Assembly (NCBI GenBank): GCA_012519655.1
Contig: JAAYPS010000102.1
Span: forward strand, 1-33,442
DNA length: 33,442 nucleotides
Direction: 5' to 3'
Source: Clostridiaceae bacterium
Lineage (GTDB): Bacteria > Bacillota > Clostridia > DSM-8532
Shown one piece after another: positions 1-33,442 of the stretch. Position 1 is the stretch's first letter. Every line of letters begins with the position of its first letter. The translations under genes and the position numbers were made by a program. The notes under the pieces are model-generated. The model searched no databases. It worked only from the letters and a program-made list of their open reading frames with translations, and was not told the origin of the DNA.

Positions 1-1
1 A

Positions 2-916
2 ACACTTCAGGAAGTTGCAAAAGGTTCTTCCGAACAAGCTCAGGAAGTGATGATGAGTGTGGGCAACATGAATGAGCTCTCGGAAGGAATAAATATGATG
101 ACCGAAAGACTCGGTAATATGTCAAGCTTAATTTCCAATACCGAGGATATAAGCGTCGACGCCATAACAAAGGTTCAAGTTCTTAACGAAAAAGCAAATC
201 AGACAAAAGATGCTTCACTAAAAATAGTGGATCAAATTAAGAGTCTTAATAGTGATATGGTTCAAATTCGCAAGATAACAAAGCTTATGGTTGGAATTGC
301 TGAACAAACAAACTTGTTATCACTAAATGCTGCCATAGAAGCTGCCCATGCTGGAGAAGCAGGCCGTGGATTTGCTGTTGTTGCTGATGAGGTTAAAAAA
401 CTTGCAGACCAGTCTAAAGAAGCTTCTATAATGATTAACAATATTATTAATGACATAAATAATAAAACACAAGAAGCTGTGTTGGAAGCTAATAACACAA
501 GTAATATTGTACAGGATCAAATGGTTGCCGTTGAGCAGACCGACAGTGCTTTCAATACAATTTCATCTTCAATGAAAGAAATTGATCAATATATGACCAA
601 TGTTGAAGATTCAGTAAAGAACATGGATGTACTCAGACAAAAAACCCTTTCCTCTATGGAAAACATCTCGGCTGTATCAGAAGAAGCAGCAGCTACCACA
701 GAAGAAGTCTCTGCCAGCACCCAAGAGCAAATGGCTAGTTCTGAAGTTCTGGCTGAGCTTGCCAGAGGAATGAATTTTATGGCTAAGGAACTTCAAGATG
801 CTCTGTCAATGTTTAAAATTGACTCTTGCGAAGTGGATTATGACAGCTCCGATGTATGCGATTCAGACTCAAGAGATTTGAGCTCAAGTGAGTCAAACGT
901 AGATGATTCGAACTAA
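2..916 (+). CDS. methyl-accepting chemotaxis protein, C-terminal part (5' end outside window)
   Basis: This is the cytoplasmic signalling domain of a chemoreceptor, which controls the CheA kinase through CheW. The frame is open back to base 2, so the sensor and membrane parts lie to the left of the window. The highly conserved hairpin tip is visible ([20 protein letters not shown], then [17 protein letters not shown], about bases 293-405). It is flanked by long Gln/Glu/Ala/Ser-rich coiled-coil helices with typical methylation-helix composition, for example [16 protein letters not shown]. The last ~28 residues are an unusual Asp/Ser-rich tail that lies inside a 62-bp tandem repeat. There is no CheB-docking pentapeptide at the end. 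The ligand cannot be inferred because the sensor domain is missing. Confidence 0.95.
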
Positions 917-1034
917 GAGATGACTCAGACCCGAATGATTTGAGTTCAGATAATTTGAACACAGGTGATTTAAACTAAGAGATGACTCAGACTCAAATGA
1001 TTCGAGTTCAGATAATTTGAACACAGGTGATTGA
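860..1034. repeat. 62-bp direct tandem repeat spanning the chemoreceptor stop codon
   Basis: About three imperfect copies start near 860, 922 and 984, seen from gattcagac/gactcagac and aactaagagatgactcagac (911 and 973). The first copy is coding and the next two lie past the stop. Because 62 is not a multiple of three, reading out of one copy into the next meets TAA at the junction. Each later copy still encodes a Ser/Asp/Asn-rich peptide in its own phase. Confidence 0.85.
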
Positions 1035-1105
1035 ACACAGATGATCCGAATGCGAGTGAATAAACTCCATCAAGTTTTCAATAATCATGTTAGTATTAAT
1101 GAACA

Positions 1106-1136
1106 GGGCTATCTTAAATAGGATAGCCCTTTCTTC
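1106..1136 (+). terminator. rho-independent terminator after chemoreceptor
   Basis: The stem gggctatc / gatagccc has an 8-nt loop and is followed by a T-rich tract (tttctt). The reverse strand has no T tract, so it serves the plus-strand gene only. Confidence 0.85.
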
Positions 1137-1242
1137 ACTCATTACCGCCCTATAACATCGCACTTTAGAGACCAGCATCTTCTGGATACATTGATAAATT
1201 GCTATTAATTAAACTTTATATGTTGTTGCGCTGGTATAAAAA

Positions 1243-2121
1243 TTAATGGGAATGGTTCTTACAAATTGAAATAAAATCTGTTGTCGACTGCGATAGATAC
1301 TTGTTTTTATGATATATGATATAAAAACCCCTGCTCAAAGAAATGCCCTTGACTTTTATTTCCCATAGCTCACTTGCATCGAGAGGTTCTTTCACCATTA
1401 GATAAGGCAGTGCAGATATACCAAGACCTGCTTCAACAGCTTTTATTATGGCTTGTGTACTAACACTGTCACCTATATAATCCAATTCAATATTGTTAAT
1501 TAACATAGTACTGTCAAATAAGTCTCTCCCACCACTTCCTTTTTCCCGCATAATAAAATCATATTTTTGTAATTCCTCAATACTCACCTTTTCTTTTCTA
1601 TACAAGGGGTGTGTCTTCCCACATATTAGCGCAAGCCTGTCGTCTAAGTATCTTTCCGCTATAATTTGTGGATGCTGAACTTTTCCTTCTATCAATCCTA
1701 TATCAAATTCATTTTCACCTATTGCTTTTTCAATCTCAGCTGAATTATCTATTTTCACCTTCAGCTTGATTTTAGGATATTTTTGTTTAAAGGCCTTGAT
1801 ATACTCAGGCAACAAATGTGTTCCAATAGTAATGCTGGAGCCAATCCTTAATGTACCAATATATTCCCAGTCCTTCATACTTTCTTCCATCTCATCAAAT
1901 AATGATATAATATGCATCGCATAGTCTAAAAACTGCCGCCCCTGATCTGTTATGTGTAAACGATTTGATATTCGGTCAAATAGCTTTATTCCGTAATTTG
2001 ATTCTAATTCGCTAATAGCAAGACTTACTGCAGGTTGCGCAAGATATAAGTGTTTCCCCGCTGCTGTAGCACTGCCATATTTACACACCGCAACAAAAAT
2101 CCTTAAATGTCTTAATGTCAT
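1243..2121 (-). CDS. LysR-family transcriptional regulator
   Basis: 292 residues, the usual length for the family. Residues 1-60 form the winged helix-turn-helix (MTLRHLRIFVAVCKYGSATA, then QPAVSLAISELE), and a periplasmic-binding-like effector domain runs from about residue 90 to the end. It is divergently transcribed from the chromate-type transporter pair with a 108-bp shared intergenic region. That is the classical arrangement for a LysR protein that controls its neighbour and itself. The ATG at 2121 is preceded by ggaagtg. The effector is unknown; a link to chromate, sulfate or another oxyanion is inferred only from context. Confidence 0.92.
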   Translation of the reverse strand: MTLRHLRIFVAVCKYGSATAAGKHLYLAQPAVSLAISELESNYGIKLFDRISNRLHITDQGRQFLDYAMHIISLFDEMEESMKDWEYIGTLRIGSSITIGTHLLPEYIKAFKQKYPKIKLKVKIDNSAEIEKAIGENEFDIGLIEGKVQHPQIIAERYLDDRLALICGKTHPLYRKEKVSIEELQKYDFIMREKGSGGRDLFDSTMLINNIELDYIGDSVSTQAIIKAVEAGLGISALPYLMVKEPLDASELWEIKVKGISLSRGFYIIYHKNKYLSQSTTDFISICKNHSH

Positions 2122-2229
2122 TTTATCACTTCCATAATAAATTCATTATACTGTTTATAATATTATATTATTTTACTTATAACATGGCAAGGGTTAAGAT
2201 ATATATACATCATATAGTAGGGGGACTCA
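2122..2229. promoter_or_regulatory. divergent lysR/chrA control region with 12-bp palindrome
   Basis: This very AT-rich 108-bp region lies between the two divergent start codons. It holds a perfect palindrome, TATAATATTATA, at 2156-2167, a candidate LysR operator or overlapping promoter element. No clear -35/-10 pair can be assigned with certainty. The chrA ribosome site is aggggg, 5 bp before the ATG. Confidence 0.4.
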
Positions 2230-2823
2230 ATGAAAAAAGACAAACGGTTATACTGGAAATTATTCACATCTACTTTCTATCTTAGCGCTTTTACTTTTGG
2301 TGGAGGTTTTGTTATCGTTCCACTTATGAAAAAGAAGTTTGTAGATAATTTAAAATGGATTGAAGATGAAGAAATGCTCAACCTAACAGCAATTGCACAG
2401 TCATCGCCTGGTGCTGTTGCGGTAAATGCTTCTATTCTACTCGGGTACAAGATCGCCGGGATTTTAGGAAGCCTTTGTTGTATATTGGGTACTATATTAC
2501 CACCATTTTTGATTCTGTCTGTTATATCCATATTTTATTCAGCCTTTAAAGACAACAGCACCATTCAAATATTGTTAAAAGGTTTTCAATCAGGAGTGGC
2601 AGCAGTAATTGCAGATGTAGTCATACAAATGGGTGGTGATATTATCAAACACAAAAGCATTATGTCCATATTGATTATGGCTTTTTCATTTATCGCTACC
2701 TATTTCCTCAACATAAATGTCATTTATGTTCTATTAGCCAGTGCAGTAGTTGGAGGACTTACCTTCTTATACAATATTAGATGCAGCACTAAAAAAGGGA
2801 ATGAAAGTGAGGCACAAATTTAA
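2230..2823 (+). CDS. chrA: chromate transporter, first half-size subunit
   Basis: 197 residues with about six hydrophobic segments. It is one CHR domain rather than the fused ~400-residue form. It has the family's N-terminal signature (FTFGGGFVIVPLM, residues 18-30) and the Q-SPGAVAVNAS motif near residue 57. Short paired CHR proteins are known to work together as heterodimers that move chromate, probably in antiport or symport with another ion. The second half begins on the last base of the stop codon, so the two are translationally coupled. The physiological substrate in an anaerobe could be a different oxyanion. Confidence 0.9.
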   Translation: MKKDKRLYWKLFTSTFYLSAFTFGGGFVIVPLMKKKFVDNLKWIEDEEMLNLTAIAQSSPGAVAVNASILLGYKIAGILGSLCCILGTILPPFLILSVISIFYSAFKDNSTIQILLKGFQSGVAAVIADVVIQMGGDIIKHKSIMSILIMAFSFIATYFLNINVIYVLLASAVVGGLTFLYNIRCSTKKGNESEAQI

Positions 2824-3386
2824 TGATTTATCTTCAATTATTTTGGAGTTTCTTCAGGATAGAATTTTTTACCTTTGGAGGAGGTTACGCAGCAATACCG
2901 CTTATTAAAAACGTTATAGTGGATGAAAATCAATGGATAACACTATCGGATTTTACAGACTTAATCACTATATCTGAAATGACACCCGGCCCTATCGCAG
3001 TTAATTCTGCTACATTTGTAGGAATGCAGATAGCTGGACCTTTAGGAGCCATTGTATCAACTATAGGTTGTGTTTTACCCTCCATCCTTTTTGTCTCTAT
3101 TCTCTCATATATATTTTTGAAGTTCGGTAACCTTTCAATCATACAAGGAATCTTAAGCGGACTTAGACCTGCAGTAGTTGGGTTAATTGCTCAAGCAGGA
3201 TTTGCCATACTTGTAATGACTGTTTGGGGTAGCGACGGGATAACTTTTAATGCTTCCAGCTTAAATATATGGGCATTAATTTTGTTTCTTGCGTGCTTTA
3301 TTGTAATGAGAAAATTCAAACCAAATCCAATCTATGTTATGGCAGGATCAGGTGTTTTGAGCCTAATAATTCACCAATTTGCTTGA
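2823..3386 (+). CDS. chrA: chromate transporter, second half-size subunit
   Basis: 187 residues and the second CHR domain of the pair. Signatures repeat those of its neighbour: FFTFGGGYAAIPLI near residue 15 and TPGPIAVNSATFVG near residue 53. It is a polytopic inner-membrane protein. The ATG overlaps the TAA of the preceding gene by one base. The two halves would assemble with opposite membrane topology, as described for split CHR transporters. Transcription ends at the hairpin at 3457-3496. Confidence 0.9.
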   Translation: MIYLQLFWSFFRIEFFTFGGGYAAIPLIKNVIVDENQWITLSDFTDLITISEMTPGPIAVNSATFVGMQIAGPLGAIVSTIGCVLPSILFVSILSYIFLKFGNLSIIQGILSGLRPAVVGLIAQAGFAILVMTVWGSDGITFNASSLNIWALILFLACFIVMRKFKPNPIYVMAGSGVLSLIIHQFA

Positions 3387-3456
3387 GGTCTACCATAATT
3401 ATGCGTAAAAACTTTTGCGATATCATGAACTCTCTCACCTTTTATATAATACAAAA

Positions 3457-3496
3457 ACATGGGGCTTTAAAGTGAATTAACTTCAACGCCCCATGT
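3457..3496. terminator. bidirectional terminator between chrA pair and rnf operon
   Basis: The outer stem acatggggc / gccccatgt (9 bp) is extended by an imperfect 8-bp inner stem around a gaatta loop. On the minus strand it is followed directly by TTTTTG, so it is strong for rnfB. On the plus strand the tail is weaker (tcttcaaataatttt). It separates convergent genes. Confidence 0.8.
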
Positions 3497-3576
3497 TCTT
3501 CAAATAATTTTCTCAAAATGCATCTTTTGATACTACCCCATAGCATAATAGTAGCCCTAAGGCTAAAATGCTCTGG

Positions 3577-4377
3577 TTAATCACATAAGATACCACATTT
3601 TAAAATTGCATTTGTTGGGCAAACCTCAACACATTTACCACAATTATCGCATTTAGAAGTATCAATGATTGCACGCATATTTACTATAGAAATAGCTTGC
3701 TGTGGGCATTCCTTCACGCATCTTCGGCATGCTATACATGCAACCTTGCAGTTCTTACGTGCAACGGCTCCCTTTTCCTCATTACTACATACCACTGCGT
3801 ATTGAGACCTTGCTGGAACCATTTTTATAATATCCTTAGGACATTCAGCGACACATTTTTCACATCCAGTACATTTTGATTCAATAACCTTGGCTAGTCC
3901 ATTTTCAACTACAATTGCATCGAAAGCACATACCTTTTCACAGCATCCCATACCAACACAACCATAAACGCAGGAAGAAGGACCACCTGCCATTGTGGAA
4001 ACTGATCGACAATCCAATATGCCATCATAGTCAAACTTTATTGTAACTTTATCCCATGTACCATTACACATAACACGAGCAACCATTTTCTCACTAGCCT
4101 TACCACCAGTACCCATAATTTCACTAAGGCTGTCCACTAAACCAGCACCGCCAACTGGGCATAATGTAATTGAAGCTCCGTCTACAACAGCCTGGGCATA
4201 ACCATCACAGCCACTATAGCCACAAGCACCGCAATTAGCACCCGGTAGAACATCTCGCACTGCCTCAATTCTTTCATCAGCTTTTACTTCATATTTAACT
4301 GAAACATAGGAAAGAATTATACCGAATATCAATCCCAAACCAGATACTATTGCGACAGGAATCAAAACTGTTTCCAT
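3577..4377 (-). CDS. rnfB: Rnf complex subunit B, multi-cluster ferredoxin
   Basis: 266 residues. RnfB accepts electrons from reduced ferredoxin and passes them into the membrane part of the Rnf Na+/H+-pumping ferredoxin:NAD oxidoreductase. An N-terminal membrane anchor (residues 3-24) is followed by the [4Fe-4S] motif with C49, C52, C57 and C73 (NCGACGYSGC). Several ferredoxin-like cysteine groups follow: a C-rich segment with CVGMGCCEKVC, then CTGCEKCVAECP, CIACRRCVKECP and CDNCGKCVEVCP. It is last in the operon order C-D-G-E-A-B, but 334 bp separate it from rnfA, while the other genes are tightly packed. The start has a good site (ggtgaggtg). It may have its own promoter. Confidence 0.95.
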   Translation of the reverse strand: METVLIPVAIVSGLGLIFGIILSYVSVKYEVKADERIEAVRDVLPGANCGACGYSGCDGYAQAVVDGASITLCPVGGAGLVDSLSEIMGTGGKASEKMVARVMCNGTWDKVTIKFDYDGILDCRSVSTMAGGPSSCVYGCVGMGCCEKVCAFDAIVVENGLAKVIESKCTGCEKCVAECPKDIIKMVPARSQYAVVCSNEEKGAVARKNCKVACIACRRCVKECPQQAISIVNMRAIIDTSKCDNCGKCVEVCPTNAILKCGILCD

Positions 4378-4711
4378 GATGTCACCTCACCTTCAAATAA
4401 AATTCCATTATAGGAATATTGCAATATTTTTAAACCACGTTTCTACTCTACTAAATATTCCTAATGTTTCATATCATTTTACTAAACTTCATTATTTTAC
4501 AATATTTAACTTCAATTTGTTTGCTTTTTACTTAAATTTCTGTTTTTACTAAATTATCAAGTTTTATTTCTACTTCATTTCTGCTTTTACTAAAAATTCT
4601 ATCTTCTTTCTCTCAACTACCTGTAAACTGTCAGTCCAATCATCCGAACCATCTTCATCTTTACTAGATAACCGCAATTGCCTTTAAATCCAAATTACTT
4701 TTCCCTTTGGT
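4378..4711. other. 334-bp AT-rich spacer inside the rnf operon
   Basis: No gene is visible. Pyrimidine-rich and AT-rich sequence carries degenerate copies of a tttctgcttttactaaa-like unit (near 4480-4500, 4535-4555 and 4580-4600). A possible rnfB promoter lies at its left end. No terminator hairpin was recognised, so read-through from rnfA remains possible. Confidence 0.6.
4407..4435 (-). promoter_or_regulatory. possible rnfB promoter with internal 14-bp palindrome
   Basis: On the minus strand a perfect -10 (TATAAT, 4407-4412) lies about 30 bp before the rnfB start. The -35 is weak (gtttaa, 17-bp spacing). The spacer contains the perfect palindrome AATATTGCAATATT (4415-4428), in the right place for a repressor operator. 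It does not match the Rex consensus. Confidence 0.4.
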
Positions 4712-5293
4712 TTATAGGCCGAACAATCCCTGGAATCCAACAAATGCCACAGACACCAGAGCAGCTGCAATTAACGTAATGGGAAGGCCTTGAAATGCGA
4801 TAGGTATTTCACTTGTCTCAATTCTTTCCCTAACCCCAGAAAAAAGTACCATTGCCAATGTAAAACCCACTGCTGATGCAAAACCGAAAACCACTGCGTT
4901 AAGTAGGGTGTATTGTCTTTCCTGTATTAGCAATGCAGACCCTAAAACTGCGCAATTTGTTGTAATCAATGGCAAATAAATACCTAATGCGCTGTATAAT
5001 GTAGGCAGAACCTTCTTCAAAACAGTCTCTACAAATTGCACTAATGCTGCAATTACAAGAATAAATACAATTGTTTGAAGATAGGTAAGTCCATAACTTT
5101 CAAGTAAATACTTGTTCGCTGCCCATGTTACAGCCGATGATAACGTGATTACAAAAACCACAGCGCCACCCATTCCAAGGGCAGTTGAAGTTTTTTTGGA
5201 TACACCCAAAAATGGGCAGATACCTAAAAACTTAGATAGAACAAAATTCTCAACGAAAATCGCAGAAATAGCAATCAGAATAAGTTCTTTCAC
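4712..5293 (-). CDS. rnfA: Rnf complex subunit A, membrane protein
   Basis: 193 residues with six predicted membrane helices, the standard size. RnfA and RnfE form an inverted-topology pair in the membrane core. Conserved cysteines in LSKFLGICPFLG (residue ~26) and TTNCAVLGSAL (residue ~112) are the positions that in known Rnf/Nqr structures hold an intramembrane [2Fe-2S] cluster. The start is GTG, overlapping the TGA of rnfE in GTGA, with ggaggtg upstream, so it is translationally coupled. Confidence 0.95.
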   Translation of the reverse strand: MKELILIAISAIFVENFVLSKFLGICPFLGVSKKTSTALGMGGAVVFVITLSSAVTWAANKYLLESYGLTYLQTIVFILVIAALVQFVETVLKKVLPTLYSALGIYLPLITTNCAVLGSALLIQERQYTLLNAVVFGFASAVGFTLAMVLFSGVRERIETSEIPIAFQGLPITLIAAALVSVAFVGFQGLFGL

Positions 5294-5976
5294 GCCTTGT
5301 CACCTCCATTGTCATTTGCCACGCATCCCGCACAGCTCATACCACAGCCCGCAGCGATTTCTTTATTCCTTATATTAAGAGTAGAGAACTTTTGAACTGC
5401 TGCAACTACAAAGCCGTAGACAAGAAAGCCACCTGCCGGCAAAACCATAATAACTGCTGGATCAAACAAGTTCTTAGTAAGGGTAATTCCAAACCATGTA
5501 CCCGCACCGAGTATTTCACGAATAGAACCCATTATCAATAGAGCTATTGTAAATCCACCGCCCATTCCCAGGGCATCGAGTATTGACATACCAACAGTGT
5601 TTTTGCAGGCAAACATTTCAGCTCTGGCAAGAATAATACAGTTTACAACAATAAGAGGGATATAAATACCAAGTTCCTTATATATATCTGGAAGATAAGC
5701 ATGCAGAAGCATTTCAACTATTGTTGTAAAACCAGCAATTACTGTTATAAACACCGGTATTCTGACTTTGTCCGGAACTATTTTTCGAATCAGTGAAATA
5801 ACAATGTTAGAGCCCAGCAAAACGAATGTAGCGGCTATTCCCATGCCAATTCCATTTTTAGCCATTGTTGTAACAGCAAGGGACGGACATGTGCCTAATA
5901 CTAGCTTTAAGACTGGATTTTCCTTCATAAAACCATTTGTCAGCACCTTGAATACATTTCTTTTCTTGTCTGTCAT
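5290..5976 (-). CDS. rnfE: Rnf complex subunit E, membrane protein
   Basis: 228 residues, six membrane helices, partner of RnfA. It has the matching cysteine motifs LVLGTCPSLAV (residue ~30) and IVVNCIILARAE (residue ~113) for the shared intramembrane iron-sulfur centre. The C-terminal tail carries extra cysteines (CGMSCAGCVAND), which lie on a soluble end and are not part of the core fold. The ATG is one base after the rnfG stop and is preceded by ggggggaa. Confidence 0.95.
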   Translation of the reverse strand: MTDKKRNVFKVLTNGFMKENPVLKLVLGTCPSLAVTTMAKNGIGMGIAATFVLLGSNIVISLIRKIVPDKVRIPVFITVIAGFTTIVEMLLHAYLPDIYKELGIYIPLIVVNCIILARAEMFACKNTVGMSILDALGMGGGFTIALLIMGSIREILGAGTWFGITLTKNLFDPAVIMVLPAGGFLVYGFVVAAVQKFSTLNIRNKEIAAGCGMSCAGCVANDNGGDKA

Positions 5977-5977
5977 A

Positions 5978-6541
5978 TTAATTCCCCCCTGTTAACATAT
6001 TCACTGTATCCAAAGCAGCTTGAACACCATCAACTACAGCATTGGCTGATTTTGTTGCTCCGCTAATGCCCTGAATTTCATTTGCTGCTTTTTTATTGCT
6101 TACAATTGTTAAAGTATCATGGACAGTTGCTTCATTAAACTGGCCTAAAAACTCTGGCTCAGTCACCTTTAAGCCCAGTCCAGGTGTTTCATTATTGTCG
6201 CCGATAATTATACTTGTCACCTTGCCTTCAATATCCACACCCACTGTTAAACTCATTGCTCCGCCATAACCATTTGTTACAACATCCAATACATAACCTG
6301 CGAGTATATCCTTACTGTAGCCTTCGTATATGCCAACTACTTTATCGGATGCGCCTTCTATTTCTATCTCTACAAAACTGTCAGCTTCTCTTAGTACTTC
6401 TTTTCTGAATTGTACTTGTTCTTCCATGGTTCTTTGAGAAATAATATCTTGAGTTATATCATTAACAAAAGCCAAAGAACCCGCCACCACTGCACAAACC
6501 AAGGCAAGTACCAAGGTTGGCTTTAAAATACTATTCCACAT
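5978..6541 (-). CDS. rnfG: Rnf complex subunit G, covalent-FMN protein
   Basis: 187 residues from the ATG at 6541, chosen over an upstream in-frame start because ggaggtg sits 6-7 bp before it. It then overlaps the rnfD end by 11 bp. One N-terminal membrane helix (residues 4-26) is followed by an extracytoplasmic FMN-binding domain. The flavinylation motif GISGATKSA has the acceptor Thr at about residue 163. FMN would be attached there by ApbE, which is not encoded in this window. RnfG carries electrons between the intramembrane iron-sulfur centre and the other flavin subunit. Confidence 0.95.
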   Translation of the reverse strand: MWNSILKPTLVLALVCAVVAGSLAFVNDITQDIISQRTMEEQVQFRKEVLREADSFVEIEIEGASDKVVGIYEGYSKDILAGYVLDVVTNGYGGAMSLTVGVDIEGKVTSIIIGDNNETPGLGLKVTEPEFLGQFNEATVHDTLTIVSNKKAANEIQGISGATKSANAVVDGVQAALDTVNMLTGGN

Positions 6542-7505
6542 GTTTTTCACCTCCAAAGGCAACTGGTACTGTGTACCTGTCAATCATGGGTGTGACAATA
6601 TTCATGAGTAAAATAGCAAATGATACCCCTTCTGCCATACTTCCATAGAGCCTGAACAAAACTGTTAGAGCACCACAGCCAATCGCATATATAATCCTGC
6701 CTTTGCGTGTCATAGGACATGTTGCATAGTCTGTAGCCATAAACACAGCACCTATTAACAGTCCACCCGATAGAACATGGTATAAAGGATCACCAGTAAA
6801 CACGCCTCCAGGTCCTAAAATCCATGTAGAAAGTGCCACTGTTCCAACAAAAAAAGTAGGAATATGCCATGATATTACTCTTCTGAATAATAAATATGCC
6901 AAACCCAGCAGTATTGCCAATGCTGAGGTTTCTCCTATACAGCCGGGTACATTACCTAAAAACATATCCAGATAAGAAAATGTACTAGCCCCACCCTCTT
7001 TTAACACGCCAAGAGGTGTTGCGGTAGAAACAGCGTCAACTGTAGCGGTAGAAACAGCATCCACAAAAAGTGGGTCTGTCCATTCTGTCATCCACCTTGC
7101 CCATGAAACAGTAAGGATGGCCCTTGCTCCTAAAGCAGGATTCATAAAGTTTTGTCCTAATCCGCCAAATAACTGCTTAATAAGACCTGTTGCGATTACA
7201 GCCCCAACAACTGCTATCCATATGGGTATTGATGGAGGTAGGTTAAGTGCTAATAAAAGACCTGTTACGGCTGCACTTAAATCTGAAATTGTCTGCCCTC
7301 TCCCCAACCCTTTTCGCATAATATATTCTGTTAGAACCGATGCAGCAACGGTCGCAACTACAACCAGTGCAGAACGCATTCCAAAAAATATAATACCTGC
7401 AATAGTAGCAGGAATTAATGCAATTATTACATCCAGCATAATTCTGCGGGTAGAGACATTATCTCTTAAATGCGGAGATGAACATACAAACAACCTATTT
7501 TCCAA
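6531..7505 (-). CDS. rnfD: Rnf complex subunit D, ion-translocating flavoprotein with duplicated FMN motif
   Basis: 324 residues, a polytopic membrane protein of normal length and homolog of NqrB. RnfD carries covalent FMN and is thought to be part of the ion channel. Core motifs are visible (GGLGQNFMNPALGARA, residues 114-129). The flavinylation site DAVSTATPL (Thr163) is preceded immediately by a second copy, DAVSTAT (Thr155), created by a 24-bp tandem duplication. The start is TTG at 7505, supported by gaggtg 7 bp upstream. The gap to rnfC is 45 bp. Confidence 0.95.
   Translation of the reverse strand: MENRLFVCSSPHLRDNVSTRRIMLDVIIALIPATIAGIIFFGMRSALVVVATVAASVLTEYIMRKGLGRGQTISDLSAAVTGLLLALNLPPSIPIWIAVVGAVIATGLIKQLFGGLGQNFMNPALGARAILTVSWARWMTEWTDPLFVDAVSTATVDAVSTATPLGVLKEGGASTFSYLDMFLGNVPGCIGETSALAILLGLAYLLFRRVISWHIPTFFVGTVALSTWILGPGGVFTGDPLYHVLSGGLLIGAVFMATDYATCPMTRKGRIIYAIGCGALTVLFRLYGSMAEGVSFAILLMNIVTPMIDRYTVPVAFGGEKHVE
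7021..7064. repeat. 24-bp in-frame tandem duplication in rnfD
   Basis: Two copies of gcggtagaaacagc(g/a)tc(a/c)ac start at 7021 and 7045, with 18 of 20 leading bases identical. On the coding strand this duplicates eight residues (VDAVSTAT), including the covalent FMN attachment motif. Confidence 0.9.
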
Positions 7506-7550
7506 AGTTTTTCACCTCAATTCTTGTTTTCCACACAATTTGATCATACC

Positions 7551-8864
7551 TTACACCCTATTAACCTTTCGCTTAACAGCATCTTTACCAATACGGATGG
7601 ATTGTACAAGATACCTTTTCGAAGGGCATGAGTATGAACAGCTACCGCATTCGATACAGTCAAGGATATGATATCTGTCCAGATCTTCGAACTTATCTGC
7701 CATTACAAGACGATTCAGTTCTAATGGTAATAAGTTCATTGGACAAGCCTGAATACATTTACCACATCTAATGCACGGCCATTCCTCAGGCAGATCCCCT
7801 TGCTTCTTATCAAAAGCCAATATTGCATTGGTATTCTTGATAACAGAGGTTTCAAGTGAATATTGAGCAATTCCCATCATAGGACCACCCATTAGCACTT
7901 TATAAGGCTGTGACTTAAATCCTCCACAAAAGTCAAATAAATCCTTCAAAGATGTTCCAATAGGCACACTTACATTTTGTGGATTACTTACAACAGAGCC
8001 ATCCACTGTCACGCGCCTTTGCACGAGTGGCATACCAGTCTTCAAATATTGCGCTATATACGAAACAGTGTTTACATTTAGCACAATACACCCCACATCA
8101 GCAGGAAGTTTACCAGATAGAACTGTTCTGCCTGTAGTTGCATATATCAGCATTTTCTCTGCACCTTGAGGATATCTTGAGGATAGGGATTTGATAGAAA
8201 TCCTTTTGTCGCTCTTAGAAGTTTCAGCAAGTAATTTTATTGCGTCAGGCTTATTATCTTCAATACCAATAATAGCGTTATTGATGTTAAGATAATCCAA
8301 TACAAGCTGAATGCCTTCTATTATACCAGTAGGGTTTTCAATCATCTCCCTGTAATCCGATGTAATATAGGGTTCACATTCAGCACCGTTGATAATTAGA
8401 CTGTCAACGTCTTTATCCTTAGGAGGATTGAGCTTAACATGTGTTGGAAAACCCGCGCCGCCCAGACCTACAAGACCTGAGTTTCGTATTGCCTTGAGAA
8501 AATCTTCCCTATTATTTACTTCGGGCGGTGAAATGCCCTCGTAAACTTCTTGTTTACCGTCGGTTTGTATTTCAATGGACATAACCAGCTTTCCACTCGC
8601 ATATAGCATAGGTTCTACGCGGGTTATAGTACCTGAAACACTGGAGTGAATTGGAGAAGATACATATGCATCACTATTGCCTATTATTTGTCCTACCTTC
8701 ACCGTATCACCTTTTTTTACGGTTGGAGTACAGGGCGCTCCAATATGCTGAACCATTGGGATTATTACCTTTTCAGGGGTACCTAAAACAGACGTTTCAG
8801 ATTTTAAGGTATTTTTATGGTGCGGCGTGGATACGCCACCACGAAATACCCTTTTAAAAGCCAT
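7551..8864 (-). CDS. rnfC: Rnf complex subunit C, NAD(H)-reacting flavo-iron-sulfur protein
   Basis: 437 residues from the ATG at 8864, which has gaggtg 6 bp upstream; a GTG three codons earlier overlaps that site and is less likely. RnfC is the peripheral subunit that reduces NAD+. It has an N-terminal barrel/sandwich region, then the NADH/FMN fold like NuoF (GLVGLGGAGFPTHVK and NGAECEPYITSDYREM). Two C-terminal [4Fe-4S] motifs follow (CIRCGKCIQACP and CIECGSCSYSCP). It is the first gene of the rnf operon. Confidence 0.95.
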   Translation of the reverse strand: MAFKRVFRGGVSTPHHKNTLKSETSVLGTPEKVIIPMVQHIGAPCTPTVKKGDTVKVGQIIGNSDAYVSSPIHSSVSGTITRVEPMLYASGKLVMSIEIQTDGKQEVYEGISPPEVNNREDFLKAIRNSGLVGLGGAGFPTHVKLNPPKDKDVDSLIINGAECEPYITSDYREMIENPTGIIEGIQLVLDYLNINNAIIGIEDNKPDAIKLLAETSKSDKRISIKSLSSRYPQGAEKMLIYATTGRTVLSGKLPADVGCIVLNVNTVSYIAQYLKTGMPLVQRRVTVDGSVVSNPQNVSVPIGTSLKDLFDFCGGFKSQPYKVLMGGPMMGIAQYSLETSVIKNTNAILAFDKKQGDLPEEWPCIRCGKCIQACPMNLLPLELNRLVMADKFEDLDRYHILDCIECGSCSYSCPSKRYLVQSIRIGKDAVKRKVNRV

Positions 8865-9027
8865 AAATATCACCTCACTTTATTTTGACATATTTAGGGT
8901 TGTTTATTAAGAAAAAAATATTTATTATAGAGTAATAATAACACATGAACAGAACTTTGTGAATACGATAAATGTTTTTTGTATACAAAATAAAAGTGCG
9001 TGAAATGTTTATATTAAGCGCCCTACC
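8865..9027 (-). promoter_or_regulatory. spacer upstream of rnfC, possible promoter
   Basis: This 163-bp AT-rich gap lies between the hydrogenase-related operon and rnf on the same strand. A perfect minus-strand TATAAT lies at 8924-8929, but its -35 (ctgttc at 17 bp) is poor. I see no terminator hairpin here, so the two operons could be transcribed together. Confidence 0.35.
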
Positions 9028-10395
9028 CTATTTTTCCATTGCCGAGAAATCGAGCTCAAAGCTTGAAATAATTACCGGTATATCATTTATTTGTATACCC
9101 CTTAAACATTGGCTTAAGAAAGGAAATTTCAAAGAAGAGGAGTTTCTTATTTTTATATCTGTTACAACTCCACTCTCAAGGCTTAGATAAATAACCAATT
9201 CTCCGTATGCTTCCTTTTCTCGAACAACTGTATATCCATTTCGATTTATGTTGATGGATGCTCTAACATCGCCATGGGGTAGCATATCTATGGCTTGATC
9301 TATGAGGGACAAAGATAGCAAACAATCCTCAAATATAAGCATTGTACGTGTGAAACAGTTGCTTTCTTCTTTACAGGAAACTTCATAGCTTAACTTTGAA
9401 TATGGTAATTTTGATAGCCTACGGATATTTTCATAAACACCTGCTGCCCGAGCTAAACGACCTGTCGACACTCTAGCTGTTTTGCTGTCCACCTTGCCTA
9501 GGCTACTCAATCTATTAACTATTGAGTGTGTACTTTCCCATGTTCTCCTAATATCAGACAGCCCTTGAACCATCTCTTGAATAATAACATTTAGCTGAAA
9601 TATTGCTTCATTTGATACATCTTCTTTCACACCACCGAGCACTAAAATATCTTTTAATTGAGGTTCTTCCGTGGCATAGGCTACAGCTTCATTGTATAGT
9701 TTAATTAATCCTATCAAGTCTGAGTAATCTGATAAAAGACCAAGGCATTTTGTTAAATGACTTAAGCTATAAAGATTTGCCTTTAAAAAACTCAACTCAT
9801 TGAAAATGAGCCTCAGGAAATTAGCCCTTTCTGGTACGTTAACGTTGTTTATTTTCTCAACTGCATGCAAAAAGGCCAAACCAATTGAAAACCCATTGAC
9901 TGAGGAAAGACGTTCTAACATCTCTAACGCTTCAGATACCTTCTTACCTATACATAGTCTTTCTACACCCCGATAATTATATCCCGTTTCCACATTTATT
10001 TGATCTATGATCTCATCGGAGATTGTAAAGCGAAACAAAACAGGCTCTGGTAGTAAGGGATGAAAAGGTCCCCACTCTACAGCTGCATGGAAGTCTTTTT
10101 TCTCTACATTATCTTCTTTATGCAAATCGAACCTAATTGGGTAACAATCTGCAATCTCTTTTTGCATTTGAGCACCTTCTAGATAGGCTATAGTAATTGA
10201 AGGTAGGATGCTGTGTTCGGGTACTTCTATATCAATTGTGTCAATGTTTCCGTCTTTTTCGAAAAAATAATTTATTTCCACATAACCTTGTTTCTTATTT
10301 GCTTTTATGAGAAGAAGATTATAGCCCGTATGCTTATAAGCAAACCATTTGCCTATTAATTCTCCATTTTTTTGTTCTGTTAAAAATATGCTCAC
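9028..10395 (-). CDS. NiFe-hydrogenase-like/NuoCD-like large subunit lacking NiFe ligands
   Basis: 455 residues. The N-terminal ~95 residues resemble the NuoC (30-kDa) domain and the rest the NuoD/group 4 hydrogenase large subunit, the order seen in HycE/HyfG. Recognisable motifs are WGPFHPLLPEP (108-118) and GYNYRGVERL (138-147). Where a hydrogenase has ERICGIC, this protein has ERLSSVN (161-167). Where the C-terminus should read DPCxSCxxR, it has ELDFSAMEK (447-455). All four metal-binding Cys are thus Ser164, Asn167, Asp449 and Ala452, so it cannot hold a NiFe site. It matches the idea of energy-converting hydrogenase-related (Ehr) complexes. The start is GTG, with aggag upstream. Confidence 0.82.
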   Translation of the reverse strand: MSIFLTEQKNGELIGKWFAYKHTGYNLLLIKANKKQGYVEINYFFEKDGNIDTIDIEVPEHSILPSITIAYLEGAQMQKEIADCYPIRFDLHKEDNVEKKDFHAAVEWGPFHPLLPEPVLFRFTISDEIIDQINVETGYNYRGVERLCIGKKVSEALEMLERLSSVNGFSIGLAFLHAVEKINNVNVPERANFLRLIFNELSFLKANLYSLSHLTKCLGLLSDYSDLIGLIKLYNEAVAYATEEPQLKDILVLGGVKEDVSNEAIFQLNVIIQEMVQGLSDIRRTWESTHSIVNRLSSLGKVDSKTARVSTGRLARAAGVYENIRRLSKLPYSKLSYEVSCKEESNCFTRTMLIFEDCLLSLSLIDQAIDMLPHGDVRASININRNGYTVVREKEAYGELVIYLSLESGVVTDIKIRNSSSLKFPFLSQCLRGIQINDIPVIISSFELDFSAMEK

Positions 10396-10416
10396 AAACT
10401 TCTCCTGCCTTTACTA

Positions 10417-10869
10417 TTAGTTTTTATCCCTTTCGCCTTTTGCCTGTTTATTTTTTACGTTTTCCATTGCCCTTACAATGGTCTCAAGCATTTCTGTCCC
10501 ATCGGGCGTGCAACCACGTATCCACGAAGTAACAGGCAACACATCTTCAACAATATATAACTGATTTCCCTGCCTGCGAAAAAGACTACCAGAACATGCG
10601 CAAGCTCCTGCGGCAACAACGGCTTTTGGGGAAGGGATTTTCTCATAAATCTGCATAATTTCTTCTTTTGATTTCTCATTAATGCAACCAGAAATCAGCA
10701 GACAATCTGCATGTTTCGGGTTTCCTGTCAATGTAATACCCTTTATCGTGTTTTGCTCTGACAAAGCCATGGATAATGCATCAACACATCCCCTGCATCC
10801 ACCTGCTTGTATGACAAAAACCGATATGGATCGAGTTCTAATTTTGTTTAACAAGTCCGCAAAGCTCAA
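10417..10869 (-). CDS. NuoB-like/hydrogenase small subunit with intact Fe-S cysteines
   Basis: About 150 residues from a TTG at 10869 chosen because aaaggag lies 8 bp upstream; a GTG at 10902 is the alternative but lacks a good site. This is the 20-kDa PSST/NuoB fold carrying the proximal [4Fe-4S] cluster. All ligands appear present: GGCRGC, GACACSG and IRGCTPDG, four or five Cys in the expected order. It would sit under the large subunit and pass electrons towards its (Ni-free) cavity. The gene lies between the membrane subunit (upstream) and the large subunit (21-bp gap). Confidence 0.85.
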   Translation of the reverse strand: MSFADLLNKIRTRSISVFVIQAGGCRGCVDALSMALSEQNTIKGITLTGNPKHADCLLISGCINEKSKEEIMQIYEKIPSPKAVVAAGACACSGSLFRRQGNQLYIVEDVLPVTSWIRGCTPDGTEMLETIVRAMENVKNKQAKGERDKN

Positions 10870-10909
10870 TAAAAGCACTCCTTTAACAAATCCGTTACCC
10901 ACCGCATGT

Positions 10910-11758
10910 TTATCGCAAAACGTAAAGAGAAATAAAATTCAGCAAAGACACTCCACCTGCCCATATCCAGGAATACTTAGCCGATTGCTTCCAGTTTACC
11001 TTTGCAACAAATCCATCCCACAATAAAAACAAAAGATATAATATCATAATAACCAAAAATGAAACCCATTCATTAAGCGGTAAAAAGATAGATAAAATTT
11101 TAATCCATATACCTATTTCAATCCAATGTGTCATCTGTACTAATGCCAGGCTCCAACCACTATAAGGTGTAAAAAGGGCTGCATCCAAAACAGATAATTC
11201 ATCTCCAGAAATGCCAAAATTAAAATACCCTATATTACCTTTAATCAAAAGTATTACGAATAGCGATATAAATGTAAATACAAGGCTTATAAAAACGCCA
11301 TTACTTTTCGAATATCCAGAGAGCACACCAAGATTAAGCGCACCTGTTGTTTTGTATATTGTTGTGGCTGCAACCATTGATGTAAACAACAAAACAACAA
11401 ACCTGGAAACTGCTCTTTGTGCACAGATCTTCCCAGAAAAAGTGTTGGCACTATATGCTCCAATAATGATGAACAATTCCATCATGGACAATACCGAAAC
11501 AACAAAAAGAAAATTAAATCCTGCCACCGTCATATATAGCGCTATAAGCGAGAATACGAAGGCTCCAATGGAAAAAAAGCAAGCAAAATAATTAATTGTT
11601 CCGTCCTTCTTTTCGAAAAGTTTAATAATACGGTATATGGGTTGAAGTATGTACGATCTACCCTGCCCACGCATCATAGTCTTAAAGTAATTTTCGACAA
11701 TATATTCAACAGGAACTATCAAAATGATGGCGAAAAACCAGATAATTACCTCAAACAT
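10910..11758 (-). CDS. NuoH/HyfC-like membrane subunit
   Basis: 282 residues from the ATG at 11758 (gggggtgg 7 bp upstream), overlapping the preceding gene by 13 bp. It has about eight membrane helices. This family links the iron-sulfur module to the membrane. The first cytoplasmic loop is recognisable (RGQGRSYILQPIYRIIKLFE). The later acidic loop, which in NuoH/HycD is rich in Glu (PFD-PEAE-E...EYSG), reads DELSVLDAALFTPYSG, so several of the usual carboxylates are missing. The family assignment is from motifs and neighbours; sequence divergence is strong. Confidence 0.75.
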   Translation of the reverse strand: MFEVIIWFFAIILIVPVEYIVENYFKTMMRGQGRSYILQPIYRIIKLFEKKDGTINYFACFFSIGAFVFSLIALYMTVAGFNFLFVVSVLSMMELFIIIGAYSANTFSGKICAQRAVSRFVVLLFTSMVAATTIYKTTGALNLGVLSGYSKSNGVFISLVFTFISLFVILLIKGNIGYFNFGISGDELSVLDAALFTPYSGWSLALVQMTHWIEIGIWIKILSIFLPLNEWVSFLVIMILYLLFLLWDGFVAKVNWKQSAKYSWIWAGGVSLLNFISLYVLR

Positions 11759-13083
11759 GATAAAGCCACCCCCAAAATAAGAGCTGCGGTTGTAATCCAT
11801 CCAAGCCTTATAATAAGTTTAAAATTCACCCTGAACGGAAAGAAAGTTGATGGTAAATATTTCTCATCGGCCTCTTGTGGTAATTTTGCCTGTACAAACA
11901 AATATGACACCCACTCAATAATAAAGGCTGCAATTAAAACAATACCTGAAATAACAATTAAAAGAGATAGCGGATTACTATAGAGAAAATCAACATTTGA
12001 CTGATAATCTTTAAAGGACGTTGCCACTCCCAGACCCGCTATACACATAATGGTGGTATTGAGGCTATACTTGTTTTGCTTGTAAATCAGGGCATAATAA
12101 GCACCAGCAAAGACTAATATGCTTCCATATAGAACAAAAAGCGGGATTAATCCTCTATGTAAGTTTTGAAATAATGGTTGAAACTTAAGCAATACTCCAT
12201 AGGGCATAATTATTGAAACAATAACTAAATACATTCCCGTTAGGCTTGATATGGGTATATTCTCAAAAAAGTTATGACGCAGTAAATAGTATTCGGGAAT
12301 CAATAACCCCATTATTATAAGCGTCATAAAGATAATCACAGCCGTCAACTCTGATGCTTGTCCAAAGCCCACCGAAAAGTTTTGCATAGCTAACGAACCT
12401 GTACCTTTGTATGCAATAATATTAGAAGCTAAAAATAGTGTTAGTGCTGCTTGCTGTACATAGGGAACAAATCTCATCCTTTGGTCATGCAAGCTTTCAC
12501 ATGAGTCCACCAAGAAATAAGTAGCGAGGTATTGGAACTGCCAGAACATAAATAACCCCGTCATACTTTTTGCTGACATTAGCCCGGCAAATGAGGAAAG
12601 TAATAACAAAAACCCTGTTATAAACCGCCTTTTTTGTTTGTTAGATGCATTACCGCACTTTTTCCTATAACAGTAAGCTATAAAAGGCATAAAGGTAATA
12701 ATGATAAAACCCCCAGAGAGTGTCAAAAGAGTCTCCTGACGGTTAAGAGATAGAAACTGGCTTGGTTCAGCAGGTGCAAATGATATTTCAAAAACAATGA
12801 GCATCAATACCTGAAAAATAGTTAATATTGAAATAAAGTAATGCTTGTCCCGTATTGAATAAATAAATATCGAAAAGACAGTTAATAGTGATAAGAATTT
12901 CCAAAGAAGGGCTGGAAAATTGATAATCGAAATATTGGGAAATAAATATAGGACGATGGAGCAAATCAGAAAAATAACACTTGATATTATAAGAGAACTA
13001 TAAAAAGCCTTTCCTCTGGTTAATAATACAATAAGCAATAAGATTAGAGGTATAAATACCAAACCCAATACCATTAACTCCAT
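11746..13083 (-). CDS. divergent antiporter-like (NuoL/M/N, HyfB-type) membrane subunit
   Basis: 445 residues with about 13-14 membrane helices; first gene of the operon (ATG with aaagga upstream). It aligns by eye with Mrp/Nuo proton-translocating subunits around helix 5 (GLFMFWQFQYLATYFLV, residues 176-192), where the essential Glu of FWE is Gln182. It also aligns around helices 7-8 (MGLLIPEYYLLRHN, then IPISSLTG), where the conserved Lys before the Pro is Met258 and the following His is missing. Proton pumping by the usual route therefore looks impaired. Product assignment is by motif shape and operon context. Confidence 0.72.
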   Translation of the reverse strand: MELMVLGLVFIPLILLLIVLLTRGKAFYSSLIISSVIFLICSIVLYLFPNISIINFPALLWKFLSLLTVFSIFIYSIRDKHYFISILTIFQVLMLIVFEISFAPAEPSQFLSLNRQETLLTLSGGFIIITFMPFIAYCYRKKCGNASNKQKRRFITGFLLLLSSFAGLMSAKSMTGLFMFWQFQYLATYFLVDSCESLHDQRMRFVPYVQQAALTLFLASNIIAYKGTGSLAMQNFSVGFGQASELTAVIIFMTLIIMGLLIPEYYLLRHNFFENIPISSLTGMYLVIVSIIMPYGVLLKFQPLFQNLHRGLIPLFVLYGSILVFAGAYYALIYKQNKYSLNTTIMCIAGLGVATSFKDYQSNVDFLYSNPLSLLIVISGIVLIAAFIIEWVSYLFVQAKLPQEADEKYLPSTFFPFRVNFKLIIRLGWITTAALILGVALSCLR

Positions 13084-13246
13084 ATCTATTCCTTTCCCTT
13101 TTTCTCTAATCCATCATTACAAAAATCCAAATAAATAGAACACATTGTACAGTGGAACTCTTAGATATCTAACATGTCACAATATCCATGTAACCACAAG
13201 ATATTGCACAGTGGAAATATCCAACATCACAAAATGTCCAATCCTT
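13084..13246. repeat. spacer with 59-bp direct repeat
   Basis: There are two imperfect copies beginning attgtacagtgga (13144) and attgcacagtgga (13203), each followed by tcc/aacatcacaa-like text. No ORF or clear promoter was recognised. It lies upstream of the hydrogenase-related operon, so its promoter should be in or near this spacer. Confidence 0.55.
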
Positions 13247-13274
13247 AATAAAGTATAGCCTTTTTAGGGCTATA
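13247..13274 (-). terminator. rho-independent terminator after rlmB
   Basis: On the minus strand the stem tatagcc / ggctata has a 7-nt ctaaaaa loop followed by ctttatt. It lies 58 bp past the rlmB stop. Confidence 0.75.
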
Positions 13275-13331
13275 CCTCAAGGACTTTTTATTTAAGGCCA
13301 TGTAACCTTGAAAACCTGAATCGTACAGTGA

Positions 13332-14417
13332 TTATACTCCATTACGTTGCTCTGCAGCACGAAAAGCTATAAGCGCCGCTGCTACTGCAGCATTAAGTGA
13401 GTTAATTTTACCATACATTGGTATTGATAAATGAATGTCGCAATTCTCTCTCACCAAACGACTTATACCCTCGCCCTCGCTTCCAATTACAACAGCTAAT
13501 GGACTCTTGTAGTCATACTTCACATAATCAGTATCTCCCGCCATATCAGCACCAGCAATCCATAAACCAGTATCTTTTAACTCCTGTATGGTCCTACTTA
13601 GATTTGTTACTCTTGCGATGGGCATGTGCTCAGCAGCTCCTGCCGCAACCTTCGCAACTACAGCTGTAAGACCAACCGAGCGCCTCTTCGGTAGGATAAT
13701 ACCGTGAACACCTGCGCATTCAGCTGTTCTGATTATTGAGCCAAGGTTATTAGGATCGGTTATCCCGTCCAAAATAAACATAAACGGGGGCTGGCCCATA
13801 TCCTCTGCCCTTTTTAGTATATCTTCAACTTCTACATATGCATATGGTGCTACCTCTGCGATAACCCCTTGATGATTTCGGGTTTCAGACATAGTATCAA
13901 GTTTGCTTTTGTCCAAATATGAAACAACGATACCTTTTTCCCTTGCAATAGCATAAATCCTAGCTAATGCTTGATCCTTAGAATCCTTATCAAGATATAC
14001 TCTATTTATCTGACGCTCTGCACTGAGGGCTTCAAAGACTGTGTTTTTGCCTTCAATCTTGCCCGAATCCTCGTATTCGGAGTCTTGGCTCTCATATAAA
14101 TATTTATTATCATTAATATTTACATTGTCAGTCCTTCTATAATCATTTCTTCTTCTGCTATTACCTCTGTTATCAGCCCTGTTGTAATCATTTCTCCTTC
14201 TGCCGCTATTACCTCTGTTATCAGCCCTGTCGTAATCATTTCTCCTTCTGCCACTATCTTTGTTATTAGTCTTTTTATAATCATCTCGGCCTCTGCTGCT
14301 TTCTTTACTATCAGCCCTTTTATAATCATCACGGCCTCTGCTGCTATCTTTGCTATCAGCCCTTTTATAATCCTTCCTTCTCATACTATCCCTCTTACTA
14401 CCACTCTTATTGTCCAT
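13332..14417 (-). CDS. rlmB: TrmH/SpoU-family 23S rRNA 2'-O-methyltransferase (RlmB-like) with repetitive N-terminal tail
   Basis: 361 residues from the ATG at 14417 (aagga 5 bp upstream), overlapping mrnC by 11 bp. The C-terminal ~250 residues are a normal RlmB: a substrate-binding domain (GKNTVFEALSAERQINRVYL), then the knotted SpoU methyltransferase with NLGSIIRTAECAGVHGIILP, IVIGSEGEGISRLV-like text and SIPMYGKINSLNAAVAAAL. RlmB methylates the ribose of G2251 in the ribosomal P loop, using SAM. The first ~110 residues are an added hydrophilic Arg/Asp/Asn/Ser tail made of six ~15-residue repeats, probably disordered and RNA-binding. Confidence 0.93.
   Translation of the reverse strand: MDNKSGSKRDSMRRKDYKRADSKDSSRGRDDYKRADSKESSRGRDDYKKTNNKDSGRRRNDYDRADNRGNSGRRRNDYNRADNRGNSRRRNDYRRTDNVNINDNKYLYESQDSEYEDSGKIEGKNTVFEALSAERQINRVYLDKDSKDQALARIYAIAREKGIVVSYLDKSKLDTMSETRNHQGVIAEVAPYAYVEVEDILKRAEDMGQPPFMFILDGITDPNNLGSIIRTAECAGVHGIILPKRRSVGLTAVVAKVAAGAAEHMPIARVTNLSRTIQELKDTGLWIAGADMAGDTDYVKYDYKSPLAVVIGSEGEGISRLVRENCDIHLSIPMYGKINSLNAAVAAALIAFRAAEQRNGV
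14124..14381. repeat. six 45-bp coding repeats in the rlmB N-terminus
   Basis: Residues 13-98 of the protein are six units of the pattern (R/G)R(K/D/N)DY(K/D/N)RADS/NK/R-(D/E/G)-S-(S/G)R, 15 residues each, one unit with 16. The unit length is a multiple of three, so expansion or contraction keeps the frame. Confidence 0.9.
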
Positions 14418-14829
14418 TTGGTCCTTCCCCTTCCTCAATGACTTTTGCAGCCATATCTAAGATCTCCAATAGACGTTCTTTCCTTCCAATAAGGTATAAA
14501 TATCCAAGCACTGCTTCAAATGCCGTTGACCGTCGATAATCTATAACATCAGCATGTTTTGGAATTGTAGCAGATTTTGCATTTCTCCCTCGACGGAATA
14601 CGGTTTTTTCCTCATCGGTAAACTTATCATACACCACTTCAACAATCCTGCTCTGTGCAGATGCTTTAACATATCTTGTAGCTTTGACATGCATCTTATG
14701 AGCAGATTCTCTTTTCTTTATGGCAAGCCGGCTTCTGATAAACAAATCAAATACTGAATCTCCCACAAAAGCTAAGACCAATGGCGACAATTGATTAACT
14801 TGTATATTATCTAATTTTCTAAATTCCAT
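14407..14829 (-). CDS. mrnC: Mini-ribonuclease III
   Basis: 140 residues from the ATG at 14829. It is an RNase III catalytic domain without a dsRNA-binding domain; in Bacillus it matures 23S rRNA. The signature is present: LAFVGDSVFDLFIR with the catalytic Asp, and STAFEAVLGYLYL with the catalytic Glu, about 75 residues apart. The neighbouring rlmB also modifies 23S rRNA, and the pair is a conserved neighbourhood in Firmicutes, often after cysS, which is absent here. An upstream in-frame TTG lies on top of the aaggg site and is unlikely to be the start. Confidence 0.95.
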   Translation of the reverse strand: MEFRKLDNIQVNQLSPLVLAFVGDSVFDLFIRSRLAIKKRESAHKMHVKATRYVKASAQSRIVEVVYDKFTDEEKTVFRRGRNAKSATIPKHADVIDYRRSTAFEAVLGYLYLIGRKERLLEILDMAAKVIEEGEGPNGQ

Positions 14830-15112
14830 AAAAATCAACCCTTGCTTAGTATACCATTATTTTTCACCTCAAACCCAAATATTTTATTTTTCGCCCTATA
14901 AATTTTACGAGGTGTAGATTTACTTTCTCTTCACAACGTAAATGAATTTAACTCATATTGAAGTATTGAGGTGCATTTTCCTAATAAAATAAGATTTAGC
15001 ATGTATTTTTTGTTTATAACCTTGCACATTTTTACAATTTTATGTATCACCTTGCAATTTATATGAAACTTAAAGCAAAATAAACAAACATTGTAGCAAC
15101 TATTCGAATAAT

Positions 15113-15187
15113 TTAGTTTATTTTGTCTCTTGTATATAAGGGGTAAAAAAAATTATAATAAGTACGTACACTGATACTTTTTAACAT
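15113..15187 (-). CDS. possible 24-residue micro-ORF with strong ribosome site
   Basis: On the minus strand gaaaggaggt lies 6 bp before an ATG at 15187 that opens a 24-codon frame ending in TAA. The peptide begins MLKSISVRTYYNFFYPLY. It is aromatic and basic, with no clear membrane helix. The ribosome site is among the best in the window, which is why it is listed. The peptide has no recognised family and may be chance. A plus-strand terminator just upstream would end a transcript antisense to it. Confidence 0.3.
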   Translation of the reverse strand: MLKSISVRTYYNFFYPLYTRDKIN

Positions 15188-15233
15188 ACTTTTACCTCCT
15201 TTCTTTTAGGACTATAAAAGATTTTCTAATGCG

Positions 15234-15260
15234 CGGAGCTTTTAAGCTCCGATTTTTTTT
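15234..15260 (+). terminator. rho-independent terminator with no obvious gene before it
   Basis: The stem cggagctt / aagctccg has a 2-nt loop and is followed, after one A, by eight T. No plus-strand ORF ends nearby (14839-15233), so it may close a small RNA or leader transcript. Confidence 0.75.
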
Positions 15261-15522
15261 GCTTTTTTTCAGTATCTATTTTCCTATTGAAATCAATATG
15301 TATAATAAGTTATAGCCAACAGTCCTAAACCAAAATTACTGCTATCGACATTTTGGGAGTCGGGATATATAATTATAGTTGTACTTTTTGATCATCTAGG
15401 AAATAAGCTAATATAACAAGGGATGTTTAGCTCAGAATGACTTGTAATGGCTACATAAAATATTTTTTATCATAAGTCTAACATCACAAATGCCCATATA
15501 TATTTCCTGAAAGGGGTTAAAC

Positions 15523-16881
15523 ATGGATATAAACGCAGTTGCTATAAGAAAGTTGGTTTTTCCTTTGATGCGTATTGCTAAGGGAAATAATACAATCGAT
15601 TACATAAAAAGCATGCAAGACAGTCAATATCTTTCAAAAGAAGATATGCACAAACTACAAAAGGATAAGCTGTCAAAGCTGCTGATGCATTGTGTAAAAA
15701 ATGTACCTGCATATGCTGATTATAAATACTTAATACCCGCCATAGAAGAAGATGCATTCAGCGCTCTACGTAAATTCCCTATTCTAACAAAGCAACAAGT
15801 AAACAATAATACCGACAACCTTATTTGTGCTAATACAGATAAATCCACTCTTACGCCAAATCAATCGGGCGGCTCAAGTGGTGAGCCTGTAAGGTTCTTT
15901 ATAGACAGACCCACAGCAGAAAACTCGGAAGCAGCAAGATGGCGTGGCCTATCATGGTGGGATATCAACATAGGCGATAAATGCCTTATGGTGTGGGGTA
16001 GTCCTTTGGAGCTAAACAAGCGTGAAAATCTAATTTACAATATGAAAGAAAGGTTCTTAAAAAATATTATTTTTGTACCTGCTTATAGCCTAAATCCCCA
16101 GTCAATACAAAAGTATGTCAATATGATAAATACGCAAAAGCCAGTATATTTCTATGGCTATGCCTCCGCACTACATCTTTTGGCTCAATTGATGATAAAT
16201 AAAAATATTAAGATCAAGTACAAACTAAAAGGTATTGTGTCTACTTCTGAAAATCTATATGATTTTCAGCGTAAAACTATTGAACAGGCTTTTGATTGTC
16301 CTGTAATTAATGAATATGGCGCCAGGGATGCAGGTATAATAGCGTATGAATGCCCAAAGGGAAGAATGCACATTTCTGCTGAAAATATGATTGTTGAAAT
16401 ATTGGATATTCAAACAAACCAACCCGTTGAGCCTGGGAAACCCGGCCTTGTTGTTATTACCGATTTGAATAATTTTTCAATGCCAAGGCTAAGATATAAG
16501 CTTGGAGATGTCGCTGCATTGTCAAAAGAGAGTTGTGAATGCGGTAGAACCCTCCCCCTTATTGAGAAAATTGAAGGACGGGAAGATGATATATTCATTG
16601 CGTTAAATGGTAACTATGTCCACGCAGTATATTTTTGTAATCTTGCACGAAGTTATCCAAGTATCATGCAGTTTCAAATAATACAGCAGAGCAGAACAGA
16701 TATCCTTCTGAGAATTATTAAAAGCCATACATTCAAAGAAAGTGAAATACAAGCGTACATAGATGAAATTTATAAATTGATGGGACCTGTCAATGTAATA
16801 GTAGAATATACTGATACTATCGAACCAACCGCATCGGGTAAGATTCGATATTCAAAGCGGGATTTCCCAATCAGTATTTAG
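15523..16881 (+). CDS. CapK/PaaK-like adenylate-forming enzyme
   Basis: 452 residues of the phenylacetate-CoA ligase/coenzyme F390 synthetase (CapK) group, a branch of the ANL superfamily that is common in capsule and exopolysaccharide loci. The ATP-binding loop SGGSSGEPVRF is near residue 113. Others are NEYGARDAG near residue 263, PRLRYKLGDVA near residue 322 and the C-terminal Lys motif ASGKIRYSKRDF. A CECG pair probably belongs to a zinc site seen in relatives. The acyl substrate is unknown. The start is supported by aaaggggttaaac before the ATG. It leads the plus-strand polysaccharide genes, 254 bp before the flippase. Confidence 0.88.
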   Translation: MDINAVAIRKLVFPLMRIAKGNNTIDYIKSMQDSQYLSKEDMHKLQKDKLSKLLMHCVKNVPAYADYKYLIPAIEEDAFSALRKFPILTKQQVNNNTDNLICANTDKSTLTPNQSGGSSGEPVRFFIDRPTAENSEAARWRGLSWWDINIGDKCLMVWGSPLELNKRENLIYNMKERFLKNIIFVPAYSLNPQSIQKYVNMINTQKPVYFYGYASALHLLAQLMINKNIKIKYKLKGIVSTSENLYDFQRKTIEQAFDCPVINEYGARDAGIIAYECPKGRMHISAENMIVEILDIQTNQPVEPGKPGLVVITDLNNFSMPRLRYKLGDVAALSKESCECGRTLPLIEKIEGREDDIFIALNGNYVHAVYFCNLARSYPSIMQFQIIQQSRTDILLRIIKSHTFKESEIQAYIDEIYKLMGPVNVIVEYTDTIEPTASGKIRYSKRDFPISI

Positions 16882-17054
16882 AATAATAATAACCAGGCGC
16901 ACAGATTTTTGCATTGTTTATATAAGATTTAAAGCGATCTACAAGTGAATTGTTTGAAAATACAGTAAATAGGTTGTTTGAATAAAAGCACAAGCAAATA
17001 GGCTATTGTAGAGATAAGCTATTTGTACAGCAAATAATTAATATTTTACAAATA

Positions 17055-17150
17055 AGTTTGAACACTAGAGTTCTAAATACAATAATTTACAAGCAAGCAG
17101 TTTGAATACTATAGTTTAAATACAAGAATTTACAGGTGAGCAATTTGAAT
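17055..17150. repeat. 44-bp tandem repeat running into the flippase start codon
   Basis: Copies begin at 17055, 17099 and 17142 with (a)(g/a)tttgaa(c/t)act, followed by agttctaaatacaataatttacaagc-like text. The third copy covers the first codons of the next gene. Further TTTGAA-containing degenerate copies extend left to about 16945. The spacer 16882-17054 otherwise holds no ORF and no clear terminator. Confidence 0.75.
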
Positions 17151-18632
17151 ACTAATGAAGTAAAGAAAACAATGGTTAAAGATACACTTCTGTATCTTCC
17201 AGCAAGATTAATAGAGGGGCTAATAGGACTTGCCACAATAACTCTATATACAAGTTTCTTCGCACCCGAGATATACGGTTATTATGGACTTATTACCACA
17301 ACTGTGAACATTGGTTCATTTTTATTGTTAGGATGGTTGAACCAAGCTGTTTACCGATATGTGAATGCATTTGAAGGGAAGAAAAGAGGTTCACTTTTTT
17401 ACTCCACTTCCTTTACGTTGTGGTTGTGTTCAAACGTAATTGTTGTGATTTTAGGCTTTGCTGGGATATTAATTGTAAATCCAAGAATGGATGCATGGGT
17501 TACCCAGTTATTTGTTCTTACTTTATTTATGTTTGTTACATACAATACAACCCAAGTTCTATTATCAATAGTTTCAGCAACGAGGAAAGTTAAGCTCCTA
17601 CTATTTCTATCTCTTTTCTCGGTTACAATGAAACTGTTACTTACAGTATTCTTTGTATATAAATTTCAGACCAATAGTTATACGCCAGCTGCTGCTGTTT
17701 TGAGCAACGTTATTGTAGATACTGTTGTAATATTGATAGCCATGCTTAGACTTAAAGTATATAAGCATTTTACTTTTAAATATTTTTCAAAATCAGTGCT
17801 AACAAAGTTTTTGACATACAGCCTTCCTCTTGTTGGTGTAAATTTCACCATGAGTGTTCTCAACCTTTCCGACCGTTATGTAATAGCACCCGTCCTTGGT
17901 CCAGAGCAAATGGGCATATATCATGCAAACTATACAATATCATCCACTGTTTTTAACCTCATCCTTGTGGCTGTAATGCGTGGTGTTTATCCCATGATCC
18001 TTAAAACATGGAGTCAAAACAACAGGCAAAGGACTGAGTACTTTCTGTCACAGGCTGTAAGGTACTATTTACTGGTTTCAACACCAGCTCTAACAGGTCT
18101 GTGTATTTTATCTGGCCCTATATCAAAACTCTTTCTTGATGCTGCCTATTTCGAGCACGGTTTCGTAATAACATGGGTTGCTATTGGGATGTTTTTGTAT
18201 GGTCTTGCAGAATACAGCAATAAAGCATGGGAGTTGACATCAAATACTAAACCTCTTTTTTATAACACAGTAATAAGTGCAGTTTTAAACCTCGGATTAA
18301 ATATCATCTTTGTGGGGATTTATGGTTACAGAATAGCCGCAATTAACACAGCGATATCTTATCTATTATATTTAGCTTTGTCACTGTACAGAAGCAGGAA
18401 AATAATGAAAATAACATTTAGCCCCAAAAGTCTTGCCAAAATTCTATTAAGCTGTATCATAATGGGGTTGACAGTTTATTTTGCAATACACTCTATAAGC
18501 CTTACAGTAATAAACCTTATTCTTACTGTAATCATTGGTTGTTTGGTATACTTTATATGCCTGATATTACTTAGGGAAATTAAAACCGAAATAGACTATG
18601 CAATAAACTGGATTAAGAATTTTAGAAAATAA
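17136..18632 (+). CDS. polysaccharide flippase (Wzx/MATE-like oligosaccharide exporter)
   Basis: 498 residues, about 14 membrane helices, of the MOP superfamily (Wzx/RfbX). Such proteins flip lipid-linked repeat units across the membrane for polymerisation outside. Typical features are the N-terminal DTLLYLPARLIEGLIGLATI and the central FTMSVLNLSDRYVIAPVLG-type segment. The listed start is GTG at 17136, with only a weak site. The ATG at 17173 (MVKDTLLYLPAR) is a credible alternative and better matches where homologs begin. The gene ends 10 bp before the glycosyltransferase fusion, so they share a transcript. Confidence 0.9.
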   Translation: MSNLNTNEVKKTMVKDTLLYLPARLIEGLIGLATITLYTSFFAPEIYGYYGLITTTVNIGSFLLLGWLNQAVYRYVNAFEGKKRGSLFYSTSFTLWLCSNVIVVILGFAGILIVNPRMDAWVTQLFVLTLFMFVTYNTTQVLLSIVSATRKVKLLLFLSLFSVTMKLLLTVFFVYKFQTNSYTPAAAVLSNVIVDTVVILIAMLRLKVYKHFTFKYFSKSVLTKFLTYSLPLVGVNFTMSVLNLSDRYVIAPVLGPEQMGIYHANYTISSTVFNLILVAVMRGVYPMILKTWSQNNRQRTEYFLSQAVRYYLLVSTPALTGLCILSGPISKLFLDAAYFEHGFVITWVAIGMFLYGLAEYSNKAWELTSNTKPLFYNTVISAVLNLGLNIIFVGIYGYRIAAINTAISYLLYLALSLYRSRKIMKITFSPKSLAKILLSCIIMGLTVYFAIHSISLTVINLILTVIIGCLVYFICLILLREIKTEIDYAINWIKNFRK

Positions 18633-18642
18633 AGGAGCTTTT

Positions 18643-20874
18643 ATGAAAGTATTACATTTAATTGGTGGTGGAGATGAAGGTGGAGCAAAAAGCCATGTAC
18701 TATCTCTGGTACAACAACTTGGTAATCATATACATGTCAAACTTATAAGCCTTCGTCCAGGCCCTTTTGCCGATGATGCAAAAAAAATGGGCATTGACGT
18801 GGAAGTAATACATTCGGGTAATATATTTAAAGACATAAATAGCGTCAGAAGAATTGCTTATAATGGAGGCTATGACATTCTTCATACCCATGGGGCAAAA
18901 GCAAATATGATTGGTGTTTTTGTAAAACACCAGGTAAAAATACCCGTGGTGTCCACAGTACATAGTGACTATAGGTTGGATTACCTAAACAGCCTTTTAA
19001 AAATGTATACTTTTGGGCTTATAAATACAGTTGCACTCAGATTTATAGACTACTATATTGCTGTTTCATATAATTTTAAGGAAATGCTTATAAAAAGAAA
19101 TTTCCCACCCCAGAGGATATATACCGTATACAATGGTATATCTTTTGAGACACCAATAGAATTAATTCCTCAAGAAGCATTTGCAAAAAAATATGGATTT
19201 TCTATTGAGCAAGGCGATGTTTTTATTGGCATACTTGCAAGGCTTGATCCTGTAAAAGGACATACTGTTTTTCTTGATGCAGCTGCCAAGGTGATTGAAA
19301 AATGCCCAAATGCTAAGTTTTTAATAGGTGGCCCTGGCGACGAATTAAAACCAACACTTGAAAAAAGAGCTCAAAAGCTTGGTATTTCCGATAATGTGTT
19401 TTTTCTTGGTATGGTAACCGAGCCTTATTCATTTTTCGACTTAATAGATATAAATGTTCTGGCCTCATATAGCGAGAGTTTTCCCTATGTTATTCTTGAA
19501 GGTGCCAGACTTAAAAAAGCAACAGTATCCAGCAGAGTTGGAGGCCTTGAGGATTTGTTTGAACATGGCAAAAACGGTTATCTTTATACTCCCGGCGATA
19601 GCAATGCTCTTGCAAATCACTTAATTGAGCTTATTCTGGATGAAGATAAAAGGCTGGCTTTTGGCGAAAACCTTTATACTACCGCCAGCGAGAACTTCTC
19701 TCTTCAGTCAATGACAGCTACCCAAATAGGTATATATGATAAAATATGTACACAAGTTGCAAAAACAAAAAAAGACGGCAAAGCCTACGATATCGCTATC
19801 TTGGGGTATTATGGATATCGTAATAGCGGCGATGATGCCATATTAAAATCCATTATAGATCGTATACGACTTAAAAATGATGAGTTATCCATTGCTGTAT
19901 TCTCAAATACACCCTACGAAACTCGCACACAATACAAGGTAGATTCTGTACACCGCTTTAATCTGCTAGAAGTGCCAAAAGTATTATCAAAAACCCGACT
20001 ATTCATTGCAGGCGGTGGCACATTAATTCAAGATGGTACAAGCACCAGATCTCTTTGGTATTATCTATATATGTTGCAACTTGCACGGAAGAAAGGAGCA
20101 AGTACAGTTCTTCTTGCAAATGGCTTAGGACCTCTTACAAAAAATAAAAACCGAAAAGCAGCATCAAAGATACTAAACAACATGGATGCCATAACTTTAA
20201 GGGACTCAAACGCATATGATGAGTTATTATCATTAAACGTAACAAAACCAATTACAAAAATTGCAGCAGATCCTGCTTTAGCACTTGAAAATAGAGATAG
20301 TACTTTAGGTCTTAATATTCTAAAAAGTGAGGGAATACCTACTGATAAGAAAATTATTGCACTATGTCCCCGTAAATGGAAAAAGGTTAAAAATGCAGAC
20401 AAAATCCTTGCGTTCATAGCCGATAAAATTGTAACTGACTTTAATGCTATACCTGTTTTTATAGCAATGCAGCACCCTAATGATGTATATTTTTCAAAAA
20501 AAGTTCTTCGCAGTATGAAACAAAAAGGTTATGTTCTTACCAGAAGATATAATGTTGACGAAACACTTTCCATTCTATCAAACACAGATATGATTGTAGG
20601 CATGCGTTTGCATTCGCTCATATATGCTGCAAATCTTGGTGTGCCAATGGTTGGGCTTGCTTATGAGCAAAAAGTGGGCTTTTTCATGGACTCTATAAAC
20701 CAACCTTATGTGGAATGGAACGAAAAATTTAATATGAATGATCTAATTGCAAATTTACATGATGTATGGACAAACTTAGAAGGTGTGAAAGAAGAACTGA
20801 AAAAGATAAAACCCATTCTTAAAAAGAAGGTAACGGATGCAATAGACCTTACATTGTCGTTATTGTCAGACTAA
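18643..20874 (+). CDS. csaB: fused GT4 glycosyltransferase and CsaB polysaccharide pyruvyltransferase
   Basis: 743 residues in two enzymes. Residues 1-370 are a GT4 (GT-B fold) glycosyltransferase: LIGGGDEGGAKSHV at the N-terminus, GILARLDPVKGH, and the E-x7-E motif ESFPYVILE with VGGLEDLFEHGKNG. Residues ~380-735 are CsaB: ILGYYGYRNSGDDAIL, FIAGGGTLIQD, ADPALAL, and a C-terminal MRLHSLIYAANLGVPMVGL. CsaB adds a ketal pyruvate to cell-wall polymer, making the ligand for SLH domains of S-layer and cellulosome-anchoring proteins. CsaB is usually a separate ~370-residue protein. The start is firm (aaaggag before the ATG). The last codons lie in a tandem repeat. Confidence 0.93.
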   Translation: MKVLHLIGGGDEGGAKSHVLSLVQQLGNHIHVKLISLRPGPFADDAKKMGIDVEVIHSGNIFKDINSVRRIAYNGGYDILHTHGAKANMIGVFVKHQVKIPVVSTVHSDYRLDYLNSLLKMYTFGLINTVALRFIDYYIAVSYNFKEMLIKRNFPPQRIYTVYNGISFETPIELIPQEAFAKKYGFSIEQGDVFIGILARLDPVKGHTVFLDAAAKVIEKCPNAKFLIGGPGDELKPTLEKRAQKLGISDNVFFLGMVTEPYSFFDLIDINVLASYSESFPYVILEGARLKKATVSSRVGGLEDLFEHGKNGYLYTPGDSNALANHLIELILDEDKRLAFGENLYTTASENFSLQSMTATQIGIYDKICTQVAKTKKDGKAYDIAILGYYGYRNSGDDAILKSIIDRIRLKNDELSIAVFSNTPYETRTQYKVDSVHRFNLLEVPKVLSKTRLFIAGGGTLIQDGTSTRSLWYYLYMLQLARKKGASTVLLANGLGPLTKNKNRKAASKILNNMDAITLRDSNAYDELLSLNVTKPITKIAADPALALENRDSTLGLNILKSEGIPTDKKIIALCPRKWKKVKNADKILAFIADKIVTDFNAIPVFIAMQHPNDVYFSKKVLRSMKQKGYVLTRRYNVDETLSILSNTDMIVGMRLHSLIYAANLGVPMVGLAYEQKVGFFMDSINQPYVEWNEKFNMNDLIANLHDVWTNLEGVKEELKKIKPILKKKVTDAIDLTLSLLSD

Positions 20875-21004
20875 CACAAGGATATCCCTTATATGACTTT
20901 TTCAGAGGAAAATCTATATTGTCGTTATTAGCAGACTAACAGGGATATTCTTATATGTCTTTTTCCAGTGGAAACTTACATTGTCACTATTGATCGGCTG
21001 ACAG
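20853..21004. repeat. 62-65-bp tandem repeat spanning the GT-CsaB stop codon
   Basis: Copies begin with attgtc(g/a) at 20853, 20918 and 20980 (periods 65 and 62; the last is partial). The first copy is the end of the gene (LSLLSD then stop). The second and third still read LSLLAD-stop and LSLLIG-stop in their own phase, so the gene end was duplicated downstream. Confidence 0.85.
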
Positions 21005-21040
21005 GCAAGTGGTATGGCGCCTAATGTGTACTTAATGTCT

Positions 21041-21158
21041 TACATTATCATCATTGACATTGAGACTATGTAAATCATCATTGGCTACCAAACTCTGATT
21101 ACATTATCATCATTGACTTTGAAACTATGTAAATCATCATGGGCTGCCAGACTCTGAT
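21041..21158. repeat. 59-bp tandem repeat spanning the ligase stop codon
   Basis: Two copies begin tacattatcatcattgac at 21041 and 21100. On the minus strand the copy nearest the gene includes the final codons SESGSP and TGA of the ligase. The distal copy preserves SEFGSQ and TGA. No terminator hairpin was recognised between the two convergent genes. Confidence 0.85.
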
Positions 21159-22537
21159 TCGATGCTTACATTTTCTGTTCTGTCTACATTGTTTTGACCG
21201 TATGCTAAGAACATCAAAATACCTGCAAGCATCCAGAAATACGAAGATAGCAAGGGTATCTCCAACATGTTTTCGGTTAAGTTATACAAAATAACGCAAA
21301 CCAAGCCCGACAAAATACCTATAGCCCAGTTTTGCTGTTCTTCGTCTTGAATTTTGGGTATTGCTTTGTATGATTTGTAAAATGTGTTGAACAAGAGTAC
21401 TAGGAGTGCAAATAAACCCACACTACCCATTTCCACTGCAGTTTTTAAATAGTAATTATCCATGGAAAAAGTATTGTTAATACCGTGGCTTAACGCGACC
21501 GAACCGCCAAACTGTCCTAAACCCATTCCAAATATCGGGTTATTCATGAATAATTCGTAACCTACAACTGATCTGTAAACTCTTCCACCAGTGCTACTAC
21601 TTGCAAAATAATCGGCAGAGAAAAGGTACAGTATTCGATTTGCAACAGATGGCACAAAAATAACTGCAAGTACAAACACTGCTCCCATGATAACTAGTGT
21701 TGGAACTATAAGTTTTCTATTTTTCATCCATACATAGAACAACAGGGCACAGAAGCAGAAAATCCAACCACCTCTTGACATGGTGAAAAGAAGTGCAAAG
21801 CCCATGCAAGCAAGTACAAAAGCATAATATATCTTTCGTTTTGTATTTTTCTCAGCAAAAAACATACCTACCGAAACAGGTATTAACAAGGATAAATATC
21901 CAGCAAGCATATTTGGTGTTGTAAAGATTGAAAATGAACGGGTTCGCACACTTCCTTCAGCTTGATCCACCCAATGAGCAGGAATTTCAACTCCTACAAC
22001 AAACTGGTATATTCCATACAACGCCACAAAAAGACCCGTTAAGATAACTATATTTAGAACTCTTTTGGCACCCTTGGGAGTTTTTAGAAGTTGTGTGATT
22101 ACGAAGAACCAAAACATATACTGAACTATAACTCTAAGCCCTTCCACACCAATAGAAAAATCGGGTGCGGCAATAAAAAGAAGAATAACAGCAACTACCA
22201 TGAACATAATTAATGAGGAATCCAATGGACTGGAACGATAGGGAGTTTGGTTTCTATGCACAAACCATTTGTATAACCACAAACCAAAACACAACAAAAG
22301 AGCAACTTCATCCCAAACACTTGCTATTAATCCGTAGGCAATAACATCTCTAAGCACAAATTCTACAACAGTAAATAATGCCACTATTATTGTTGCCTTT
22401 TCATAATCTGCAAGTAATATTAATAAAGCTACTATCACACCAAGTAATGCCACAACGGGTATCATACCAAGGTAGGATAATAAAACTCCCAATATAAAAA
22501 CTGCTACAAATAAAACCGTCCATCGTAATTTATTCAT
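21137..22537 (-). CDS. O-antigen ligase/polymerase-like membrane protein (Wzy_C family)
   Basis: 466 residues, about 11-12 membrane helices, with the large outside loop and conserved region typical of O-antigen ligases and Wzy polymerases (TPNMLAGYLSLLIPVSVG, TMSRGGWI, FGMGLGQFGG, MDNYYLKTAVEMGSVGL). These enzymes join or polymerise lipid-linked sugar repeats outside the membrane; ligase and polymerase cannot be told apart by sequence. It is last of four minus-strand genes and converges on GT-CsaB. The start site is weak (ggtg about 8 bp before the ATG). Confidence 0.88.
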   Translation of the reverse strand: MNKLRWTVLFVAVFILGVLLSYLGMIPVVALLGVIVALLILLADYEKATIIVALFTVVEFVLRDVIAYGLIASVWDEVALLLCFGLWLYKWFVHRNQTPYRSSPLDSSLIMFMVVAVILLFIAAPDFSIGVEGLRVIVQYMFWFFVITQLLKTPKGAKRVLNIVILTGLFVALYGIYQFVVGVEIPAHWVDQAEGSVRTRSFSIFTTPNMLAGYLSLLIPVSVGMFFAEKNTKRKIYYAFVLACMGFALLFTMSRGGWIFCFCALLFYVWMKNRKLIVPTLVIMGAVFVLAVIFVPSVANRILYLFSADYFASSSTGGRVYRSVVGYELFMNNPIFGMGLGQFGGSVALSHGINNTFSMDNYYLKTAVEMGSVGLFALLVLLFNTFYKSYKAIPKIQDEEQQNWAIGILSGLVCVILYNLTENMLEIPLLSSYFWMLAGILMFLAYGQNNVDRTENVSIESESGSP

Positions 22538-22796
22538 CTAATACACCTATTCCAATACAATACATTATCAAACTACATCCTACTAAAACCAGCTACATTC
22601 AACTGCATCCAGACGCATCCAACTACATCCTGCCACAACATATATACTATTTAAAAATATTCATCCTCAAATCCACTTGCTTTATCATTTTGTGTCATTC
22701 ATATAAATCCACTTGCTTTATCATTTGGGGCCATTCATATAAATCCACTTGTTTTATCGTTTTGTGTCATTCATATAAAATATATTGTTTTGAGCA
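22538..22796. other. spacer with repeats between ligase and upstream gene
   Basis: No ORF is visible. The left half holds irregular copies of (a)actacatcc / cagctacattc / cgcatcc, and the right half holds a clean 36-bp triplet repeat. No terminator was recognised, so ligase expression may come from upstream. Confidence 0.55.
22669..22776. repeat. three 36-bp direct tandem repeats
   Basis: The unit aaatccacttg(c/t)tttatc... cattcatat starts at 22669, 22705 and 22741. The copies differ at only a few positions, so this is the youngest-looking array in the window. Confidence 0.92.
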
Positions 22797-23342
22797 TCAT
22801 TCCAATACCAGCACATATAATTTATAAATTAAGCTGTGCTGCAGATATTGCTTTAGTTTCTCTTTGTCAATAATAAGTATAGCTGCAATGAAAAAAGTTA
22901 GCGCTAAGAATATAATGTCTCGTATCATAAGCCTTTTCATTATTAGTCTTCCAGCAACATAACCTATTCCAAAAATAGGAGGGATAAGCACAAAAAGCTT
23001 TTCTTTGGAGGCTTTATTTACAAAACATAACAACCCTGCAAAAAGACTTGTTTTAGACCATTCTGGTAGTTGTTCCGATATATATAAAACCCGTTTATCT
23101 GCCCATTTATAAAGTCTTTGAACTACTTTTCGGATAAATGCAATAGGTTTTCTTAATATGCTTAGAACTAATGAATTCTCAGAAATGTTTCTACCCTTGA
23201 GAGCGCGAAAACACCTGGGAAAGAAACTATTTTTCCATGACACTGAAAGCACTGAAAAAAACTTTTTCAGCGTACTATACTGGAAATAGTAAACAAGCTT
23301 TTCAAGTATACGGTATATAGCGCTTCCCTTTAGAACCTGCAT
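22797..23342 (-). CDS. unrecognised membrane protein in polysaccharide locus
   Basis: 181 residues and no family recognised. The N-terminal ~110 residues are basic and amphipathic (many Lys/Arg/Phe/Trp). The C-terminal part has two likely membrane helices (around residues 117-132 and 140-158). The gene starts 10 bp after the DUF4330 gene with gaggt before the ATG, so it belongs to the operon between DUF4330 and the O-antigen ligase. It may be an accessory membrane partner of polymer assembly, but that is only context. Confidence 0.7.
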   Translation of the reverse strand: MQVLKGSAIYRILEKLVYYFQYSTLKKFFSVLSVSWKNSFFPRCFRALKGRNISENSLVLSILRKPIAFIRKVVQRLYKWADKRVLYISEQLPEWSKTSLFAGLLCFVNKASKEKLFVLIPPIFGIGYVAGRLIMKRLMIRDIIFLALTFFIAAILIIDKEKLKQYLQHSLIYKLYVLVLE

Positions 23343-23352
23343 CTTTGAACCT

Positions 23353-23838
23353 CTATTCTGTAATCTCGGTTATAACACCGGGCAACTCAATATATTGGGT
23401 TTTAAGCACTAGTTCCTTACCAACCGTTGCATGCAGTTGTCCAATCCAAAGCATTGGATCATTTGGTTTCTCAAAAATCTTAACTGTAACATAAATATCC
23501 TTTAGTTCAGGGTGTTCGGCTACAACAATGGTGCCATCATCCTTAATAACATCTATCTTTGCTGGTACAACTTCAACTGCTGTAATTGTTTCCTCTGTGA
23601 AACCTTTGCCATAATAAAGGTTTGCACCAACATCGATATAATCAGCAACTCCTTCGTCAACGCCAGCACATTTAATTTTAATAAAGTGGGCTTTGGTGGG
23701 TCCAACTACTTCTGCAGGATCGTCCTTAGTCACATACCATATCCCTCCTGCGATGAGCACCAAAACCACAAAAATAACAAGAAGGTCAATAATATTGATA
23801 AGTCCAAATAATTTACCTTTTTCATCTAATACTTTCAT
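23353..23838 (-). CDS. DUF4330 domain protein
   Basis: 161 residues. One N-terminal membrane helix (residues 13-36, LINIIDLLVIFVVLVLIAGG) is followed by an extracytoplasmic beta-rich domain, matching the DUF4330 layout (LDEKGKLFGLINIIDLLV start). The family has no known function but is often found beside polysaccharide export and O-antigen ligase genes in Clostridia and cyanobacteria. Here it follows a glycosyltransferase by ~80 bp. It could act as a scaffold or periplasmic-side partner in polymer assembly; this is inference. Confidence 0.8.
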   Translation of the reverse strand: MKVLDEKGKLFGLINIIDLLVIFVVLVLIAGGIWYVTKDDPAEVVGPTKAHFIKIKCAGVDEGVADYIDVGANLYYGKGFTEETITAVEVVPAKIDVIKDDGTIVVAEHPELKDIYVTVKIFEKPNDPMLWIGQLHATVGKELVLKTQYIELPGVITEITE

Positions 23839-23917
23839 TTTAGCTCCCCGCTCTCAAATTTTATAGTTTAAGTAATACTAATTTTGTTAAAACAAATACA
23901 TGTGTTCAAGCAAAATT

Positions 23918-25165
23918 CTAACACAAATCGTCAAAAATGTCTGCAAGTTTTTTAGTAAGTTCCCGTCTCTCATATTGGGATATCTTTTGTTTATCGGGAT
24001 TAAAATTATCTATATGGCTTTTCCAGTTATCATATAGAATTTTGAAGTTCTTAGCAGTGCCTTGAACATCTTCGCAATCCGACACCAAACCCGTCTTTGT
24101 CTCAGAAATAAGTTTTGCAGCGGCACCATTTACGGGTATCGTAGCAAGAATAGGTTTTTCTGTATTTATATACTCCATGAGCTTACCAGTATATATTGCA
24201 TCAGTGCCTTTTCCTAAAATTAAAAGCACTGCATCTGAATTCATGAGATTAGTAACACTTTCCCTATGCGGCATATATGGGAGAAACTCGACTGAATCCT
24301 GAAGGTTATAATCCTTTGCCATCTTTTCTAGATTCTCTACTTTGAACCTGCCTATAAAACGAAGACAAATATCTGATAAATCTATAGCGCCTTGGTCATT
24401 GAGTTGCTTAACAGCTGCAAAAACCGTCTCTGGGCTTGTGTTACCATAAATAAGACCGGTATATGTTAATGTAAACTTTCTATTTTTTTCAATCCCTACT
24501 TCAATACCCTCAAAATCCTCCCGGTCAAAGCCATTGGGTATTACATGGAACTTATGCTCTAAATCAGGGTTGTCCTTGACTGAGTTATCGCGCATAACTG
24601 GTGTGTTTATTACAATAGCATCTGCAAATTCAAACACTTGTCGCTCAAGCATTTTTTCTTTTTTAACTCTATATGGCAAATAGTTGTATGCTTTAACAAA
24701 TGCATTGTTAGTCCACTCATCACGAAAATCTGCAACCCATGGAATATCGGGAAAAGTCTGCTTCACCTTTAACGCAAGCAAATGAGTGCTAAATGGCTGG
24801 GAAGTGGAATAAATTAAATCTATATTCTCCTTTTTAACTAAATCTATCGCTGTTTTATGTGAAAATATTTCCCATAACCTCTCACCATCTGGAATCAACA
24901 CTCTGCGCCTAATAAGCTTCCCTGCAAGACTTAAAGGGAAAATCAACTCAGATAGATCCCAAGCCGGTGTACGGTATACTTTTGTGTTTTGTGGAATATC
25001 CTTAAATAGCGTATTATCGGTAAGCTGGGCTTTGTTTGCTTGACGGGTTAATACAATGCCTTCCCATCCGAAGCCAGGTAAATATTTAATAAATTTAACA
25101 GTACGCTGCACGCCCGAGCCTCCAATAGGCGGAAACTGATGCGCTATCATAAATACTTTCTTCAT
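23918..25165 (-). CDS. GT4-like glycosyltransferase
   Basis: 415 residues, GT-B fold. The N-terminal acceptor domain starts with the typical HQFPPIGGSGVQRTVKFIKY motif, and the donor domain includes IPNGFDREDFEG, TYTGLIYGNTSPE and GKLMEYINTEKPILATIP. It transfers a sugar from an activated donor onto a growing surface glycan at the cytoplasmic face; the sugar is unknown. First of the four-gene minus-strand group, with ggagaaaaa before the ATG. It is likely functionally tied to the plus-strand flippase and GT-CsaB that face it. Confidence 0.92.
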   Translation of the reverse strand: MKKVFMIAHQFPPIGGSGVQRTVKFIKYLPGFGWEGIVLTRQANKAQLTDNTLFKDIPQNTKVYRTPAWDLSELIFPLSLAGKLIRRRVLIPDGERLWEIFSHKTAIDLVKKENIDLIYSTSQPFSTHLLALKVKQTFPDIPWVADFRDEWTNNAFVKAYNYLPYRVKKEKMLERQVFEFADAIVINTPVMRDNSVKDNPDLEHKFHVIPNGFDREDFEGIEVGIEKNRKFTLTYTGLIYGNTSPETVFAAVKQLNDQGAIDLSDICLRFIGRFKVENLEKMAKDYNLQDSVEFLPYMPHRESVTNLMNSDAVLLILGKGTDAIYTGKLMEYINTEKPILATIPVNGAAAKLISETKTGLVSDCEDVQGTAKNFKILYDNWKSHIDNFNPDKQKISQYERRELTKKLADIFDDLC

Positions 25166-25418
25166 TTTTTCTCCAACCTTAACATAACTACAAAATGTAT
25201 GAATTAAAATGCAATCATAATCATGAAAACAAATCCGATTTAGAGGTAATGTAAGTATAAAACATTATGCAACAGAACTCTATCAAATAAAATCGCAAAA
25301 TCCCCATTTGCTCACAACAGATTGCATATCGACCGAAGATCTGTAGCATTAAATAAACGCTCAATACATTATGATTACTGGATTCATATTACCATCTTTA
25401 TACAAGCAGATCAAACAT
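25166..25418. other. spacer upstream of GT4 gene, nothing definite
   Basis: 253 bp of AT-rich sequence that should contain the promoter of the minus-strand polysaccharide genes. Only a weak candidate (minus-strand TTGTTT, 17 bp, TTTTAA) was seen. No ORF, RNA gene or repeat was recognised. Confidence 0.4.
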
Positions 25419-25451
25419 AAAAAAACCGCAGAATCACATATGGACTCTGCG
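25419..25451 (-). terminator. rho-independent terminator after small membrane protein gene
   Basis: On the minus strand the stem cgcaga / tctgcg, with a 13-nt partly paired loop, is followed by G and seven T. It lies about 30 bp after the stop at 25482. Confidence 0.8.
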
Positions 25452-25481
25452 ATCTAAAATATCATATAGATTTATTGATAT

Positions 25482-25937
25482 TTATTCAGTAGTTATAGGT
25501 TCCATCTTTGATATTTTAAGAATAAAGAAAGGTATCGTCACACCTAAAACGCTCAAAACTGTATAAACAGTTGCCTGTTCTGGCAGATACTGCTTGTACA
25601 GATGGTAAAGTGTTAGCAATACTAAAATAAAGTTAGCCAAGGAGATAAGTGTACCAAGAACCGGAATACCACCAAGTACAAGAGTGGCCAATGCCGCTGC
25701 TGGTAAAACGATTTCAAGCTTTGGTATCTCAAATGTGCTAATGGTCATTGATTTCACTAGCATCCCCAGTATGTACAGTTGTGCAATAGGTATCCAAGCC
25801 AACCATGGCATTTCAATATTTCTGCTCTGTGCAAGCTTATATAGTGTAAAAGCGAAGAAAATATAGAAAGCTATACCAATAATTACAAAAAGGACTCCCA
25901 CCAAAATTGCACCTGCAAATAATCCAACACCTCTCAT
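25482..25937 (-). CDS. small polytopic membrane protein of unknown function
   Basis: 151 residues with four likely membrane helices (about 5-33, 49-65, 76-110, 121-140) and a conserved-looking cytoplasmic segment NIEMPWLAWIPIAQLYILG. That Trp/Pro pattern occurs in a widespread family of small Firmicutes membrane proteins without a known role. It is monocistronic, with ggaggtttattggc before the ATG and its own terminator. Confidence 0.75.
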   Translation of the reverse strand: MRGVGLFAGAILVGVLFVIIGIAFYIFFAFTLYKLAQSRNIEMPWLAWIPIAQLYILGMLVKSMTISTFEIPKLEIVLPAAALATLVLGGIPVLGTLISLANFILVLLTLYHLYKQYLPEQATVYTVLSVLGVTIPFFILKISKMEPITTE

Positions 25938-26257
25938 GCCAATAAACCTCCCATTCTAAAAAATAATCCAGTATTTCCTTTTTTAAGTGTATACTATTTT
26001 TTTACTAAGTTCAACCGTTTTTTTACTATATATTTATATTCAACGGTTGTATGATAAATACCACCGAAAGATTTTTAAAGCACTAAAAGAATCAGTCCCT
26101 GAATAAGAACCCTTAGTTTGCTATACTAAATTAGTTTGTGAGACTAAATTAGACCAACATTGAAATAGGGGTCTAATTTACTTTAATAATTGAGTCATAC
26201 AATTAACTCATACATTCAACAACATGCAATTAACTACATAACTCAACTCCAACTCTA
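25938..26257. other. divergent spacer before FAD dehydrogenase gene
   Basis: 320 bp, AT-rich, with no ORF. It holds an inverted repeat, caaccgtt (26012-26019) and aacggttg (26042-26049), with a 22-bp T/A-rich centre. Short direct repeats (attagtttg, aattaactcata/aattaactacata) lie near 26120-26245. Confidence 0.45.
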
Positions 26258-26287
26258 TTGTTGTTATTAGCCTTCCTATGTTATAAT
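26258..26287 (+). promoter_or_regulatory. probable promoter of FAD dehydrogenase gene
   Basis: A perfect -10 TATAAT (26282-26287) is preceded at 18 bp by a partial -35 (TTGTTG, 26258-26263). It is 31 bp before the start codon, leaving room for the aagagagg ribosome site. Confidence 0.5.
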
Positions 26288-26318
26288 GAATTGTCCATTT
26301 TAAGAGAGGATTGATGTA

Positions 26319-27713
26319 ATGAAGAAACAATCATATGACGTTATAATAATTGGCTGCGGTACAGCGGGTATTTTTGCAGGGTATGAGCTTAACAAGATTA
26401 TTCCGGATGCTGATATCCTTATGTTGGAACAGGGAAACGATATTCATCGTAGGAGTTGTCCAATTGTAAGTAAAAAAGTGCCCTCATGTATTCTATGCAA
26501 GGATTGCGATATAATGAACGGTTTTGGCGGTGCCGGAGCATTTTCGGACGGTAAATATAACTTTACCACAAGCTTCGGTGGTTGGCTTACCGACTATCTT
26601 GATGAAGATTATATTATGGAGCTTATCGAATATATTGATAGTGTAAATATCGATTTTGGTGCAACTGAAGAAAGATACTCAACTGAGACACCTGATGCGA
26701 AGAAAATTTCCACAAAAGCTCTCGGGTTTGATCTCCATCTTTTATCAGCATCGGTTAAACATCTGGGTACAGAAAACAACAGGGAAATGCTAAAAAGAAT
26801 GTTTGATTACCTTACCCAAAAAGTAGAGATCGCCTGTAATACTCACGTATCGTCAATAAAGCAAACCGACTTCGGTTACTCATTGACTTTAGGCGATGGG
26901 CAACAATTAAACTGTAAATACCTTGTTGTCGCTCCAGGCCGTTCAGGAGCTGAATGGTTTTCCGAACAATGCAAGGCTCTTGGTCTGTCACTTATTAATA
27001 ACCAAGTGGATATCGGTGTAAGAGTTGAGCTCCCTGCTACTGTTTTTGAGCATATTACAGATGTGGTCTATGAATCTAAATTCCTTTATAGAACAAAACA
27101 GTATGGTGATATAGTCAGAACATTCTGCATGAATCCTTATGGCCATGTGGTTAGTGAAAATGTTGACGGAATTATTACAGTTAATGGGCATAGTTATACC
27201 GATAAAAAACTAAGAAGTAAAAATACCAACTTTGCGCTATTGGTGAGCAATCGCTTTACGCAACCCTTTAATGAGCCCTACCAGTATGGGAAGCGTATTG
27301 CATCACTTTCTAATATGTTAGGCGGTGGTGTACTTGTCCAGCGTTTTGGTGACTTAGTTCAAGGAAAAAGAACTAATGAGCATAGACTGGGACAAAGCTT
27401 TACAAAACCTACATTAGAAGCCACTCCTGGGGATTTAAGCCTTGTGCTTACTAAAAGGCATTTGGATAATATTATTGAGATGATCCATGTGCTCGATAAT
27501 ATCGCTCCTGGAACTGCAAATTATGATACTCTCCTTTATGGGGTTGAGGTTAAATTCTATAGCTCACGACTCCAACTTACAAGCGAGTTTGAAACCCCAT
27601 TAAAGAACTTTTATGCCATTGGAGATGGGGCTGGAATTACCCGTGGTTTGTCACAAGCAGCTGCTAGTGGTGTACACGCAGCACGCTCAGTAGCAAAGCG
27701 GTTAATTGATTGA
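26319..27713 (+). CDS. FAD-dependent dehydrogenase (COG2509-type)
   Basis: 464 residues. The N-terminal Rossmann motif IIIGCGTAGIFAGYEL (residues 9-24) binds FAD. A family-specific cysteine cluster C47-x9-C57-x2-C60-x2-C63 is followed by GFGGAGAFSDGKYN. A C-terminal FAD motif, FYAIGDGAGITRGLSQAAASG, completes the fold. This group of uncharacterised flavoproteins is widespread in anaerobes. The Cys cluster suggests a metal or Fe-S centre or redox-active thiols. The physiological substrate is unknown. It stands alone with its own promoter. Confidence 0.88.
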   Translation: MKKQSYDVIIIGCGTAGIFAGYELNKIIPDADILMLEQGNDIHRRSCPIVSKKVPSCILCKDCDIMNGFGGAGAFSDGKYNFTTSFGGWLTDYLDEDYIMELIEYIDSVNIDFGATEERYSTETPDAKKISTKALGFDLHLLSASVKHLGTENNREMLKRMFDYLTQKVEIACNTHVSSIKQTDFGYSLTLGDGQQLNCKYLVVAPGRSGAEWFSEQCKALGLSLINNQVDIGVRVELPATVFEHITDVVYESKFLYRTKQYGDIVRTFCMNPYGHVVSENVDGIITVNGHSYTDKKLRSKNTNFALLVSNRFTQPFNEPYQYGKRIASLSNMLGGGVLVQRFGDLVQGKRTNEHRLGQSFTKPTLEATPGDLSLVLTKRHLDNIIEMIHVLDNIAPGTANYDTLLYGVEVKFYSSRLQLTSEFETPLKNFYAIGDGAGITRGLSQAAASGVHAARSVAKRLID

Positions 27714-28034
27714 TGTATAATTGGTATTGTATTAATATCATGCATATACTAATTTAAGTGAAGTTATTGTATTAATATCAAGGCGCAAAATGTCGAAATA
27801 TATAATATCAAGGTACTGAACTGATTGCTGCATATTACAATATTAGTAGCAGAGTGCTTTACTAATAGTTAAAATCAATTTACACTAATGTCAAAGTGTC
27901 AATTGATTTGTGTAATATTACTGTATCATTTTTGTAACATACTTGTAATAATAGAAATATCTAATTCATGGTATAATAATTGGGATTGATAATATTGGTA
28001 GTTTTCTTTATTTTTACAGGAGTTGTGTGGAGTT
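27714..28034. other. spacer with 40-bp direct repeat and extended -10 promoter
   Basis: tattgtattaatatca occurs at 27725-27740 and 27765-27780, with a weaker copy (tatataatatcaagg) near 27800. At 27969-27977 TGGTATAAT forms an extended -10 with no good -35, about 58 bp before the small gene at 28035. No terminator for the FAD gene was recognised. Confidence 0.55.
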
Positions 28035-28190
28035 ATGGAAATAGGGAAAAAGGTTAAATTTCTTGGCCGTGAAGCTGTAGTTCTGGTCGAGGAAGGTCGG
28101 GAAGTGCTCGTCCAAATCGAGCGTAAAAACATAAAGTGGATCGATAAAAAACTGATAGACGATAACAATAGTATTTTGTCAAATTCTTAA
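28035..28190 (+). CDS. small 51-residue protein, unknown
   Basis: An ATG-started frame encodes a soluble, highly charged 51-residue protein (starts MEIGKKVKFLGREAVVLVEE and continues GREVLVQIERKNIKWID). Alternating hydrophobic and charged residues suggest a small beta-barrel like SH3 or Sm folds. The frame sits neatly between an extended -10 promoter and a strong terminator 14 bp after the stop, which argues for a real gene. aggag lies 12 bp and ggag 2 bp before the ATG, so the ribosome site is not ideal; an in-frame TTG at 28023 is an alternative. No family recognised. Confidence 0.7.
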   Translation: MEIGKKVKFLGREAVVLVEEGREVLVQIERKNIKWIDKKLIDDNNSILSNS

Positions 28191-28203
28191 TCTAAAATTT
28201 TCT

Positions 28204-28232
28204 GGGGCAAGGTTATTTCCTTGCCCCTTTTT
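28204..28232 (+). terminator. strong rho-independent terminator after small gene
   Basis: The stem ggggcaagg / ccttgcccc (9 bp) has a 6-nt loop and is followed by five T. Confidence 0.92.
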
Positions 28233-28283
28233 ACGTAACTAGCTTTTATTTGTTACAAACTTCCTTAAACATTTGTATCTTGC

Positions 28284-28430
28284 TGATTTTTATAAGCTTT
28301 TATTTCTTATCGATTTTCTTAAGCTTTTATCTCTTACTGATTTTCTTAAGCTTTTATCTCCTGCCTGATTTTTCAGCTCATATTCCTACCGGTTTTCTTA
28401 AACTTCTATTACTTACTGATTTTATCCTAT
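28284..28430. repeat. 27-bp T-rich tandem repeat upstream of argD
   Basis: About five degenerate units of tgattttcttaagcttttatctct, with taagctttt at 28293, 28320 and 28347 and taaacttct at 28399. It would encode a hydrophobic 9-residue repeat (IFLSFYLLL) on the plus strand, but no ribosome site or real start is present. It could also shape the argD leader if transcribed. Confidence 0.75.
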
Positions 28431-28467
28431 TTATACAAAACTCATAATATTTTTTCCAAATTTACTA

Positions 28468-28496
28468 TTGTATTTTTATACATCATTGTGTATAAT
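28468..28496 (+). promoter_or_regulatory. argD promoter with possible ARG box
   Basis: -10 TATAAT (28491-28496) and a partial -35 TTGTAT (28468-28473) with 17-bp spacing. The -35 is overlapped by the dyad TGTAT-TTTT-ATACA (28469-28482), which has the 5-4-5 layout of ArgR boxes. Binding there would block the polymerase, matching arginine repression of argD. The box is inferred from shape only. Confidence 0.5.
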
Positions 28497-28523
28497 TATA
28501 ACCATGGTTAATGGAGGTATGTA

Positions 28524-29720
28524 ATGAAATTAGATGAAATAATAAAAAAAGACAAAAAATATTTCATGAATACTTATGGCGACAGAGTTCCCGTTTGTTT
28601 TTCTCACGGGGAAGGTATGCTACTTTATGACTTAGATGGAAATGCATATCACGACTTTTTCTCAGGTATTGCTGTAAGTGCTTTAGGTCATTCGCATCCA
28701 GCATTAGTTGACGCTATTTGCGAGCAGGCTAAGAAACTTGTACATTGCTCAAGTTTGTACTATATAGAACAGCAGGCAAACCTTGCAGAGTTAATTGTGA
28801 ACAATTCATGCGCTGACAAAGTATTCTTTGCAAACAGTGGTGCAGAAGCTAATGAAGGCGCAATAAAACTCGCTCGTTTGTATTTTAAGAAAAAGGGTTT
28901 TCCAGAAAGGTTTGAAATTATAACTCTTGATAAATCATTCCATGGTAGAACACTGGCAACCATTGCAGCGACAGGCCAGGATAAATACCAAAAACCTTAT
29001 AGCCCATTAACACCTAAGTTTAATAAGGTTCCTATAAATGATCCCAAAGCACTGGAAGAGGCAATTAACGAAAATACATGTGCTATTATGCTTGAGCCTA
29101 TTCAAGGTGAAAGTGGTGTCAATCCGGCTACTTATGAATACATGCAAGCAGTACGTGAATTATGTGATAAAAAAGGAATAATTTTGATATTTGATGAGGT
29201 TCAATGCGGACTTGGAAGAACAGGAAAACTTTTTGGATATCAGCACTACGGTATAGAGCCCGATATACTTACTCTAGCTAAAGCAATCGCTGGCGGCTTC
29301 CCAATGGGAGCGTTGTGTGCAAAAGATTTTGTAGCGCAAGCTTATGAGCCTGGAGATCATGGTTCTACCTTTGGCGGCAATCCATTGGCTTGCAATGCAG
29401 CAATGGCAGTTCTGTCAACCATAATCAATGATAACTTAAGTGAAAATGCAGCTAGAATGGGCGATTTCTTCTTTGAGACAATGGGTAAATTCAAAGATAA
29501 ATACCCATTAATAAAGGAAGTACGCGGAAAAGGTTTAATGATCGGAATAGAATTTAGTGAACCAATTGCTAAACAGGTAAATAAAAAGTTATTTGAGCAC
29601 AAATATTTATTAGGTACATCTGGTGAAAATATCCTCAGAATTCTACCTCCTCTAATCGTTACAAAGGACGATATGGATGGACTGATTAAAGTCGTTTTAG
29701 ATGTCCTTGAGGATATTTGA
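28524..29720 (+). CDS. argD: acetylornithine aminotransferase
   Basis: 398 residues, class III PLP aminotransferase of standard length. It converts N-acetylglutamate semialdehyde to N-acetylornithine in arginine synthesis and may also serve lysine synthesis. Visible motifs are FANSGAEANEGAIKLAR (PLP phosphate), FHGRTLATIAATGQ, the cofactor Asp in IFDEVQCGLGRTG, and the Schiff-base Lys in LTLAKAIAGGFPMGAL. The start is supported by ggaggtatgta. No other arg gene is nearby, so it is a lone locus with its own promoter and terminator. Related ornithine or 4-aminobutyrate transaminases are less likely given length and motifs. Confidence 0.93.
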   Translation: MKLDEIIKKDKKYFMNTYGDRVPVCFSHGEGMLLYDLDGNAYHDFFSGIAVSALGHSHPALVDAICEQAKKLVHCSSLYYIEQQANLAELIVNNSCADKVFFANSGAEANEGAIKLARLYFKKKGFPERFEIITLDKSFHGRTLATIAATGQDKYQKPYSPLTPKFNKVPINDPKALEEAINENTCAIMLEPIQGESGVNPATYEYMQAVRELCDKKGIILIFDEVQCGLGRTGKLFGYQHYGIEPDILTLAKAIAGGFPMGALCAKDFVAQAYEPGDHGSTFGGNPLACNAAMAVLSTIINDNLSENAARMGDFFFETMGKFKDKYPLIKEVRGKGLMIGIEFSEPIAKQVNKKLFEHKYLLGTSGENILRILPPLIVTKDDMDGLIKVVLDVLEDI

Positions 29721-29725
29721 ATAAA

Positions 29726-29767
29726 GGGTTGACAGAAACCCTTCCCCTCTGTCAACCCCATTTTTTT
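29726..29767. terminator. terminator between argD and the his/zinc-ribbon operon
   Basis: The perfect 11-bp stem gggttgacaga / tctgtcaaccc has an 11-nt loop. Seven T follow on the plus strand after CA. The minus strand reads tttattc, so it may also serve the convergent operon weakly. Confidence 0.88.
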
Positions 29768-29768
29768 G

Positions 29769-30056
29769 TCAATTTCCAAACAATTTATTAAAATATGCTA
29801 CAAAAACAGCATACATTATGATCAGTAAAATAATAATTATTACAAAAATAAAAAGTGAAGCTAAGGCCCAATTCCTTTTATTCCTATTTACTTTCTTACT
29901 GAAGGTCCATATAAATAGAAGAACAATATTTACAACAGGAATAAACATGAGCAGAAATGTACCAAACCATTGTAATACGCTGTAAACCGATTCGTGCTGG
30001 GTTTCATCATGATAAGTCTCTACGGGTATATCATTACCGCATTTAGGACACAGCAT
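29769..30056 (-). CDS. small membrane protein with N-terminal CxxC (zinc-ribbon-like)
   Basis: 95 residues. It starts MLCPKCGND, a single zinc-knuckle CPxCG half. Two membrane helices follow (about 28-50 and 66-90), separated by a basic loop (KKVNRNKRN). Only one Cys pair is present, so metal binding would need a dimer or be lost. Strong ribosome site (ggaggaggtt). It starts 36 bp after hisE and is probably in the same transcript. Function unknown. Confidence 0.75.
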   Translation of the reverse strand: MLCPKCGNDIPVETYHDETQHESVYSVLQWFGTFLLMFIPVVNIVLLFIWTFSKKVNRNKRNWALASLFIFVIIIILLIIMYAVFVAYFNKLFGN

Positions 30057-30092
30057 TTTAAAACCTCCTCCATACGTTTTTTAAGCTAAAGT

Positions 30093-30380
30093 TTATCTTC
30101 TTTTTTGCAATTCTTCGCAAATATCATCCCATGTCAATCCCTGATGTACCATTAATACCGTTAAGTGATATATTAAATCTGCAACTTCGTATCTTATTTC
30201 ATCTTTATTTTCATTTTTAGATCCGATGATAACTTCAGAAGCCTCTTCTCCAACTTTTTTTAAAATTTTATCGAGACCTTTAGTTAATAAATAGTTTGTG
30301 TAAGAGCCTTCCTTCGGATTGTTTTTTCTATCAACTACAATATCATAGACTTCTTGAAAAACATCAAACTTGCTGCTCAC
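30093..30380 (-). CDS. hisE: phosphoribosyl-ATP pyrophosphohydrolase
   Basis: 95 residues, all-alpha MazG-like fold. It hydrolyses PR-ATP to PR-AMP, the second step of histidine synthesis. The metal-binding EExxE ... D motif is visible in [15 protein letters not shown] and EVADLIYHL. The start is GTG at 30380, inside the end of hisI (17-bp overlap), so the two are translationally coupled. It is a separate protein, whereas many bacteria have a fused HisIE. Confidence 0.95.
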
Positions 30381-30714
30381 TTTTGTTATCCCCTTCCATG
30401 CTTAATTGCCTATAAAAACAGGATTTCGAACCCGTATGACATGCTGCCCCAGTTTGCTGAACCATTAGCAGAAGAGTGTCGGCATCACAATCGTAATAGA
30501 TTTTTTCAACTTCTTGAAAATGCCCTGAAGTTTCGCCTTTAACCCATAGTTTTTTTCTGCTCCTACTCCAATATGTAGCCTTTTTTGTTCTAATGGTCAA
30601 CATAAGGGACTCTTTGTTCATATATGCCATCATCAAAACTTCTTTAGTATCTGAATCCTGCACTATCGCAGGAATAAGACCCATCTCGTTAAATTTTAGT
30701 TCTACTTGTTCCAT
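30364..30714 (-). CDS. hisI: phosphoribosyl-AMP cyclohydrolase
   Basis: 116 residues. It opens the adenine ring of PR-AMP, the third step of histidine synthesis. Typical motifs are present: [30 protein letters not shown], the Mg-binding DCDAD and the zinc cysteines in [14 protein letters not shown]. Ribosome site gaggttaggta before the ATG. The other his genes are not adjacent, so hisI-hisE form a detached pair with their own promoter. Confidence 0.96.
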
Positions 30715-30819
30715 TACCTAACCTCACGATTCTTTGTTGAGCTTTACGAGAAGGTTAACCCTAGCAAATATCACGCTTTCATAGACTCTTCCTAATTTTT
30801 CAACTCAATATATGCATCA

Positions 30820-30848
30820 ATTATATAGCATAATTTGTAATTCCACAA
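30820..30848 (-). promoter_or_regulatory. probable hisI promoter
   Basis: On the minus strand TTGTGG (30843-30848) and TATAAT (30820-30825) are separated by exactly 17 bp, about 105 bp before the hisI start. Confidence 0.6.
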
Positions 30849-31156
30849 GGTATGTGCCAAATTTCCTAATATGAGAATAAACGGCATAAAGTAAAGTTCT
30901 TCCACCACCTATTTTAATAAAAATCTTTGCGATGTGAACTGCTTAAGTTAATATTGTTTATAAGCTTGTCCACTAAACTAAGTGAATTTTTGACCAATTA
31001 TTAAATGAATATTGTCCGTTAAACTAAGTTAACCATTGACTAATTATTTAATAACTATTTTGCGGCAAACCAAATAAATTTTAATTCTAATCCTTTGATG
31101 TTTTTTGCATCTTATTGAGGATACTGCTTACCTATGTATTAAAGTAGCTGCATATT
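30849..31156. other. spacer with 46-bp direct repeat
   Basis: There is no ORF. An imperfect repeat begins ttgtcc(a/g)(c/t)taaactaagt at 30966 and 31012, with a following (t)tgac(c/t)aattatt, covering about 30966-31057. Otherwise plain AT-rich sequence between the ypeB terminator and the hisI promoter. Confidence 0.6.
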
Positions 31157-31181
31157 AAAAAGGCAGCTTTTAAGCTGCCTT
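31157..31181 (-). terminator. rho-independent terminator after ypeB
   Basis: The stem aggcagct / agctgcct has a short AT loop; on the minus strand it is followed by a run of T. It lies ~115 bp past the ypeB stop. Confidence 0.8.
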
Positions 31182-31297
31182 AATAAATAAGCCACCAGCG
31201 CTTTAGTTTAATGCAAAGGAATTAGTCGAATACAATCAAATGAGTATAATGCAATCAAAAATCTATCAAAATACGGTTCGTGGTACATGCATTAAGT

Positions 31298-32692
31298 CTA
31301 AAGCGTCAGTATGCCATTAGGTGTATTAATTATGATAAGAACTTGTTCTTCAACTCCTGTCTCGGCATTGATATAAACAATGAAATCGCTATCATTTAGC
31401 TTTCCCTTCAGCTCATAGCAAAACACCTCACTACCAAAATTCGTTGGTATTATGGCAAGACCTACTGTGCTTAAATCTCTTTTCGCCATAAAATCTGCCT
31501 TTACTTGTTCTTCGGTAAATTGAGGCTCAGGTATGTCGCGTTCTGTGTGATTCATTAAAAATCCTTTGGATTCAAAACCAACAATCTCTCCATTATCAAG
31601 AGCTATTTTAACCTTAATCAGATCGGAATATACTATAACTCCGTCCTGTTCATATGCATAGTTAATAGTAGCAGTACTGTCTTCTTTAAGATAGTACGTA
31701 TCCTGCATATTTTTAAATCCACGACTCTCAAGAAACTCTTTTCCCATCTGTTTAACCTTATCTATATCAAGAGTCTCTTGCTCAACATTCCTGTTGTAGA
31801 GCATCCATATTATATGTCCTCCTGTCTTAGTCACATCGGCTGTAGCAAACTCTTCTTCAGGCCTGTCTTTAAATGTAATTTTGAAGTTGTATGCAGGCAA
31901 AGTATCGGTCTGTATCTCTCCCGTATGCTCAACAGAAGCCACTTTATCTTCACCAAAGAATTTTTTTACCCTCTCGGTCGCTTGCTCAACACTTACTTCA
32001 TCACCCGTCAATCCTCTAGGTTTTAAACTTATCATGTGATCCGAAAATGGCCCATCATAGATTAATGTGGGGAACTCCTGAAATGTATTGTCAACTTCGG
32101 TAAACAATTGACTAGTTAAGTTTTCGGACTGTTTTTTAAACAGCTGTGTTCCTTTATCTGCAAGCTCATTCCATTTTATCCTTCCGTCTGAAATGGAAGC
32201 CTGAAGATTATTTAGGCCGTCTTCAAGCGATACAGAATACTCATGGAGCTGCTCAAGCTGCTTATACTGTTCTTCATTAATTCCCTTTCCACTAATATTT
32301 TGTCTATCCAGTGCATATGCGAAATCTCCCACCTGAGAAAGAAACTTTGATGTATTTGCCAGAACCTCTTGTGTAATAGGCAACTGTCCAAGATTTGTCT
32401 GAGCCAAATTTGCTTGTTGCCACGCTTCCTGCAATGTTTCAGCTGCCATTTTTGGTGTTGATGAAACCATACTTTTCATCAATAGCACCTCAACATTCTG
32501 CACATAACCAACCATTTCATAAAATGCTCTATTATACTGATTATCCAACTCTTGGCGCAAATCAGCCGCTCGTTTATATTGGTAGATGCCCCATGCCGCA
32601 ACAACTGCTAGCAGCACAACAACCACGCTGTACATATGCCTGTCTGATAGCCTATTTTTCCAATCCAAGAGTTTTCCACGAAATTTACCCAA
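31298..32692 (-). CDS. ypeB: germination protein YpeB
   Basis: 464 residues, normal size. YpeB is a spore membrane protein needed to localise and stabilise the cortex-lytic enzyme SleB. One N-terminal membrane anchor (residues ~20-38, MYSVVVVLLAVVAAWGIYQY) is followed by a helical region (residues 45-200) and C-terminal PepSY-like repeats (for example GGHIIWMLYNRNVEQETLDI and GLAIIPTNFGSEVFCYELKG). The start is TTG at 32692 with ggaggtg 7 bp upstream. sleB lies upstream, as is typical, and forespore expression is expected from the family. The unusual point is the 310-bp repeat spacer between the two. Confidence 0.95.
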   Translation of the reverse strand: MGKFRGKLLDWKNRLSDRHMYSVVVVLLAVVAAWGIYQYKRAADLRQELDNQYNRAFYEMVGYVQNVEVLLMKSMVSSTPKMAAETLQEAWQQANLAQTNLGQLPITQEVLANTSKFLSQVGDFAYALDRQNISGKGINEEQYKQLEQLHEYSVSLEDGLNNLQASISDGRIKWNELADKGTQLFKKQSENLTSQLFTEVDNTFQEFPTLIYDGPFSDHMISLKPRGLTGDEVSVEQATERVKKFFGEDKVASVEHTGEIQTDTLPAYNFKITFKDRPEEEFATADVTKTGGHIIWMLYNRNVEQETLDIDKVKQMGKEFLESRGFKNMQDTYYLKEDSTATINYAYEQDGVIVYSDLIKVKIALDNGEIVGFESKGFLMNHTERDIPEPQFTEEQVKADFMAKRDLSTVGLAIIPTNFGSEVFCYELKGKLNDSDFIVYINAETGVEEQVLIIINTPNGILTL

Positions 32693-32706
32693 CAGAATAC
32701 ACCTCC

Positions 32707-32985
32707 TTATTTAGTCCGGCTATTTTCCTAAATCTCCTAAGTAACCTTCACATTCTGTCTTCTCCATCGCTGTTACTTTGGATATTATTCAACTTCCAAA
32801 AGTTAACCCGTCTACTTTCTAGTTCTCGAAATTAATTTACCTACTTTCTAAAATCTCTTAGATAATCCGCCTATTTTCTAAACTATCTGAAATTTATTTC
32901 GCCTGCTTTCTAAACTATCTGAAATTAATCCGCATACTTTATAGAATCTCTTAGATTAATCCGCATACTTTATAGAATCTCTAAA
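32707..32985. repeat. 31-bp tandem repeat array between sleB and ypeB
   Basis: About nine contiguous units of 31 bp in constant register (32707, 32738, 32769, 32800, 32831, 32862, 32893, 32924, 32955). Consensus attaatccgc(c/a)tactttctag then aatctcttag. The two copies nearest sleB are almost identical, and copies degrade towards ypeB. A further weak copy covers the sleB stop (attagcctacttacc, 32996-33010). Confidence 0.88.
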
Positions 32986-33002
32986 ATTATTTTACTATTA
33001 GC

Positions 33003-33442
33003 CTACTTACCGAAGTTATGTTTACCTATTTCCTTAATTATTTGTCTGCTCCATATCCATTTACTTGTTGCTGTAGCAGGATTCCAATAATACAAGCAGC
33101 CGCCAGTAGGATCCCATCCATTAAGAGCATCACGTGCGGCTTTTACTACCGTTGAGTTCGGATCTATTGGTACATTAATCTGCCCGTCGCTGACAGCGGT
33201 AAATGCACCAGGTTGATAGATAACCCCCGCAACTGTATTTGGAAAATCCGGCGAGGCAACTCTGTTCAATATTACAGCTCCAACTGCCACCTGACCTTCA
33301 TAAGGCTCCCCTCTGGCTTCTCCATTTATAGCTCTTGCTATAAGCTGCTCATCAGATGCTCTGCTTGACTGAGCGTATGATACGATATCGAATGTCATAG
33401 GGAGCACCAGACACATTAAAGTAGTTAAAATAGTTATTATAG
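33003..33442 (-). CDS. sleB: spore cortex-lytic enzyme SleB-type hydrolase (5' end outside window)
   Basis: The frame stays open to the window edge. Codons before the internal ATG at 33416 encode a hydrophobic stretch (IITILTTLMCLVLPM), so this is the middle of a signal peptide and the true start lies to the right. The Hydrolase_2 (SleB catalytic) domain follows at once: SDEQLIARAINGEARGE with the catalytic Glu, then VAVGAVILNRV, FTAVSDGQIN and a Trp/Tyr-rich end. It is a lytic transglycosylase acting on muramic-lactam cortex at germination. No peptidoglycan-binding domain fits between the signal and the catalytic part, so this is a short form (CwlJ/SleB-like). Confidence 0.92.
   Translation of the reverse strand, partial: IITILTTLMCLVLPMTFDIVSYAQSSRASDEQLIARAINGEARGEPYEGQVAVGAVILNRVASPDFPNTVAGVIYQPGAFTAVSDGQINVPIDPNSTVVKAARDALNGWDPTGGCLYYWNPATATSKWIWSRQIIKEIGKHNFGK

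Follow-up and report, generated by a model that had tools for sequence, protein, structure and literature searches.

Energy-converting hydrogenase-related (Ehr) complexes are defined as relatives of the group-4 hydrogenases that lack the NiFe ligands (PMC6349859, PMC10284858), and such ligand-less relatives are suspected to be redox enzymes (PMC6349859). Published Ehr complexes are described as lying near group 4f and as suspected charge translocators. Among the ligand-bearing systems, the Ech operons of other Clostridia encode EchA (about 635 aa), EchB (290), EchC (150), EchD (110-145), EchE (359) and EchF (about 120), and usually continue with genes that, judged by size, fit hydrogenase maturation genes. 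The Hyd-3 formate hydrogenlyase (FHL, HycCDEFG) has a NiFe site in HycE, an E-channel in HycD, and the HycF subunit; in E. coli, the residues of the E-channel are required for H2 production (PMC9474812). A “dimeric Ni-Fe hydrogenase” co-located with Rnf has been described in C. stercorarium, where the proteome contained only some of the components (PMC4102724). That remark was the only literature found on such a module beside Rnf.

The window, i.e. the whole stretch of DNA that was analysed, comprises 33,442 nucleotides from a Clostridiaceae bacterium. On its reverse strand, positions 9028-13083 hold a module that the first-pass annotation had read as antiporter-, NuoH-, NuoB- and NuoCD-like genes, and all four are open reading frames at the coordinates given below, three of them with Pfam matches. 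The NuoCD-like large subunit (9028..10395) matches PF00346 (E 3e-20), the NuoB-like, EchC-like small subunit (10417..10902) matches PF01058 (E 2e-18), and the NuoH-like, EchB-like membrane subunit (10910..11800, with a more likely start at M15, about 11758) matches PF00146 (E 2e-8). The best structural match of the NuoCD-like subunit is HycE (Foldseek E 7e-21). The fourth gene, an EchA/NuoL-like antiporter subunit of 445 aa (11746..13083), has no match in Pfam, NCBIfam or the PDB sequences. Its identity comes from its position and from the phmmer match of a full-length ortholog to EchA (E 5e-11); the fold of its low-confidence model (pLDDT 58) matches MrpD/NuoL weakly (E 0.02). In genera g4 and g6, the protein is 605-637 aa long, and in the window's genus an internal loss of ~170 residues has shortened it. 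In another genome (G007, L024:9243-11075), the antiporter-like gene lies in two ORFs of 515 aa and 81 aa, through fission, a frameshift or an assembly error. As had been remarked of the missing ferredoxin subunit, the module has no NuoI/EchF gene. No Rfam matches occur in the window.

The anatomy of the module is that of Ech. Its genes stand in the order A-B-C-[D+E fused], with rnfC at the place of EchF, and the N-terminal part of the large-subunit profile (A1) matches a separate EchD ORF directly upstream of EchE in many genomes, which supports the large subunit being an EchD-EchE fusion. The proximal-cluster cysteines are likewise shared with Ech and, in genera g4 and g6, so are the sizes of the subunits. 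Profile scores of the module clade are 728-770 bits, against at most 227 bits for all other proteins, the best of which are Ech, in 33 genomes from the order, 391 from the class and 398 from the phylum, sets that partly overlap. Neither the class sample nor the phylum sample contained a module outside its family.

In the large-subunit tree, the module proteins form a single clade (100/100) with a long stem. The exact sister group of this clade was sought in the same tree, and the AU test allows Ech (p 0.28), a 530-aa group (p 0.36) and NuoD (p 0.20) alike, rejecting none of them. The four ligand-less 530-aa proteins were taken as Ehr, the tree containing no named Ehr reference; the ML tree sets the module apart from them, and grouping them with it gives an AU p of 0.36. 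The Ehr resemblance suggested earlier holds in a broad sense, because Ehr is defined as group-4 relatives without NiFe ligands: both share the group-4/complex I architecture and lack these ligands. It does not extend to anatomy, which profile score and gene order assign to Ech, nor did tree placement, beyond the single module clade, group the module with the proteins sampled as Ehr, although the AU test rejects neither placement. The module is also smaller than Ehr and lacks pump residues. Judged by its encoded proteins, it is an Ech-anatomy complex and a ligand-less relative of group-4 hydrogenases and complex I.

Unlike Ech, the module combines a fused EchD and EchE with the loss of EchF, of the hyp genes and of all four NiFe ligands. 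An alignment of the 11 module large subunits with their counterparts from Ech of other Clostridia shows all four ligand cysteines in 19/19 Ech proteins and none of the four in any module protein. The window's large subunit has S164, N167, D449 and A452 instead, with exactly the residue numbers reported before; across the 11 module proteins, position 164 is always Ser, 167 is Asn in nine and Ser in two, 449 is always Asp, and 452 is Ala, Gly or Ser (4, 6 and 1). The Ech motifs ERxCGICS and DPCISCTER become ERxSxxNG and [LM]D[LF]S[AGS]MEK, so that SxMEK forms the C-terminus where Ech ends. Cysteine ligands at shifted positions would have spoken against this loss; a CxxC was sought anywhere in the 11 large subunits and found in none, which rules them out. 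The missing maturation genes were also confirmed: the module has no hyp genes, and HypD is found neither in the window's own genome nor, counting that one, in 10 of the 11 module genomes.

These losses bear directly on the reading of the module as a working NiFe hydrogenase, which homology and the apparent annotation in C. stercorarium (PMC4102724) would favour. With 0/4 ligand cysteines in 11/11 proteins and HypD so widely absent, that reading has practically no chance of being right, and a role as H2 enzyme is essentially excluded. The C. stercorarium complex is probably the same ligand-less module under a wrong name, an identity that we infer. If so, a biofuel clostridium has been credited in print with a “dimeric Ni-Fe hydrogenase” that is no hydrogenase. 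Two further observations concern other hydrogenase-like genes. Besides its module, the sole module genome with HypD (G012) contains another group-4 hydrogenase-like operon, one that does bear the cysteines (L032, G012:C181). A very divergent hydrogenase-like large subunit (L135, G059:C171:1-1500), on the longest branch of the tree, has both CxxC pairs (RICGKCS, GICIPC) and no DPC motif.

As the first-pass annotation had stated, the small subunit retains its [4Fe-4S] cysteines: C36, C39, C101 and C131 are invariant in 11/11 genomes. Two further cysteines set the module apart from Ech, namely C73 of the small subunit, which is Ser or Gly in all Ech and never Cys, and C148 of the large subunit, which is Val, Thr or Ile in Ech. 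C103 of the small subunit, also invariant, was ruled out as module-specific, since it is Cys in 10/19 Ech. Although the module large subunits share only 41-57% identity with the window's, S164, D449, C148 and the small-subunit C73 are invariant in 11/11. This invariance, together with the suspicion that ligand-less group-4 relatives are redox enzymes (PMC6349859), speaks for an Ehr-type oxidoreductase acting on its own, whose NiFe cavity would have been rebuilt for another small substrate (S164, D449 and C148, with C73 close to the cluster) and whose adjacency to rnf would be historical. Such a rebuilt catalytic site is the main rival to an accessory role at Rnf. It is nonetheless unlikely: an identity of 41-57% by itself leaves many invariant columns, the module lacks an electron-input subunit (EchF) of its own, coupling residues and a catalytic partner gene, and its linkage to rnf is strict (11/11).

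The residues associated with proton translocation are lost as well. The E-channel acids of FHL are taken here as equivalents of EchB-like residues, of which E120, E128, H187, H188 and H190-E192 have essentially disappeared from the module, along with the DR..ARMQGR and RE...YEP motifs and the KSPFD.S.SHH.HQE loop. In the antiporter-like subunit, the TM5 glutamate that is invariant in Ech (E191) is Gln in 10/10 proteins (Gln182 in the window), K301 of Ech is Pro in 10/10, and K270 and K385 are retained in none; in the window, the key lysine positions are M258 and P294, and a further one falls in the deletion. The Mrp-type subunits of Ehr are suspected of translocating charge, a trait that the TM5 Gln (10/10) and the lost lysines deny to the module. 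The redox-driven pump that had been suggested is not supported, because the E-channel-type acids and the antiporter Glu and Lys residues are gone too, and canonical proton pumping by the Ech/complex I route is unlikely on these alignments.

A small quinone or proton module of complex I type was considered in the same context, as the NuoD and NuoB folds and the profile matches would suit it. Alignment of the large subunit to 7zm7_C places P116 and S165 at what we take to be the quinone His and Tyr ligand positions of NDUFS2. The tandem cysteines for N2 in complex I NuoB are absent, the small subunit having CxxC instead. With the proton residues lost besides, such a module is exceedingly improbable.

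The neighbour of the module is the Rnf complex (RnfABCDEG), which is not homologous to it. The genes rnfC (7551..8873), rnfD (6531..7505), rnfG (5978..6583), rnfE (5290..5976), rnfA (4712..5293) and rnfB (3577..4377) lie on the same reverse strand. The module is directly upstream of rnfCDGEAB in 11/11 module genomes, which belong to four genera of one family, and within contig reach the order mrnC-rlmB-[A-B-C-DE]-rnfCDGEAB is the same in all of them. The survey of gene neighbourhoods therefore returned a constant linkage to rnf. Genomes of the same family without the module have rnf, with different genes upstream of rnfC. In the RnfC tree, the 11 proteins from module genomes form one clade (SH-aLRT 99), and genomes with and without the module fall on the two sides of one branch. 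This single clade and the shared gene order indicate one origin and vertical inheritance with rnf. Adaptation of RnfC to the module was looked for, and only 5 fixed differences separate genomes with and without it, so no obvious docking adaptation is seen.

The module is under purifying selection. Its genes have dN/dS values of 0.09-0.28 in four pairs of close genomes, which rules out a pseudogene; the rnf genes have 0.05-0.16. Constraint within the module is weakest on the antiporter-like subunit (0.16-0.28), which has internal deletions in one genus. A slowly decaying Ech relict without present role would account for the many conserved Ech residues lost, the shrunken antiporter subunit and the split antiporter ORF in G007. 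It is already contradicted by purifying selection, however, and the four genes are open in nearly all of the 11 genomes and four genera and carry invariant new residues, which makes a relict very improbable. Since the module is under selection, it may well serve Rnf in a role other than that of a hydrogenase.

The gap between the module and rnfC contains a conserved extended -10 promoter-like site, TTCACA-17-TATTAT with TG (8935..8963, reverse strand), whose TTCACA box is found in 11/11 loci, its spacing from the stop codon before it being almost constant. Just upstream is a conserved operator-like motif, TTGTATACAAAAAACA in the window (8973..8988, reverse strand); the motif TTGTATACAAWAWACA is present there in 11/11 module genomes and in 0/19 rnf loci without the module. 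Exactly two copies of TTGTATACAAWAWACA occur in 10 of the 11 genomes and three in the remaining one (G017), and the second conserved copy is upstream of pta, as with TTGTATACAAAAAACA at G000:C18:11106-11121 (L152:4107). The motif's core palindrome is presumably GntR-like. It may define a conserved two-target regulon of rnfC and pta. No terminator-like site was seen on the same strand in the gap, and a stem-loop there was no better than in shuffles. Because the promoter-like site and TTGTATACAAWAWACA precede rnfC, rnf is probably transcribed from a separate promoter that is tuned jointly with acetate formation. As for the operon described in the first-pass annotation, the four-gene set stands; on this arrangement of sites, it probably does not simply form a single operon with rnf.

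With the NiFe and proton residues lost, the module would produce no H2 and very probably perform no pumping of the Ech or complex I type. Without NiFe, quinone site and pump residues, the module is left with one predicted [4Fe-4S] cluster, borne by an Ech skeleton that is anchored in the membrane. Its only constant functional neighbour is Rnf, which has ferredoxin domains in RnfB and RnfC. For these reasons we tentatively favour, at somewhat less than an even chance, an Ech-derived pseudo-enzyme selected as an accessory of the neighbouring Rnf. The EchA- and EchB-like proteins would fix the EchC/DE-like arm to the membrane next to Rnf. In the absence of EchF, the EchC-like cluster predicted from its cysteines, with Cys73 nearby, could exchange electrons with ferredoxin or with the ferredoxin domains of RnfB or RnfC. 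The arm would then act as a docking, relay or redox-sensing subunit without a product of its own; the assembly of the cluster, a physical association with Rnf and any regulatory effect are equally suppositions of this model. Counting against it, sister genera have Rnf without the module, rnf appears to have a conserved promoter of its own, and RnfC differs so little.

A purely structural or assembly role, as Rnf scaffold or biogenesis factor with a structural cluster and no electron transfer, would explain why the folds are kept while catalytic and proton residues are lost, and why the antiporter-like subunit is so weakly constrained. Yet fully invariant cluster cysteines plus one new cysteine are more than a scaffold requires, and sister genera keep rnf without the module; this role is accordingly rather unlikely. 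Going further than an accessory, Rnf in this family might be joined in a supercomplex by a second redox arm that derives from Ech, its NiFe cavity rebuilt to a new site (S164, D449 and C148, with C73 near the cluster). We regard this as improbable; if true, it would be a previously unrecognised way to feed, gate or branch electrons at Rnf.

The module is a natural form of the complex I/Ech scaffold, an enzyme minus catalysis and minus pump, that is still selected, and it links this scaffold with Rnf, an energy-converting machine of another type. Should the module bind Rnf, it would show what use is left in the complex I fold after loss of its chemistry and pumping. We know of no earlier case of an accessory arm on Rnf, and the module would then be the first.

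Two other genes of the window are unusual in architecture. Upstream of the module, an RlmB-like methyltransferase (13332-14438, reverse strand) has a repetitive N-terminal extension of ~100 aa rich in Arg, Asp and Ser, the proteins of relatives measuring 265-283 aa. On the forward strand, positions 18643-20874 encode a fusion of a GT4 glycosyltransferase with a CsaB-type polysaccharide pyruvyl transferase, which is kept in relatives.
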